Made by a program: the position numbers and the translations under genes. Below, in pieces: positions 1-64,000 of a DNA stretch of 64,000 bases. The notes under the pieces were generated by a model. That model made no database searches and was not told the origin of the DNA. It worked only from the letters and a program-made list of their open reading frames with translations. The stretch comes from Rubrobacter tropicus (GTDB lineage Bacteria; Actinomycetota; Rubrobacteria; Rubrobacterales; Rubrobacteraceae): contig NZ_CP045119.1 of the NCBI RefSeq assembly GCF_011492945.1, positions 1,984,001 through 2,048,000 on the forward strand, read 5' to 3'. The stretch's first letter is position 1; the number at the start of each line of letters is the position of its first letter.

Positions 1-1361
1 GCGGTGACGCCGAGCATCTCGCGCATGCCGGGGCCTCCGCGGGGACCTTCGTACCGGATCACGACGACGTCCCCGCCGGTTATGGAACCGGCCTGCACGG
101 CCGCCATCGCGTCTTCCTCGGAATCGAAGACGCGGGCGGGGCCGCTGTGGCTCATGCGAGTGTAGCCCGCGACCTTGACCACGCAACCCTCGGGGGCTAC
201 GTTGCCCTTCAGGATGACGAGGCCGCCCGTAGCGCGCAACGGGTGCTCGACGGTCGCGACGACGTCCTGGCCCTCATCCTCTTCTGCGTCCGCGACTTCT
301 TCCGCGATGGTCCGGCCCGAGACGTTCAGCTCGTCGCCGTGGAGCAGGCCGCCGTCCATGAGGTGCTTGCCGAAGAGGCGCGTCCCGCCGGCGCGGTCGA
401 GGTCGACGGCCGTGTAGCGACCGCCGGGCTTGAGGTCGGCGATGATGGGGGTCTTCTCGCTCACGCGGTCGAAGTCGTCTATGTCCAGCGGGATGCCGGC
501 TTCGCGGGCGATGGCGAGCAGGTGCAAAACCAGGTTGGTCGAGCCGCCGCTCGCGGCCCCCGCGGCGATCGCGTTCTCGAACGCCTCGCGGGTGAGGATT
601 CGTTTCGGGTCGAGGCCGTTCTCGAGCAGGCGCATGACGAGCCTGCCGGCCGCGACGCAGGCCTCGTCCTTGCGGCCGTCGAGGGCGGGCGGGCTGGAGG
701 AGCCGAAGGGGGAGAGGCCGAGGAATTCCAGGACCATCGCCATCGTGTTCGCGGTGAACTGGCCGCCGCAGGCGCCCGCGCCGGGGCAGGCGCCCTCTTC
801 CAATTCGAGGAGGTCGGCGTCGGACATCTTGCCCGCCGCGTTCGCGCCAACGCCCTCGAAGACGTCCTGGATCGTGACGTCGCGGTTCTTGAAGCGTCCA
901 GGTTGTATGGAGCCCGAGTAGACGATCACGCCCGGGATGCCGAGACGGACGTGGGCCATCGCGGCGGCGGGTATGGTCTTATCGCACCCGACGAGCGTAA
1001 CGATGGCGTCGAACATGTGGCCGCGGCCCACGAGCTCTATGGAATCCGCGATGATCTCGCGCGAGACGAGGCTAGTCTTCATCCCTTGAGTCCCCATGGT
1101 TATGCCGTCCGAGATAGAGATGGTGTTCAGCTCCATCGGGGTGCCGCCGGCCTCGCGGATGCCCTCCTTGACCTTCTCGGCCAGGTGGCGGTGGTTGAAG
1201 TTGCACGGCATCGTCTCGATCCAGGAGTGGGCCACCCCGACTATCGGTTTGCTCAGGTCCTCCTCGGTGAATCCCATCCCCTTGAGGTAGGAGCGGGCCG
1301 GCGCCCGGTCCCGTCCGTCGAGGATTGCGCGGCTCTTGTGCCGGGTATCCGTGATTTCCAT
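1..1361 (-). CDS. ilvD: Dihydroxy-acid dehydratase (partial at window edge)
   Basis: Dehydrates 2,3-dihydroxy acids to 2-keto acids in valine and isoleucine synthesis; cytoplasmic Fe-S enzyme. The frame runs off the left edge, so about 453 of the family's usual ~560 residues are here and the C-terminal part is missing. The start is ATG 1361 ([14 protein letters not shown]), with AGGAGAG just upstream on the minus strand. Cluster-ligand motifs typical of IlvD/Edd are visible: Cys53 in MPCNFNH, GCDKTIP, and [11 protein letters not shown]. It is divergent from the EamA gene, about 100 bp away. The long plus-strand frame over the same bases is its antisense shadow. Identity is certain at family level. 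Confidence 0.96.
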
Positions 1362-1452
1362 GGTCTCTCCTACCAGATCGCGTGGTGTGCCCGCCGAGTA
1401 TAGAAAGCCGCGCGGCTTTATGCCAGCGCCGGCCACGTCCCGGGCCCGCTTG

Positions 1453-1458
1453 TAGACT
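1453..1458 (+). promoter_or_regulatory. -10 box of EamA gene, leaderless type
   Basis: TAGACT lies 7 nt upstream of GTG 1466, and no Shine-Dalgarno precedes that codon. The arrangement fits transcription starting at or next to the start codon. The same spacing recurs at other genes in this window. Confidence 0.55.
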
Positions 1459-1465
1459 ACCCCGC

Positions 1466-2335
1466 GTGAAGCGGAGCAGGGACAGGCGCGTGCTACTCGC
1501 CCTCGGGGCCACCATTCTGATCTGGGCTTCGGCGTTCGCGGGTATCAGGGCAGGGCTGGAGACGTACACGCCGGGGCACCTGGCCCTGTTGAGGTTCCTG
1601 GTCGCTTCGGCGCTGCTGGTCGCCTACGCGCTGCTGACGCGGATGCCGCCTCCGGCGTGGAGGGACCTGCCTGCGGTCCTCCTCGGGGGGTTCCTGGGGT
1701 TCACCGTCTACCACGTCGGGCTCGCGTTCGGGCAGGTGACGGTTGAGGCCGGGGCCGCCAGCCTCATCATCGCGTCCGTCCCCGTCTTCACCGCGCTGCT
1801 CGCCGTCTGGCTTCTTGGGGAGAGGCTGCCTTTAGTGGGGTGGGTCGGCACCTTCGTCAGTTTCGTAGGGGTCGTCATGATCTCGCTCGGGGAGGGCGGG
1901 TCTCTGGGCATAGATCCGGGGGCGCTCCCGATCCTGCTCGCCGCCGTCTCCGAGAGCCTTTTCTTTGTCTTCCAGAAACCCTACCTCGCGCGGTACGGCT
2001 CGCTGCGCTTCACCACCTACGCCATCTGGGCCGGGACGCTCGTCATGCTCCTCTTCGCGCCGGGTTTGATCGACGCGGTTCGGGAGGCGCCGCTCGGGGC
2101 TACTTTGAGCGTGGTCTACCTTGGGGTGTTCCCGACCGTGATCGCGTACCTCGCCCTCGGCTACGCCTTCGCCCGGATGCCGGCATCGAACGCCACGAGC
2201 TTTCTGTACCTGATCCCGGGTCTGGCCTTTCTTATAGCCTGGATTTGGCTGGGCGAGGTGCCGACGCCGCTCTCCGTCGTCGGCGGCGTCATCGCGCTCT
2301 CGGGCGTCGTGCTCGTGAACGCGAGAAGGGGCTGA
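1466..2335 (+). CDS. EamA/DMT-family transporter
   Basis: Predicted inner-membrane exporter of the drug/metabolite transporter superfamily; substrate unknown. The ~289-residue protein has about ten hydrophobic segments arranged as two EamA repeats. Each repeat carries the usual features, such as [13 protein letters not shown] in the first helix and LGERLP after the fourth. I start it at GTG 1466 ([11 protein letters not shown]): the positively charged N-terminus then runs straight into helix 1, and a -10 box sits 7 nt upstream. An open frame extends upstream to 1382, but that extension is arginine/proline-rich and unlike the family. The gene is divergent from ilvD and convergent with the M28 peptidase, with a structured repeat starting 1 nt after the stop. 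Confidence 0.88.
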
Positions 2336-2336
2336 A

Positions 2337-2501
2337 CTAAAGCGGGTTGCGGTGACTCAATGCTACCGCAACCCGCGCGGTCAGCGTCAGCCCGCTGCGG
2401 CCTTCGGCCTCCGCTCTCAGCGATCAGCCCTCTTGCTCTCGCTGAAAGCTGACGGCTGACAGCTTTGCAAAGAGGTCGAACCTCTTGGCAAACCGCCTTA
2501 G
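2337..2501 (+). repeat. Structured terminal-inverted intergenic repeat, copy 1
   Basis: A 165-bp element bounded by CTAAAGCGG at the left and CCGCCTTAG at the right (near-perfect inverted ends). It starts 1 nt after the EamA stop. Hairpin 1 has arms GCGGGTTGCGGT (2342-2353) and ACCGCAACCCGC (2365-2376). Hairpin 2 pairs 2464-2476 with 2480-2492, with one mismatch. Between them lies a degenerate palindromic core rich in GTCAGC/GCTGAC and a GGCCTTCGGCC mini-hairpin. It is homologous over its full length to the reverse complement of 24245-24403, and in its right part to 13866-13981. It may terminate EamA and the convergent peptidase, but no U-tract follows hairpin 1. No transposase is encoded. 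Confidence 0.8.
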
Positions 2502-2553
2502 AAGCTTCGGGTATCAGGCCTTCGGCAGAGGCCTGGCGTGATGGGATCTGTCG

Positions 2554-3978
2554 TTAGCTTTGGGCAAGGACGGCCGTGGCGTGGGCGGCGCCGTCGGAGA
2601 GCTGGTCCAGGGACTTCTCGTTCAGGTTCTCGATGTCGTCGCATTCCTGGTGGTAGCACGCGTCGAAGGGGGCGCCGACCTCGCCGCCGAATGCTTCTTG
2701 CTGATTCCGGGTCTTCGTTCCCCCCGCGCCGGAGAACAGGCCGCCGGTCGGGACGCCCTCGTCCTGGAAGGGCCCGTGGTCGGAGCGGCCGTCGAGGGCA
2801 GAGTTGGTCTCCGTTTGTATGCCCTTCTCGTCGAAGTATTCGCTGAAGACGCCCTCCACCTCATCCGGGCCTTCGTAGACGGAGCGCACGAAGTTGGGGG
2901 AGCCGAGCATGTCGAAGTTGAGGTAGGCCGAGATGTCTTCGATCTCGTTATCCGAAAGGTTTTCGACGTAGTGGCGGGAGCCGAGAAGCCCGATCTCTTC
3001 CGCTCCCCAGAAGGCGAAGCGGACGCGATTTTTGGGCTGCGGGTCGATCTCCGCAAGCTGGAGCGCGATCTCGAGCACCGTAGCCGACCCCGACCCGTTG
3101 TCGTTTATGCCCGGACCCTGCGGCACGGAGTCCAGGTGCGCCCCGACCATTACGGTCTCGTCCTCGTTCCCGCCGCGCGTTTGCGCTATGACGTTGGTGG
3201 TGGAGTTGGCCCCGGTATCTCCCACGAAAACCCGTACCCCGGACGCCCCATCGCGCGCCAGCAGGTCTTCCCCGACCGTCGCGCTCGTTCCGAGTACCGG
3301 GATACCGGTCGGCGGCCCGTCGAGCTCTCCGAACAAGACCTCCCCTTGGGGCTCGCCGTCGTTGAAGACGATCGCGGCCGAGGCGCCCGCCGCCTCCGCG
3401 TTACGGGCCTTGGTCCCGAACGTGCAGACGCCGCGGCGCAAGAGCGCGACGTCCCCTCGGACAAAACCCGCGAAGTCCCCGGCCTCGCAACCGCTGGTGG
3501 GGGAGCCCTCGTCCACTGGCCGCAAGGACGCCCGAACCTCGCCGCCCGGCGTGCCCTCCATCGGCGCGAAGTCCGTCCCAAGCGCGTATTCGCGCGCGTC
3601 CGGTACGCCCATCTCCCGAAGCTCCGCGTCGAGCGTCGCCGCGGAGGCCGGGAACTCGAACCGTTGCACCTTTACCTCGTAGCCGGCTTCACGCAGCTCG
3701 TTCGCGACATATGCTGCCGAAGCGTCGTAGCCGGGGGTGCCGGCGGCGCGGTTGCCGCTATGCTCGTCGGCGATCCTCTGGAAGCGGCGGGCGTGGTCCA
3801 TGATTCCCTCAAGTGTTACCGCCTCACGTAGTTCCGCAGGCAGCCCATCAGACGTGGCCGGTCCGGCAGCAGTCTCGGTCGCGTCTCGCCCCGACGAAAG
3901 TATAAGGACGATTACCGCGACTATCAGGAGCACGAGAGCCGGGGCCACCACCATCGCGATCCGGCGTGCTTTCGGCAT
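2554..3978 (-). CDS. Secreted M28-family zinc aminopeptidase with PA domain
   Basis: Predicted extracytoplasmic metallo-aminopeptidase related to Streptomyces-type M28 enzymes. I start it at ATG 3978 (MPKARRIAMVV), preceded by GGAGAAGG at good spacing; ATG 4014 lies further upstream in frame. Residues ~7-30 form one hydrophobic export or anchor segment. A protease-associated (PA) domain is inserted at about residues 120-240 (FVRGDVALLRRGVCTF, AAIVFNDGE). Zinc-site motifs then follow in family order: VGAHLDSV, GINDNGSG, FWGAEEIGLLGS, LNFDMLGS, and a C-terminal His in CYHQECDDIENLN. Length (~474 aa) is normal. It is monocistronic and convergent with the EamA gene. Confidence 0.9.
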   Translation of the reverse strand: MPKARRIAMVVAPALVLLIVAVIVLILSSGRDATETAAGPATSDGLPAELREAVTLEGIMDHARRFQRIADEHSGNRAAGTPGYDASAAYVANELREAGYEVKVQRFEFPASAATLDAELREMGVPDAREYALGTDFAPMEGTPGGEVRASLRPVDEGSPTSGCEAGDFAGFVRGDVALLRRGVCTFGTKARNAEAAGASAAIVFNDGEPQGEVLFGELDGPPTGIPVLGTSATVGEDLLARDGASGVRVFVGDTGANSTTNVIAQTRGGNEDETVMVGAHLDSVPQGPGINDNGSGSATVLEIALQLAEIDPQPKNRVRFAFWGAEEIGLLGSRHYVENLSDNEIEDISAYLNFDMLGSPNFVRSVYEGPDEVEGVFSEYFDEKGIQTETNSALDGRSDHGPFQDEGVPTGGLFSGAGGTKTRNQQEAFGGEVGAPFDACYHQECDDIENLNEKSLDQLSDGAAHATAVLAQS

Positions 3979-4082
3979 GGGAAGATCCTTCTCCGGGTGC
4001 ATCGGCGGTGCCAATGTACCACGGCGGAGAGCTCCGCAGCCCGGCCGGGGTACGCCCCTTCGCGGACCGGATCAAGGGCACG

Positions 4083-4107
4083 AAAAAGGCGGCCCCGAAG
4101 GGCCGCC
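4083..4107 (-). terminator. Intrinsic terminator of the LVIVD-repeat gene
   Basis: Read on the minus strand: an 8-bp perfect GC stem (GGCGGCCC/GGGCCGCC, 4107-4088) with a 4-nt loop, then a run of five T. It lies ~25 nt past the stop at 4131, a classical rho-independent terminator. Confidence 0.85.
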
Positions 4108-4130
4108 GAAGGGTCGAGAACCGTGCGGTG

Positions 4131-6023
4131 CTAGTTGCCGGTGTACTCGAAGATGTACAGGCCGAAGTCGCGGTCGCTGGCCGCCACGTACTCTTCACCC
4201 TTGTGCTTGAAGGTCTGGACGCCCCAGAAGTTGTTGCCGCCCTGGTCTATGAAGCTGCCGGTCTCGACCAGCTCGCCACCGGCTATCTTGGCGACCCGGA
4301 AACCGCCCGAGTAGTACGAGAAGTAGGCGAGGTTGTTGCGCTCCTGGCTCATCGCGACCTCGTGGACGGAGAGGTCACCGAAGCCCTCCGCGAACTGCGG
4401 GTCGTGGGCCTCGGGGATGGCGTAGGTGTCGAGCTCTCGCAGCTTGCCGGCGCCGTTGGCGAAGAGGTGGACGTAGCCCCATCCGTCGAAGACGGCCTCG
4501 ACCTTGACCGTGTCGCCGGTCGTGCCGATCCCGATGGGAGCCTGGCTGCTGCCGGCCCGGCAGGCCTCCTCGTCGTAGGCCGCGCCGAAGAACTCGAAGC
4601 CTGTGTCGCGCCCGACGAAGAGCGCCGGGATGGTGCCCTGGACGCTCATATTGAGCAGGTCGGAGCAGCCGTCGGGCCGCTCGGAGTTCATGACGATGAC
4701 GCCGACGTAGCCTCCCGCCGCCTCGACGCTCGCGACCTTGTCGGTGAAAGCGCAGACGCCACGCTCTACGACGGCCACCTGCGTGCCGTCGCCCACCGGA
4801 ACAGCCGGGTCGCCGGGGCACGCGCGGCCGACGAAGACCGTCTGGCCGTTCATGGAGGTGTCCGAGTCGATCTGGGGCGTGTCGCTGCCCTGGGTCGCGT
4901 CGAACTCCTCGTTGTTCTGCGTAACGTTGCGGGCTTCCACCTTGTAGGGTGAGAAGTCCTCGTCCGCGGCTACTATAAAGTCGTTCTTCAAAGAGAACTC
5001 GGCCTGGTGGGCGTTGCCCTCCGGCTCGACGTTGAGGCCGCTCTCCAGGGCTTCGGGGTCTGGATTGTTGAAATCAGAGTCGGCGATGTAGGTGGCGTTC
5101 GTTGGGTCGGTGACGTCCAGCTTGACGTAGCCGCCGTCCCAATAGGAGATCAGCATCTCCTGGCGGCCCTTTATCTTCTTGACCACCACGTCGTGGAAGA
5201 AGGAAGCCGCCGTGCCGAGGTCCTCCTGCGCGATCTGGGGGAACTGCTCGTTGAGGTCGTACTCGGCGATGAGTTCGGGGTTGCGCGGGTCGGAGATGTC
5301 CATGATGTCGACATCCGCGCCCTCTTCGTTGTCCACGAGGACGGCATATGCCGTGTCCTCTGCCTGCCAGGCGAAGGCGCTGTGGACGGTGTGCGCCACG
5401 TCGGGCCCGTTCTGGCCCTCCGGCTCGAAGTCGCCGACGCCCTCGGCCAGCTTCTCGGGGGCCGCGGGGTTGCTAACGTCCACGAGCGAGATCCCGCCGT
5501 CGGGGGCCGGCGCGTTCGCGTCGCAGATCTCGTTGTTGTGTATCAGGAGATCACCCTCGTACTGGGCCGTGTCCACGCTTATGGTTTGGACGCCTTCGCC
5601 GACGTAAGAGCCCTGCGCCGCTTCTATGAAGCCGATCTGGGCCGGGCGCCGCGGATTTTTTATGTCGAAGACGTAGACGCCACCGCGCTGGCAGTCGGGC
5701 TCGTTGAAGGCGGCCAGGTAGGCGTGCTTCTTGAAGACGCCCACGTCGGCCACGCGCCCCGGAACGGGCGTGTCTATCGGCGCCTTGCCGACGACCTCAA
5801 CGTTGGATTGCTGGGGCGGCAGGTGGCCTTCATCCCCATCGTGCTGCTTGTCGCAGGGGTCGTTGGACGTCTGCTCCTCCACGGCCGAGTCTATGACGCC
5901 CTCCCGATCCGACACCGCGTTGACGCCGCAGTCATCGTGGTCCGGGTGCGCGAGCGCCACGCCCGTTACCGATAGCCCAAGCGCCAGCAAGAAAGCCAGC
6001 AAAAGAGTCAACTTTTTACTCAA
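4131..6023 (-). CDS. Secreted LVIVD-repeat protein with inserted PA-like domain
   Basis: A 630-residue exported protein of unknown function. The start is TTG 6023 (MSKKLTLLLAFLLALGLSVTGVALA), with GGAGAGACGA just upstream; the first ~25 residues are a cleavable signal peptide. Repeated blade-like units follow, for example GGVYVFDIKNPRRPAQIGF, GGISLVDVSNPAAPEKLAE and VDIMDISDPRNPELIAEY. They match the LVIVD/beta-propeller pattern of surface proteins. At about residues 390-500 a PA-like segment interrupts the propeller (TQVAVVERGVCAFTDKVASV, VGVIVMNSE), with several Cys that could form disulfides. Final blades resume after it. The neighbouring M28 peptidase carries the same kind of PA domain. 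No catalytic motif was recognised. Confidence 0.8.
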   Translation of the reverse strand: MSKKLTLLLAFLLALGLSVTGVALAHPDHDDCGVNAVSDREGVIDSAVEEQTSNDPCDKQHDGDEGHLPPQQSNVEVVGKAPIDTPVPGRVADVGVFKKHAYLAAFNEPDCQRGGVYVFDIKNPRRPAQIGFIEAAQGSYVGEGVQTISVDTAQYEGDLLIHNNEICDANAPAPDGGISLVDVSNPAAPEKLAEGVGDFEPEGQNGPDVAHTVHSAFAWQAEDTAYAVLVDNEEGADVDIMDISDPRNPELIAEYDLNEQFPQIAQEDLGTAASFFHDVVVKKIKGRQEMLISYWDGGYVKLDVTDPTNATYIADSDFNNPDPEALESGLNVEPEGNAHQAEFSLKNDFIVAADEDFSPYKVEARNVTQNNEEFDATQGSDTPQIDSDTSMNGQTVFVGRACPGDPAVPVGDGTQVAVVERGVCAFTDKVASVEAAGGYVGVIVMNSERPDGCSDLLNMSVQGTIPALFVGRDTGFEFFGAAYDEEACRAGSSQAPIGIGTTGDTVKVEAVFDGWGYVHLFANGAGKLRELDTYAIPEAHDPQFAEGFGDLSVHEVAMSQERNNLAYFSYYSGGFRVAKIAGGELVETGSFIDQGGNNFWGVQTFKHKGEEYVAASDRDFGLYIFEYTGN

Positions 6024-6260
6024 TCGTCTCTCCTCTTTCTCCTTGCCCGGGGTGGAGCAGCGTGCGCGACTCGTACTGTTTTGGGCACCGACCGCCTCGT
6101 GCCCATGATAGAGTGTGTTCCCGGTTTTGCCCCCCTCCGATCATGCGCTTTCGTGGCCTTACGGCGTAATGATGCCGGGTAGCATACACCAAACGTTAAG
6201 ACCGGCACAAGCGCGGCAACGCCGGTGGGCAGGGGGTTTGGACCTCTGGTGGAGGGCTAA

Positions 6261-6266
6261 TAGAAT
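6261..6266 (+). promoter_or_regulatory. -10 box ahead of DUF2905-queA
   Basis: TAGAAT directly abuts ATG 6267 and sits 6 nt ahead of in-frame GTG 6273. If it is the -10, transcription starts at about 6273 and the GTG would be the leaderless start, shortening the product by two residues. Confidence 0.5.
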
Positions 6267-6491
6267 ATGTCCGTGGGATTCGAAAGCATAGGAAGGTTGC
6301 TCATAGGCGGGGCGCTGGTGCTTCTGGTGCTCGGCGGCCTCTTCCTGCTGCTCGGTCGGCTCGGGATGGACAGGCTGCCGGGGGACCTCGTTTTCAGGCG
6401 CGGGAACTTCACCGCGTATTTCCCGATAGGGCTCATGATCCTGCTCTCCATCGTCGGCACCGTCGTCTTGAACATCCTGCTGCGCCGCTAG
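6267..6491 (+). CDS. DUF2905 small membrane protein
   Basis: A 74-residue protein with two hydrophobic helices (about residues 10-28 and 48-70) around the family signature LGMDRLPGDLVFRRGNFTAYFPIG. This identifies DUF2905, a family of unknown function. It precedes queA with a 1-nt gap, so the two are probably co-transcribed. ATG 6267 and GTG 6273 are both possible starts; the -10 box position favours GTG 6273. Confidence 0.85.
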   Translation: MSVGFESIGRLLIGGALVLLVLGGLFLLLGRLGMDRLPGDLVFRRGNFTAYFPIGLMILLSIVGTVVLNILLRR

Positions 6492-8615
<2,124 letters not shown>

Positions 8616-8681
8616 CCGCCTCGCGGCTATCAGCCACTACCCGGTTTTTGCTGAAAGCTGATAGCTGACCGCTGATAGCTA
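8616..8681. repeat. Core repeat fragment upstream of secD
   Basis: Contains CCGCCTCGCGGCTATCAGCC and tandem variants of GCTGA(A/T)AGCTGA ending in GCTGATAGCT, directly against the secD -10 box. This is the palindromic core of the dispersed intergenic repeat without its terminal hairpins. The repeat supplies the sequence where the -35 and spacer would lie. Confidence 0.6.
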
Positions 8682-8687
8682 TATAAT
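8682..8687 (+). promoter_or_regulatory. -10 box of secDF
   Basis: A consensus TATAAT, 14 nt before ATG 8702. The mRNA would carry a leader of only about 7 nt with no Shine-Dalgarno. No good -35 is visible, because the upstream bases belong to the repeat. Confidence 0.65.
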
Positions 8688-8701
8688 TGGTCCCCGATTC
8701 T

Positions 8702-10180
8702 ATGGGTAGCACGCGCAACAACATCATCGTGCTCGGGCTGGTGGTCGTCCTTATCGGGGTGGCGGCTTACCTGATCTTCCTGCGCCAGCCGGTCACGCAG
8801 GCCACGCAGCTCGGGCTCGACCTGCAGGGTGGCGTCAGCGCGCAGTTGGAAGGGTCGCAAACGGGCGGGGGGAACGTCTCCAGGGAAGAGATGGAGCAGG
8901 CCTCCGACCTGATCCGGCAAAGGATCGACCGCCTCGGCGTAGCCGAGCCAGACGTGCGGGTGCAGGGGCAGGACCAGATCGTCGTCCAGATCCCGGGCGT
9001 CGAGAACCCCGATGAGGTAATAGACATCATAGGCCGCACCGCCCAGCTGGGCTTTTACCAGGTGCTCGCGTTCGAGCAGAACCCGAACACCCCCTCCGAC
9101 GAGATCGACGCGGTACAGAACGAGCTGGAGGAGGACCTCAGGGACGACGACGCCTTCCGGCGGGGCGAGACGAAGATCCTGTTCGAGGAGAGCCCCGCTT
9201 TCCAGGGAAGCGGCACCGACGTCACGGGCTACGTGGTCCGCGAGCAGCCGGATCTTACGGGCGAGGAGCTCCGGCAGAACGGCGCGAACGTCGAGTTCGA
9301 CCCGACGAGCAACAACCGGATCGTCACCCTGCAGCTCACGAACGAGGGCGGGAACCGGATGGCCGACCTCACCCAGGAGATAATCAACGAGGCGGCCGTC
9401 AGCGGCGAGCCCGGCCTGATGGCCATCGCGCTCGACCAGGACGTCCAGAGCGCGCCGGAAGTGCAGGCCGTCCTGTCGGACCAGATCTCCATCACCAACG
9501 ATTCTCTTCCCGGCGGCCTTCCGGAAGACGAGGCAAGGCAACTGGAGACGGTGCTGAACACCGGCGCGCTTCCCGTCAACATGGAGATCATCTCGCAGAC
9601 CGAGGTGGGGCCGACCCTGGGCCTCAGCTCGCTCAGGAGCGGCCTGACCGCCTCGCTCGTCGGCTTCGCGCTGGTGTTGGTCTTGCTGGTCGTTATCTAC
9701 AGGGCTCTGGGTCTCGTGGCCGCGCTGGCGCTCTTGATCTACGCGTTCTTGATGTGGGGGATCATCGTCGCCGTGCCGGTGACGATGACGCTGCCCGGGA
9801 TCGCGGGGATAGTCCTCTCCATCGGCGTCGCGGCGGACGCGAACGTGGTCATCTTCGAGAGGATCAAGGAAGAGGTCAAGCGGGGGAGGACGCCGCGCGC
9901 CGCGATCCAGGCCGGCTACGACAGGGGCTTCAGGGCCATCCTGGACGGGAACATCACCACGCTTATCACGGCCTTCATCCTTTTCGCCCTCTCCTCTGGC
10001 TCCGTCCGGGGCTTCGCGGTCTTGCTGGTGATCGGCGTCATCCTGAGCATGTTCACGGCCGTCGTCGTCACGCGCGCCCTGCTCGGCCTGCTCTCGGGGC
10101 GCGGGGTCCATCTCTCGCCCGGCATGATGGGCGTCTCCAAGAGCAGCGTCTCTGCGGAGCGTCCGGCGGGGGTGAGGTAG
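8702..10180 (+). CDS. secD: Protein translocase subunit SecD
   Basis: Part of the SecDF complex that uses the proton gradient to help pull secreted proteins out through SecYEG. The ~492-residue protein starts at ATG 8702 (MGSTRNNIIVLGL); an in-frame TTG at 8687 lies inside the -10 box. It has an N-terminal helix, the conserved LGLDLQGG block, a large periplasmic region, then about five C-terminal helices with YRALGLVAALALLIY and GVAADANVVIFERIKEEV. The length is typical for actinobacteria. secF follows 3 nt downstream. The queA-tgt-secD-secF order is conserved in bacteria, but yajC, often between tgt and secD, is absent here. Confidence 0.97.
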   Translation: MGSTRNNIIVLGLVVVLIGVAAYLIFLRQPVTQATQLGLDLQGGVSAQLEGSQTGGGNVSREEMEQASDLIRQRIDRLGVAEPDVRVQGQDQIVVQIPGVENPDEVIDIIGRTAQLGFYQVLAFEQNPNTPSDEIDAVQNELEEDLRDDDAFRRGETKILFEESPAFQGSGTDVTGYVVREQPDLTGEELRQNGANVEFDPTSNNRIVTLQLTNEGGNRMADLTQEIINEAAVSGEPGLMAIALDQDVQSAPEVQAVLSDQISITNDSLPGGLPEDEARQLETVLNTGALPVNMEIISQTEVGPTLGLSSLRSGLTASLVGFALVLVLLVVIYRALGLVAALALLIYAFLMWGIIVAVPVTMTLPGIAGIVLSIGVAADANVVIFERIKEEVKRGRTPRAAIQAGYDRGFRAILDGNITTLITAFILFALSSGSVRGFAVLLVIGVILSMFTAVVVTRALLGLLSGRGVHLSPGMMGVSKSSVSAERPAGVR

Positions 10181-10183
10181 GCC

Positions 10184-11074
10184 GTGTTCCCGGGCGTCGA
10201 CTTCGTTGGCAAGTACCGGCGGTGGTTCGCGATCTCCGGCGTCTTGCTCGCCCTGGGCCTCCTGGCCGTCGCCCTCGGCCGCCTGGAGTTTGGCATAGAC
10301 TTCCAGGGGGGCGCCCAGTTCACCGCGACGGAAGCCGACCGCCAACTGACGGAGCAGGAAGTTACGGACGCCCTACCGCCAGGTATAGCGGAGGAGTCCG
10401 TAGTTACGACCCTGGGCGACGATGGGTACGAGGTCAGGACGCCGGTTCTGAGTGAGCAGGACAGCCAGGAAGTCCAGAGCTTGCTGGCGGAGGCGCTCGG
10501 GGCCGAGGTGAGCGCCACGAGCGTAAGCCCGGCGTTCGGGGAGCAGATCAGGAACCAGGCCCTGCAGGCCGTCGCGGCGGCGCTGCTTATCATAGTGGCG
10601 TTTATCAGCATCCGGTTCGAGTTCTCGTTCGCAATCGCGTCGATGGTCGCCCTGGTGCACGACGTGCTCCTCACGATAGGGTTCTACGCCGCCTTCGGCC
10701 GCGAGGTAAGCCTCGTCACGGTGGTGGCTGTGCTCACGGTGCTTGGTTATTCGCTCTACGACACGATCATCATCTTCGACCGGATCAGGGAGAACGCGCC
10801 AACCGTCGGGTACAACCGGCGCCGCTTCGACGAGATGGTGAACGTCTCGATCCGTCAGGTCATACGACGCTCCATCTACACCTCGATCTTCACCCTGATC
10901 CCCATAACTGCCCTCCTGATTTTCGGCGAATCGACCCTTAGCGACTTCGCCTTCGCCCTCCTCGTCGGCATCCTCGCCGGCGCCTACAGCTCCATCTTCA
11001 TAGCCCCCCAGGTCCTGTCCCTCTTCAAGGCCTGGCGCGCCGGAAGCGCCAGACGCGCCCCCCGCTCCGCCTGA
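10184..11074 (+). CDS. secF: Protein translocase subunit SecF
   Basis: Membrane partner of SecD. The 296-residue protein starts at GTG 10184, 3 nt after secD. It has an N-terminal helix, the FGIDFQGGAQF block matching the family G-I-D-F-x-G-G motif, a short periplasmic domain, and a five-helix C-terminal bundle. The conserved SIRFEFSFAIASMVALVHDV and GYSLYDTIIIFDRIRE motifs are present. Probably the last gene of the queA/tgt/secDF block; no clear terminator hairpin was seen after it. Confidence 0.97.
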   Translation: MFPGVDFVGKYRRWFAISGVLLALGLLAVALGRLEFGIDFQGGAQFTATEADRQLTEQEVTDALPPGIAEESVVTTLGDDGYEVRTPVLSEQDSQEVQSLLAEALGAEVSATSVSPAFGEQIRNQALQAVAAALLIIVAFISIRFEFSFAIASMVALVHDVLLTIGFYAAFGREVSLVTVVAVLTVLGYSLYDTIIIFDRIRENAPTVGYNRRRFDEMVNVSIRQVIRRSIYTSIFTLIPITALLIFGESTLSDFAFALLVGILAGAYSSIFIAPQVLSLFKAWRAGSARRAPRSA

Positions 11075-11196
11075 AGCACCGTATAAGGAGGGCAGATACC
11101 GCGAGCCGCGACGATCGCCTCACCCGCAGGACAAGCGGAGGCCCGCAGCGTCTGCCTTCGTGGTGAAACGGCAAGTGCCAGAGGACCCAGTGATCT

Positions 11197-13869
11197 GTGT
11201 CTACGCCAATTCTAGCCACCAAACTAATTCTAGCCACCAAACTCTATGTGCCCCCGGCGCAGCCCACAGCCGTTCCCCGCTCACGCCTGATCGGGCGCCT
11301 CAACGAGGGTCTGCACCGCAGGCTGACCCTCGTCTGTGCCCCCGCCGGCTTCGGTAAGACCACGCTAATCGGCGAGTGGATCGCCGGTTGCGGGCGGCCC
11401 GCCGCCTGGCTCTCGCTGGAAGAAGGTGACGGCGACCCCGCACGCTTTCTGGCCTACCTCGTCGCCGCTTTGCGGGCGGTCGCTGCGGATATCGGGGAAG
11501 GGATCTTAGACGCGCTCCGATCGCCCCAGCCACCGCCGACCGAACCGCTTCTGACGGCCCTGCTCAATGAGATCGCGACCGTAGAGGACGATTTCTTCCT
11601 CGTGCTCGACGACTACCACCTTGTTGATGCCAAAGTGGTCGACGATGCCATCGCCTTCCTGCTCGAGCACGTGCCCCCGGAAATGCACCTCATCATCGCC
11701 ACCCGGGAGGACCCGCGCCTGCCACTGGCCCGGCTGCGCGCCCGGGGCCAACTGGTTGAGGTGCGCGCCGCGGACCTGCGTTTTAACCCCTCCGAGGCCG
11801 CCGCGTTCCTCAAGGGGGAGATGGGCCTGGACCTCTCGGCGGAGGACATCGCCGCGCTGGAAACCCGCACGGAGGGTTGGATCGCGGGCCTGCAATTAGC
11901 CGCGCTCTCGATGCGGGGGCATGAAGACGCCTCGAGCTTCATCGAATCCTTCACCGGCAGCCACCGTTTCGTGCTTGACTATCTGGTCGAAGAAGTCCTG
12001 CAACAGCAGCCCGAGAGCGTCCAGGGTTTCTTGCTGTGCACGTCTATCCTCGACCGCCTGTGCGGACCGCTGTGTGATGCCGTTCTGCTCGGTTCCTCTG
12101 CATCCGGGCGAGCAACGCTGGAATATATCGAGCGCGCCAACCTGTTCCTGGTCCCCCTGGACGACGAGCGTCGTTGGTACCGCTATCATCATCTCTTCGC
12201 CGAATTGCTGAGACAGCGACTACACCTGGTCAGCGCCCCGTCTACGGGGGCTGCGGTGGGAGACGTGGCCGAATTGCACGGTCGTGCCAGCGCGTGGTAC
12301 GAAGCCAACGGCCTGGAGATAGAGGCTTTTCGCCATGCGGCCGCCGCCAACGACGTCGAGCGCGCCGAGCGCCTCATCGAGGGGGAAGGGGTACCCCTGT
12401 ACTTTCGGGGCACGGTGGCCCCTGTACTAAACTGGCTGGAGTCACTGCCCGGAGCGGTGTTGGATGCCAGGCCCTCGCTGTGGGTAATGTATGCCTCGGT
12501 GTTGTTGCTTGTCGACCATACCGCCGTCGAGCAGAGACTCCGAGCCGCTGAAGCGGCGCTCCAAGGCATCGAGCCGAACGACAGAACCCGAGATCTTGTA
12601 GGACGTGTCGCCTCCATGCGGGCCACGTTGGCTGTCATTCGGCACGATGCAGAGACCATTATTGACCAGTCGCGCCGCGCCCTGGAGTATCTGCACCCCG
12701 ACAACCTGCCTGCCCGCACCGCCACTACCTGGACGCTGGGGCATGCCCATCAGCTTCAGGGAGACCGGGCCGCGGCCGGTAAGGCCTACGCGGAAGTCAT
12801 ATCTACCGGCAACTCGTTCGGGGATTCCGTCTACACCATAGCGGCTACGATAAATCTCGGCCAATTACAGGAAGCAGACAACGAGCTTTCTCTGGCGACA
12901 AAGACCTACGAGCGTGTCCTGGAATTAGCGGGTGATCCGCCGCAACCGATTGCCTGCGAAGCGTGTCTTGGCTTGGCCCGTATAACCTACCAATGGAACG
13001 ACCTGGATGCCGCGGAGCGTCACGGGCAACAATTTGTCCAACTGACGCGGCAGATGGGAAGCGTCGACTCCTTTGCTTCGTATGATGTCTTTCTCGCCCG
13101 CCTGAGACTTGCCCGGGGAGATGTGGCCGGCGCGGTCGCTGTTCTAGTCAGGGCCGAAGAGTTCGTACGCCAGCACGACTTCGTGTTTCGGATGCCCGAC
13201 GTCGCTGCCGCACGCGTGCTTACGTTGCTTTATCAGGGACATCTGCGGGCGGCCGCCCGTCTGGCCGAGACCCACGGCCTCCCGCTCAGCCGCGCCCGCG
13301 TATACCTGGCCCAGGGAGACGCGTCCTCGGCACTGGCGTCGCTGGAGCCGTTGCGCCGGCAGGCAGAGGCAAAGGGCTGGGCGGATGAACGGCTCAGGGT
13401 TATGGTGCTGCAGGCGGTCGCCCTCCACGCGCAGGGGGAAAAGGACGGGGCTGCGCAACTGCTGGACGACGCGCTGGCGCTGGCGGAGCCGGGCGGCTTC
13501 ATCCGCGTCTTTGTCGACGAAGGCAGGCCGATGGCCCACCTGTTGTCCGAAGCGGCCGCTTGTGGGATCGCGCCGGACTATACGGCCAGGTTGCTGGCTG
13601 CGATCGAAGCCGAGGCGCACGAGGGCGTAGATAGATCCTACCTGCCCGCCGCCCGGTCACTCGCCGAGCCGCTGAGCCAACGCGAGCTGGAGGTGCTGCG
13701 GCTCGTCGCCGAGGGACTCTCGAACCGTGAGATCGGCGCGAGGCTCTTCCTCGCCCTGGACACTGTCAAAGGGCACAACCGCAGAATCTTCGGCAAACTG
13801 CTGGTCCACAGGCGCACCGAAGCCGTGGCAAAAGCCAGGGCTCTAGGCATCCTCCCCGGCGAGAACTAG
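11197..13869 (+). CDS. LAL/MalT-type LuxR transcriptional regulator
   Basis: A large (890 aa) ATP-dependent activator. The N-terminal STAND-type NTPase has a Walker A at residues ~48-56 (APAGFGKTT) and an acidic Walker B-like segment (FFLVLDDYHLV). It is followed by a winged-helix region, a long TPR-like helical middle that would sense the inducer, and a C-terminal LuxR HTH (LSQRELEVLRLVAEGLSNREIG, DTVKGHNRRIFGKL). Ligand and targets are unknown. The start GTG 11197 lacks a good Shine-Dalgarno. Codons 5-10 and 11-16 are an almost exact 18-bp tandem duplication (ILATKL ILATKL). A structured repeat begins on its stop codon. The gene may be part of an accessory insertion together with the next three genes. 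Confidence 0.93.
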   Translation: MSTPILATKLILATKLYVPPAQPTAVPRSRLIGRLNEGLHRRLTLVCAPAGFGKTTLIGEWIAGCGRPAAWLSLEEGDGDPARFLAYLVAALRAVAADIGEGILDALRSPQPPPTEPLLTALLNEIATVEDDFFLVLDDYHLVDAKVVDDAIAFLLEHVPPEMHLIIATREDPRLPLARLRARGQLVEVRAADLRFNPSEAAAFLKGEMGLDLSAEDIAALETRTEGWIAGLQLAALSMRGHEDASSFIESFTGSHRFVLDYLVEEVLQQQPESVQGFLLCTSILDRLCGPLCDAVLLGSSASGRATLEYIERANLFLVPLDDERRWYRYHHLFAELLRQRLHLVSAPSTGAAVGDVAELHGRASAWYEANGLEIEAFRHAAAANDVERAERLIEGEGVPLYFRGTVAPVLNWLESLPGAVLDARPSLWVMYASVLLLVDHTAVEQRLRAAEAALQGIEPNDRTRDLVGRVASMRATLAVIRHDAETIIDQSRRALEYLHPDNLPARTATTWTLGHAHQLQGDRAAAGKAYAEVISTGNSFGDSVYTIAATINLGQLQEADNELSLATKTYERVLELAGDPPQPIACEACLGLARITYQWNDLDAAERHGQQFVQLTRQMGSVDSFASYDVFLARLRLARGDVAGAVAVLVRAEEFVRQHDFVFRMPDVAAARVLTLLYQGHLRAAARLAETHGLPLSRARVYLAQGDASSALASLEPLRRQAEAKGWADERLRVMVLQAVALHAQGEKDGAAQLLDDALALAEPGGFIRVFVDEGRPMAHLLSEAAACGIAPDYTARLLAAIEAEAHEGVDRSYLPAARSLAEPLSQRELEVLRLVAEGLSNREIGARLFLALDTVKGHNRRIFGKLLVHRRTEAVAKARALGILPGEN

Positions 13870-13981
13870 AGCGGTCGGCTATCAGCCCGCTGCGGCCTAC
13901 GGCCTTCGCTCTCAGCCATCGGCTTTTTGTTCTTGCTGATGGCTTTGCAAAGGGGTTCACCCCCTTTGCAAACCGCTTTAG
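13866..13981 (+). repeat. Structured terminal-inverted intergenic repeat, copy 3
   Basis: A 116-bp copy running from CTAGAGCGG, which contains the LuxR-regulator stop codon, to CCGCTTTAG. It lacks hairpin 1 of copies 1 and 2. It keeps the core (GGCCTACGGCC, CTCAGCCATC) and a perfect 12-bp hairpin 2: TTTGCAAAGGGG (13944-13955) and CCCCTTTGCAAA (13961-13972). Hairpin 2 may terminate the regulator gene. Confidence 0.75.
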
Positions 13982-14080
13982 AAACAACACCACTAACGGA
14001 CACCAAAGTGTCTGTACGTCGACACCGTACCGTAGCTATGCTCCTGTGTATGGAACGACGGCTACGAAAGGCGTGGGGCG

Positions 14081-14353
14081 ATGGCCAACGATCTCGATGC
14101 AGAACCCGACGCTGGTCAAGCGGTGGTCTACCAGATCAGGCTCAAGGGCCACCTGGGTCCCAAATGGGGGGACTGGTTCGGGGGCCTGACCGTCACGCTG
14201 GAAGACGACGGCGAGACGCTTTTGACCGGACCGGTGGTGGACCAGGCCGCGCTGCACGGCTTGCTGAGGAAAGTGGGCGATATGGGTATGCCGCTGATCT
14301 CGGCCGTTCGCGTCCAACCCGGCTCGGCGAATGCTTCCGAGGCCAAACGGTAA
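14081..14353 (+). CDS. Small conserved protein of unknown function
   Basis: A 90-residue cytoplasmic protein with no transmembrane segment. The central block YQIRLKGHLGPKWGDWFGGL, followed by VTLEDDGETLLTGPVVDQAALHGLL, resembles a widespread uncharacterised family that I recall next to stress and LuxR-type regulators; I cannot name a function. The start is ATG 14081. It sits between the LAL regulator and the NmrA-like gene and reads in the same direction, with a 21-nt gap to the latter. The three may form a regulated accessory unit. Confidence 0.65.
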   Translation: MANDLDAEPDAGQAVVYQIRLKGHLGPKWGDWFGGLTVTLEDDGETLLTGPVVDQAALHGLLRKVGDMGMPLISAVRVQPGSANASEAKR

Positions 14354-14374
14354 GTCGAGAGAGGAGAACGAGCG

Positions 14375-15154
14375 ATGAATACCAACAAAGAATGGCAACC
14401 GGTCGACGGCGACGTCCGAACCCAGGGATCTTCGGGGGCGATGAAGGTCTGCATCGTCGGGGCTTCCGGGAAGCTGGGGCAGTACATGGTGCGCCACGCC
14501 TTGGAGCGGGGCTACGAGGTAGTCGGCGTGTGCCGCGAGGAGAGCGTGGAGAAGCTCGACGCGTTCAAGGGGCTCATCACCATTGTTCCGGGGGCGACGG
14601 ACGACGCCGAGGTCATCAAGAGGGCGGTCTCGGGGTGCGACGGGGTGCTGGTAGTGCTGGTACCGCGGGGCGTCCACGGGTACTCGACGGGAACGGCCCA
14701 GGCGGTGCTCGACCACGCGCCCGCGGGTGCACGCCTCATCTTCTCATGCGGGTGGCACATCACGCTCGACGGCCGGGACGTGTATTCGTGGAAGCTCAAG
14801 GCGCTCGTGAATGTCTTCGGCCCGCTCGCGCGCCTCGCCCGCTTCGCCGACCTCGACGATCAGGTCGAGGCGTGCCGGCGGGTGTTCGCCAGCGATAGCC
14901 GGTGGACCGTCGTGCGCGGTAGCGATCTCGAAGAGGGCGAGAGCCAGGGCCTGCCCGTGTGGAGCCGGCACGTTGGCGACCCCATCCTCAAGAGCAACAT
15001 CACGCGCCGCGTGGACTTCGCCCTGTTCATGGTCGCGGCGATCGAGGACGACGAACTGGTCCACGAGGCCCCGGCGATCGTCGGCTGCCGGACGCCTTCG
15101 GCCCTCGCCCACGCCGCAGCTACCGGAGGATCGGTGTCGCCGATCTCGGCCTAG
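14375..15154 (+). CDS. NAD(P)-binding NmrA-like/atypical SDR protein
   Basis: A 259-residue Rossmann protein. The nucleotide-binding glycine motif is VCIVGASGKLGQ at about residues 25-36, with a family-typical second strand ending in VVGVCRE. No canonical YxxxK catalytic pair is evident, so it is either a redox-sensor-like NmrA homologue or an atypical dehydrogenase; substrate unknown. The start ATG 14375 has GAGAGGAG at suitable distance. The next gene starts 33 nt after the stop, so co-transcription is likely. Confidence 0.75.
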   Translation: MNTNKEWQPVDGDVRTQGSSGAMKVCIVGASGKLGQYMVRHALERGYEVVGVCREESVEKLDAFKGLITIVPGATDDAEVIKRAVSGCDGVLVVLVPRGVHGYSTGTAQAVLDHAPAGARLIFSCGWHITLDGRDVYSWKLKALVNVFGPLARLARFADLDDQVEACRRVFASDSRWTVVRGSDLEEGESQGLPVWSRHVGDPILKSNITRRVDFALFMVAAIEDDELVHEAPAIVGCRTPSALAHAAATGGSVSPISA

Positions 15155-15187
15155 TTACAGAGACGAATGATGAGAAGGGAAGGGAAA

Positions 15188-15541
15188 ATGAACACTTACA
15201 GAATGACCGCAAGAATCGTGGGGGCGATGTACCTCGCGGGGTTCGTTGTGGGTATTGGCGGCATCGTACTCATCCAGTCCATTCTTGGTGCGCCGGATCA
15301 TCTTGCCACTCTTCCTGCGAACAGCATCCTGCTGGCAATCGGCGCGGTGCTGTGGTTGATGGCCGTCGCCTGGGACGCCGCCCACGGGGTTCTGATGTTC
15401 CCGGTCCTGAAGCAACACAACAGCGAGCGTTTAGCCGTCGGCTACCTCGGATTCCGGATCATGGACGCCCTCTTTATTGCCGTCATGGTTCTCTTCGTAC
15501 TTATTCAAATACCCATAGCCAGCGAGTATCTGAATATATAG
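15188..15541 (+). CDS. DUF4386-like membrane protein, C-terminally truncated
   Basis: A 117-residue protein starting at ATG 15188 (MNTYRMTARIVGAMYLAGF) behind AAGGGAAGG. About three hydrophobic helices are present. ERLAVGYLGFRIMDALFIAVMVLF matches the middle of DUF4386 proteins, which as I recall run to ~210-240 residues. The frame stops at a TAG just after SEYLNI, and no continuation of the second half is recognisable in any frame downstream. The gene is probably a remnant, or at least shortened. Function unknown. Confidence 0.6.
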   Translation: MNTYRMTARIVGAMYLAGFVVGIGGIVLIQSILGAPDHLATLPANSILLAIGAVLWLMAVAWDAAHGVLMFPVLKQHNSERLAVGYLGFRIMDALFIAVMVLFVLIQIPIASEYLNI

Positions 15542-15769
15542 AGCGGAGCTGAACGAAAAGAACGAGGTCGGGCACGAGAGAGTGATACCCATGTACTCTT
15601 CTCTTTCGGCCCCTGCCGCGTTCACCAGCCCTGCTCGATACCGAACTCGGTCACCACAGGCCTCTTTTACGCCTTTGCCGCCTACCGTTTCAGGTGCGCG
15701 TGGATGTCTACGGGTGGGGCGCTGGGGTTGCCTTCGGGCTTGTCCCGGATGCCGTCGAGGCTGACGGGT

Positions 15770-16240
15770 TTACAAACCGAGTTCCAGGGAGACGTTCCTC
15801 GGCTCGAAACCCATGCGCTCGTAGAAGTGGATCGCGCGCTCGTTCGCCGCGTACGCCGTAACCGACACCTGCTCGGCGTCCCGATCCCTGGCCCAGACCA
15901 GAAACCCTTCCACCAGCCGTGTCCCCACACCCTGACCCCTCTCCGCCTTGCGGACGTACATGCTCTGGAGTTCGGCGACTCGCACCGGCCTGAGCGCGTA
16001 TGGCCCCCTCCCGTAGCCCGCCAGATAGCCGACGATCTCTCCTCCCGAGCGCGCCACCAGGCACAGCGCGTCGTCTTTATCGAGCAAGCCGAGGAAGTGC
16101 CCCCGTGCGTGGTCTGCCGGCCAGGAGAGGTTGGTATGCGGGTCCCGCACACCCGCGTCCTCCTGGAACAGAGACGAGATCAAGCCCACCAGCGCCCCCA
16201 CGTCGCCCTCCCTGGCGGTCGTGATCCTGAGATGCTCCAT
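15770..16240 (-). CDS. GNAT-family N-acetyltransferase
   Basis: A 156-residue GCN5-related acetyltransferase that would move acetyl from acetyl-CoA to an unknown amine. The acetyl-CoA loop is visible as VRKAERGQGVGTRLVEGFLVWA (Q-x-x-G-x-G/A pattern), preceded by the LQSMYV strand and followed by AYAANERAIHFYERMGFEPRN. ATG 16240 is preceded by GGAGGG. It is divergent from the phasin-like gene. The 228 bp between its stop and the DUF4386 remnant hold nothing I recognise. Confidence 0.9.
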   Translation of the reverse strand: MEHLRITTAREGDVGALVGLISSLFQEDAGVRDPHTNLSWPADHARGHFLGLLDKDDALCLVARSGGEIVGYLAGYGRGPYALRPVRVAELQSMYVRKAERGQGVGTRLVEGFLVWARDRDAEQVSVTAYAANERAIHFYERMGFEPRNVSLELGL

Positions 16241-16401
16241 CGCGTTCTCCCTCCGTACGCAACCCGCGCGTTGCCCCTGGCGATTCTAACAGCAGCATTG
16301 TATTAGTGTGGTTTGTTATTTATATAGGTATCGTGGGTGGTCCGATGGTCCGTGGTGTTGGGTTATCATGGGGACGTTGCGAACCAGGCCGGGAGGTTAG
16401 C

Positions 16402-16815
16402 GTGCGTGGGACGGTAGGGGAGACGCTTGAGCGTCTTATTCTGTTGCAGGTAGGGGCTGCGGCTGCGACGCGGGATCGGGTGCAGCAGGTGGTGGAGGGT
16501 TTGATCGAGCAGGGCCGCATCGAGCGTGAGGAGGGTCGCACGGTTGTCGACGACGTGATGAACCGGGCCCGCGAGCGTTCCGCGGGGGCGAGGTCGCTCG
16601 TCGACGCCTCGGTCCAGCAGGGGTTGAGGAGGGGCGGGTTGCCCACCCGGGAGGACTTCGAGGATATGGTGTTCCGGGTGGAGCAGTTGGAGCACAGGGT
16701 CAGGATGCTGGAGGACAGGCCCGTGGCAGCCCCGGCCGCGCCGCCTGAGGCGGGGGAGCCGGACATCGCGGTGGATACGCCCAGGGACGCGCCCGAGACG
16801 CCGCCGGGCCTCTAG
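16402..16815 (+). CDS. Phasin-like helical protein
   Basis: A ~137-residue, strongly charged, helical protein starting at GTG 16402 (VRGTVGETLERLILLQ), with GGGAGG 5 nt upstream. The upstream frame extension to 16306 is not needed. The pattern of helical heptads, a middle Val/Leu-rich segment and a C-terminal FEDMVFRVEQLEHRVRMLED coiled coil, then an Ala/Pro/Glu-rich tail, resembles polyhydroxyalkanoate granule-associated phasin/PhaI-type proteins. It lies 21 nt upstream of the AarF kinase gene, which suggests co-transcription. Function is inferred only from overall resemblance. Confidence 0.55.
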   Translation: MRGTVGETLERLILLQVGAAAATRDRVQQVVEGLIEQGRIEREEGRTVVDDVMNRARERSAGARSLVDASVQQGLRRGGLPTREDFEDMVFRVEQLEHRVRMLEDRPVAAPAAPPEAGEPDIAVDTPRDAPETPPGL

Positions 16816-16836
16816 GTAGGGGCGGCGCGACAGCCG

Positions 16837-18507
16837 GTGGGCAACGGCGGCCTCCTCCCCGCGCGGTCCGCGGGGGGGCTCAAGCGCTTCTCCCAGATCA
16901 GTCGCGTACTGGTGCGGCACGGGTTCGGGTTCGTGTTCGACGTCAGGCGCGACCGGCGGGAGAAGAAGGGGCTGCAGGAGTTTTTGGCGCCCAACTTCGG
17001 GGTCCGCCTCAGGCGCACGCTCGACGACCTCGGGCCGACGTTCGTCAAGTTCGGGCAGGTCCTATCGACGCGCTCGGACATCTTCCCCGAGGGGATACTC
17101 TCGGAGCTGCAGAAGCTGCAGGACACGGCGAGCCCCATGCCCGCGGGGACGGCGCAGGCGCTGATCGAGGCCGAGCTCGGGGCGCCGGTAGGTGAGATCT
17201 TCTCCTCGTTTGATCCGGTTCCGCTCGGCTCGGCCAGCATAGGGCAGGTTCACAGGGCCGTGTTGCGGGGCGGTGAGGTCGTCGCCGTGAAGGTGCAGCG
17301 GCCCGAGGCGCCAGGAAGGGTGGCCGGGGACCTGGAGCTCATGCGCGAGTTCGCGGCGTTCGTAGATCGGAGGTTCGCCCGCCGGATCCTCGTCGACATC
17401 CGGGGGCTCGTGGCGGAGTTCGAGGGCGTTATCCTGCGCGAGCTCGACTACACGGCCGAGGCCCGGAACGCCAGGCGCTTCGCCGCCAACTTCGCCGGCA
17501 CCCCGGTGGCGATACCGGCGGTCTACGAAGAGCTCACTACGTCCAAGGTCATGACGATGGAGTTCGTGGTCGGGACGCGCTTTAGGGACATAAGGCCGCT
17601 TCTCATGACCCCCTCCGAGCGCAGGCGGGTCGCCTCGATGGGTGCCGACGCCATCTTCAAGATGGCGTTCGAGGACGGGTTCTTCCACGGCGACCCGCAC
17701 CCGAGCAACCTACTGCTGACGCCGGAGGGTGACCTTGCCCTGCTCGATTTCGGGATGGTCGGGTTCATGAGTAGGGGCGACATAGAGGCGTTGTCTCGGC
17801 TCTTCATAGCCGTCATCCAGCGCGACGCGTCGGCGGCCTTGCGGGGCCTGGAGGCGCTCGGGGTGCGGTACGCGACCGAGGTGCGGGGGGAGCTCGTGCG
17901 GGAGCTCAGGGAGTTCTTGAACAAGTATTCCGGGCTCTCGGTCGGCGAGGTGACGCTCGGGCAGGCGCTCTCCGAGCTGATCGCGCTGGCGCGGCGCTAC
18001 CGGCTGCGCGTCCCGCCCGTCTTCCCGCTCCTTACCAAAGCCCTCGTCACGGCCGAGGGCCTCGCCAGGTCGATAGACCCGACCATAAACGTCTACGAGG
18101 TCGCCCGCCCCTACGCCAGGCGGCTCCTGACCCAGAGATACAGGCCGGACGTCCTGGCCCGGTCGGCCACGGAGCGGTCTTTGGAGTACGCCCGGTACGT
18201 CGAGGAGTACCCCGAGCAGGTCCGTCAATTACTCGGCGAGCTCGCCGACGGTGAGCTTGAGGTGCGGCTCCGCCACGGGGGCCTCGACGAACTCGTGGGG
18301 GAGGTGGACGTGCTCGCCAACCGCCTCGTCTTCGCCGTGGTCACCGGCGCGCTCCTGGTAGGGTCGTCCATGCTCGGCTCCTTCGACGTGGGCGGACCGA
18401 GCGTGCCCCTACTCGGCGTCCCGGTCGTGGCCTTCATCGGGTTCACGCTCGCCCTGATCCTCGCGACGATACTGCTGACGATCATTTTTCGTTCCAGACG
18501 GCTGTAG
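16837..18507 (+). CDS. AarF/UbiB (ABC1) family atypical kinase
   Basis: A 556-residue member of the ABC1/ADCK/UbiB family, linked to isoprenoid-quinone metabolism in other bacteria. Family motifs are present: the KxGQ motif in FVKFGQVLSTRSDIFP, an Ala-rich P-loop-like LGSASIGQVHRAVL, the VAVKVQRP lysine, an HGDPHPSNLL catalytic loop and LLDFGMVG. Two hydrophobic helices close the protein (about residues 500-553). The start is GTG 16837. rel follows after a repeat-filled ~130-bp gap with its own promoter. Its exact substrate is unknown. Confidence 0.93.
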   Translation: MGNGGLLPARSAGGLKRFSQISRVLVRHGFGFVFDVRRDRREKKGLQEFLAPNFGVRLRRTLDDLGPTFVKFGQVLSTRSDIFPEGILSELQKLQDTASPMPAGTAQALIEAELGAPVGEIFSSFDPVPLGSASIGQVHRAVLRGGEVVAVKVQRPEAPGRVAGDLELMREFAAFVDRRFARRILVDIRGLVAEFEGVILRELDYTAEARNARRFAANFAGTPVAIPAVYEELTTSKVMTMEFVVGTRFRDIRPLLMTPSERRRVASMGADAIFKMAFEDGFFHGDPHPSNLLLTPEGDLALLDFGMVGFMSRGDIEALSRLFIAVIQRDASAALRGLEALGVRYATEVRGELVRELREFLNKYSGLSVGEVTLGQALSELIALARRYRLRVPPVFPLLTKALVTAEGLARSIDPTINVYEVARPYARRLLTQRYRPDVLARSATERSLEYARYVEEYPEQVRQLLGELADGELEVRLRHGGLDELVGEVDVLANRLVFAVVTGALLVGSSMLGSFDVGGPSVPLLGVPVVAFIGFTLALILATILLTIIFRSRRL

Positions 18508-18510
18508 CTA

Positions 18511-18620
18511 GTCAGCGGTCAGCTTGTCAGCACTTCGGCTTTTTGGCTGACGGGCTGAGAGCGAGGGCCGCAAGGCCCTAAGCGTGCCGAGAGCGGAGGC
18601 GAAGCCGGAGCGTGCTGAAG
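18511..18620. repeat. Core repeat copy upstream of rel
   Basis: A palindromic core without the AAAGCGG-type ends. It contains GTCAGCACTTCGGC, GGCTGACGGGCTGAGAGCG, a GGGCCGCAAGGCCC mini-hairpin and GGCGAAGCCGGAGCGTGCTGA. The last module recurs nearly exactly at 49721-49741 and in inverted form at 45690-45710. Its right end runs within 4 nt of the rel -10 box. Confidence 0.7.
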
Positions 18621-18623
18621 GGC

Positions 18624-18629
18624 TATAAT
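18624..18629 (+). promoter_or_regulatory. -10 box of rel, leaderless type
   Basis: A consensus TATAAT whose last base is 6 nt before GTG 18636, with no Shine-Dalgarno. The sequence upstream of the hexamer is the dispersed repeat. Confidence 0.7.
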
Positions 18630-18635
18630 ATCCGC

Positions 18636-20867
18636 GTGGAACCAGCGCGCACAGAAGAGAGACCCAGGGCCATACCGGCGCCGCCGGTGACCATCTCCGG
18701 CCTGCTCGAGAGGGTTTCGTCCTACGCGCCCGAGGGGGCAGAGGAGCTGATAGCGCGCGCCTACGGCGTGGCCCACGCCGCGCACCGGGGGCAGGTCCGC
18801 AAGAGCGGGGAGCCATTCGTCTACCACCCGCTGGCGACGGCGGCGATCCTGGCGGAGCTGCGGCTCGACGCGACGACCATAGCCGCGGGACTCCTGCACG
18901 ACGTGCTCGAGGACACGGGCGTCACCAAGGAGGAGCTCGCCGAGCAGTTCGGGGACGAGGTCGCGGAGATCGTCGACGGCGTCACGAAGCTCGGCAACCT
19001 GCCGTCCGGGAACCTCGAAGAGGCGCAGGCCGAGTCTTTGCGGAAGATGATCGTCGCGATGAGCCGCGACGTGCGGGTCATCATCATCAAGCTCGCCGAC
19101 AGGCTGCACAACATGAGGACGCTCGCCTACTTGAAGCGCGAGACCCAGCTCAAAAAGGCCACGGAGACGTTGGAGATATACGCGCCCCTGGCCCACAGGC
19201 TCGGGATCTACTCCCTCAAGTGGGAGCTTGAAGACCTCTCCTTCGCCACCCTCCACCCCCGCCGGTACGAGGAGATAAAGCGCCTGGTCGCCGCCCGCAG
19301 GGGGGATCGGGAGGCGTTCATCAACGGGACGGCCGCGGAGCTCTTGCGGCACCTGCGCGAGACGGGGACCGAGGCAGAGGTCCACGGGCGGGTAAAGCAC
19401 TTCTACTCCATCTACAACAAGATGGTCCGGCGCAACAAGGAGTTCAACGAGATCTACGACCTCACGGGTTTGAGGGTCGTAGTGGACTCCGTGCGGGACT
19501 GCTACGGGGCGCTAGGCGTCATACATTCGATCTGGAAGCCCATCCCCGGGCGGTTCAAGGACTACATAGCGATGCCCAAGTTCAACATGTACCAGTCGCT
19601 CCACACGACGGTCATGAGCAACGAGGGGAAGCTGCTGGAGATCCAGATCCGGACCCACGAGATGGACACCACGGCCGAGTACGGCATCGCCGCCCACTGG
19701 ATGTACAAGCACGGCCTCACAGACCGGCAGGTCGACCGCCTGGGCTGGCTCAAGAGCATGATGGAGTGGCAGAAGGAGACCACGGACTCCTCGGAGTTCA
19801 TGGAATCGTTGAAGGGCGAGCTGGTCGCCGACGAGGTCTTCGTCTTCACGCCGAAAGGTGACGTCGTGAGCCTGCCTTCCGGTGCGACGCCAATAGACTT
19901 CGCCTACCACGTCCACACCGAGATAGGCCACAGGACCATCGGCGCCAAGGTGAACGACAGGATAGTTCCCCTAGATTCCGAGCTCGTAAGCGGGGACCGG
20001 GTGCAGGTCATCACCGGCAAGAACTCAGGTCCTAGCCGGGACTGGCTGGCCGTCGTGCAGAGCGGGAGGGCGCGGAACAAGATCCGGCAGTTCTTCAACA
20101 AGGCCGACCGCGAGGACAACCTTTCCTTGGGGCGCGAGAAGATCCTTGGCCTCCTGAAGAAGCGCAGGATCGGCAAGGTCCCGTCAGGCATCCTAGAAGA
20201 CGTGGCGCGCGCCACCAACCACTCGTCTCCGGACGACATGCTGGCCGCCGTCGGTTCCGGCTCGCTCTCGGCCGAGAACGTGGCGGGCCGCATAGTAGAC
20301 CTCGTCCAGCCGAAGGAAGAGGAAGAGGAGAAGCCGAAAAAGCAGTCCCCGGCCCTCGCCCCGCTCCCGCTGCCGGGCGACGCGGGCGCGGCCGACGAGA
20401 CGGGCGTGCGCGTCGTGGGCTCCAGCGGCATCCTGACGCGCCTGGCCCGCTGCTGCACCCCAATGCCGGGCGACGACATCGTCGGATACGTCTCGCTCGG
20501 GCGCGGCGTCGTCGTCCACTCCGGCGGTTGCGTGAACGCCCGGGCCCTCAAGTCCCGCGACCCCGACCGGTTCGTCGAGGTCGAGTGGGCGATAGGGGAG
20601 GGGAAGCTCTTCACCGTGGAACTGCTCGTCGAGGCGCTGGACAGGATGCACCTCTTGAAGGACATAACCTCCGGCATCTCGGACGCCGGGGTCAACATAG
20701 TCTCGGCGAGGGTCGACACCATCGAGGACCGGACGGCCCTAAGCCGGTTCGCCTTCAAGGCCGGGAGCGTGCAGCACGTAGAGGAAGTGATACGCAAGAT
20801 CCGGGGCATCCCGGACGTCTACGACGTCTGCCGCGTCTCCCGCGACGGCACGCCCCTGGAAAGCTAG
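18636..20867 (+). CDS. rel: Bifunctional (p)ppGpp synthetase/hydrolase Rel
   Basis: Makes and degrades the stringent-response alarmone. The ~743-residue protein has, in order: an HD hydrolase domain (GLLHDVLEDT, HNMRTL), a RelA/SpoT synthetase domain (YNKMVRRNKEF, YDLTGLRVVVDSV, YIAMPKFNMYQSLHT), a TGS domain (DEVFVFTPKGDVVSLP), a Cys-containing RIS-type region (LTRLARCCTPMPGD) and a C-terminal ACT domain. Both catalytic halves look intact. I start it at GTG 18636 because TATAAT lies 6 nt upstream; an in-frame ORF extends to 18612 through the promoter. MOSC follows 3 nt later. Confidence 0.96.
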   Translation: MEPARTEERPRAIPAPPVTISGLLERVSSYAPEGAEELIARAYGVAHAAHRGQVRKSGEPFVYHPLATAAILAELRLDATTIAAGLLHDVLEDTGVTKEELAEQFGDEVAEIVDGVTKLGNLPSGNLEEAQAESLRKMIVAMSRDVRVIIIKLADRLHNMRTLAYLKRETQLKKATETLEIYAPLAHRLGIYSLKWELEDLSFATLHPRRYEEIKRLVAARRGDREAFINGTAAELLRHLRETGTEAEVHGRVKHFYSIYNKMVRRNKEFNEIYDLTGLRVVVDSVRDCYGALGVIHSIWKPIPGRFKDYIAMPKFNMYQSLHTTVMSNEGKLLEIQIRTHEMDTTAEYGIAAHWMYKHGLTDRQVDRLGWLKSMMEWQKETTDSSEFMESLKGELVADEVFVFTPKGDVVSLPSGATPIDFAYHVHTEIGHRTIGAKVNDRIVPLDSELVSGDRVQVITGKNSGPSRDWLAVVQSGRARNKIRQFFNKADREDNLSLGREKILGLLKKRRIGKVPSGILEDVARATNHSSPDDMLAAVGSGSLSAENVAGRIVDLVQPKEEEEEKPKKQSPALAPLPLPGDAGAADETGVRVVGSSGILTRLARCCTPMPGDDIVGYVSLGRGVVVHSGGCVNARALKSRDPDRFVEVEWAIGEGKLFTVELLVEALDRMHLLKDITSGISDAGVNIVSARVDTIEDRTALSRFAFKAGSVQHVEEVIRKIRGIPDVYDVCRVSRDGTPLES

Positions 20868-20870
20868 TCC

Positions 20871-21539
20871 TTGCGCCTACTCAGCGTGAACGTGGGGCTG
20901 GAAGAGCCGATCGAGGGCGCCAAGAGCTCGGGAAAGACGGGCATCTTCAAGAGACCGACACACGGTCCAGTGCGGGTTACGAAGGATGGCCTGGCGGGGG
21001 ACGAGATCTCCGACAAGGAGAACCACGGCGGCGTGGACCAGGCCGTCTACCTGTTCGGCTCCCCGGACTACGAGTGGTGGTCGGAAGAGCTGGGAAGGGA
21101 ACTGGCGCCAGGCACCTTCGGGGAGAACCTGACCGTCTCGGGGCTGGAGAGCGCCGGGGCGTACATCGGGGACCGCTTCTCGATAGGCTCGGCCGTCCTT
21201 GAGGTGACGGCGCCCCGGATACCGTGCGTCACGTTGGCGGTACGGATGGGTGACCCGGCCTTTCTCAAGCGGTTCAGGCGGGCTGAGCGGCCGGGGCTTT
21301 ACTGCCGCGTGATCCGGCCCGGCGAGGTAGCGGCCGGCGATCCTGTAGAGTCGGGGGCGTATTCCGGGGAAAGGGTGCCGGCGATCGAACTGTTCCGGGT
21401 GTTTTTCGAGCCCGACCCGGACGAGGTAACCCTCCGGCGGCATCTCGCCGCGCCGATAGCGGTACGCGCCCGGGAGATGAACGAGCGGCGGCTGGCGCGG
21501 GTGTTGGAGAGAGACGCAGAGACAAGGAGCATCGTTTGA
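20871..21539 (+). CDS. MOSC-domain protein (YiiM-like)
   Basis: A 222-residue MOSC domain protein. Members carry sulfur or bind molybdenum cofactor, and YiiM-type enzymes reduce N-hydroxylated compounds. Visible features: DGLAGDEISDKENHGGVDQAVYLF, GTFGENLTVSGL, and the family Cys in RIPCVTLAVRMG. The C-terminal helical region fits YiiM. The start is TTG 20871, 3 nt after rel, and its stop overlaps the MBL gene by 4 nt (TTGA), so translation is coupled. Confidence 0.85.
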   Translation: MRLLSVNVGLEEPIEGAKSSGKTGIFKRPTHGPVRVTKDGLAGDEISDKENHGGVDQAVYLFGSPDYEWWSEELGRELAPGTFGENLTVSGLESAGAYIGDRFSIGSAVLEVTAPRIPCVTLAVRMGDPAFLKRFRRAERPGLYCRVIRPGEVAAGDPVESGAYSGERVPAIELFRVFFEPDPDEVTLRRHLAAPIAVRAREMNERRLARVLERDAETRSIV

Positions 21540-22114
21540 CCGAGATCGAGCAGGTAACCGTCTCCATGGACGGCTTCGAGGTGAACTCCTACGTGGTCCA
21601 CGCGCCGGAGGGCGACGTGATCGTGGACGCCGGGGCGGAGCCCGAGAAGATCCTGGGCGCCGTCCGCGCGCCGGTGGTCGCCGTTCTCATCACCCACGCC
21701 CACGCGGACCACGTCGGAGCCCTGGACGCCGTGCTGCGCGAGACGAACGCCCCGCTCTACGTCCACCCCGACGCCGCCGAGGGCACGGGGGTCGGCGTGT
21801 ACGAACCGCTGGACGAGGGTCAGGTGTTGGATCTCGCGGGCGAGACCTTTCGGGTCCTGCACACGCCGGGACACGCGGTCGGCTCCGTAACCTTCGTGGT
21901 CGGTCGGGACCAGATCGTGGGTGATTTGATCCTCCCCGGCAGCGTGGGCCGGACGGACATAGACGGCGCCTCCTGGGAGGACCTCGAAATCTCTTTACGC
22001 AAGGTGATGCCGCTCTGGGAGGACGGGACGCGCCTCTACGCGGGCCACGGCCCCGTCCTGCTCGCCTCGGAGCAGTTGGAGAACAACCCGTACCTGCCTC
22101 CGGTTCTTCCGTGA
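21536..22114 (+). CDS. MBL-fold (glyoxalase II-like) metallohydrolase
   Basis: A 192-residue metallo-beta-lactamase-fold hydrolase. The metal motif HAHADHVGAL matches HxHxDH, followed by the later ligands LHTPGHAVGS, VGDLILP (Asp) and a C-terminal YAGHGP His. The substrate is unknown; hydroxyacylglutathione-type thioesters are common for the family. It overlaps MOSC and hisS by 4 nt at each end, so it belongs to a tightly coupled operon. Confidence 0.9.
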   Translation: MTEIEQVTVSMDGFEVNSYVVHAPEGDVIVDAGAEPEKILGAVRAPVVAVLITHAHADHVGALDAVLRETNAPLYVHPDAAEGTGVGVYEPLDEGQVLDLAGETFRVLHTPGHAVGSVTFVVGRDQIVGDLILPGSVGRTDIDGASWEDLEISLRKVMPLWEDGTRLYAGHGPVLLASEQLENNPYLPPVLP

Positions 22115-23385
22115 GCTACAAGGGACCGAGGGGCACCTACGACGTCTATCCCGGCGGGCGCGAGCCTCACGAGCGAGCGGCGTTGTGGGCGTTCGTGGAG
22201 GAGCGGGCGCGCGAGATCCTGGGCCACCACAACTACCGGGAAGTAAGGACGCCCGTCTTCGAGGAGATAGAGCTCTTCGCCCGCACGGCGGGGGAGGCCT
22301 CGGACATCGTGGTCCAGAAGGAGATGTTCACCTTCAGGGACAAGGGCGACCGGGAGATGGCGCTAAGGCCCGAGGGGACGCCGGGGGCGGTCCGGTCCTA
22401 CATCGAGCACAACCTGTTCAAGCTCGCCCAGCCGGTAAAGCTCTTTTACGTGGGGCCGATGTTCAGGCAGGAGAGGCAGCAGAAGGGGCGGTACAGGCAG
22501 CACACCCAGATCGGGGTCGAGGCCCTCGGCACGTCGGACCCGCTGGTCGACGTGGAGGTGATCTCCCTCCTCTACGCGATCCACCAGGCGGTGGGCGTCA
22601 AGGAAGAGGTCGTCTACCTCAACAACCTCGGCGACCTGGAGACCCGCCGCGCCTACGTCCCGGAGCTCCGCGCCTACCTCCGGAAGCACGCGGGCGACTT
22701 GGACCCGGACTCCGTCGCCCGCATGGAGACCAACCCCTTGAGGACCTTCGACTCCAAGCACGAGGGCACGCAAGCGGTTCTGTCCGAGGCGCCGAAGATC
22801 GGGGCTTACCTGAGCCCCGACGCCGCCGAACACCTCGCCGTCGTCCGCGAAGGGCTCGACGCGCTCGGCGTCCCCTACGAGTTGGACGAGCAGCTCGTGC
22901 GCGGCCTCGACTACTACACGATGACCGTCTTCGAGGCCAAGAGCGGGGCGCTGGGCGCCCAGGACACGGTCGGGGCCGGGGGACGCTACAACGCCCTCAT
23001 CTCCGACCTCGGCGGCCCGGACCTCGGCGGGATCGGCTTCGGCACGGGCGTCGAGAGGATGCTCCTTGCCGCCGCGTCTTACGAGTCCGAGCCCTCCCTC
23101 GACGTCTTTTTCGTGGCGCTCGCGCCCGAGGCGAGGGTGCCCGCGATGCGGCTCGCCGGAGCACTGCGCGCGGAGGGGATCTCTTGCGACCTCGACTACG
23201 GCGGACGGGGGGCGAAGGGCCAGTTCAAGCAGGCCGACAGGACGGGCGCGGCGTACGCCGCGATCATGGGCGAAGACGAGCTCTCCCGCGGCACCATAAA
23301 GGTCCGCGACATGTCCTCGGGCGAGGAACGTGAGGTGTCCGTCTCCGACGGGTCATCGGAGCTGCTCCGGACGATAAAGGCCTGA
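22111..23385 (+). CDS. hisS: Histidyl-tRNA synthetase
   Basis: Charges tRNA-His. The 424-residue class II enzyme starts at GTG 22111 inside the upstream stop (GTGA). Motif 1 region: REVRTPVFEEIELFARTAGEASDIV. Motif 2: MFRQERQQKGRYRQHTQIGVE. The histidine-specific LVRGLDYYTMTVFE block and motif 3 (GGIGFGTGVERML) follow, then a C-terminal anticodon-binding domain. The length is normal. The MBL-fold neighbour upstream of hisS is a common arrangement. Confidence 0.97.
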   Translation: MSYKGPRGTYDVYPGGREPHERAALWAFVEERAREILGHHNYREVRTPVFEEIELFARTAGEASDIVVQKEMFTFRDKGDREMALRPEGTPGAVRSYIEHNLFKLAQPVKLFYVGPMFRQERQQKGRYRQHTQIGVEALGTSDPLVDVEVISLLYAIHQAVGVKEEVVYLNNLGDLETRRAYVPELRAYLRKHAGDLDPDSVARMETNPLRTFDSKHEGTQAVLSEAPKIGAYLSPDAAEHLAVVREGLDALGVPYELDEQLVRGLDYYTMTVFEAKSGALGAQDTVGAGGRYNALISDLGGPDLGGIGFGTGVERMLLAAASYESEPSLDVFFVALAPEARVPAMRLAGALRAEGISCDLDYGGRGAKGQFKQADRTGAAYAAIMGEDELSRGTIKVRDMSSGEEREVSVSDGSSELLRTIKA

Positions 23386-23393
23386 CCCCGGCC

Positions 23394-24143
23394 GTGCCGG
23401 ACCTTCCGACGGGGCTGGTCGAATCCCTGCGGGACGCCCGGCGCGTTGTGGCTTTGACGGGCTCCGGTATTTCCGCGGAGAGCGGCGTGCCAACCTTCCG
23501 CGAGGCCCAGACCGGGCTCTGGGCGCGCTACGATCCGCAGGATTTGGCGACGCCGGAGGCGTTCGCGCGCGACCCGCGCCTCGTCTGGGAGTGGTACGGG
23601 TGGCGGCGCGAGCTGGTCGCCGCAGCGGAACCAAACGCGGGACACCGGGCGCTCGTGGAGCTGGAACGCCGGGCGAAGGCATTTGTCCTGATCACCCAGA
23701 ACGTAGACGGTCTTCACCAACGGGCCGGAAACCGCGAAGTCGTGGAGCTGCACGGCAACATCCGGCGCACTAGGTGTTCCGGGGAGGGCGTAATCGTGGA
23801 CGATCACGAGCAGGGGGATGGGCCGCCACGCTGCGCCGGGTGCGGCGCGTATCTGCGCCCGGACGTGGTCTGGTTCGGAGAGATGTTGCCGGCGGAAGCG
23901 ATGCGGCACGCTTCCAGGTCCGCGCAGAGCTGCGACCTCTTTCTCTCTATCGGGACTTCGAGCCTTGTCTACCCGGCGGCCGGTCTGGCGCACGAGGCGC
24001 TGGAGAACGACGCGACGGTCGTGGAGATCATCCCGGGCGAGACGACGCTGACCGCGCACGTTGCGTACCGCGTGCCGGGAGCCGCAGGCGAGGTCCTGCC
24101 CGAGCTCGTCACCCGGGCTTTCGGTGCGCGGGCAGGAATGTAA
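23394..24143 (+). CDS. cobB: Sirtuin NAD-dependent protein deacylase (class III type)
   Basis: Removes acyl groups from lysines using NAD. The 249-residue protein starts at GTG 23394. Motifs: ALTGSGISAESGVPTFR, TQNVDGLHQRAG, the catalytic His in ELHGNI, and VVWFGEMLP. The WYGWRRE segment contains the Tyr-x-x-Arg pair of desuccinylase/demalonylase sirtuins. The zinc-site cysteines are reduced (TRCSGEG and RCAGC), as I recall for E. coli CobB. It is 8 nt after hisS and probably last in that operon. Confidence 0.93.
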   Translation: MPDLPTGLVESLRDARRVVALTGSGISAESGVPTFREAQTGLWARYDPQDLATPEAFARDPRLVWEWYGWRRELVAAAEPNAGHRALVELERRAKAFVLITQNVDGLHQRAGNREVVELHGNIRRTRCSGEGVIVDDHEQGDGPPRCAGCGAYLRPDVVWFGEMLPAEAMRHASRSAQSCDLFLSIGTSSLVYPAAGLAHEALENDATVVEIIPGETTLTAHVAYRVPGAAGEVLPELVTRAFGARAGM

Positions 24144-24244
24144 TCTCGGAGGCGGCCGGTGCTCTGCACCGAGCGAAGTTCCGGGTTCTCACGGTATCCC
24201 GAACCTTCTGCTCGCGGACCATCTCTTGCGGTCTCGACGTTTAG

Positions 24245-24403
24245 CTAAAGCGGTCTGCAAAGAGGTTGGGCCTCTTTGCAGGGCTATCAGCTAGCAGCTT
24301 TCAGCAAGAGCAAAAAAGGCTGAGAGCGGAGGCGAAGCCGGAGCGGGCTGACAAGCCGACAGCGCGGATCGCGGTGGCATTGAGCCACCGCGATCCGCTT
24401 TAG
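24245..24403 (-). repeat. Structured terminal-inverted intergenic repeat, copy 2
   Basis: A 159-bp element between CTAAAGCGG (24245-24253) and CCGCTTTAG (24395-24403), i.e. perfect 9-bp inverted ends. Read on the minus strand it starts immediately after the stop of the 24404 gene and is homologous end to end to copy 1. Hairpin 1 is a perfect 15-bp stem (24364-24378 with 24384-24398) with the same 5-nt loop as copy 1. Hairpin 2 is an 11-bp stem (24255-24265 with 24271-24281). TTAG flanks both ends directly. It lies between the convergent sirtuin and secreted mini-protein genes and may serve as their terminator. Confidence 0.82.
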
Positions 24404-24676
24404 TTAGAGACCGAAGATGTTGCCGGCGAAGGCCACGGCGTCCTGGTCAGACGTGTTGTAGTTCGTCTGGTTCAACTCCTGGTTGGCGTGGTTATCGCCG
24501 TTCATGGCAAACTGCACGTTGTTTTGCACGCCGATGTTGAGTTGGATGTTGGTATTGTAATTGTTGGCGGTCGCGTCGCCCGAGTTGTCCTGGGCGAAAT
24601 CGTCGGCCATCGCGGGGGCCGCCATTGCCAGCATCATCGCCAGCGCCGTCGCCAGCGCGGCCATTTTGGTCTTCAC
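24404..24676 (-). CDS. Secreted Asn/Gln-rich mini-protein A
   Basis: A 90-residue protein starting at GTG 24676. Signal peptide ~1-24 (ALATALAMMLAMAAPAMA); mature part ~65 residues. It opens with DDFAQDNSGDAT and ends in NYNTSDQDAVAFAGNIFGL, both shared with the paralogue upstream. The middle is unusually rich in Asn and Gln (NIQLNIGVQNNVQFAMNGDN) with alternating polar/hydrophobic spacing loosely like curlin repeats. There are no Cys and no transmembrane helix. No family was recognised. It is co-oriented with mini-protein B, 91 nt downstream of it, and probably co-transcribed. A structured repeat abuts its stop. Confidence 0.75.
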   Translation of the reverse strand: MKTKMAALATALAMMLAMAAPAMADDFAQDNSGDATANNYNTNIQLNIGVQNNVQFAMNGDNHANQELNQTNYNTSDQDAVAFAGNIFGL

Positions 24677-24767
24677 CTTCGTGGCTCCTCTCCGACGGGC
24701 GGGCCCTCCGGGAGGGCCCGCCTGCCACCTGACGCCGTACGCGGTCGCCTACCGCTTGCCTTTCGGC

Positions 24768-25043
24768 CTAGAAACCGTCGGCGGCGATGTTGCCGGCGAA
24801 GGCCACGCCGATCTGCTCGCTCGTGTTGTAGTTCACCTGCACGAGCGACTGCTCGCTGGAGTTGTCTCCCTCCTCGGAGTACTGATCCACGTGCTGATCG
24901 GCGTAGTTGGCCTGATCGGTGGCGTTGTAGTTGTCGACGGTCGCGTCGCCCGAGTTGTCCTGGGCGAAATCGTCGGCCATCGCGGGGGCCGCCATCGTAA
25001 GCACCATCGCGAGGGTCGCCGCCAGGGCGAGAAGCTTCTTCAC
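24768..25043 (-). CDS. Secreted Asn/Gln-rich mini-protein B
   Basis: A 91-residue paralogue of mini-protein A. The start is GTG 25043 (VKKLLALAATLAM), with AAGGAGGAA 3 nt upstream. In-frame sequence continues to 25193, but the strong ribosome site and the signal peptide fix this start. Mature N-terminus DDFAQDNSGDAT and C-terminal NYNTSEQIGVAFAGN match its partner; the middle has diverged and is more acidic (YSEEGDNSSEQSLVQ). Conserved ends with a diverged middle suggest a tandem duplication. It reads away from the response regulator gene on the same strand. Function unknown; structural or adhesive surface material is only a guess. Confidence 0.75.
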   Translation of the reverse strand: MKKLLALAATLAMVLTMAAPAMADDFAQDNSGDATVDNYNATDQANYADQHVDQYSEEGDNSSEQSLVQVNYNTSEQIGVAFAGNIAADGF

Positions 25044-25372
25044 GGTTCCTCCTTCGTGCTCGGTCGTCGGTTTGATTACGCCTCGCCAGTCAGGATCGAC
25101 GGCCCATCCACCCGCCGTAAGTCTGGACGGGTATACCGATCCGTTCGCGTGGTCCACCTCCTTCCCCTGCGAGGCTTCGTGAACTATCGACAACCTAAAG
25201 CGTCATCGCGGGGGGCACATGACCCGTGCGGTACCGTTTTTCGCCGTTCGAGCAGGAAAATGTTGCGGTACACCCGGTATCCGTGGACCGGTTACCGGGG
25301 TATCGTCCTGGTCCCGACTCCGGTACCGGAACTCCCGGTACCGGTCGCGGGCCCGCGAGAGGTCCGAAGCGT
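25044..25372. other. 329-bp regulatory-looking intergenic region
   Basis: No supportable gene. It holds the mini-protein B ribosome site, a GGTATACC palindrome (25129-25136) that could be a minus-strand -10, and at 25274-25344 a cluster of four CCGGTACCGG-like boxes. It lies between the mini-proteins and the 3' end of the response-regulator gene. Confidence 0.6.
25274..25344. promoter_or_regulatory. Cluster of four CCGGTACCGG-like palindromes
   Basis: CCGGTATCCG at 25274, CCGGTTACCGG at 25288, CCGGTACCGG at 25320 and CCGGTACCGG at 25335. They form two pairs with 14- and 15-bp internal spacing. The last two are perfect 10-bp palindromes. They resemble a multi-dimer operator upstream of the mini-protein genes; the binder is unknown. 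Confidence 0.5.
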
Positions 25373-25966
25373 CTACAGGAGGTCGATGCGGCTATCGGCA
25401 CCGAGCTTCTTCAGAACGTTGCTCACGTGGTTTTTGACGGTCTGGTGGCTTATGGAGAGCTCGGCGGCGATCTCGGCGTTGGTGCGGCGCTTGACGAGCA
25501 GGGCGAAGATCTCCTTCTCCTTGGGGGTGAGCGAGGGCTCCTCGGCGTTGAAGTGTCGGTGGGGGCCGGGGTTATCCCCCTCGCCCAGGAACCACACCTT
25601 CTTCCCGGAGCGGGTCTCCCTTATCGCCTCGAGCAGCTTGCCGGTACTCTCTCCTTTGTGGACGAAGGAGTCCGCCCCCGAGAGCCGGGAGGAGAAAACC
25701 TCCTCCCTGGAGTTGCGGAAGGTGAACACGACGACGCCCGGGGCACCGGGCATCGATTTTATCTTTCGGCAAAGTTCCAGGCCGCCCCCCTGGCCCTCCA
25801 GGTCGAGGTCCAGGACCACGATGTCCGGGGCCGCCCGCCTGACGAGCTCGATGGCCTGTCGGACGCTCGCCGCCTCGCCCACGGTCTCCATATTCTCCTC
25901 GGCATCCAGAACGGTCTTCACGCCCACCCTCACGACGGGCTGCCCGTCTACGACGACGATCTTCAA
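25373..25966 (-). CDS. NarL/FixJ-type response regulator (orphan)
   Basis: A 197-residue two-domain regulator. The receiver spans ~1-120 with phospho-acceptor Asp53 (IVVLDLDLEG), the Thr of VVFTFRN and the Lys of SFVHKGES. The usual second acidic residue of the N-terminal pair is Gly8 (VVVDGQPVV instead of DD or DE), which may weaken Mg binding. The C-terminal LuxR HTH is LTPKEKEIFALLVKRRTNAEIAAELSISHQTVKNHVSNVLKKL. No histidine kinase is adjacent. The start is ATG 25966. A TAATAT -10 candidate (minus strand 26052-26047) and a GGGGACATTTGTCC box lie upstream. It reads toward the secreted mini-proteins and is divergent from the 26219 gene. Confidence 0.9.
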   Translation of the reverse strand: MKIVVVDGQPVVRVGVKTVLDAEENMETVGEAASVRQAIELVRRAAPDIVVLDLDLEGQGGGLELCRKIKSMPGAPGVVVFTFRNSREEVFSSRLSGADSFVHKGESTGKLLEAIRETRSGKKVWFLGEGDNPGPHRHFNAEEPSLTPKEKEIFALLVKRRTNAEIAAELSISHQTVKNHVSNVLKKLGADSRIDLL

Positions 25967-26074
25967 ACCGGGTCGTTTGGTGGCCGCACTTTACCCAACC
26001 TCTCGCTCGGAGGGACATGGCACGATCCTTGCGAGATCCGGGTACCATATTACAGTCCGAAGGTGGGTACGCAA

Positions 26075-26090
26075 GGGGACATTTGTCCTA
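26075..26090. promoter_or_regulatory. DevR/DosR-like operator box
   Basis: GGGGACATTTGTCCTA is an interrupted palindrome (GGAC-ATTT-GTCC) close to the DosR/DevR consensus GGGAC-N4-GTCCC known for NarL-family regulators. It lies in the divergent region between the response regulator and the 26219 gene, about one -35 distance from TAATAT on the minus strand. Autoregulation is an inference. Confidence 0.5.
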
Positions 26091-26218
26091 GTCCTCGGAC
26101 CATTACCGCCGTACTGTGGGGACCCGGAAAGGTGGGCCCGGGGACACGATTGTGGTGCCTTTCACCGTTATCCGGGGTACTGCTCTTAACCTTACCAAAG
26201 CCAAAAGAGAGGAGACGT

Positions 26219-26599
26219 ATGTCTGTCGAGGATCTACGCCAGAGCCCGATGATGGGGCACATGCTCGACGCGCTCGACAACGGGGAGGATATCGGCCACT
26301 ACGGGCGGCTGGTCTTCGCCATGATCGGGCGCCACTTCGTGGACGACGGGGAGCTCGTCGGGCTGCTCACCCAGGACCACGACGCCGACGAGCAGGAGAT
26401 AAAGGCGCTCGTCCAGCAGGTCCGGGAGAAGGGCTACAGCCCGCCCAGGCGGGACAAGATCCTGGAGTACCAGGAGCAGCAGGACTTCCCCATCTGCCCG
26501 AACCCGGACGACCCGGACGCCTGCAACCCGTACCAGGAACTGCAGTTCCCGGACGAAGTCTACGAGTCGATCCAGGAGTACAGGGAGGAGAAGGCGTAA
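26219..26599 (+). CDS. Small conserved acidic protein, unknown function
   Basis: A 126-residue soluble protein starting at ATG 26219 (MSVEDLRQSPMMGHML) behind GAGAGGAG. The helical N-terminal part (LVFAMIGRHFV, LVGLLTQDHDADEQEIKALVQQV) is followed by GYSPPRRDKILEYQEQQ and a Cys pair in FPICPNPDDPDACNPY, then an acidic C-terminus. I recall related CPNPDDP-type proteins in other bacteria but cannot name a function. The two Cys, ten residues apart, could bind metal or form a disulfide. It is divergent from the response regulator and shares the DosR-like box region, so it is a candidate target. Confidence 0.6.
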   Translation: MSVEDLRQSPMMGHMLDALDNGEDIGHYGRLVFAMIGRHFVDDGELVGLLTQDHDADEQEIKALVQQVREKGYSPPRRDKILEYQEQQDFPICPNPDDPDACNPYQELQFPDEVYESIQEYREEKA

Positions 26600-26601
26600 G
26601 G

Positions 26602-26680
26602 AGGCATCAGGTTTTAGGCATCGGGTTTCGGGTCTTTGATGGCCGAAGCTCGATGCCTGAAACCCGCCTTCGCAAGGTCG
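26602..26680. repeat. Second repeat family (GGTTTCAGGCATC type), copy B1
   Basis: Inverted arms GGCATCGGGTTTCGGG and GATGCCTGAAACCC around GATGGCCGAAGCTC. Related sequence occurs at 35266-35397. The repeat covers the last ~16 codons of the glycosyltransferase gene, so that gene's C-terminal tail appears repeat-derived. Confidence 0.55.
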
Positions 26681-27414
26681 TGGGAGAGGCCGCGGCTGGC
26701 GCGGCCGTTCAGGCGGGAAGAGGTGGTGACCCGGACCGAGAGGAGGTGTTCTATGGGGACGCCGTTCTCCCGGAGCACCTCTTCCAGGTGCTCGTCTTCC
26801 AAAGATTCCCGGGGACGCAGGCCGCCGACGTTCCTGTACGTGCCGGCCGTGAGGGCGAGGGAGGCGCCCGAGAACTGCCAGTGCTCCGCCCGGCCGGATC
26901 TGTCCGGGTTCGCCAGGAGCTTTTCGTAGCGCATCCGGCCGTTCTCGGCGTGCCAGCGCAGGATGCCGGGGGGCAGGGTCTCCGCGCCTTTAAGGTCGAT
27001 GCGCCCGCCGATGGCTTTCGCCCCGGCCTCCACCGCCCGCAGTTGGGTGGCGAGCCAGTCCGGCGCCACGACGGTATCGGCGTCGGTGGAGCAGATCAGA
27101 CCGTCCGGGCCGCGAACGGCCAATAGCCGTCCACACGCGGCCTCCATCCCGACCCGCCGCGCGAGACCGGAGCCTTCCCCGGGGCCTTCCAAAAAATAGA
27201 GGCGCAGGTCGGGGCTGGCCGCGGCCGCTTCTCTGGCCCGCGCTTCGGTCTCGTCGGTGCAGCGGTCGAGCACCAGTAGGACTTCGTAGCCTTGCGGGGC
27301 CACGCCCGTTTGCGCGGCGAGCGCGCGCACGCAGGCCCCGACGAGCGCCTGCTCGTCGCGCGCCGGCACGACGACGCTGGCCCGGAGGGACGGGTTGGGC
27401 GCCGCGGGCTTCAC
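26614..27414 (-). CDS. Family 2 glycosyltransferase
   Basis: A 266-residue inverting glycosyltransferase with a GT-A fold. Strand 1 is ASVVVPARDEQALVGACVRAL, LVLDRCTDET follows, the metal-binding DxD is in CSTDADTVVAPDWL, and the acceptor-side motif is EDEHLEEVLREN. There is no transmembrane helix, so it acts on a soluble or membrane-peripheral acceptor. The start GTG 27414 overlaps the preceding reductase stop (GTGA), which supports operon structure. The final residues (about RHRASAIKDPKPDA) fall in a repeat and are unlike the family. It closes a four-gene operon with reductase, methyltransferase and acyl-CoA dehydrogenase. Confidence 0.85.
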   Translation of the reverse strand: MKPAAPNPSLRASVVVPARDEQALVGACVRALAAQTGVAPQGYEVLLVLDRCTDETEARAREAAAASPDLRLYFLEGPGEGSGLARRVGMEAACGRLLAVRGPDGLICSTDADTVVAPDWLATQLRAVEAGAKAIGGRIDLKGAETLPPGILRWHAENGRMRYEKLLANPDRSGRAEHWQFSGASLALTAGTYRNVGGLRPRESLEDEHLEEVLRENGVPIEHLLSVRVTTSSRLNGRASRGLSHDLAKAGFRHRASAIKDPKPDA

Positions 27415-28581
27415 CCGCGGAAAGGGTCCCCCCGCTCGATCGGTGCGCGGCCCTTCTCGTAGTCCTCGTCGGCGCCGTGGGTGAGTATGCCGACGAGCAC
27501 GCCGTCCTTGCCGTACCGGACGACGAAGGAGTCGCCCCGGTCTTCGTAGGCGTGCTCGTCCCACCCGCCGTCCCACGCCCAGTACTTCAGCGTGTCGTCG
27601 CCTATGGTCGACCAGAAGCCGGGCGCCATGCTCCACGCCGCATCGCCCCGGCGAGCACGGTCCCCGCCACACGCCCGTGCTCCAGGGCGTCCCCCAGTGC
27701 TCGACGCTGACGTGCCGGCCGGCCGACTCGTTGTACGCGCTGGCGATGTCCCCGACGGCGAAGACGCCGGGCGCGCTCGTGCGCATCGACGAGTCGGTGA
27801 CCACGCCCCCATCCAGCTCGAGCCCCGCATCCTCCGCGAGTCCGAGCCTCGGCTCGACGCCAGTCCCGAAGAGAACGGCGCCCGCAAAGATGTTCTCCCC
27901 GCCGTCCACAGCGACGGAGTACGCGCCGTTTCGGCGTTCGATGGATTCCAGGCTCGTGTTCATACGCAGGTCCACGCCGTAGCCTTCGAGCCAGGCCCTG
28001 ATCCTCCCCCCTGCCTCCTTCCCGAGCCGCCGCCCCTGCGGGATCTCCTCCAGGCTGACGAGGGTTACTGACGCCCCCCGAAGCGAGAGCGAGGCCGCCG
28101 CCTCGCACCCGATGAACCCGCTGCCAACGACCACGGCGCTGCCGCCCTTGCCCGCCCTGTCCTTGAGCCGGGAGGAGTTCTCTATCGTGCGCATCACCAG
28201 CACTTCGGGGTCGTCGGCGCCCGGTACGGGGATGCGTATTGGCTCGGAACCGGTGGCAAGGACGCAGGCGTCGTAGGCGAACGCTTCTCCCGCGTCGGTC
28301 TCTACCACGGCCCGGCTGCGGTCCAGGGATTCGACCACGGTGGAGAGCCGCAACTCGACGCCGTTTTCCTGGTACCAGCCCTCGGCCTCTATGGGGAGGT
28401 CGGCCGGGTCCGAATCTCCGCGCAGGAACTCCTTGGTGAGCGGCGGACGGTTGTAGGGGGGGTGGGGTTCGGTCGAGAGAATGGTGACGCGTGCCCGGCC
28501 GCCGGCGTTCCGGTACGCGCGGGCGGTGGCGAGGCCGGCGGGGCCGCCGCCGACGATCACTATTCGCTCCTTTCCGTTCAA
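27411..28581 (-). pseudogene. FAD-dependent ferredoxin-reductase-like protein, two frameshifts
   Basis: A rubredoxin/ferredoxin-NAD reductase family flavoprotein. It starts at TTG 28581 inside the methyltransferase stop (TTGA). Visible: FAD motif IVIVGGGPAGLATARAYR, NAD motif VVVGSGFIGCEAAASL, and VFAVGDIASAYN. Coding shifts frame twice: after SVEHWG at the C5 run 27691-27695, and after TVLAG at the C4 run 27646-27649. Adding one base at each restores a normal protein through APGFWSTIGDDTLKYWAWDGG to the stop at 27411. This is either homopolymer sequencing error or genuine decay. Translating the first frame alone would produce a false fusion with the glycosyltransferase. Confidence 0.85.
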
Positions 28582-29153
28582 CCGCGGTCCTCGAAGAGGT
28601 CGAGCCGGTAGTCGGGTTCGGCCACCGACTCCGTCAAAGCGAGGCTTGTGTGGGCCGTTAGTAGCTCGTGGACCTCATCCCCCTGAAGCGGGTAGGTGCG
28701 CGTCTCGCGGCGCCAGTGGACGGCCAGGAGGACGCCGCCGGGCGCCAGAATGTTCTCGAAACCGTTCAGCATCGCGAGCATTTCTTCCCGGGTGAAGTAG
28801 TACAAAACCTCGGAGGCGACGATCAGGTCAAAAGGGCCTTCGGGCATCTCCTCGGGGAGGGTCCTGCGCTCCACCCTGACGTGTGACTGGCCTCTCAGCC
28901 TCTCGCGCGCCGCCGCCACGGCTTTCGCCGAGACGTCCACGGCGAGCAGCTCGTCGCACCGGCCGGCGAGCATCCGCGTGAAGACCCCGATCGAGGCGCC
29001 CGCCTCCAGCGCGCGCCCGAAGCGCCGGCCGCCGAGGGCTTCGAGGGTCCGGGCGTACTTCTCGCGCTCGTAATCGCTCGTCTCGAAGTTCCAGGGGTCT
29101 TTGGAGCCGGCGTAGAGCTCTTCGAAGTAGTCCCGGTCGAGGCGTCCGCTCAC
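28578..29153 (-). CDS. SAM-dependent methyltransferase (NodS-like)
   Basis: A 191-residue class I methyltransferase. The start is GTG 29153, overlapping the dehydrogenase stop (GTGA). DPWNFETSDYEREKYARTLEAL is the N-terminal block shared with NodS-type enzymes. SAM motif I is RALEAGASIGVFTRML (glycines partly replaced), motif II LLAVDVSAKAV, then FDLIVASEVLYYF. In NodS relatives the acceptor is an amino sugar; here the acceptor is unknown. As I recall, related clusters often fuse or pair this enzyme with a PIG-L deacetylase, which is missing here. Confidence 0.85.
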   Translation of the reverse strand: MSGRLDRDYFEELYAGSKDPWNFETSDYEREKYARTLEALGGRRFGRALEAGASIGVFTRMLAGRCDELLAVDVSAKAVAAARERLRGQSHVRVERRTLPEEMPEGPFDLIVASEVLYYFTREEMLAMLNGFENILAPGGVLLAVHWRRETRTYPLQGDEVHELLTAHTSLALTESVAEPDYRLDLFEDRG

Positions 29154-30267
29154 CCGCCGCGCTCCCTGATGGCTTCCCTGCCCCGGCGCGCGAGGGCCGG
29201 CTCCAGGCGGTGCTGGAGCAGGAAGAGCTCGAGGTCCCTCCTCGCCCTGTCCAGCGGCCCGGCCGTGGCGAAGGGGTGGGAACCCACGGCCCTGGCCGCC
29301 TCGTCCAGGATGGTCCGGCAACCGTCGGCCACGGCCTCCCGAAGCTGGGTCGAGAACCCGGAGACGGAGGCTTCCGGGTCGGCGTCCGCGCCTGCGGCGG
29401 CGAACTCCAGCCAGCGGTCGATGGTGCCCCGCGCCGTCAGCAGCCTCCCCGCGGCGAGCGAGACGAGGTCGTCCGGCTCCCGGTTCGCAAACTTGGCGGC
29501 GAGCACGCCCAGGGCCGAGTCCACGGCGAGGTCCGCGATGCCGGCCCAGGTGACGGCGGTTCTGACGGCGTCCCGCGAGAAGTAAGGCTCGCGCAGCAGC
29601 TCGCCCGGCTCCCCGAGCACCGCCAGCACCGGCGTGCCGTCAAAGATGACCCGGTGGCTTTCCGAGCAGCGCATCCCGTGCCCTCTAAACCACCCGGTGT
29701 CGACCTCGATCCCCTCCGACAGGTCGACGTAGGCCACCTGCGGCGGCCCCCGCTACCGTCGGAGCCACGCACGAGGACCACGGCCCGGTCCAGGCCCGTA
29801 GACCCCGAGCAGAAGGTCTTGACGCCTGAGACCGTGCTTTCGTCTTCGGACAACCGCGCCGGCTCGCCCTCGCCGGGGATGGGGTCCGCGCCCCACACGC
29901 CGAGGCGTAGCTCTCCGGCGGCTATAGCTTCGAGTTCCGCCGAGCGGAGCGGATCGGGGGTCAGGGCGCCGACCCGCTCGACCGCGTTGAAGTGGCCGTC
30001 GAGGATGCGGCCCACGGAGCCGTCGGCCCCGGCCACCGCCCGCAGCACGCGCCACTCCTCCTCGAAGGAGACGCCGCGATCCCCGTCCGGACCGGGGACC
30101 GTCATGCCGAGGATACCGGCTGCGGCGAGATCCCCGAAAGGCCCCTCGGGGAAGCCCGGCGCCGCGTCCCTGCCGGCGGCGCCCGACGCGATCCGTTCTA
30201 AGGTCTCCGCCAGACTCCGGCCTTCCGTCGGCTCTTCCGCGCTACGCTCGTGTGTGCTCATTCTCAT
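29150..30267 (-). pseudogene. Acyl-CoA dehydrogenase-like protein, one frameshift
   Basis: An acyl-CoA dehydrogenase family flavoprotein of ~370 residues once repaired. The first part (from ATG 30267 or 30261) shows LAAAGILGMTVPGPDGDRG, VGRILDGHFNAVER and VSGVKTFCSGSTGLDRAVVLV. The second frame resumes at QVAYVDLSEGIEVDTGW and runs through a helical C-terminal domain to 29150. The break is at the C5 run 29747-29751; one extra base gives a smooth SGGPPQVAYVDL. It is the first gene of the operon with methyltransferase, reductase and glycosyltransferase. The substrate is unknown; the glutamate base was not identified. Confidence 0.82.
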
Positions 30268-30312
30268 ACCGGCTGACTTTATCCGAAGGCTTCCCTGGTG
30301 CAAGGCGAAAGC

Positions 30313-30939
30313 TCATACACCGGCGACGGGACCGGGGTTCCTATCCGGGAGCACTCCGGACAACTCGCCGAGTGGCACCGGCTCCAGGTCTCGCGAACGG
30401 CAAAGCGAGACCAGCGGCGCGAGAAGCTCGACGGTCTCGCCGCACCCGTCCCGCAAAGAGCCGGGCCCGACCCCGTCGTGCATGAGGACGACCCCACCCG
30501 GACCGATACCCGGCGCGAGGCGCGAGAGCATCACCTTCGACGGCTCCCCCCGCCAGTCCTCGCTGTCCGCGGTCCAGCCGACGAGACGGAGGCCCAGGTC
30601 CTCGGCCGCCTTCTTCGTGCCCCCCGTAACGACCCCCCAGGGTGTGCGCCAGTCGCCGGCGTCGTGGCCGAGCTTCCCGAGTACCCGCAGGCCTTTTTCG
30701 GCGTCGGCGTAGATCTCCGAGGCCGTCATCCGGTCGTGGCGCAGGTGGCGGGTGCAGTGGAGGGCGATCTCGTGTCCTGCCCCAGATGCCCGGCGGAGCA
30801 GCGAAGGGTGCCGCTCCGCGAGCGTCGCCACCACGAAGAACGTCGCCCGCACCCCGACCTCTTCCAGGACATCCAGCACGCGCGGGGTCCAGACGGGATC
30901 CGGACCATCATCGAACGTCAGGGAGAGCTTCCCGCTCAA
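30313..30939 (-). CDS. Polysaccharide deacetylase (NodB domain)
   Basis: A 208-residue CE4-type deacetylase. Motif 1 is LSLTFDDGPDPVWTP (catalytic Asp plus metal Asp), motif 2 HCTRHLRHDRM (metal His pair), motif 3 WRTPWG, then TADSEDWRG and a VVLMHDG end. No signal peptide is seen, so a cytoplasmic or non-classically exported location is suggested. The start is TTG 30939. It is downstream of aspS on the same strand, with repeat sequence between them, and ~45 bp upstream of the dehydrogenase operon on that strand. It could act on the product of that operon's glycosyltransferase (inference). Confidence 0.9.
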   Translation of the reverse strand: MSGKLSLTFDDGPDPVWTPRVLDVLEEVGVRATFFVVATLAERHPSLLRRASGAGHEIALHCTRHLRHDRMTASEIYADAEKGLRVLGKLGHDAGDWRTPWGVVTGGTKKAAEDLGLRLVGWTADSEDWRGEPSKVMLSRLAPGIGPGGVVLMHDGVGPGSLRDGCGETVELLAPLVSLCRSRDLEPVPLGELSGVLPDRNPGPVAGV

Positions 30940-30956
30940 CCCGCGTCCCGATCTAG

Positions 30957-31008
30957 GGCTGAAAGCCGAGAGCTAACAGCTGAAAGCGCGGCTCGCCGCG
31001 CGAGCCGA
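30957..31008. repeat. Core repeat fragment between aspS and deacetylase gene
   Basis: Tandem GCTGAAAGCCGAGAGC and GCTAACAGCTGAAAGCGC, followed by a GGCTCGCCGCGCGAGCC hairpin. Same GCTGAAAGC-type core as the other intergenic repeats, lying directly after the aspS stop. Confidence 0.55.
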
Positions 31009-31009
31009 C

Positions 31010-32842
31010 TCAGTTATTCCCCTCGGAAGGCCGGGAGGCCGGGTCCGAGCCCTTGGGCCCCTCGGGCCTTCGGCGCAGGGCGATGTGGAGCTCCTTGAGC
31101 TGGTCTTCGGAGACCGGGCCGGGGGCGTCCATCATCTCGTCGCGGGCGGCCTGGGTCTTCGGGAAGGCCATGACCTCGCGGATGTTCGGCTGGTCGCGCA
31201 GGAGCATGATGAGGCGGTCTATCCCCGGGGCTATGCCGCCGTGGGGCGGGGCCCCGTATCGGAAAGCAGTCAGCATCGCGCCGAAGCGGCGTTCGGCCTC
31301 TTCCGAGTCGATGCCAATAACGTCGAAGACCCGCTGCTGGATGTCGGGGCGGTGGATCCTGATGCTCCCCGAAGCCAGCTCCGTCCCGTTCGCCACCAGG
31401 TCGTAGAGCTGGCCGATGACCTTCAGGGGCTCCGTCTCCAGCAGCCCGAGGTCCTCCTCGCGCGGCATGGTGAACATGTGGTGCATCGGCTCGACGCGCC
31501 CCTCGTCCTCGTTCCACTCGAAGAGCGGGAAGTCCGTCACCCAGCAGAGGCCGAGAACGTCGTCGTCCGCGAGCCCCAGGCGGTCCCTGAAGTGAAGCCT
31601 GAGCCTGCCAAGGCTCTCGAAGACGACGGGGTCCTTGTCCGCCACGAAGAACAGGTAGTCTCCCTGCCGGGCGCCCAGGGCTTCGCGGAGGGAGGCCTGC
31701 TCTTCGTCCGAGAAGAACTTCGCTATTGGGCCTGTGAGGCCGTCGGCTTCGGCCTTCATGAACGCGAGGCCGCGGGCGCCACCGGTCTTTGCGACATCCG
31801 TGATCTCGCCCTCGATCTTCCCCCGCGATAGGTCCCCGAGCCCGCCGACCGCGATGCCCCGCACGGACCCGCCGGACTCGACGGCCCCGCTAAAGACCTT
31901 GAAGCCGCTAGTCGCCGCGATCTCCGAGACGTCCCGAAGCTCCAGCCCGAACCTGATGTCGGGCTTGTCCGACCCGAAACGGTCCATCGCCTCGGCGTAG
32001 GTGAGGCGGGGGAAGGGCTTCTGGCCAATCGTCTTATCCGTAAGCCCCTCGACTATCCCGGTGAACAGCTCCTCGACCAGGCCGAGCACCTCGTCCTGGG
32101 TGGTGTAGCTGAGCTCCATGTCTAGCTGGGTGTGCTCGGGCTGGCGGTCGCCGCGCTGGTCTTCGTCGCGCAAAGCACGCGCGATCTGGAAGTACCGCTC
32201 GAAGCCCGCGACCATCAACAGCTGCTTGAACTGCTGCGGCGACTGCGGCAGCGCGTAGAACTGGCCCGGGTAGAGCCTGGCCGGGACGAGGTAGTCGCGG
32301 GCGCCCTCGGGGGTCGAGGCGGTAAGGAGCGGCGTCTCGATCTCGACGAATTCGCGGGCGTCGAGGAAGTCCCTGATGTGCTTGACGACCCTGTGCCGGA
32401 AGAGGATGGTGTCTCGCATCTTCTCCCGGCGGAGGTCCAGGTAGCGGTATTTCAGGCGCAGGGTCTCGTCAACGGGGCGGTCGCGTTCGATCTCGAACGG
32501 CGGCGTCTCCGAAGTGTTGAGGACTCGCAGATCCGTCGCCCGAACCTCTATGTGTCCGGTGGGGAGGTCGGGGTTCTCGTTGCCGGGGGGGCGGGCGGTC
32601 ACCTCGCCCTCGACGGAGATGGACCACTCGGGCCTTAGTTTCTCGGCCGTCGAGAAGATGTCCTCCCTCTCCGGGTCGAAGGTTACCTGGGTTATGCCCC
32701 ACCTGTCTCTCAGGTCTATAAAGATGAGGCCGCCGTGGTCCCTTCTGCGGTGCACCCAGCCGGCCAGCCTCGCCGTCTCTCCGACGTTCTCTTTGCGTAA
32801 GTCCCCCGCGTTGTGGGTCCTGTAAGGGTTACGACGGTCCAT
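31010..32842 (-). CDS. aspS: Aspartyl-tRNA synthetase
   Basis: Charges tRNA-Asp. The ~610-residue bacterial-type enzyme starts at ATG 32842 (MDRRNPYRTHNAGDL), with GGGAGG 6 nt upstream. An upstream in-frame extension to 33004 is arginine-rich and not part of the family. Domains: N-terminal OB anticodon domain (RLAGWVHRRRDHGGLIFIDLRD), class II core motif 2 (FERYFQIARALRDEDQRGDRQPEHTQLDME), the bacterial GAD insertion (about residues 290-420), and motif 3 (HGGIAPGIDRLIMLL). The short charged C-terminal tail is lineage-specific. Confidence 0.97.
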   Translation of the reverse strand: MDRRNPYRTHNAGDLRKENVGETARLAGWVHRRRDHGGLIFIDLRDRWGITQVTFDPEREDIFSTAEKLRPEWSISVEGEVTARPPGNENPDLPTGHIEVRATDLRVLNTSETPPFEIERDRPVDETLRLKYRYLDLRREKMRDTILFRHRVVKHIRDFLDAREFVEIETPLLTASTPEGARDYLVPARLYPGQFYALPQSPQQFKQLLMVAGFERYFQIARALRDEDQRGDRQPEHTQLDMELSYTTQDEVLGLVEELFTGIVEGLTDKTIGQKPFPRLTYAEAMDRFGSDKPDIRFGLELRDVSEIAATSGFKVFSGAVESGGSVRGIAVGGLGDLSRGKIEGEITDVAKTGGARGLAFMKAEADGLTGPIAKFFSDEEQASLREALGARQGDYLFFVADKDPVVFESLGRLRLHFRDRLGLADDDVLGLCWVTDFPLFEWNEDEGRVEPMHHMFTMPREEDLGLLETEPLKVIGQLYDLVANGTELASGSIRIHRPDIQQRVFDVIGIDSEEAERRFGAMLTAFRYGAPPHGGIAPGIDRLIMLLRDQPNIREVMAFPKTQAARDEMMDAPGPVSEDQLKELHIALRRRPEGPKGSDPASRPSEGNN

Positions 32843-33091
32843 CTCTCGCCTCCCGACGTCTCGCTTGCGCGCCCGAACTCCCGCGGCGCGAACCTCCCGA
32901 ATGGTAGCCGAAAAAGCCCGCTCCCGAAGCCCCGGGGGGCGCGCGGCGGGTCCGTTGCGTGCGTTTGGCGCCCGTGCTAACTTAGCCGATATCCGGCCGG
33001 GCACCCGCCGCCGGACGGAAATCTTCGGTGGGCTGCGGGGGAGAGGTTTATCCGGGAGAACGGTTTAAAAGGTCTCTTCGCGCGGCTCGGC

Positions 33092-34045
33092 GTGCCCGTG
33101 GTCCTTGCCTGCGTCGTCCTGCTGACCGGGTGCGGCGGCGGGGACGAGGAGGCGACCGTTCCCGAAGCCGAAGCCCCGGCGACGCCGGCGCCCGCCGCCA
33201 CACCGGGCGCGGGGACTTCGACGGTGGGGGTGGGGCAGGCAGAGACGCTTTCGGACGTACCCTTTACGCTCAACACGGAGCAGCCCGTGCCGCCGAACTT
33301 TAGCGAGGCATATGGGCGGCGGGCCAGGATCGCGGTCCAGTTCTACAAGCTGGACGAGGATTCTTTGGGCTATCCGCAGGGCCTCTCGGTAGACCGTGGG
33401 GTTCGGGACGCCATGGACCGCCTCAGCGCCCAGTACCCGACGATAGAGTTCTTCAGCTACGACATCTCCAACCCGGGCCCGGCCGACGACGCCGGGGAGT
33501 TGCAAGAGGGGCAGTACGGCACGCTCGCCGCCCAGCTTGGCATCGGGGTAACGCCGTACGTGGCGATGCTCGCGCCGAGCGGGGAAGAGTACGTCATCAC
33601 GAACCTCTTTCAGGGCTACACGCCGGAGCCCGTCCTTAGCCAGGCGCTCTTCGACCTCGCCGCCGTCGAGGTCGAGGACAACACGAGCGACATCAACGTG
33701 CGCATAGAGAACGTGGACCTTACCGACGACGGCGGCGGCATCGAGTTCTTTAGCGTCCAGAACCCCACGGAGAGCCCGGTGAACCTGCGCGGCTTCACCC
33801 TCAGGGTGCTCAGCCCCGAAGATGCCCAGGTCGACCCTGACGCCCCGCAGGTGACCATCAACAGCGACGTTCGGATACCCGTCAGGGGAAGCGCCTCGAT
33901 CGGGCGCGTCCCCGACGTGGTCGACGCGGACGGCGAAGTCGTCGACGGGACCTTCGAGGGCGGCACCGAGCTCGACCTCGCGCCCGGTGACCAGGTGGCG
34001 CTGCTCGATCCCGGCGGGGCGGTTGCCTCCACGTACACCGTCTAG
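33092..34045 (+). CDS. Lipoprotein with thioredoxin-like and beta-domain features
   Basis: A 317-residue predicted lipoprotein: hydrophobic VVLACVVLLTGC ends in a lipobox (LTGC), followed by an Ala/Pro/Glu linker. The middle (RRARIAVQFYKLDEDSLGYPQ to ATPYVAML-like GVTPYVAMLAPSGEE) has thioredoxin-fold spacing and a cis-Pro-like TPY, but no CxxC, so it is not an active oxidoreductase. The C-terminal ~110 residues (NVRIENVDLTDDGGGIEFFSVQNP, NLRGFTLRVLS) look like a small lamin-tail/Ig-type beta domain. GTG 33092 is the first usable start; the signal peptide then lacks basic residues, which is odd. Function unknown. Confidence 0.7.
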   Translation: MPVVLACVVLLTGCGGGDEEATVPEAEAPATPAPAATPGAGTSTVGVGQAETLSDVPFTLNTEQPVPPNFSEAYGRRARIAVQFYKLDEDSLGYPQGLSVDRGVRDAMDRLSAQYPTIEFFSYDISNPGPADDAGELQEGQYGTLAAQLGIGVTPYVAMLAPSGEEYVITNLFQGYTPEPVLSQALFDLAAVEVEDNTSDINVRIENVDLTDDGGGIEFFSVQNPTESPVNLRGFTLRVLSPEDAQVDPDAPQVTINSDVRIPVRGSASIGRVPDVVDADGEVVDGTFEGGTELDLAPGDQVALLDPGGAVASTYTV

Positions 34046-34089
34046 GCCGCGCAACCCCGCTTTCGGGCTGAAATTTCGCCCCCGTGAGA

Positions 34090-34095
34090 TACACT
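34090..34095 (+). promoter_or_regulatory. -10 box of iscS, leaderless type
   Basis: TACACT, 9 nt before ATG 34105, with no Shine-Dalgarno between. Another case of the short-leader arrangement in this window. Confidence 0.55.
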
Positions 34096-34104
34096 AGCCG
34101 GGCG

Positions 34105-35265
34105 ATGCAGAGCCCCGTTTACCTGGACAACGCCGCCACCACGCCCCTGGATCCAAGGGTGCTCGAAGCCATGCTCCCGCACCTCGGCGCGACCCGCGGA
34201 AACCCCTCCTCCCTGCACGCTCGGGGCGTTGCGGCCAGGGGCGCGGTCGAGACCGCGCGGGAGCAGGTGGCCGGGCTCCTCGGGGCGTCTCCGGAGGAGA
34301 TCTTCTTCACGGGTGGCGGCACCGAAGCCGACAACCTCGCGATACTGGGGCTCGCCCGTGCCGCGGACCGGGGCAAACGGCACGCGGTCGTCTCGAAGGT
34401 CGAGCACGCCGCCGTCCGCGAGGCGGCGAGAAGGCTGGAGGCCGAGGGCTTCGAGGTCTCGTGGGTGGGAGTGGACGGGCACGGCCTCGTCGACCCGGCC
34501 GAATTTGTTGCCGCCCTGCGCCCGGACACGGCCCTCGCCAGCGTCGTGTGGGCCAACAACGAGATAGGTACCGTTCAGCCCATCCGGGAGATCTCGGAGG
34601 CGTGTGTTTCGCGTGGCGTACCCTTCCACACGGACGCGGTCCAGGCAGCCGGCAGAACCCGCCTGAACGTCGGGGAGACGCCCGTTTCGACGCTCGCGAT
34701 CTCGGGCCACAAGCTCTACGGGCCGCAGGGCGTCGGCGCCCTGTTGGTGCGTGGGGGGACGGCCATCGAGCCCGTCGTGCTCGGCGGCGGGCAGGAGGGG
34801 GGCCTGAGAAGCGGGACCGAGAACGTCGCCGGTATCGTGGGCCTCGGAGAGGCGGCCCGGCTCGCGAGGGAGGAGCTGGAGGAGAGGATCGGGCACGAGA
34901 CGGAGCTTCGGGACCGCGTGATCTCTGGCGTCGGCGCGATGCCGGACGTGGACCTGAACGGCCACCCCGGCCGCCGTCTCTCCAACAACGCGCACTTCAC
35001 GGTCCGCGGCGTTGGGGCGGAGAGCCTGGTACTCGTCCTCGACTCGCTCGGCTATGCTATCGGGAGCGGCTCCGCCTGTTCCAGCGGCGGCCACAAGGCC
35101 TCCGGGGTGCTGTTGGAGATCGGCAAGGACGAGCAAGACGCGCTCTCGTCGGCCAGGATCACGGTAGGAAAAGACAACACCGCTGAAGAGATCGAAGGCT
35201 TCCTCGAAGCCTTCGCCGGGGCCGTGCGACGCCTCCGCGAAGTGTCGCCGGTGTATGCGAATTAG
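34105..35265 (+). CDS. iscS: Cysteine desulfurase (IscS/NifS family)
   Basis: PLP enzyme that strips sulfur from cysteine as a persulfide. The ~386-residue protein starts at ATG 34105 (MQSPVYLDNAATTPLDP). Motifs: GGGTEADNLAI, SKVEHAAV, VVWANNEIGTVQP, the PLP lysine in ISGHKLYGPQG, GGGQEGGLRSGTEN, and the active-site Cys loop GSGSACSSGGHKAS typical of group I desulfurases. An in-frame GTG at 34084 lies ahead of the -10 box. It is directly upstream of the IscU-MnmA fusion, its natural sulfur acceptor. Confidence 0.96.
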   Translation: MQSPVYLDNAATTPLDPRVLEAMLPHLGATRGNPSSLHARGVAARGAVETAREQVAGLLGASPEEIFFTGGGTEADNLAILGLARAADRGKRHAVVSKVEHAAVREAARRLEAEGFEVSWVGVDGHGLVDPAEFVAALRPDTALASVVWANNEIGTVQPIREISEACVSRGVPFHTDAVQAAGRTRLNVGETPVSTLAISGHKLYGPQGVGALLVRGGTAIEPVVLGGGQEGGLRSGTENVAGIVGLGEAARLAREELEERIGHETELRDRVISGVGAMPDVDLNGHPGRRLSNNAHFTVRGVGAESLVLVLDSLGYAIGSGSACSSGGHKASGVLLEIGKDEQDALSSARITVGKDNTAEEIEGFLEAFAGAVRRLREVSPVYAN

Positions 35266-35397
35266 GCTTCGGGTTTCAGGAATCAGGTATCGGCCAGAAG
35301 GAGATAGTCTCTTCGTGAACCGCAACTGCACCACCATAAAAACGAAATATTCGCCGCTTATCGTCTGTCTGCCAACAAAACCGAAAGCTGCAGCCTG
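35266..35397. repeat. Second repeat family, copy B2, upstream of IscU-MnmA gene
   Basis: Left arm GGCTTCGGGTTTCAGG(AATCAGG) and right arm GCAGCCTGATGCCTGAAGCC are inverted relatives that enclose an AT-richer stretch. The right arm contains the IscU-MnmA start codon (ATG 35398) and encodes its first four residues. Related to 26602-26680. Confidence 0.55.
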
Positions 35398-36864
35398 ATG
35401 CCTGAAGCCTATAGCCCACAAGTCATCGACCATCTGGTCCGGCCCAGGCACGCCGGACGGCTGGACGAGCCTTCCGGGGCGGGCGAGTCGGGGGATGCTG
35501 CCTGCGGCGACGTCGCCACCTTTTCGGTCCTGATCCGGGAGAAGAGGGTCGAGGAGGCGCGGTACGAGGTCTTCGGTTGCGCGGCCTGCGTGGCGGCCGG
35601 GTCGGCGTTGGCTGAGCTCGTGAACGGGCGGACCCTGCTCGACGCCGCGCGAGTTTCGAAGGCGGACGTCGAGGGGGCTCTCGGCGGGCCGCTGCCGGAG
35701 GGCAAGGGACACGCCTTGACCCTCGTGCTCGACGCACTGCACAAGGCTTTCGAGGACCACTGGAGCCGGACGGCCGGCGCGGGGCTGGTGGAAGGCTACT
35801 CTGGCGGTGGTGAGATCGGTGCTGGCGGCGTCGTTGCCGCGATGAGCGGCGGGGTTGACTCGGCGGTGACGGCGTTGTTGCTCAAGGAGGCCGGGCACGA
35901 CGTGGCCGCCGTTACCTTCAGGCTGCACGACGGCGAGAAGGGCAGCCGGTCGTGTTGCTCGCCCGATACGGTCCTCTTCGCGCGCGACACGGCGCACAGG
36001 ATGGGCCTGCCGCACTTCACGCTCAACCTCAAGGACCTCTTCAACAAGCGGGTAATGCAGGACTTCGTGGGTTCTTACGAGAAGGGGCGCACCCCGAACC
36101 CCTGCGTGGCGTGCAACGCTCACGTCAAGTTTCACGCGGCCGCCTTTCTCGCGGATGAACTCGGCTTCAGGCACGTCGCGACCGGGCATTACGCGCGGGT
36201 GGCGGAGGGTCCGAGCCTGGCGCGGCCGGCGGACGAGAGCAAGGATCAAACCTACGTTTTGTGGCCGATCCCGAAGGAGTTGCTGGCGCGGGCCGTGTTT
36301 CCCCTCGGCGACTACCGAAAGACGGAGGTGCGCAGGATCGCCGAGGAGCGGGGCCTCGCCGTCGCCTACACCCCCGAGAGCCAGGACATCTGCTTTATCC
36401 CCGACGGCGATTACCGGCGTTTCGTGCGAAAGACCGTATCGGCCGAGCCGGGGGAAGTCGTGGACCGGGAAGGCGCCGTGCTCGGCCGGCACGCCGGGGT
36501 GGTCGACTTCACCGTCGGCCAGCGGCGGGGCATAGGCGTCTCCGCGCCGACCCCGCTCTACGTCACGGAGGTCCGTCCCGAGAGCAAGCAGGTGGTCGTG
36601 GGGCGTCGTAAGGACCTGGAAGTCCGCGAGGTGCGGGTGCGCGGCCTCAACTGGTTTTTGCCGCCCGGGGAGGCGAAGTCCGTGCAGGTTCGGTACAACG
36701 GCGGGCCTGTGGCCTGCGAGATCCGGGCCGACGGGGAGGGCGGTTGGATCGCCGACCTCGAAGAGCCCGTTATGGGGGTCGCGGCCGGTCAGTCGGCCGT
36801 CTTCTACAGCGCGGACGGCGAGCGGGTGGTCGGCGGCGGCGTCGTGGCGCGGGGGCTGGAATAG
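35398..36864 (+). CDS. mnmA: IscU-like scaffold fused to tRNA 2-thiouridylase MnmA
   Basis: One 488-residue frame with two proteins. Residues ~5-125 are an IscU/NifU-N scaffold: YSPQVIDHLVRPRHAG, Cys36 and Asp38 in AACGD, Cys61 in FGCAAC, and His105. The third IscU Cys, normally right after that His, is Ala106. From ~140 on is MnmA, which makes 2-thiouridine-34 in tRNA: PP-loop AAMSGGVDSAV, the first catalytic Cys in TPNPCVACNAHVKF, the second in SQDICFIPDG, and a C-terminal beta-barrel. The iscS gene lies just upstream. The fusion would couple the sulfur donor scaffold to tRNA thiolation. ATG 35398 lies in a repeat. Confidence 0.93.
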   Translation: MPEAYSPQVIDHLVRPRHAGRLDEPSGAGESGDAACGDVATFSVLIREKRVEEARYEVFGCAACVAAGSALAELVNGRTLLDAARVSKADVEGALGGPLPEGKGHALTLVLDALHKAFEDHWSRTAGAGLVEGYSGGGEIGAGGVVAAMSGGVDSAVTALLLKEAGHDVAAVTFRLHDGEKGSRSCCSPDTVLFARDTAHRMGLPHFTLNLKDLFNKRVMQDFVGSYEKGRTPNPCVACNAHVKFHAAAFLADELGFRHVATGHYARVAEGPSLARPADESKDQTYVLWPIPKELLARAVFPLGDYRKTEVRRIAEERGLAVAYTPESQDICFIPDGDYRRFVRKTVSAEPGEVVDREGAVLGRHAGVVDFTVGQRRGIGVSAPTPLYVTEVRPESKQVVVGRRKDLEVREVRVRGLNWFLPPGEAKSVQVRYNGGPVACEIRADGEGGWIADLEEPVMGVAAGQSAVFYSADGERVVGGGVVARGLE

Positions 36865-36893
36865 TGGGCGTGCGAGAGGCGTGTCATCCCGGT

Positions 36894-36920
36894 TATAATG
36901 CGGGCTCTCGGCCCGCTTTA
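36894..36920 (+). promoter_or_regulatory. TATAAT promoter overlapping an mnmA terminator-like hairpin
   Basis: TATAAT at 36894-36899 serves the DUF948 operon. It abuts a 6-bp hairpin GCGGGC (36900-36905)/GCCCGC (36911-36916) followed by TTTAA, which could end mnmA transcripts. The expected start point falls inside the hairpin, so attenuation of the downstream gene is unlikely. Confidence 0.55.
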
Positions 36921-36938
36921 ACGGAGGTGCGCTAGGTT

Positions 36939-37322
36939 TTGGACCTTTTCGTGGAACTGATGAAGGGGCTGCTCTACGCGGGGATCGCGGTCGCCTTCTT
37001 CCTGCTCGCCTGGGCTTTCCTGCGGCTCGCCCGCATCTTCGCGACGACCGAGAAGAGCATAAGGGACGTCTCCGAGCAGGTGGTGCCCCTGATCGGCAAG
37101 ACCCACACCACGGTGGATAACATAAACAGTCAGCTCTCCCAGCTCGACGAGGCGGTCGGCGACGTGGCCGGCATGACGGACGAGCTCGACCAGACCACCA
37201 CCGTCATTACGAGGGGCGTGCGCGGCGGCATCATCCGGGCCTCGTCCGCGACCGCGGGGCTTTCGAGGGGCATAAGCACGTTCCTCGGCGGGGAGAAGCG
37301 GCCCGAAGGCGAGGATAGATGA
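36939..37322 (+). CDS. DUF948-family membrane protein
   Basis: A 127-residue protein starting at TTG 36939 behind GGAGGTG. An N-terminal transmembrane helix (LLYAGIAVAFFLLAWAFLRLA) is followed by a helical region whose VVPLIGKTHTTVDNINSQLSQLDEAVGDV block is typical of DUF948 proteins. Function unknown. It overlaps the next gene by 4 nt (ATGA), so the two are a translational pair, and it probably leads the operon through the sigma factor. Confidence 0.85.
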   Translation: MDLFVELMKGLLYAGIAVAFFLLAWAFLRLARIFATTEKSIRDVSEQVVPLIGKTHTTVDNINSQLSQLDEAVGDVAGMTDELDQTTTVITRGVRGGIIRASSATAGLSRGISTFLGGEKRPEGEDR

Positions 37323-37642
37323 GTACCTGGGGCAAGGTTGCCGCGGGCGTGGTCCTTGGCGTGGCGGGCACCATCTACGCCACGAGCGAGGAGGCCCGCA
37401 AGAACCTTCCGAAGGCGGCCAGAGACCTTCCGGTAAACGTCAGGCGCCGGTACAGGAACGCGGTCTCGGCGGCCCGCGAGGCATCCTCCTCGCGGCGGGA
37501 GGAGATCCTGCGCGATCTGGAGCGGCATGACAAGGCGCACGCCGGGCGTGCCGCCGCAATCGGTCCCGAACCCGCGCCCGAGGCGCAGCCGGCCGTGGAG
37601 CCGGAATCGACCGTCGAACCCCCCGCGCCGCGGGACGCTTAG
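37319..37642 (+). CDS. YtxH-like small protein
   Basis: A 107-residue protein starting at ATG 37319 within the DUF948 stop. A short glycine-rich hydrophobic N-terminus (VAAGVVLGVAGTIYATS) is followed by basic amphipathic helices and an Ala/Pro/Glu-rich tail. This layout and its partner DUF948 resemble YtxH-type general-stress proteins. Its position three genes before a SigB-type sigma factor fits a stress role (inference). Confidence 0.6.
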   Translation: MSTWGKVAAGVVLGVAGTIYATSEEARKNLPKAARDLPVNVRRRYRNAVSAAREASSSRREEILRDLERHDKAHAGRAAAIGPEPAPEAQPAVEPESTVEPPAPRDA

Positions 37643-37673
37643 AGCCGAGATCACGACCCAGGAGGACACAGGC

Positions 37674-37961
37674 TTGACCCCTGACCGCGCCCGAGAATAC
37701 GCCTATCTCACCCTTCCGCCAGACGGGCAGCTCCGCTCTTGCGTCGGGCTGGTCCTGGCCGGCATGGCCGCGCGGGCCAGGGTGGGTGTGGGCGGCCTCG
37801 ACGAGGCGGTGGAGCTGCTGGAGGACTTTCACACCGGGGACGGGCCCACGCGTTTCCGGTTCGCGCTGGCGGACGACGCCGTGGTCGCTGAAGTTGAGGA
37901 GCCGGCCGGGAACGGCGGGGTCGAAAGACGCTGGCGCACAGTGGTCGAGCTGGTGTCGTGA
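37674..37961 (+). CDS. Small protein preceding sigma factor; possible degenerate anti-sigma
   Basis: A 95-residue protein starting at TTG 37674, with GGAGG 8 nt upstream. The in-frame extension to 37527 is YtxH-gene shadow. The order of a helix like LRSCVGLVLAGMAARARVGVGGLDEAVELLEDF and two strands (RFRFALADDAVVAEVEEP, RWRTVVELVS) loosely resembles RsbW/SpoIIAB GHKL proteins. The ATP-binding E-x-x-x-N box is absent. It overlaps the sigma-factor gene by 4 nt (GTGA), the place an rsbW normally occupies. An anti-sigma or co-factor role is a hypothesis. Confidence 0.5.
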   Translation: MTPDRAREYAYLTLPPDGQLRSCVGLVLAGMAARARVGVGGLDEAVELLEDFHTGDGPTRFRFALADDAVVAEVEEPAGNGGVERRWRTVVELVS

Positions 37962-38731
37962 GCCGCCGCTACCGGCGGCCAGACAAGGCGCGCACCAGGC
38001 GTCTCCTTACCCGGTACCACAAGCTGGGCGACCAGGCTGCCAGGGAGAAAGTCATCCAGGAGCAGTTGCCGCTCGCCGAGTTTCTGGCCCGCAAGTTCGC
38101 GGGGCGTGGGGAGCCCGTCGACGACCTCGTGCAGGTGGCCTCCGTTGGCCTCATCAAGGCCGTCGACAGGTTCGACGTGGACCGGAGGATAGAGTTCTCC
38201 ACCTACGCGACGCCCAACATCCTCGGGGAGATCAAGCGCTACTTCCGCGACAAGGGGTGGGCGATGCGGGTGCCGCGCGGCCTGCAGGAGCTTCGCCAGT
38301 CGGCCAAGGAGGCTATTCGCGACCAGACCGTGAAGAACGGCCGCTCGCCCACGGTCAGGGAGCTGGCCGACGTACTCGACGCCGACATGGAGAGCGTGGC
38401 AGAGGCCCTGGCCCTCGGGCGGGCCTACAACACGGCGAGCCTGGACGCGCCCGTCAGCACCGACGAGCGCGAGGGCGACACGATCATGGACCTGCAGGCG
38501 GACGACAACTCCCCGATAGACGGGCTGGAAGACAGGATACTCCTGCAGCGGGCCATAGACGGCCTCAAGGGCCAGCAGCAGCAGATCCTAAAGCTCCGCT
38601 TCAACGAGGGCAAGACGCAGACCGAGATAGCGGACCGCATCGGGGTCAGCCAGATGCACGTCTCGCGGCTCCTCAGGCGGGCCCTGCAGGATTTGCGCGA
38701 GGAGCTCGACGATATGGACAACGAGAACTAG
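37958..38731 (+). CDS. sigF: SigB/SigF-type alternative sigma factor
   Basis: A 257-residue group 3 sigma factor that would direct RNA polymerase to stress promoters. Region 2 is DDLVQVASVGLIKAVDRFDVDRRIEFSTYATPNILGEIKRYFRDKGWAMRVPR across residues ~52-105. Region 3 (SPTVRELADVLDADMESV) and the region 4 HTH (KTQTEIADRIGVSQMHVSRLLRRAL) are both present. The start GTG 37958 overlaps the upstream small gene. alaS follows 15 nt after the stop, an unusual companion that may place translation genes under a shared transcript. No classical rsbV/rsbW pair is nearby. Confidence 0.9.
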   Translation: MSRRYRRPDKARTRRLLTRYHKLGDQAAREKVIQEQLPLAEFLARKFAGRGEPVDDLVQVASVGLIKAVDRFDVDRRIEFSTYATPNILGEIKRYFRDKGWAMRVPRGLQELRQSAKEAIRDQTVKNGRSPTVRELADVLDADMESVAEALALGRAYNTASLDAPVSTDEREGDTIMDLQADDNSPIDGLEDRILLQRAIDGLKGQQQQILKLRFNEGKTQTEIADRIGVSQMHVSRLLRRALQDLREELDDMDNEN

Positions 38732-38746
38732 GACGCCAGGAGCGGG

Positions 38747-41389
<2,643 letters not shown>

Positions 41390-41395
41390 TAGGCC

Positions 41396-41818
41396 CTGAC
41401 CGGCGCCGGACGCGTCGCCGCGCTCGACCTCGGGACCGTCCGCACCGGCGTCGCCCTCTCCGACCCCGACCGCGTTATAGCCGCCCCACTCGACGTCGTC
41501 CCGAGCGGCGAATTGACCGTCTACCTCCGCGATCTGTTCGCCTCGCAGACCGTCGACGAGGTCGTCGTCGGGGTGCCGAAGACGCTGGCCGGCGAGGTCG
41601 GCCCCCAGGCCAGCGGGGTTTTGGATACAATTGCGCGGTTGAGGCGGGAGTTTCCGGGCGTACGGTTCGTCGAATGGGACGAGCGCCTGACCACCCGCAT
41701 GGCCGTCGCTGGCGGCTCCAGAAAGGCGGGCAAAAAGAAGGGGCGGCGCCCGCCGGTCGACCACCTGGCGGCAGCCCGCATACTGCAGGAGTATCTGGCG
41801 AGGAGGGGGGACCTCTGA
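41396..41818 (+). CDS. ruvX: Holliday junction resolvase-like RuvX/YqgF, CTG start
   Basis: A 140-residue RNase H-fold protein of the YqgF family, implicated in 16S rRNA 5'-end processing and junction resolution. VAALDLGTVRTGVALSDP contains the first catalytic Asp; DEVVVGVPKTL, FVEWDERLTT and VDHLAAARILQEYL (last Asp) complete the set. An in-frame TAG (41390-41392) lies just upstream. Between it and the conserved Asp the only NTG codon is CTG 41396. TTG 41513 would delete the catalytic N-terminus. CTG initiation is therefore strongly indicated. It overlaps mltG by 4 nt (CTGA). Confidence 0.9.
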   Translation: MTGAGRVAALDLGTVRTGVALSDPDRVIAAPLDVVPSGELTVYLRDLFASQTVDEVVVGVPKTLAGEVGPQASGVLDTIARLRREFPGVRFVEWDERLTTRMAVAGGSRKAGKKKGRRPPVDHLAAARILQEYLARRGDL

Positions 41819-42930
41819 GGCGCTACGACAAGAGCAAGCGCGAGGACCGGGCCGAGCTCGAGGCCCGGCTCGACGCCTTGCGTTCGGCCAAGGGTCAGAA
41901 AGGCCGCAGAAAGCGCCGCTCCAACTGGGGGCCGACCGTTCTCGGTGTTCTGCTACTGGCCGGCGCCCTTGGGGCCGTGTACCTGATCTACACCTCGGCC
42001 TTCGCCGGCGGCGGGGACGACGAGGCCGAGGGGCCGGCGCAGGTCGAGGTGGTCAAGGGGGACACGCTCTCTACGGTCGCCACCAAGCTTGAGAGAGCCG
42101 GGGTGATCTCTAGCGCGTTCGTCTTCAAGGTCGAGGCCCGCGTGGACGGCCGCGACACCACGGTAAAGACCGGCCGCTACACCTTCCAGCCCGGCGCCGA
42201 CGCCGACGAGATCCTATCCAAGCTAACCGCCGGGGAGGCCGTCCCGACCATCGCCGTTACCGTCCCCGAGGGCCTGACCCTCTCTGAAACTGCCCGGACC
42301 GTCGCGGAAGGCACCGACATCTCCGCCGGCAAGTTCGAGGCGGCCGCGCGCCGCACGGACTACGGTTACGCGTTCCTGCAGGACTCCAGAGCCCAGACCA
42401 CGGAGGGATACCTCTTCCCGCGGCGCTACGACTTCGAGAAAGGCGTCACGGCGCCGCAGGTGGTGGACCGCCTGCTCGGGCAGTACCTGCTAGAGACCGA
42501 AGGTCTCGACATCGCGGGGGCCAGGGAGCGTCTCGGCCTCACCGAGCACGAGCTCGTGACCGTGGCTTCCATGATCGAGAAGGAGGCGGCAAACGCGGAG
42601 GAGCGGCCCGTGATCGCCTCCGTCATCTACAACCGCATCCGCAAAGACATGCCCCTCCAGATAGACGCGACCATCCAGTACGCCCTCAAACGTCCCAAGG
42701 AGAACCTCTCCTACTCCGATTTGGAGATCGAGTCGCCCTACAACACTTACGAGAACGAGGGCCTACCCCCCGGCCCGATCTGCAGCCCCAGCCTCCAATC
42801 GCTCCGGGCCGCCCTCGAACCCGCCCAAACAAACCACCTCTACTACGTGCTCAAGGCCGGCGGCGAAGAGCATTTCTTTACCAACGACTACGACGAGTTC
42901 CTGCGGGCCAAGGAAGGGGCTGGAAGGTAG
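41815..42930 (+). CDS. mltG: Endolytic murein transglycosylase MltG-like, CTG start
   Basis: Cleaves nascent glycan strands in the cell wall. About 371 residues: a basic cytoplasmic N-terminus (RRYDKSKREDRAELEARL, KGRRKRRSNW), one transmembrane helix (GVLLLAGALGAVYLIYTSAF), a LysM-like segment, and the YceG catalytic domain. Catalytic Glu lies in VTVASMIEKEAA, with SVIYNRIRKDMPLQIDATIQYAL, SPYNTYENEGLPPGPICSPS and YYVLKAGGEEHFFTNDYDEF. In frame upstream I find no ATG/GTG/TTG after the ruvX core. CTG 41815 overlaps the ruvX stop and is preceded by GAGGAGGGGGG at good distance. Confidence 0.92.
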   Translation: MRRYDKSKREDRAELEARLDALRSAKGQKGRRKRRSNWGPTVLGVLLLAGALGAVYLIYTSAFAGGGDDEAEGPAQVEVVKGDTLSTVATKLERAGVISSAFVFKVEARVDGRDTTVKTGRYTFQPGADADEILSKLTAGEAVPTIAVTVPEGLTLSETARTVAEGTDISAGKFEAAARRTDYGYAFLQDSRAQTTEGYLFPRRYDFEKGVTAPQVVDRLLGQYLLETEGLDIAGARERLGLTEHELVTVASMIEKEAANAEERPVIASVIYNRIRKDMPLQIDATIQYALKRPKENLSYSDLEIESPYNTYENEGLPPGPICSPSLQSLRAALEPAQTNHLYYVLKAGGEEHFFTNDYDEFLRAKEGAGR

Positions 42931-42962
42931 CTGTCAGCCATCAGCTGTCAGCTATCTGGCTG
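42931..42962. repeat. Core repeat fragment after mltG
   Basis: CTGTCAGCCATCAGC followed by TGTCAGCTATCTGGCTG, a short version of the dispersed GTCAGC/GCTGAC core directly after the mltG stop. The rest of the gap to 43204 holds no convincing gene. Confidence 0.5.
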
Positions 42963-43204
42963 TGGGAATGTCGCGGGCGCTCTAGGAAGGCGCCCTGATC
43001 GTCTGCTGCGCTTGCGGCGATGACCTCCGCGTGGCGCTGTCTGGTCGTTTGGGCCTGCCTCTTCATACTTCTTGCGCCCGTCTCTCTGGACCGTGATAGT
43101 TTGGCGTCTCCTGTACGTGGCGCGGCCTGTCGAGGACAGCGGTTAAAGTTCGTGATCGAACGCTTCGAAAACGGTCTCGTGGTTTGGCGACGGGAAGAGG
43201 AGCG

Positions 43205-44877
43205 ATGGGCGTTCGGGAGGCGGCGGCTGTGCTTGTGGAGGAGGGGGTCGTCACGCGGGCGCAGTTCGATGAAGCGCTGGCTTTGCGGGGGAACGGGGAC
43301 CGGCGCGAGGTCCCGGAGCTGCTCGTCGCCCTCGGGCACGCAAGCGAGGACGAGCTGGCCCGGGCTTTGGCCGCGAGGCTGCGGTTGGACTTCGTCGATC
43401 TGGCCGAGACCGACGTGGAGGCGGGGGCCGCGGGGATCGTGGACCGCGAGGTCTTGCGCCGGCACCGGGCGCTTCCCATCAGGGTCGAGAGCGGCAACCT
43501 GGTCGTGGCGATGCGCGATCCGGCGAACCTCTACGCGATCGAGGACCTCGCGATGCTTTCGGGACACCGGATCCGGCCCGTCGTGGCTACGGGGAGCGGG
43601 ATAGAGCGCGTGTCTAAAGCGGTTTTCGCAGCGGCCGGAGGCGCCTGTGACGGGTCGCCGGAGGCCGACAGGGGGGCCGCAGGCGAAGGCGGCGACGCGT
43701 TGGAGCTAGGGTTCGTTTCCGTCGGTGACGGGCCCGTGGTGCGTCTGGTGGGCTCCATTCTGGAGCGGGCCCTGGGGGAAGGGGCCTCCGACGTGCACGT
43801 GGAGCCGCGGGCCGGCGAGACGAGGGTCCGTTACAGGGTGGATGGGGTGCTGCGCAGGATGACGTCGGTGCCGGCCAGTTTGCACGGCGGGGTGGTCGCG
43901 AGGATCAAAGTGCTCGCGGACCTCGACATCGCCGAGCGCCGGGCGCCCCAGGACGGGCGCCTCTCAGTGAAGCTCGGCAGCAGCCGGGCCGACCTGAGGG
44001 TCGCCACGCTCCCCACGATCTTTGGCGAGAAGGTGGTGTTGCGGCTGCTGGACACGGCGAACGTCGAGGTGGACCTGCAGAGTCTCGGGTTCGAGGCCGG
44101 GATGCTCCGCCGGTACGAGAGGGTGTTTCGCCGGCCCTACGGCACCATCCTCGTCACCGGCCCGACCGGGTGTGGCAAGTCGACGACGCTCTACGCGACG
44201 CTCGGGGAGCTCGACGGCGCCGAGAAGAACATAGTCACCGTCGAAGACCCGGTCGAGTACAGGATGCCCGGGGTAAACCAGGTACAGGTCAACCCGAAGG
44301 TCGGCCTCGGCTTCGCCTCAGGCCTCCGTAGCATCCTGCGGTCCGACCCGGACGTCGTGATGATCGGGGAGATAAGGGACAGGGAGACCGCGCGGACCAG
44401 CGTCGAGGCGGCCCTCACGGGCCACCTGGTCCTCGCCACCCTCCACACCAACGACGCGCCCTCGGCCGTGGCGCGCCTGACGGACATGGGCGTCGAGCCG
44501 TTCCTGACGGCCTCCGCGGTCGACTGCGTTATCGCCCAGCGGCTGGCGAGGAGACTCTGCGAGCACTGCAAACGGCCCTCCCAAGTAGAAGACGAGGTTC
44601 TTCGAGAACTCGGCCTGCCGGACCTGACGGGGGCCGATTTTTGCGAGCCCGTCGGGTGCCGCCGGTGTGGGGGCATGGGGTACCGGGGGCGCATCGGCGT
44701 GTACGAAATGATGGTGCTGGATGCGTCCCTGCGCGACCTCGTCCTACGGCGGGTCCCCGCGGGAGAGCTCGGCCGCGTCGCCGAGGCGGGGGCATGGTTC
44801 GTCTCAGAGAGGATGGCCTGCTAAAGGCTGCCAGAGGGATAACCACGATCGAGGAGGTCTTGAGAACGGTGGTCTGA
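43205..44877 (+). pseudogene. GspE/PilB-type ATPase with C-terminal frameshift
   Basis: Motor ATPase of type II secretion or type IV pilus assembly. The start is ATG 43205 (MGVREAAAVLVEEG), preceded by GAAGAGGAG. It has an N-terminal MshEN-like domain, Walker A GPTGCGKST, Walker B VVMIGEIRD, the Asp/His boxes, and a tetracysteine zinc element (CEHC and CRRC). The first frame stops at 44824. The true tail GMVRLREDGLLKAARGITTIEEVL follows in the next frame to 44877; one base is missing from the G5 run 44788-44792. No pilus or secretion partner genes are adjacent, so the gene is an orphan here. Confidence 0.87.
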
Positions 44878-45027
44878 ACCCGCCGGAATGGAAGCCCCCC
44901 GTCTCTATTGCCCGTATCTTGCGGTCGGCCTCTGGCGCGGACGTTTTCTGTAGAATGGATGCCCGTTGCCGCGGATTCGGGAGGGCGTTGGGCTTTGGGC
45001 TTTTGGGGTGAACTGGGGGACAGGATC

Positions 45028-45666
45028 GTGGGTGCGCCGTCGATCCTTGCGGCCGACTTCGCGAACCTGGCGGAGGATGTGCGCCGGGCGCAGAGGGGAG
45101 GGGCGGAGCTCGTCCATTTCGATGCCATGGACAACCAATTCGTGCCCAACCTGACCGTCGGGCCGGTCGTTGCGGCCTCGCTCGTCGAGGCGATAGACCT
45201 GCCGGTGGACGCGCATCTCATGGTAGACAGCCCGGACAACCTGATCCCACCCTTCATAGAAGCCGGGGTGGCGAGCATCTCGGTCCAGCCCGAGGCCGTC
45301 ACCCACCTTCACCGGACCCTCACCATGATCCGGGCCGGCGGCTGCGAGGCGGGCGTCGCCCTCAACCCGACGACCCCGCCCGAGTTCATAGAGTGGGCGC
45401 TCCCCTACCTCGATTACGTCCTCGTAATGACCGTCAACCCGGGCTTCGGCGGCCAGTCCTTCATCCCCGAAATGGCCGACAAGGTACGCAGGCTCAAAGA
45501 GATGACCGACCTCCCGATCCAGGTGGACGGCGGCATAACCGCCGAGACTGCCCCCATAATGGTCGGAGCCGGCGCCCAGGTCTTGGTCGCCGGCTCCGCA
45601 GTCTACAAGGGCGACGCCGAAGTAGAGATGAGGAAGATTATCGACGCGGCGCGCGGAGCCGGCTAG
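45028..45666 (+). CDS. rpe: Ribulose-phosphate 3-epimerase
   Basis: Interconverts ribulose-5-P and xylulose-5-P. The core is complete: APSILAADFANL, FDAMDNQFVPNLTVGP, VDAHLMVDSP, VNPGFGGQSFIP, and IQVDGGITAET (catalytic Asp), then AGSAVYKG. The position-35-like FDAMDNQFV has Asn where HVDVMDGHFV is usual. The start is uncertain: GTG 45028, TTG 44995 (after GGGAGG) and ATG 44959 are all in frame. A TAGAAT at 44951-44956 is the likely -10. I list the shortest; the frame extends upstream to 44908. A long compound repeat follows directly. Confidence 0.93.
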   Translation: MGAPSILAADFANLAEDVRRAQRGGAELVHFDAMDNQFVPNLTVGPVVAASLVEAIDLPVDAHLMVDSPDNLIPPFIEAGVASISVQPEAVTHLHRTLTMIRAGGCEAGVALNPTTPPEFIEWALPYLDYVLVMTVNPGFGGQSFIPEMADKVRRLKEMTDLPIQVDGGITAETAPIMVGAGAQVLVAGSAVYKGDAEVEMRKIIDAARGAG

Positions 45667-45975
45667 CACGCTCGCTTCGCGAGCTTGTCGGCACGCTCCG
45701 GCTTCGCCTCCGCTTTCAGCACGGCGCTGCGCGCCTTTCAGCCTGTCAGCCAGTCGTCTACGTGCGATACGTTTCGCGACAACGGAATCGCTTTCGCAAT
45801 GCGCCGCCCGGTTGGGCCCCGCTCGGCAAAAAGCTGAAAGCGTAGGCCGAAGGCCGGAGCGTGCCGAAAGCGAGGCCTGCGAAGCAGGCCGATGCGTGCT
45901 GAGAGTGGAGCCCATAGGGCGGAACGTGCTGACAAGCGGATCCCGCAAGGGCGAAGCGTGCTGACAAGCTGTTGG
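45664..45975. repeat. Compound palindromic repeat array between rpe and rib operon
   Basis: About 310 bp of intergenic modules. The left arm carries GCTCGCTTCGCGAGC, then GGCACGCTCCGGCTTCGCC, TTTCAGC and CTGTCAGCC. The right arm carries the inverse: GCTGAAAGCGTAGGCCG, then four AGCGTGC(T/C)GA(C/G/A)A units separated by small hairpins (GGCCTGCGAAGCAGGCC, GCCCATAGGGC, TCCCGCAAGGGC). It ends at the rib promoter -35. It is the longest of the dispersed core repeats in the window. No CRISPR-like identical repeat/spacer pattern and no ORF. Confidence 0.65.
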
Positions 45976-46001
45976 CAGCGTGTCATTTCGTGTGGTATTA
46001 G
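45972..46001 (+). promoter_or_regulatory. Promoter of the riboflavin operon
   Basis: TTGGCA (45972-45977) and TATTAG (45996-46001) with an 18-bp spacer, ending just upstream of the FMN aptamer. Confidence 0.5.
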
Positions 46002-46012
46002 TTTCCTCGTAA

Positions 46013-46176
46013 CTTTTCGGGGGCGGGTGGAATTCCCGCACCGGCGGTGAGCCCGGAGGGAGTGTTCCCGACGGGGAGCCCGCGAGCCCACGGGTAGGAC
46101 CCGGGGGTTGAGCCGGTGAAGGTTCGCGACGAGCCGTAGTCCGGCGCCGACGGTCAGAGTCCGGATGGGAGAAAGG
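46013..46176 (+). ncRNA. FMN riboswitch (RFN element)
   Basis: Matches the conserved FMN aptamer: GGGCGGGTGGAATTCCCGC then ACCGGCGGTG at the 5' side, AGCCCGCGAGCC in the middle, and GCCGACGGTCAGAGTCCGG then ATGGGAGAAAGG at the 3' side. P1 can form between CTTTTC (46013-46018) and GAGAAAG (46169-46175). The ribD ribosome site GAAAGG (46171-46176) is the 3' strand of P1, so FMN binding would hide it; this points to translational control (inference). Confidence 0.95.
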
Positions 46177-46181
46177 TAGAT

Positions 46182-47306
46182 TTGGCAAGAGGTTCTTTTG
46201 AGGATCTCGCCCGCCGGCTTGCCGAGCGCGGGCGTTTTACCGTTGCGCCGAACCCCCTGGTCGGGGCCGTCGCCGTGCGCGGCGACGCCGTCGTTGGCGA
46301 GGGATGGCATGCGCGGGCCGGTGAGGATCACGCCGAGGTCCGCGCGCTGAAGGCGGCCGGGGGCGCGGCCGCCGGGGCCACCCTTTTCGTTACGCTCGAA
46401 CCCTGCAACCACCACGGCAGGACGCCGCCTTGCGTGGAGGCGATCCGGCAAGCCGGGGTCTCACGGGTGGTGGTTGGCGCGCTCGACCCCGACCCGCGGA
46501 TGCGCGGGCGAAGCGTCGAGATGCTCCGCGATGCCGGCATCGAGGTCGAGGTGGTCGGGGATCCCGCATGCGAGCTCCAGAACGAACAATTCTTTCACAG
46601 GATGCGCACCGGACGTCCGTTCGTACACGTCAAGCTCGCGACCACCCTCGACGGCAGGATCGCGGCCCCCGGCGGCGACAGCAAGTGGGTGACGGGAGAG
46701 GCGGCAAGGCTCCGGGCGCACGCCCTGCGGGCCGAGGCCGGGGCCGTCCTCGTCGGGGCCGGTACCGTGCGGGCCGACGACCCGACCCTGACCGCGCGAG
46801 GCCTGCCCGAGGTGCCACCGGCGGTAACGCGCGCGGTACTCGACCCGAGATTGACCACGAGCCCCGAGAGCAAGCTCGCCCGGACGGCCTCGGATTCGCC
46901 GGTCGTCGTCTTCGCCGCTTCTGAGAGCCTCGACGGGAGAGAACGCGCCCTCCTGAAGGCCGGTTGCGAGGTCGTGGAGGCGCCGGCGAACGGGGGAACC
47001 CTGGACCTCTTGTATATCCTCGACGAGTTGGGGCGGCGGGGGGTCAAGGGCGTCCTGGTCGAGGGCGGCGGCGAGACCGCGACGGGCTTCGTGGAACGGG
47101 GGCTCGCCGACAAGCTGACCCTATTCTACGCCCCGAAGCTTATGGGCTCCGAAGGCGTGCCGATGATCGGGACCCTTCGGGCCACCAAGATGGCGGAGGC
47201 CCTGCGGTTTCGCGTCTCCGGGGTCGAGGCCGTCGGCGAGGACGTGGCCGTTACGCTCTACCCGGCCAGGAGTGAGGAGGAGAAGCGTGTTCACCGGGCT
47301 TGTTGA
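46182..47306 (+). CDS. ribD: Bifunctional riboflavin deaminase/reductase
   Basis: Deaminates and then reduces the pyrimidine intermediate of riboflavin synthesis. Residues ~1-145 form the deaminase with zinc motif HAEVRAL and TLEPCNHHGRTPPC. Residues ~150-360 form the reductase (FVHVKLATTLDGRIA, TGEAARLRAH, GAGTVRADDPTLTAR, LVEGGGETATGFV). The start TTG 46182 lies 5 nt after GAAAGG, which is also the riboswitch P1 strand. It overlaps the start of ribE by 20 nt. Confidence 0.97.
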   Translation: MARGSFEDLARRLAERGRFTVAPNPLVGAVAVRGDAVVGEGWHARAGEDHAEVRALKAAGGAAAGATLFVTLEPCNHHGRTPPCVEAIRQAGVSRVVVGALDPDPRMRGRSVEMLRDAGIEVEVVGDPACELQNEQFFHRMRTGRPFVHVKLATTLDGRIAAPGGDSKWVTGEAARLRAHALRAEAGAVLVGAGTVRADDPTLTARGLPEVPPAVTRAVLDPRLTTSPESKLARTASDSPVVVFAASESLDGRERALLKAGCEVVEAPANGGTLDLLYILDELGRRGVKGVLVEGGGETATGFVERGLADKLTLFYAPKLMGSEGVPMIGTLRATKMAEALRFRVSGVEAVGEDVAVTLYPARSEEEKRVHRAC

Positions 47307-47929
47307 GGAGGTGGGGCGCGTGACGGCGCTCGAGGCGAAGGAGGGGGCCGGGGACGCCAGGATCGGCCTCTGTGCCGGTACCGTGACCGGGGGGACCCGC
47401 GTCGGGGATTCGATCCTGGTCAACGGCGCGTGCCTGACCGTCGACGAGATAGAGGGCGACGCCCTCGTCTTCTACACGATGCCCGAGACGCTGAGGCGCA
47501 CCGCGCTCGGAGGCCTCCAGAGAGGCAGCGCCGTAAACCTGGAGCGGGCGATGGCCGCCGGCGGGCGGCTCGGGGGGCACATCGTGCAGGGTCACGTCGA
47601 CGGGGTCGGGGAGGTGCTCGACGTCAGGCCGGAGGACGACGCCGAGATCTGGACCTTCTCGGCGCCCGAGACGGTGCTGCGTTACGCCGTCGAGAAGGGG
47701 AGCGTCTGCGTCGACGGCATAAGCCTCACCATAGTCTCCGTCGAGGAGGACCGGTTCACCGTATCCATCCTCCCACACACCAGGTCCAACACGAACCTCG
47801 GGGAGCTGGGTGTGGGGGACCACGTCAATTTGGAGGCGGATGTAGTAGGGAAGTACGTGGAGCGGCTCATGGAGCCGTGGACAGCCAAAACCGAGAGAAC
47901 AGTTAATCAGCTCGAGAGGAGAACCGAAG

Positions 47930-47940
<11 letters not shown>
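47287..47940 (+). CDS. ribE: Riboflavin synthase alpha chain
   Basis: Dismutates two 6,7-dimethyl-8-ribityllumazine molecules into riboflavin. The ~217-residue protein starts at GTG 47287 (VFTGLVEEVG, the universal N-terminus) behind GAGGAG. It has two tandem lumazine-binding barrels: repeat 1 with NGACLTVDEIEGD and GGHIVQGHVDGVG, repeat 2 with DGISLTIVSVEEDRF and VNLEADVVGKYVERL. It overlaps ribD at the front and ribBA at the back by 11 nt. Confidence 0.97.
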
Positions 47941-49132
<1,192 letters not shown>

Positions 49133-49140
49133 GAGGAAAG

Positions 49141-49641
49141 ATGCGTCGAGACGACGGCGCCAACCACATTGAGGGCACCCTCTCCGCTAGCGGCAAATCC
49201 TTCGGGATCGTCGCCTCCCGCTTCAACGACTTCATAGTCAAGTCGATGCTGGAAGGCTCGCTAGAAGCCGTGCGGCGCCACGGCGGCGACGTCGGCTCGG
49301 TGGACGTCGCCTGGGTGCCCGGCTCCTACGAGATACCGCTGGCCGCCAGGCAAATGGCGCTAACGGGCCGCTACGACGCCGTGATTTGCCTCGGAGCCGT
49401 CATCCGCGGCTCCACCGCCCACTTCGAATACGTGGCAAACGGCGCCGCCGGGGGCATCTCCGCAGTCGCCCTGGAAACCGGCGTCCCGACCATCTTCGGC
49501 GTCATCACGACCGAGACCATAGAACAGGCAATCGAGCGGGCCGGCACCAAAATGGGCAACAAAGGCTTCGAGGCCGCCGTCTCCGCCATAGAGATGGCCG
49601 ACCTGATGCCCCGCATAAAAAGCGGAGGGGGGACTGCTTAA
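49141..49641 (+). CDS. ribH: 6,7-dimethyl-8-ribityllumazine synthase
   Basis: Condenses the two riboflavin precursors, forming an icosahedral or pentameric shell. The 166-residue protein has GIVASRFNDFIVKSML, VPGSYEIPLAA, AVICLGAVIRGSTAHFEYVAN (catalytic His) and VPTIFGVITTETIEQAIERAGTKMGNKG. ATG 49141 follows AGGAGGAAAG. The last codons form the left arm of the operon terminator, and the TAA stop sits at the hairpin apex. Confidence 0.97.
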   Translation: MRRDDGANHIEGTLSASGKSFGIVASRFNDFIVKSMLEGSLEAVRRHGGDVGSVDVAWVPGSYEIPLAARQMALTGRYDAVICLGAVIRGSTAHFEYVANGAAGGISAVALETGVPTIFGVITTETIEQAIERAGTKMGNKGFEAAVSAIEMADLMPRIKSGGGTA

Positions 49642-49661
49642 GCAGTCCCCCCTCCGCTTTT
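49618..49661 (+). terminator. Terminator hairpin containing the ribH stop codon
   Basis: A perfect 44-nt palindrome, arms AAAAGCGGAGGGGGGACTGC and its complement, centred between 49639 and 49640 on TTAA, ending in TTTT. The stop TAA (49639-49641) is at the apex. The A/T-flanked arms also make it a bidirectional terminator for the convergent rpmB. Confidence 0.85.
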
Positions 49662-49753
49662 AGCCTGTCAGCTAGTCAGCACTTCAGCCTGTCAGCTTTC
49701 TGGCTGACTAGCTGAGAGCGTAGGCGAAGCCGGAGCGTGCTGACAAGCTGGAG
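49662..49753. repeat. Core repeat between ribH and rpmB
   Basis: Contains a perfect 13-bp inverted repeat TCAGCTAGTCAGC (49668-49680)/GCTGACTAGCTGA (49703-49715), with CAGCCTGTCAGC inside its loop. The module GGCGAAGCCGGAGCGTGCTGA shared with the rel-upstream copy follows, then CAAGC. It fills the gap between the convergent genes. Confidence 0.7.
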
Positions 49754-49975
49754 CTAGACGTTCTCGACGACGCGCGGGGTCTTCGCCACTGCCTTCTGGA
49801 CCTTGAAGGCCTTCAGGCACGAGGTGCAGGTCCACACGCGCTTGGTCGTGCTGCCCTCCTGGATCCGGACCTTCTGCAGGTTCGGGTTCCAGCGGCGGCG
49901 CGTCGCGCGCAGGGAGTGGCTCCTCGCGTTACCGTACTCTGGCTTCTTTCCGCAGGAATAACAGACCTTCGCCAC
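49754..49975 (-). CDS. rpmB: 50S ribosomal protein L28
   Basis: A 73-residue ribosomal protein. The start GTG 49975 (MAKVCYSCGKKPEYGN) has AGGAGA upstream. Conserved RSHSLRATRRRWNPNLQKVRI block. Cys5/Cys8 and the later CTSC pair give a zinc-binding (C+) form. It is divergent from fakA with a shared -10 region. Confidence 0.96.
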   Translation of the reverse strand: MAKVCYSCGKKPEYGNARSHSLRATRRRWNPNLQKVRIQEGSTTKRVWTCTSCLKAFKVQKAVAKTPRVVENV

Positions 49976-49992
49976 TTCAATTTCTCCTGTGC

Positions 49993-49999
49993 TAGGATA
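49993..49999. promoter_or_regulatory. Overlapping divergent -10 boxes (rpmB / fakA)
   Basis: The 7-mer TAGGATA reads TAGGAT on the plus strand (49993-49998) and TATCCT on the minus strand (49999-49994). Both match the actinobacterial TANNNT -10. One near-symmetric site could serve both directions: rpmB with a very short leader, and fakA with a ~160-nt leader in which I see no gene. Confidence 0.45.
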
Positions 50000-50164
50000 C
50001 CGGTCGAATTTGGGGACCCCGTGCGCCGCCGTGGGCCGGCTCCGGGCGTCGGGCAGGCATTGTACCAGATCGTCGCGGATGGACAGGAACGCGGAGGGCC
50101 TTCGGGTTCTCCCGAACGGGCACGCAAGGAGCGCAGTGGGGATACAGCAAGAGGGTCGGATGCA

Positions 50165-51748
50165 ATGGCGGTAAAAGTGGCCTCACTCGGGGCCGCGGCC
50201 CACGCGGCCCTCAAGGCGCAGGTCTCCAGGATCAACGCCCTCAACGTCTACCCCGTCCCGGACGGGGACACGGGCACGAACATGCTGCTCACCCTCGAAT
50301 CTACCCTCAAAGACGCCGCCGAAGCCAGCTACGGAAGCCCCGAAGAGGCGAGCCGGGCCGTGGCGCGGGCGGCGCTTATGGGGGCCAGGGGCAACTCGGG
50401 CGTGATCCTCTCGCAGATGATCCGGGGCGCCTGCGACGTCCTCGCCAGCCGCAAGACGCTCGACGCCGCGACCTTCGCCGCGGCCCTCGACGGCGCCAAA
50501 GAGAGGGCCTACGCCTCGGTAAGGGAGCCGGTCGAGGGGACCATGCTTACGGTGATCAAGGACGCCGCCCGCGCAGCCGGGGAGGCCGTGGGCGCGGGAG
50601 AGGACGAGCTGCCGGCCGTGATCCGGGCCGCCGCCCAGGAGGCCCACGAGTCGGTCCGCAGGACGCCCGAGCTGCTCGACGTCCTGCGCGACGCGGGCGT
50701 CGTCGACGCCGGAGGCCTCGCCGTCGCGGTCATCCTCGACGGCCTCTACGCCTGCGTGACGGGCGAGGAGATCGCGAGTTCCTTCGATTCCGAGGACGAC
50801 GTCCCCGACCTGACGGCCATCCACGCCGAGGAGGAGGCCTGGGGCTATTGCACCCAGTTCGTCGTCTCCGGGTTCTCCGGCGAGGCGGAGGAGTTCGAGG
50901 AGCGCGTCTACGAGAGCGGGAAGAGCGTGCTCGTCATCGCCGACGAAGACACGGTGAACGTCCACATCCACACCCAGGACCCGGGGGAGATGCTCTCCTT
51001 CGCCGGCCGCTTCGGGCGGCTCGCGAGGGTCAAGATCGAGGACATGGAGGCCCAGGTCCGCTCCAGGACCGAAGCCCCCGAAAAGCGCCGGGCGGGCAAC
51101 GTCGGCGTCGTGGTGGCGAGCCGGGGCGCGGGGACCCGTTCGCTTTTCGAGGGGATGGGCGCCGTCGTGGTCGAGGGCGGGCAGGGCGCGAACCCGAGCG
51201 CCGCGGACCTCGCCCGGGCGGTCGAGGAGTCGGGCGCCCCTTCCGTGATCCTGCTTCCCAACAACAAGAACATCGTGCCGACCGCCGAGCGCGTGTCGGA
51301 GCTGGTGGACGTCCCCGTGCGGGTCGTGCCGACCAGGAGCATCGCCGCCGGCCTGGCTGTGATGGTCGGCTTCGATGCCGAAGGCGAGCTCGAGGACGTT
51401 TTCGAGGAGATGGGTGAGATCTCGGCCTCCCTGCAACGCGCCGAGATTACCCGCGCCGTCAGGGACGCCAGACTGGACGGACAGGACGTGCCCGAAGGCT
51501 CGTTTATCGGCTTCCTGGACGACGCGATGGCCGCGGCCGGAGAGAGCGCCGAAGAAGTCGCCCTCTCGCTCGCCCGCACCATCGTCGAGAACGGGGCGGA
51601 CATCCTTACCATCGTGTACGGGGAGGATCTGGACCCTGGAGAGGCGGACAAGATAGCAGACGGCATCCGCGACCTGGACGAGGAGCTCGAAGTAGAAGTG
51701 CGAGACGGCGGGCAGCCCCTCTACCCCCTTCAGATGGTGGCCGAGTGA
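50165..51748 (+). CDS. fakA: Fatty-acid kinase subunit FakA (DAK-domain)
   Basis: ATP-binding subunit that phosphorylates fatty acids held by FakB. The 527-residue protein starts at ATG 50165 (MAVKVASLGAAAH); an in-frame extension upstream is not conserved. The N-terminal DhaL-type domain has NVYPVPDGDTGTNMLLTL (Mg-binding Asp cluster) and ARGNSGVILSQMIRG. A middle domain and a C-terminal DegV-like domain (VVVASRGAGTRSLFEGMGA, LLPNNKNI) follow. fakB overlaps by 4 nt (GTGA). Its product, acyl-phosphate, is also the PlsX product made downstream. Confidence 0.92.
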   Translation: MAVKVASLGAAAHAALKAQVSRINALNVYPVPDGDTGTNMLLTLESTLKDAAEASYGSPEEASRAVARAALMGARGNSGVILSQMIRGACDVLASRKTLDAATFAAALDGAKERAYASVREPVEGTMLTVIKDAARAAGEAVGAGEDELPAVIRAAAQEAHESVRRTPELLDVLRDAGVVDAGGLAVAVILDGLYACVTGEEIASSFDSEDDVPDLTAIHAEEEAWGYCTQFVVSGFSGEAEEFEERVYESGKSVLVIADEDTVNVHIHTQDPGEMLSFAGRFGRLARVKIEDMEAQVRSRTEAPEKRRAGNVGVVVASRGAGTRSLFEGMGAVVVEGGQGANPSAADLARAVEESGAPSVILLPNNKNIVPTAERVSELVDVPVRVVPTRSIAAGLAVMVGFDAEGELEDVFEEMGEISASLQRAEITRAVRDARLDGQDVPEGSFIGFLDDAMAAAGESAEEVALSLARTIVENGADILTIVYGEDLDPGEADKIADGIRDLDEELEVEVRDGGQPLYPLQMVAE

Positions 51749-52560
51749 CCACGGCCATCGTCACCGATTCGACGACGAGCGCCGGCCCCGAGGTGCTTGA
51801 AAGGCCCGACGTGCGGGTAGTCCCGCTGACGTTCCACTTCGGCCCGGACGAGACGTACAGGGACAAGGTCGACATGACCAACGAGCAGTTCTACGAGCGC
51901 CTTCGCGACGCCGACGTCTTCCCGACCACGTCGCAGCCGCCGGCCGGCGCCTTCGTGGAGGCCTACGAGGCGCTCTCGGATTACGACGACATCCTGGTGT
52001 TGACGCTCTCGCGCAAGCTCAGCGGCACCTACGACTCCGCCGGGCAGGCGGCGGGGATGGTAGACCGGCCCGTAGAGGTGCTCGATACCAGGAGTGCTGA
52101 GATGGGGAGCGGCCTGATCCTGCTCGAGGCGCTGAAGGTTCTGGACGAGGGCGGGGACTTCAAGGATGTGAAGCGGGCAGCGGAAGCGGCGGCCGGGCGG
52201 TGCAACCTGCTGTTCGCGGTCGGAACGCTCGAGTACCTGGCGAAGAGCGGCAGGATCGGCCGCGCCCAGCGCCTCGTCGGGACGGCGCTCGACATCCGGC
52301 CTGTTCTCAAGGTGGTCGACGGGGAGGTCGTACCCCACAAGCGCACCAGGGGGCGCAGGCGGCAGATGAACTCGATAATCGAGGAAGTGAAGCCCGCCGC
52401 CGAGGCCGGGCGCCCGATCTACTTCGGGCACATCGCCACGCCCGAACCGCTCGCGGAGCTCGCGGAGGGACTCGGCGTGGAGAAGACGCGCGTCGCCGAG
52501 ATCGGGGGCGTCGTCGGTTCGCACGTGGGCCTCGGAGCCTATGGCCTGGCCCACCTCTAG
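51745..52560 (+). CDS. fakB: DegV-family fatty-acid-binding protein FakB
   Basis: Binds a fatty acid and presents it to FakA. The 271-residue protein starts at GTG 51745. DegV signatures: AIVTDSTTS, FPTTSQPPAGAFVEAYE, LTLSRKLSGTYDSA, VLDTRSAEMGSGL, and the C-terminal GGVVGSHVGLGAYGLA with the head-group His. Coupled to fakA by a GTGA overlap and overlapping recG by 20 nt. Confidence 0.93.
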   Translation: MTTAIVTDSTTSAGPEVLERPDVRVVPLTFHFGPDETYRDKVDMTNEQFYERLRDADVFPTTSQPPAGAFVEAYEALSDYDDILVLTLSRKLSGTYDSAGQAAGMVDRPVEVLDTRSAEMGSGLILLEALKVLDEGGDFKDVKRAAEAAAGRCNLLFAVGTLEYLAKSGRIGRAQRLVGTALDIRPVLKVVDGEVVPHKRTRGRRRQMNSIIEEVKPAAEAGRPIYFGHIATPEPLAELAEGLGVEKTRVAEIGGVVGSHVGLGAYGLAHL

Positions 52561-54682
52561 CGAGGTCACGGAGCCGAAGCTCCCGCCGAGGTCCACGCTC
52601 AGCGGGCTCCGCGCCCGTCCGGTAAAGGAGCTTCCCGGCGTGGGGCCGAGGATAGAGGCGGCGCTCAAAGAGCTCGGCGTCACGTCGGTGGCCGATATGA
52701 TCTCGCATTACCCATCCCGCCACGAGGACCTCTCGAACGTAAAGAAGATCGGCGAGTTGCGCGTGGGCGAGAAGGCGACGGTGGTAGGCCGTGTCGTAAG
52801 CACCCGCCCCGTAGGCCGTCCCGTCCGGGGCCGACACCCGGGCTTCTCCGCCCAACTCTACGACGGAACGGGCTACCTGCCCGTCACGGTCTGGGGCCGC
52901 TCCTGGATGCAGCGCGGCCTCCAGCCGGAGACGCGGGTCGTGGTCTCGGGCGAGGTCCAGAGCCGCTACGGTATACAGCTCGCGGCCAAGAGCATCGAGG
53001 TCGTGGACGACGGCGGAGGTGCCGACGACGGGCCCCACGCTGGGCGCTTCGTCCCGATCTACCCGGCCAATAAGGGCGTCCAGGCCCGCCGCGTCAGAAC
53101 CCTCATCCACCGGGCGCTCGACGCCGCGGGACACGTCCAGGACCCGCTCCCGGCGGACCTCTTGGCCCGCCACGGCCTACCGAACCTGCACGACGCCGTC
53201 CAGGAGGTCCACTTTCCGGAGGACAGGGCGCGACTTCGGGCGGCGATGCGCCGTCTCGTCTTCCACGAGTTGTTCCTCATCCAGACGGGGCTGGCCGCGC
53301 GCAAGATCCGGCTCGACAGGACCGAGACGGGCGCCCGCCACCGCGGCGACGGCCGCCTCCTCAACCCGTTCGTCAAGGCCTTGCCCTTCGGCCTCACGGG
53401 CGCCCAGGAGCGGGTGGTCGAGGAGGTGCTGGCCGATATGCGACTCGAAAAGCCGATGCGCAGGCTCCTCCAGGGCGACGTCGGGAGCGGCAAGACCGTC
53501 GTCGCCGTCGCGGCCCTGCTTACGGCCGTCGAATCGGGCGGACAGGGCGCCATCATGGCCCCGACGGAAGTGCTGGCCGAGCAGCACTTCCTGTCTATAT
53601 CCGCCTCCCTCAAGGACCTGCCCGTGAACGTCGTGCTGCTCACCGGATCGCAGAGCGCCGCCGAGAGGCGGGAGACGCTGCGGAGGATCGAGGGCGGTGA
53701 GGCGCACGTGGTCGTTGGGACGCACGCGCTGATCCAAAAGGGTGTTGAGTTCAGGGACCTCTCGCTCGTGGTGGTCGACGAGCAGCACCGCTTCGGCGTC
53801 GGCCAGAGGACGGTCTTCAGGGAGAAGGGCAAGACGCCGGACACTCTGGTCATGACCGCTACCCCGATCCCGCGGACCCTCTCGCTGACGCTCTACGGCG
53901 ACCTCGAAGTCTCCGTCATCGACGAGCTGCCGCCCGGCCGCAAGCCCGTCGAGACCCGGATAGTGGAGCCCGCCGGGCGTCTGGAGGCCTACGAGGAGGT
54001 GCGCGAGGAGCTCGAAGGGGGGCGCCAGGCTTACGTAATCTGCCCCCTGGTGGAAGAGTCGGAGGCGCTGGAGGACGTGCGGGCGGCGGAGGAGCTGCGG
54101 GAGGAGCTGGCGGAGGAGGTCTTCCCGGACAGGACCGTGGGCCTCCTGCACGGTCGCATGAAGGCCCAGGAGAAGCGGGACGCGATGGCCGCCTTCAGGT
54201 CGCGCGAGATCGAGGTCCTCGTGGCCACGGTGGTCGTCGAGGTCGGGGTCGACGTGCCGAACGCGAGCGCCATAGTCATAGAGGGCGCGGAGCGCTTCGG
54301 CCTCTCCCAGCTCCACCAGCTCCGCGGCCGGGTTCTGCGGGGGCTCCACCCTCCGAAATGCTTTCTGATCGGGGACCCGAAGACGGACGACTCGCTCAAA
54401 CGGCTCGAGGCGCTCGCGGAGCACCAGGACGGGTTCAAGCTCTCGGAGGTAGACCTCCAGATCCGGGGCGAGGGAACCCTGTTCGGGAGCCGCCAGAGCG
54501 GGATGCCGGACCTGAAGGTCGCCAAGCTTCTGAGGGACCTCGACGTGCTCGTCGAGGCGCGGCGGGAAGCGTTTGCCCTCGTCGCCGGGGATCCCACCCT
54601 CAGGCGGCCTGACCACAGGCCGCTGCGGCGTGAGATCCGGGAGCTACTCGGCTCCGACGTCGAGTGGCTCTTCCGGGAGTAG
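52541..54682 (+). CDS. recG: ATP-dependent DNA helicase RecG
   Basis: Reverses stalled replication forks. The 713-residue protein has a wedge OB domain (VGEKATVVGRVVST), Walker A LQGDVGSGKTVVA, motif II VVDEQHRFGVGQR, TATPIPRTLSLTLYGDL, LHGRMKAQEK, VATVVVEVGVDVPNA, and a C-terminal TRG-like segment. Motif VI reads QLRGRVLRG instead of the usual QLRGRVGRG, a Gly-to-Leu change beside the conserved Arg. ATG 52541 overlaps fakB. Confidence 0.95.
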   Translation: MAWPTSSEVTEPKLPPRSTLSGLRARPVKELPGVGPRIEAALKELGVTSVADMISHYPSRHEDLSNVKKIGELRVGEKATVVGRVVSTRPVGRPVRGRHPGFSAQLYDGTGYLPVTVWGRSWMQRGLQPETRVVVSGEVQSRYGIQLAAKSIEVVDDGGGADDGPHAGRFVPIYPANKGVQARRVRTLIHRALDAAGHVQDPLPADLLARHGLPNLHDAVQEVHFPEDRARLRAAMRRLVFHELFLIQTGLAARKIRLDRTETGARHRGDGRLLNPFVKALPFGLTGAQERVVEEVLADMRLEKPMRRLLQGDVGSGKTVVAVAALLTAVESGGQGAIMAPTEVLAEQHFLSISASLKDLPVNVVLLTGSQSAAERRETLRRIEGGEAHVVVGTHALIQKGVEFRDLSLVVVDEQHRFGVGQRTVFREKGKTPDTLVMTATPIPRTLSLTLYGDLEVSVIDELPPGRKPVETRIVEPAGRLEAYEEVREELEGGRQAYVICPLVEESEALEDVRAAEELREELAEEVFPDRTVGLLHGRMKAQEKRDAMAAFRSREIEVLVATVVVEVGVDVPNASAIVIEGAERFGLSQLHQLRGRVLRGLHPPKCFLIGDPKTDDSLKRLEALAEHQDGFKLSEVDLQIRGEGTLFGSRQSGMPDLKVAKLLRDLDVLVEARREAFALVAGDPTLRRPDHRPLRREIRELLGSDVEWLFRE

Positions 54683-54686
54683 GGCC

Positions 54687-55736
54687 TTGCGGGTGATAGC
54701 GGGGACCGCCGGCGGCGTGCGGCTCGCCCCCGTGCCGAAGGGCGTCCGCCCGACCGGCGACCGGGTGCGCGAGGCCGTCTTCAACGCCCTGGGCCAGTTC
54801 TTCGTGGGCGGCGCGGTGCTCGACCTGTACGCCGGGACGGGCGCTTTGGGCATCGAGGCCATGAGCCGCGGCTGCGAGAGGGCGGTCTTCGTAGAGCGGG
54901 ACCGGGCCGCCCGCAGGACCATCTCCGAGAACCTGGCCAGGACGGGGTTTACGGAGCGGGCGGAGGTCGTCGCCGGGGACGTCGGGCGGGTGGTCGGGAG
55001 GTTGCTCCAGCGCGAGGAACGCTACGATTTGATCTTCGCGGACCCACCTTATAGAATCGCCGCGTCGGAGGTCGGGGGGATAGTGTCCCGGCTGGGCGTC
55101 TTGCTCGCGCCCGGGGGCCGGGTCGTGATCGAGAGCGGCGAGGCCCCGCCGGAGAACGCGTTTGGCAGAGAGGGGGCAACGCGCCGTTACGGCGGCACGT
55201 TCGTGACCGTACTTGAAAGATCAGATATGACAATGAGGATCGCCGTCTGCCCCGGAAGCTTCGACCCCGTTACCGCCGGGCACCTCGACATCATCCGCCG
55301 GGCCTCCCGCATCTTCGACCACGTCGTCGTGGCCGTGGGCGGGAACACGCGCAAGAGCCCCAGGCTTTCGGCCAGGGAACGGGCCGGCCTTATAGAAAAA
55401 GTCACCTCCGAGATGGAGAACGTCTCGGTGGAGGTGATGGAGGGACTTCTCGTGGACTTTGCTCGGGAGCAGGGGGCCGGGGCCATAGTGAAGGGCCTTC
55501 GGGCCGTCTCTGATTTCGAGTCCGAGTTCGAACAGGCGCAGCTAAACAGGACCCTCTCGCCCGAGATCGAGACGGTCTTTATAATGGCGGCTTCCGAGCA
55601 CAGTTTCTTGAGTTCGAGCGCGGTTCGGGAGATAGCTTCGTTGGGCGGCGAGGTGCGCGGGCTGGTGCCCGACGGCATACTGGAGACCGTCCGGCAGATT
55701 TATTCCGGCTCGGACGGTAAGATACAGGGATCGTAG
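54687..55736 (+). CDS. rsmD-coaD: RsmD (16S rRNA m2G966 methyltransferase) fused to CoaD (PPAT)
   Basis: A single 349-codon frame encodes two enzymes with no stop between them. Residues ~1-180: RsmD (LRVIAGTAGGVRL, PTGDRVREAVFNAL, LDLYAGTGALGIEAMSRG, and the catalytic LIFADPPY). Residues ~181-349: phosphopantetheine adenylyltransferase for CoA synthesis (IAVCPGSFDPVTAGHLDIIRRA, VVVAVGGNTRKSP, VKGLRAVSDFESEF, MAASEHSFLSSSAVREIA). The start is TTG 54687, 4 nt after recG. In-frame ATGs 55223 and 55229 (DMTMRIAV) could also start a free CoaD, but the ribosome site there is weak. rsmD and coaD are commonly adjacent; an uninterrupted frame is not. Confidence 0.92.
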   Translation: MRVIAGTAGGVRLAPVPKGVRPTGDRVREAVFNALGQFFVGGAVLDLYAGTGALGIEAMSRGCERAVFVERDRAARRTISENLARTGFTERAEVVAGDVGRVVGRLLQREERYDLIFADPPYRIAASEVGGIVSRLGVLLAPGGRVVIESGEAPPENAFGREGATRRYGGTFVTVLERSDMTMRIAVCPGSFDPVTAGHLDIIRRASRIFDHVVVAVGGNTRKSPRLSARERAGLIEKVTSEMENVSVEVMEGLLVDFAREQGAGAIVKGLRAVSDFESEFEQAQLNRTLSPEIETVFIMAASEHSFLSSSAVREIASLGGEVRGLVPDGILETVRQIYSGSDGKIQGS

Positions 55737-55758
55737 GCAAAGGATAAGGTTGCTGAGG

Positions 55759-56214
55759 ATGGACGTACTGGTACTCATAGACAGGTTGGAAGAGCTGGTC
55801 GAGGACGCCCGGAGCTTCCCGGGCTTCGGCAACACGGCGATGGTAGACCGCGACGCCGCCTTCGACATCATCGACCAGATGCGCCAGACCATCCCCGAAG
55901 AGCTCAAGCAGGCGCGTTGGATCGTCAAGGAGCGCCAGGCGATGTTGGATGAGGCCCGCTCCGAGTCCGACCGCATAATCCGCAGCGCCCAGGACGAGGC
56001 CGAGAAGATCACCTCGGAAGAAGAGGTCCTCAAGCGGGCCGAGAAGCGCAGCGCCGAGATCATGGAGGACGCGAGGCGCCGCGAGCGCGAGATTCGCCTC
56101 GGCGCCGAAGACTACGCCGACGAGGTCCTCGCGAACCTCGAAGACAACCTCGGCAAGCTGCTCGAAGCCGTGCAGCGGGGCCGCTCGAAGCTGCAGGGCG
56201 TTCAGGAACAATAA
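55759..56214 (+). CDS. SepIVA-like coiled-coil cell-envelope protein
   Basis: A ~151-residue helical protein starting at ATG 55759 (MDVLVLIDRLEELV), with AAGG upstream. The block MVDRDAAFDIIDQMRQTIPEELKQA, followed by a long charged coiled coil (ERQAMLDEARSESDRII, DEAEKI, KRSAEIMEDARRRERE), resembles mycobacterial SepIVA (Rv2927c), a DivIVA-type factor in septation. As I recall, that gene also sits beside yceD and rnc. It lies between coaD and yceD. Role by homology only. Confidence 0.7.
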   Translation: MDVLVLIDRLEELVEDARSFPGFGNTAMVDRDAAFDIIDQMRQTIPEELKQARWIVKERQAMLDEARSESDRIIRSAQDEAEKITSEEEVLKRAEKRSAEIMEDARRREREIRLGAEDYADEVLANLEDNLGKLLEAVQRGRSKLQGVQEQ

Positions 56215-56221
56215 CAAGCGG

Positions 56222-56227
56222 TACACT
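56222..56227 (+). promoter_or_regulatory. -10 box of yceD-rpmF, leaderless type
   Basis: TACACT, 6 nt before ATG 56234, with no Shine-Dalgarno. It probably starts the yceD-rpmF-plsX-fab transcript. Confidence 0.6.
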
Positions 56228-56233
56228 ATTTTC

Positions 56234-56692
56234 ATGAGCAACCGTATCCCCCTCAGAAAGCCGGGCGCTGAGGTCGGAGACAGGCACGACCTGCACGCCG
56301 ACTTCGCCGCCGAGCCATTCGACCTCTACGGCCGCCACCACGAAGTAACGGCGGCGGAGGCAGACGTCGGCGTGACGAAGGTCTCGGACGGCCTGCACCT
56401 GGATATCAGGGTCAGGACGACGGTCGCCACCACCTGCGACAGGACCCTGGATCCGACGGGCCTCGTACTGGAGTTCGGCGACTCTGAGCTTCTGGCAGGC
56501 CCCGACGACGAGGAACTCGCGGTGGACGACTGGACGCTCGACCTCGGGCGCTACGCCGAGCGGGCGCTCCCGAACGAGGTCCCCATGCAGGTCTTCAAAG
56601 AAGGCACCGAGCCCGTCGGCGCCGAAGACGGCGGGGATGAGATCGACCCGCGCTGGCGGGGCCTGGACGGGATCTCCGTTTCGGGCTTCTAG
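56234..56692 (+). CDS. yceD: DUF177/YceD-family protein
   Basis: A 152-residue YceD-type protein, linked by conserved synteny with rpmF to 23S rRNA accumulation. Family features: an N-terminal strand-rich part, TVATTCDRTLDPTGLVLEF with the single Cys of the usual C-x-R-C region, and a C-terminal DPRWRGLDGI that keeps DPR-x-x-L but lacks the zinc Cys. It precedes rpmF by 29 nt. Confidence 0.88.
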   Translation: MSNRIPLRKPGAEVGDRHDLHADFAAEPFDLYGRHHEVTAAEADVGVTKVSDGLHLDIRVRTTVATTCDRTLDPTGLVLEFGDSELLAGPDDEELAVDDWTLDLGRYAERALPNEVPMQVFKEGTEPVGAEDGGDEIDPRWRGLDGISVSGF

Positions 56693-56721
56693 CACTTCAG
56701 TAATCGACAGGAGGTAACACC

Positions 56722-56907
56722 ATGGCAGTACCGAAGAAGAAGACGTCCAAGGCGCGCAAGAACCAGCGTCGGGCCCACCACGCGCTGAGGGGGCCCGGCC
56801 TCCAGGCGTGCCCCAACTGCGGCGAGCCGCACCTCTCGCACCGCGTATGCGCGAACTGCGGCTTCTACAAGGGCCGCACCGCCGTGGCCGTAGAGGCCAC
56901 GGAGTAG
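56722..56907 (+). CDS. rpmF: 50S ribosomal protein L32
   Basis: A 61-residue ribosomal protein: [21 protein letters not shown]-terminus and the zinc ribbon [23 protein letters not shown] with both CxxC pairs. AGGAGG lies 8 nt before ATG 56722. Between yceD and plsX, the canonical order. Confidence 0.97.
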
Positions 56908-56932
56908 CCAGCCCCACCGACCGAGAGAAGCG

Positions 56933-57931
56933 GTGCGCCTCGCCGTAGACGCCCTCGGCGGCGACAACGCCCCGAAGGAGGTAGTCGCGGGGGCGATCGC
57001 AGCCGCCCGCCGGCTTCCCGACGACGACGTTTACCTGGTCGGCGTCCCTGAAGAGATCGAGGGTCACCTGGGCGGGACGCTCCCGCCCAACGTCTCCGTG
57101 CACCCCGCGGACGGTCCCGTGGCGATGGACGAAGAACCGGCCGCGGCACTCCGGTCCAGGCCCGACGCGAGCGTGGCCGTCGCCGCGAAGCTGGTCCGCG
57201 CCGGCGAGGCCGACGCCTTTTTCTCCGCGGGGAGCACGGGGGCCTCGGTGGCGGCGGCGCTGCTGCGGGTGGGCCGCTTAGACGGCTGCCGCAGGCCCGC
57301 GATCGCGACCGTCCTGCCCCTGCGGAACCCCGTCTTGCTGCTCGACGCTGGAGCGACCACCATGTGCCGGCCGCAAGACCTGCTCAATTTCGCTATTCTT
57401 GGCGGCGTGTTCGCCAGGAGATACTTTGGTCTTAGGGAGGAAGCCAGGATCGGGCTCGTCAACGTCGGCGAGGAGCCGGGCAAGGGGACGGACCTCGCGA
57501 GGGTGGCCCACGGCCTCATAGCCGCCTCGGGCCTGCGCTTCGTCGGCAACGTCGAGGGCAGGGACCTCGGCGGCGGCGTGGCAGACGTGCTGGTTACCGA
57601 CGGGTTCACCGGCAACGTGGTGCTCAAGACCGCGGAGGGGGTGGCCCGGGAGGTGCTCGGCATGGTCCGCTCCGCCGTGACGGGGAGCCTGGCGGGCAAG
57701 CTGGCGGGCGCCGCGCTCAGGCCCAAGTTGGCGGCCGTGCGGGAGCAGGTGGACCCCGAGAACTACGGGGGATCGTTCCTGCTCGGGGTGCGTGGGCCGG
57801 TCGTTATCGGGCACGGCAACTCGATGGCGAGAGGCGTCGAGAACGCCCTGCTCGGCATCTCCCGCTCCGGCCCGGGCCTGACCGACGAGATGCAGCGTGC
57901 CCTCCTCTCCGCCAGCGGGGAGCCGGCGTGA
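56933..57931 (+). CDS. plsX: Phosphate acyltransferase PlsX
   Basis: Converts acyl-ACP to acyl-phosphate for phospholipid synthesis. The 332-residue protein starts at GTG 56933 ([18 protein letters not shown]). Motifs: [96 protein letters not shown]. Overlaps fabH by 4 nt (GTGA). Shares its product with FakAB encoded upstream. Confidence 0.96.
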
Positions 57932-58875
57932 GCGGGCCGGCTAAGGGCAAGATCATAGGCGTCGGCCGGGCGCTAGGCGGACGGGTAGTGACGAACAAGG
58001 ACCTCGAAAGCGTGCTCGACACGACGGACGACTGGATCTCCTCCCGCACCGGTATCCACGAACGCAGGTTCGTCGAAGAGGGTGAGACGTGCGCGACGCT
58101 TGCGACCGGAGCTGCGCGCAACGCCCTGGAGCACGCCGGCGTCGGCGGCGACTCGATCGACCTGATAATCTGCGGCACCTCTACAGCCCCGGAATCGATG
58201 CCCTCCGTGGCGTGCCTGGTGGGGGAGGAGGTCGGGGCGGCGGGCGTCGGCGCGATGGATCTTTCCGCCGCCTGCTCCGGCTTCTCCTACGCCGCCTCCG
58301 TCGCGAGCGCCATGATCGGGGCAGGCTCCGCGGGCAGGGTCCTCCTGATCGGCGCCGACGCCATGAGCACGGTAGTCGACCAGACCGACCGCTCTACCGC
58401 CGTCCTCTTCGGCGACGGCGCGGGCGCCGTCATCCTCGACGCGGGCGACGGCGAATCGGGCTTCGTCGACCACATCCTCGGCGCCGACGGCGGCGGCGCC
58501 CCCCTCGGACGCGCGGGCCAGCCCGGCGACGAGAACAAGCTCTACCAGAACGGCCGCGAGGTCTTCAAGTTCGCCGTGCGCATCCTCCCCGACATGTTCG
58601 AAAAGCTCCTCTCCCGCAACGACCTGACCCCGGACGACGTGCAGTACGTCATCCCCCACCAGGCAAATGCCCGCATAATACGCTCGGCGGCGAAGAAGAT
58701 GGATCTGCCGGAGGAGAGGATCGTGATGAACCTGGACAGGTTCGGGAACACATCAGCGGCCAGCATCCCGCTCTCGTACCCGGACATCTTCGACGACATG
58801 GAGCCGGGGAAGTACGTTGTCACTGTGGGGTTCGGGTTCGGGCTGACGTGGGCCGCGAACCTGTACAGGATCTAG
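57928..58875 (+). CDS. fabH: 3-oxoacyl-ACP synthase III FabH
   Basis: Initiates fatty-acid synthesis from acyl-CoA and malonyl-ACP. The 315-residue protein starts at GTG 57928. The catalytic triad is visible: Cys in [13 protein letters not shown], His in [11 protein letters not shown], Asn in [27 protein letters not shown] and C-terminal [16 protein letters not shown] are typical. The substrate-chain preference cannot be read from sequence; branched primers would fit Gram-positives. Confidence 0.97.
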
Positions 58876-58882
58876 GAGGAGC

Positions 58883-59701
58883 ATGGCGCGGATGCGGGCT
58901 GTCGTCTTTCCAGGCCAGGGAACCGCTGGCGGCGAGGTCACGGGCAAAGTCGAGGAGGCCCTGCGCAACCGCGTGGGCGACGGCGAGCCGCCGTACCAGC
59001 TCGCCGTCTTCGCCAGCTCCGTGAGCCTCTTCCACAGGCTGCGGGGCGCGGGCGTAGAGCCCGACGTCGTGGCCGGGCACTCACTTGGGGAGTACGCGGC
59101 GGCGCACGCGGCCGGTTCCTTGGGCCTCGAAGACGGCGTGCGTCTCGTGGCGGAGCGCGACAGGCTCATGACGGAGGCGTCGGAGAAGACGCCCGGCGGG
59201 ATGGTCGCCGTGATCGGGGCCGACGTCGAGGAGGTGGAGCGCGCGGTGGACGCGTCAGAAGGCGTCGTCGTTGCCGCCAACTACAACACGCCGCGCCAGA
59301 CGGTCATCTCGGGCGAGAAGGGGGCGCTCGAAGGCGTCGCCGGGGAGATCAAGGGCAGAAAGGTACCGCTTCGCGTAGTTGGCGCGTTCCACTCGCCGCT
59401 CATGGAGGGCGCCGCGGCAAGGATGGAGAAGTTGCTGAACGAGGTGGAGTTCGCGGAGCCTGCAGTCCCGATGGTAGGGGCCGCGAGCGGGGAGGTGCTC
59501 CGCACGGCGCGGGAGGTTCGGGAAGCGCTGCGCGAGCAGATGCTTTCGCCCGTCCGGTGGGCCGCTGTCATGGGACGGTTCTTCGAGATGGGCGTGGAGG
59601 AAATCGTCGAGGCCGGGGAGGACGGGACGCTGACGCGGATGCTGCGGGATTTCAAGAGAGAAGACGTAACGGGTGTGACGGCGAAGGAGGCGCTCTCGTG
59701 A
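58883..59701 (+). CDS. fabD: Malonyl-CoA:ACP transacylase FabD
   Basis: Loads malonate onto [12 protein letters not shown] (oxyanion Gln retained), the nucleophile in [14 protein letters not shown], an Arg in ERDRLM, and the His in GAFHSPLM are present. At 272 residues it is ~35-40 shorter than usual. The loss is in the N-terminal part: only ~66 residues precede GHSLG, where ~90 are common. ATG 58883 is close behind AGGAG. fabZ overlaps the stop (GTGA). Confidence 0.92.
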
Positions 59702-60147
59702 AGGCGCCGCTTGGTCCGGCGGCCATTCGGGGGTTGATCCCCCACAGGTACCCGTTTCTTCTCGTCGACAGGATCGAAGAGCTGGAGCCGGGCGTGCGCG
59801 CCGTCGGCGTCAAGAACGTCACCCAGAACGAACCGTTCTTTCAGGGCCATTTCCCGGATTATCCGGTCATGCCCGGCGTGCTCATCATCGAAGCGATGGC
59901 TCAGGTCGGGGCAGTCGGCGTCATGGCCGGCGGCGAACACCAGGACAAACTCGCCCTCTTCGCCGGCATCGACGGCGTCAGGTTCCGGCGCCAGGTCTTG
60001 CCGGGTGACGTGCTTCGGATGGAGGTCGAGATAGTCAGGCTCAAGGGTTCCGTCGGGCGGGGCAAGGGCAGGGCCACCGTGAACGGCGAGCGGGTCTGCG
60101 AGGCGGAGCTGATGTTCGCCTTCGCGGCGAAGGGGGACGTGGAGTGA
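59698..60147 (+). CDS. fabZ: 3-hydroxyacyl-ACP dehydratase FabZ
   Basis: Dehydrates beta-hydroxyacyl-ACP. A 149-residue hot-dog-fold enzyme starting at GTG 59698 inside the fabD stop. [17 protein letters not shown] and the catalytic His/Glu in [22 protein letters not shown] are intact. Overlaps fabG by 4 nt. Confidence 0.96.
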
Positions 60148-60890
60148 TCTCCGAAGGCAGGGTCGCCATCGTCACGGGCGGCGGCCGCGGCATAGGCCGG
60201 GCGATAGCCGTCGAGCTCGCCTCCGAGGGGGCCGACATCGCCATCTTGTACCGCTCGAACGACGCGGCTGCCGAGGAGGCGGCCAAAGCGGTGCGCGAGA
60301 CGGGCCGGAAGTGCGAGCTGTTCAAGGGCGACGTTGCCGAGCCAGAGGACGTCAAGCGGCTCTTCGACGGGGTCAACGAGGCGTTCGGCCGTGTCGACAT
60401 CCTGGTCAACAACGCCGGCGTTACGCGGGACAACCTGATGATGCGGATGAAAGAGGACGAGTTCGACGACGTCTTGCGGACCAACCTCAAGGGGACCTAT
60501 CTGTGCACGAAGGCCGCGCTGCGGCCGATGGTGCGGGCCCGGTGGGGCAGGATCGTGAACGTCTCGTCCGTGGTCGGGCTCGTCGGGAACGCCGGGCAGG
60601 CAAACTACGCGGCGTCCAAGGCCGGGATCATCGGGTTCACCAAGAGCGTGGCGCGTGAGGTTGCGCAGAGGGGGATCACGGCGAACGTGGTCGCGCCCGG
60701 GTACGTGGAGACGGAGTTGACGGGCAGCCTGCCCGAGAACGTCAAGGACCAGATCCGGGCCCAGGTGCCCAACGGGCGGTTCGGGGAACCCGAGGAGATA
60801 GCAGAAGCGGTTGCGTTTCTGGCCTCGGAGGGGGCCGGTTACGTGACCGGGCAGACGTTGGCCGTGGACGGCGGGATGACTATGCAGTAG
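60144..60890 (+). CDS. fabG: 3-oxoacyl-ACP reductase FabG
   Basis: NADPH-dependent SDR reducing beta-ketoacyl-ACP. A 248-residue protein starting at GTG 60144. [12 protein letters not shown] cofactor loop, [14 protein letters not shown], catalytic Ser in [12 protein letters not shown], Tyr/Lys in [15 protein letters not shown], and the C-terminal [10 protein letters not shown]. acpP follows after a 78-bp gap with possible promoter sequence (TACACT and TATCCT near 60906-60922). Confidence 0.97.
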
Positions 60891-60968
60891 CGGGCCAAAC
60901 GTTTACACTACGCGCTATCCTGGAAAGGGTACGTGCTGACTGATAAAGCAAGAGAGGAGAAAAAGGTT

Positions 60969-61214
60969 TTGGAGCGCGAAGAGATTCTGTCCAAGATTCA
61001 GGAGATAACTGCCGACCGGCTGGGGGTGGACGAGGGCGACGTCACGCCCGACGCCTCCTTCCGGGAGGATCTGGAGGCCGACTCGCTCGACCTCGTAGAG
61101 CTCATCATGGAGCTAGAGGAGCAGTTCGGGCTCGAGATCCCGGACGAAGAGGTGGAGAAGATCACCACGGTCGAAGAGGCCGTGGACTACGTCGACCAGC
61201 ACCAGGCGGCGTGA
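60969..61214 (+). CDS. acpP: Acyl carrier protein
   Basis: An 81-residue acidic carrier. The phosphopantetheine Ser is in [23 protein letters not shown] start it at TTG 60969 ([20 protein letters not shown]), behind GAGAGGAG, because this gives the standard ACP length. An in-frame GTG at 60933 would add 12 unusual residues. The stop overlaps the fabF start (GTGA). Confidence 0.95.
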
Positions 61215-62467
61215 CGCAGCCGCCGACAAACGGCAGGGGCCGCGCCCTTATAACGGGCGCGGGGGCCGTGACGCCGCTCGGCACCGGCGTCGAGAACTTC
61301 TGGGACGCCGCCCTGCACGGGAAGAGCGGCATCGGCCCGATAACCCAGTTCGACGCCTCCCCGTTCCCCTCCCGCATAGCCGGCGAGTGCTCTGACTTCG
61401 ACCCGACGGACTTTATGAGCAAGAAGCAGGCCAGGCGCATGGACCGCTTCGCCCAGCTCGGCGTCGCCGCGGGCCTCGAAGCCGCCGAGAGCGCCGGGGT
61501 TGGGGACGTGATCCGGGAGACCCCGGAACGCGTGGCCATCGTCCTCGGGAGCGGCATCGGCGGCCTCTCCACCTGGGAACGCGAGTACAAGGTCCTCGCC
61601 GAGCGCGGCCCCGGCCGCGTCAGCCCGTTCTTGATAACGATGATGGTCCCGAATATGGCCGCGGGCCAGCTTGCCATCCTGCTCGGGGCGACGGGGCCGA
61701 GCCAGTGCCCGGTACTTGCGTGCGCCACGGGCGGCGAGGCGATAGCGGAGGGCCTGGAGCTCATACGCCGCGGTGACGCGGACGTCGTCATAGCCGGCTC
61801 CTCCGAGGCCCCGATAACGCCCCTCAGCATGTCCGGCTTCTGCGCGATCCGCGCGGTCAGCCGCTACAACGGAGATCCGGCCCACGCGAGCCGCCCGTTC
61901 GACGCGGGCCGCGACGGCTTCGTGATGAGCGAGGGCGCCGGCGCCGTCGTCCTCGAAAGCGAGGAGCACGCCGCGAAGCGCGGCATCGAGCCGATAGCGG
62001 CGGTGGCCGGTTACGGCCGGACCACGGACGCATACCACGTGACCGCCCCCGACGAGCAGGGCCGCGGCGTTGAGCGCGCGATGCTAAGGGCCCTCGAAGA
62101 CTCGGGCCTTACCGCCGAGGAGGTCGGGCACGTCAACGCCCACGCGACCGCCACCCCAACAGGCGACGCGCCGGAAACAAAGGCGATCTCCCGGGTCATG
62201 CCCCACGCCAGGGTCTCGGGAACGAAGTCCATGACGGGCCACTCCTTCGGGGCCGTCGGCGCCACCGAGGGGATTATGTGCGCCCTCGCGCTGAAGCAGA
62301 AGATCCTGCCTCCCACCATCAACCTGGAGAACCTCGCTGAGGATTGCGAGGAGCTGGACTACGTGGTGGGGGAGGCGGCCGAGGCGCCGGATCTCAAGGC
62401 GGCGATCTCGAACTCCATGGGGTTCGGCGGGCACAACGTCGTGGTTGCGTTCACAAGTGTAGAATAG
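61211..62467 (+). CDS. fabF: 3-oxoacyl-ACP synthase II FabF
   Basis: Elongating condensing enzyme. The 418-residue protein starts at GTG 61211. Active-site Cys in [14 protein letters not shown] (THAIG replaced by GGEAI), His in [12 protein letters not shown] and His in [15 protein letters not shown], with the C-terminal [11 protein letters not shown]. Coupled to acpP. Its stop lies inside the -10 box used by rnc. Confidence 0.96.
62460..62465 (+). promoter_or_regulatory. -10 box of rnc overlapping fabF stop
   Basis: TAGAAT overlaps the final codons of fabF and lies 10 nt before ATG 62476. It would give rnc its own near-leaderless transcript. Confidence 0.5.
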
Positions 62468-62475
62468 AGAGCGTT

Positions 62476-63135
62476 ATGTCTATAAGGGACCTCATAGCGA
62501 TCCTGCCAGAGCCGCTCAGGCTGCGTTCGCTGACCCACCCTAGCGTGGCGGACCCTTACGAATCGAACGGACGCCTCGAATTCCTCGGCGACTCGGTCTT
62601 GAACAACCGGGTCGCCGAACTCGTCTTCCACGGCTACCCCGAACTCCTCGAGGGCGACCTGACCCGCATCCGGGCGCACCTGGTCAGAAAGTCGTTTTTG
62701 GCGACCGTCGGCCGGCGCGAGGGCATAGAGGAGATCATAGAGACCTCCGTCATAAACGACTCGGTGGTGGCCGACACCGTCGAGGCCATCATAGGAGCCG
62801 CCTACCTCATAGACCGCGACCTGGTTCTTCAGACGGTGGACGAGATCTTCAACCCCTCCGAGGTCGACACGGACGAGCTGCGCGACTGGAAGACCCTCCT
62901 GCAGGAGACCCTCCAGGCCGACGGCCTCCGGCCCACCTACCGCGTCAACTCCAAACAGGGCCCGGCCCACCGCCCGAGCTTCGTCTCCGGCGTCTCCGTG
63001 GAAGGCCGCGAGGTCGCGACTGGCGAAGGCCCCTCCATCAAGGAGAGCGAACAATCCGCCGCCCGCGCCGCGCTCGAAATCCTCGGCATAAGGCCCGTCC
63101 CGCGCGAGTCCGTCGAGGTTCACGTAGGCGCGTAG
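62476..63135 (+). CDS. rnc: Ribonuclease III
   Basis: Cleaves double-stranded RNA in rRNA and mRNA processing. The ~219-residue protein starts at ATG 62476 (MSIRDLIAILPEPL); an in-frame ORF upstream is fabF shadow. RNase III signature NGRLEFLGDSVLNNRVAE and second acidic cluster DTVEAIIGAAYL, then a C-terminal dsRNA-binding domain (DWKTLLQETLQADGLRPTY, SEQSAARAALEIL). It ends the fatty-acid block; smc, often next, is absent. Repeat sequence follows at once. Confidence 0.96.
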   Translation: MSIRDLIAILPEPLRLRSLTHPSVADPYESNGRLEFLGDSVLNNRVAELVFHGYPELLEGDLTRIRAHLVRKSFLATVGRREGIEEIIETSVINDSVVADTVEAIIGAAYLIDRDLVLQTVDEIFNPSEVDTDELRDWKTLLQETLQADGLRPTYRVNSKQGPAHRPSFVSGVSVEGREVATGEGPSIKESEQSAARAALEILGIRPVPRESVEVHVGA

Positions 63136-63185
63136 GGGCCGCTCGCTTCGCGAGCTTGTCAGCCTGTCAGCATCTCGGCTCTCTG
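63136..63185. repeat. Core repeat fragment after rnc
   Basis: A GCTCGCTTCGCGAGC hairpin followed by TTGTCAGCCTGTCAGCATC and CGGCTCTCTGG. The hairpin is identical to the left edge of the 45664-45975 array. Confidence 0.6.
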
Positions 63186-63270
63186 GATCAGAATCATTCA
63201 TCAGGGGGATGTGTTCGCCTGCTTTCTGTGCCTATGGTGCCCGTCGAAGAAGCGATAACGGAGGACGCTT

Positions 63271-64000
63271 ATGAGGGCGATCGTGTACACAAAATACGGA
63301 GCGCCGGACGTACTCGAGCTGAGGGAGGTGGAGAGGCCCGCCCCCGGTGACGACCAGGTGCTGATAAAGATCCGTGCGGCAGCGGTCACGCCGACGGATT
63401 GCGCGTTTCGGAGGGGCGATCCCTTGATCAGGCTCTTCTTCGGCCCGCTGGAACCGAGGAAGAAGATACTCGGGACCGAGTTCTCGGGTGAGATCGAGGC
63501 GGTCGGCCGCGACGTGGCGCGATTCGGCGTCGGCGACCAGATCTTTGCTGCCACGGGAACGGGCTTCGGCGCTTATGCCGAGTACGTCGTCCTGCCCGAA
63601 GAAGGGGCGATCGCGATAAGACCGTCCAACGTGACGCCCGGCGAGGCCGCCGCCGTCTGCGACGGGGCGATGACGGCGTTGCCCTTCCTCAGGGACAAGG
63701 GAGGAATCCGGACCGGGCACAGGGTCCTGGTCAACGGCGCTTCCGGGTCGGTGGGCGCTTACGGCGTGCAGCTTGCCAGGTACTTCGGGGCTGAGGTTAC
63801 GGGGGTCTGCAGCACCGCGAACGTGGAACTGGTGAGGTCGCTCGGGGCCAAGGAGGTCATCGACTACACGAAGGAGGACTTCACCGCGGCGGGCCGGACC
63901 TACGACATCATCTTCGACGCCGTAGGCAAGAGCTCGTTCTCGCGCGCAAGGGGCTCGCTCACTCATGGCGGAGTCTATCTCTCGACCGTGCCAACGCCCG
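63271..64000 (+). CDS. MDR-family NAD(P)-dependent oxidoreductase (partial)
   Basis: Zinc-independent-looking medium-chain reductase, quinone-oxidoreductase type, cut by the right edge after ~243 residues of a usual ~320. ATG 63271 (MRAIVYTKYGAPDVLELREV) follows GGAGGACGC. GTEFSGEIEAVG and the Rossmann motif VLVNGASGSVGAYGVQLAR are visible, with the second binding region SLGAKEVIDYTKEDF. No catalytic zinc Cys/His set is seen near residue 40 (TPTDCAFRRG). Substrate unknown. It has its own ribosome site after repeat sequence and is not obviously part of the fab operon. Confidence 0.9.
   Translation, partial: MRAIVYTKYGAPDVLELREVERPAPGDDQVLIKIRAAAVTPTDCAFRRGDPLIRLFFGPLEPRKKILGTEFSGEIEAVGRDVARFGVGDQIFAATGTGFGAYAEYVVLPEEGAIAIRPSNVTPGEAAAVCDGAMTALPFLRDKGGIRTGHRVLVNGASGSVGAYGVQLARYFGAEVTGVCSTANVELVRSLGAKEVIDYTKEDFTAAGRTYDIIFDAVGKSSFSRARGSLTHGGVYLSTVPTP

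Follow-up and report, generated by a model that had tools for sequence, protein, structure and literature searches.

A dispersed intergenic repeat of Rubrobacter tropicus, present in three copies in the window (the whole 64,000-nucleotide stretch of chromosome analysed), represents a new element family, and its members are probably non-autonomous mobile elements of the MITE/BIME kind, which would insert at CTA(G) and whose palindromes would be kept paired by template switching. The element has the hallmarks of a MITE, being short and multi-copy with terminal inverted repeats and no transposase gene inside. A first-pass annotation had described two of the copies with correct coordinates and an end-to-end alignment, had noted the inverted-repeat ends (CTAAAGCGG and CCGCCTTAG/CCGCTTTAG) and the missing transposase, and had named no described family of this type. 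In agreement with the last point, Rfam at gathering score gave no match to the element, its sole match in the window being an FMN riboswitch elsewhere, and a Rubrobacter literature search found no paper on such a repeat. To that annotation the present analysis adds the third window copy, the inversion of loops, the position of stop codons and the arms made of (GCTGANN)n heptads. The copies in the window comprise the following features:

2337..2501, plus strand: copy 1, full element (BLAST query; covariance-model match)
2337..2345, plus strand: left terminus CTAAAGCGG of copy 1
2342..2376, plus strand: hairpin 1 of copy 1, arms 2342-2356 and 2362-2376, loop TCAAT 2357-2361
2377..2463, plus strand: central part of copy 1, with TCAGC-type heptads, module CCGCTGCGGCCTTCGGCCTCCGC, TCAGC heptads, loop CCTCTTGCTCTC and opposing GCTGANN heptads
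2464..2492, plus strand: hairpin 3 of copy 1, TTTGCAAAGAGGT-CGA-ACCTCTTGGCAAA
2493..2501, plus strand: right terminus CCGCCTTAG of copy 1
13866..13981, plus strand: copy 3, element without hairpin 1, CTAGAGCGG running directly into TCGGC; hairpin 3 GCAAAGGGG/CCCCCTTTGC
24245..24403, minus strand: copy 2, full element (aligned with copy 1; covariance-model match)
24255..24281, minus strand: hairpin 3 of copy 2, CTGCAAAGAGG-CCCAA-CCTCTTTGCAG
24364..24398, minus strand: hairpin 1 of copy 2, loop TCAAT 24379-24383

Anatomy of the element

Full copies begin with CTARAGCGG, followed by hairpin 1 (which begins inside the terminus), GC plus NNTCAGC heptads and the module CCGCTCCGGCTTCGCCTCCGC. Beyond it come more NNTCAGC heptads, then a loop rich in T and GCTGANN heptads in the opposed sense, and the copy closes with hairpin 3 (usually TTTGCAAAGAGG...CCTCTTTGCAAA) and CCGCTYTAG. 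The ends can be written as CTARAGCGGTTTGC, and both carry a CTAR foot in an inverted pair of hairpins with variable stems. The elements measure roughly 115-190 bp; in full copies the short inverted ends read CTARAGCGG...CCGCTYTAG, hairpins 1 and 3 form the terminal palindromes, and opposed (NNTCAGC)n and (GCTGANN)n heptads make up the middle. Among 90 copies with enough flank, both ends are intact in 41, only the left in 25, only the right in 11 and neither in 13, so that 49 of the 90 are without at least one intact end; this truncation on one or both sides fits decay, yet it blurs the unit. Hairpin 1 is missing at window position 13866 and in L016, L107, L116 and L132, where CTARAGCGG joins the heptads directly, a structure expected from deletion between the GCGG repeats that flank the hairpin.

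Several related arrangements were seen. At L014 (C1:3252199-3252501) two tandem elements have one common CTAG, where the right end of the first overlaps the left end of the second, an arrangement suggestive of insertion of one element into the terminus of the other. TCAGC/GCTGA heptads and the module GCTCCGGCTTCGCCTCCGC are found without CTAAAGCGG ends at 8604-8680, 18512-18620, 30950-30990, 45682-45971, 49651-49750 and 63150-63192 of the window; the core modules also occur as separate mosaic repeats. The FMN riboswitch (RF00050; 46009-46180, plus strand) lies just downstream of the large heptad/hairpin array at 45682-45971. Next to copy 2, window positions 24416-25029 hold two adjacent paralogous small genes of about 90 amino acids, with 74% DNA identity over 244 bp and no Pfam match.

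Copy number and distribution

The recurrence of the element is far above chance. BLAST with copy 1 as query detected 40 copies, full or partial, in the R. tropicus genome (E <= 6e-17), spread over the whole chromosome, while a covariance model built from 13 copies gave about 138 matches on the 4.38 Mb chromosome at E <= 1e-5. The first-pass annotation had proposed a dispersed intergenic family and had named two outcomes as speaking against it, namely that the two copies were the only ones or that covariation was absent; neither occurred, given the 138 matches and the hairpin-1 covariation above the null (see below). The 205 kb second contig (C2) had no covariance-model match, about six being expected by length. 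A stretch of this contig is nearest to a Rubrobacter marinus plasmid (79%).

Within the bacterial family the full element is patchy, with matches in 11 of 39 genomes, R. tropicus included. A longer terminus, CTARAGCGGTTTGCRRARRGG, was found 102 times in R. tropicus with three mismatches allowed, compared to nine times for the reversed control, and it is also in excess in four relatives (G007, G001, G034 and G017). In the relatives with this excess, paired termini usually lie about 120-200 bp apart in the same layout, with quite different stems. No match to the element was obtained in a plasmid collection. A pattern scan of genome contigs returned 14 single matches across unrelated phyla, which were judged to be chance.

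Orthologous sites in relatives

The element is absent from the orthologous position in relatives at three sites. At L107 it lies between a MarR-like and a citrate-synthase-like gene (named by eye from the translations), and both genes are present in relative G006 (at 80% and 89% identity), which lacks the element. The alignment reads ...TGATCTCTACCGCTC... in G006 and ...TTACCCTA[element]TAGCGCTC... in R. tropicus, with CTA and TAG on either side of the element as against a single CTA in G006, and a one-base ambiguity upstream. This near-clean empty site is consistent with insertion at CTA(G) and a 2-bp TA duplication. The element is also absent in G006 at L124 (ligA/sulfatase) and in G006 and G005 at window position 13866, where the spacers of the relatives are too diverged to read a duplication; L124 is not counted as clean, since G006 has a spacer of about 60 bp there, which could be native or could derive from a copy by decay. 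The search for empty sites near 24245 and near one G034 copy met broken synteny or too much divergence. We therefore read the TA duplication from one near-clean site, because the relatives are only about 70-89% identical, and suggest that the element would insert at CTA(G), probably duplicating TA.

Covariation and palindrome dynamics

Hairpin 1 is GCGGGTTGCGGTGAC-TCAAT-GCTACCGCAACCCGC in copy 1 and GCGGATCGCGGTGGC-TCAAT-GCCACCGCGATCCGC in copy 2. As described in the first-pass annotation, pair 5 is G-C in the former and A-T in the latter, pair 7 is T-A and C-G, respectively, and pairs 13 and 14, in copy 1 a G-T wobble and an A-C mismatch, are both G-C in copy 2. This pattern extends to the family. 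Across 73 copies with the 15-bp hairpin-1 window, pairs 5, 6, 7, 8, 9, 12 and 13 occupied ranks 1-7 of 435 column pairs (E <= 0.02) in a G-test with average-product correction, the null being alignments with substitutions re-dealt along the tree. Inclusion of a copy required pairing at 11 of the 15 positions; BLAST alone supplied the first 40 copies, and those added later came from a model in which pairing is rewarded. The covariation of hairpin 1 is real. The annotation had gone further and taken the paired changes as an indication of a selected fold, "not simple copying", and this part was not supported.

Several properties of the stems and loops argue against that step. Hairpin 1 has five loop pairs that are reverse complements of each other (32 copies; none reverse-only, one complement-only), and hairpin 3 has four (28 copies; both controls zero). 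The hairpin-1 loops TCAAT/ATTGA are flipped on the identical stem GCGGATCGCGGTGGC; the others are TCATT/AATGA, TGATC/GATCA, CTTGA/TCAAG and ATCTA/TAGAT, the last on two unrelated singleton stems and possibly due to chance. The flipped loops of hairpin 3 are GGCCCAACC/GGTTGGGCC, GTCGAAC/GTTCGAC, GTTCTAC/GTAGAAC and GTCGAAAC/GTTTCGAC, and the loop of hairpin 2 is inverted in five copies (L037, L085, L107, L123 and L129). Stem mismatches comprise 13 GT and 16 AC in hairpin 1 and 5 GT and 14 AC in hairpin 3, pooled 18 versus 30 (two-sided p = 0.11, the trend running against G-U tolerance); as such mismatches may have arisen by recent decay, this result is supporting only. The lack of a G-T preference speaks against RNA selection on the element's strand, which predicts the opposite. 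Even the most similar copies often differ by paired changes: in disjoint pairs of these, differences on both arms outnumbered those on one arm by 113 to 46. Moreover, 37 of 80 paired differences are transversions, which are impossible via G-U. Stems vary from 7 to 19 bp, and 55 of 79 are perfect.

Template switching is known to yield arm homogenisation and spacer inversion (PMC8604942), and a published proposal credits it with generating and preserving RNA hairpins that show compensatory changes of several bases together with inverted loops (PMC8794818). The inverted loops, the G-U result, the paired differences and the paired stems of variable length thus point to copying at the DNA level. 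During replication, one arm of a palindrome would serve as template for the other, so that the arms stay complementary; such switching would alter both arms together and the stem length on both sides, would flip loops and may sometimes delete a hairpin between short flanking repeats (GCGG). Since paired changes follow from arm templating, they alone are no proof of selection on an RNA fold. Arm-templated copying yields them without selection; fold selection could act additionally and is the weaker of the two explanations.

The same patterns might come from ectopic gene conversion that swaps hairpin modules between copies, with no template switching within a single hairpin. As the arms are palindromic, a donor can enter either way, and covariation and inversion would both reflect module swapping. 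Identical stems in copies that differ elsewhere, and different stems in copies that are otherwise similar, agree with this scheme, but the homology is only 15-35 bp and many stems are private to one copy (e.g. L101, L103 and L094), hence not copied from another sampled element. We regard gene conversion as a very improbable sole cause, although it could contribute alongside template switching by spreading flipped hairpins between copies.

Gene-end placement and stop codons

Genes were assigned by a simple caller based on codon usage. Of 86 copies, 56 are flanked by convergent genes, 28 by codirectional and 2 by divergent ones; convergent junctions make up 5 of 59 in the window. The stop codon of the upstream gene falls exactly at element positions 2-4 (offset -4) at 32 of 66 intact left ends (18 TAG, 7 TAA, 7 TGA), and its mirror image occurs at 19 of 52 intact right ends, no other stop-to-element distance recurring as often. 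In the window, the TAG of a MalT/LuxR-type gene (13867-13869) lies within the left terminus of copy 3, the EamA transporter gene upstream of copy 1 stops at 2333-2335, one base ahead of the left terminus, and the left end of copy 2 directly adjoins the stop codon (24404-24406) of gene 24404-24676 on the minus strand.

Such a placement might suggest a structured RNA, acting as a bidirectional 3'-end signal whose hairpin after the stop codon ends or protects the mRNA, with selection on the fold driving compensation. Transcription would then end without a U-tract, or the mRNA would be protected, at each end of the element. Hairpins that start only a few bases from stop codons at either side, the share of copies between convergent genes and the long, GC-rich, strongly covarying stems are in line with this proposal. 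However, it has to accommodate inverted loops, no excess of G-U over A-C, stems barely constrained in sequence and length, and many copies that remain at gene ends without hairpin 1 or 3. Furthermore, no intrinsic terminator (hairpin followed by a T-run) was detected in 2200-2700, the region of copy 1, and the placement is also predicted by the survival of insertions. We consider a 3'-end signal improbable.

If the elements insert at CTA(G), the position of the stop codons would have another origin. CTAG occurs 46 times in the window versus 195 expected, and 15 of the 46 are stop codons. CTAG is rare in this genome and about a third of its occurrences are stops; insertion there leaves the stop codon intact, which accounts for the coincidence with no role in termination, and element ends would often provide the stop codon of the neighbouring gene. 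Copies would survive mainly at gene 3' ends and between convergent genes. A perfect palindrome, AAAAAGCGGAGGGGGGACTGCTTAAGCAGTCCCCCCTCCGCTTTT, is present between convergent genes at window positions 49616-49662, flanked by A/T-runs like a bidirectional terminator.

Search for a mobilising partner

The mobilising partner is lost or unrecognised. In R. tropicus, the only IS630-type candidate was a single DDE_3 gene (C1:3964458), with ends CAGATAG..AACTGGC that are unrelated to those of the element. The Y1/RAYT transposase domain (PF01797) had no match in this genome (G000), nor were Y1 transposases present in the element carriers G017 and G011; they occur in G007, G001 and G034, all with related elements, and none of four Y1 loci in relatives is bracketed by the element. 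Near Y1-transposase genes of relatives (L177 position 1958, L179 position 1386) we noted CTRAAGCGGGAGGCTTTCTCGCCTC, an end hairpin of the IS200/IS605 type with a foot similar to the element terminus, perhaps by coincidence.

These results bear on a REP/BIME-type element that a RAYT-like tyrosine transposase would mobilise in single-stranded form. Recognition by the foot (CTAR, compared to GTAG in REPs) and by hairpin shape would tolerate variable stems and flipped loops. Published REPs take the form of a GTAGGAGCGG-hairpin and similar (PMC2817692). The element has two inverted hairpins, each after a conserved short foot, and more than 100 intergenic copies, and the Y1 transposases of three element-carrying relatives fit as well. 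Nevertheless, the enzyme is missing from R. tropicus, G017 and G011, the known Y1 loci are unbracketed, and the near-clean L107 site fits a TA duplication, which is not known from REPs. A RAYT-moved element is therefore quite unlikely. Somewhat more room, though still at a doubtful level, is left for ends recognised by hairpin shape plus the CTAR foot and not by sequence, with stems that drift under template switching but keep their two arms matched, an unrecognised transposase, and copies serving as paired stop-codon/3'-end caps between convergent genes.

Relation to known systems and significance

The preferred reading, MITE-like elements that insert at CTA(G), places the family closest to IS630/Tc1-mariner-type MITEs (ERIC, Correia, RUP), which are likewise short, intergenic and gene-free, with many copies and inverted ends. 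IS630-family elements insert at TA with a 2-bp duplication (PMC2170065). The Rubrobacter element differs from these MITEs in its short conserved ends, its inner palindromes of variable sequence and its heptad core; the TA duplication is seen at one site only, and no IS630 with matching ends was found in the genome. IS630 itself reportedly prefers TA within 5'-CTAG-3', as is said to have been described by Tenzen and Ohtsubo in 1991, and this preference matches the CTA...TAG ends. Membership of the IS630 group is unproven, since no partner was found, but the element appears MITE-like with a target choice most like that of this group. REP/BIME systems with RAYT have in common with the element inverted hairpin pairs that carry a conserved 5' foot, a copy number above 100 and a position at gene 3' ends; REP stems are conserved within a genome, whereas the stems here are not, and the missing RAYT disfavours membership. 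Template-switch palindromes resemble the element in that several bases change in pairs, arms are perfect and loops occur inverted (PMC8794818; PMC8604942). Those papers dealt with hairpins of rRNA and RNA genes and with yeast genes, while here three hairpins of one bacterial repeat family are concerned.

Covariation is widely held to be the best evidence for a functional RNA. With about 100 copies that combine strong covariation, flipped loops and no G-U bias, the family offers a natural test set for fold selection against template-switch mutation, and it calls for caution when RNAs are sought by covariance in palindromic repeats. It also illustrates how, in a GC-rich genome, elements that target CTAG can land harmlessly in stop codons.
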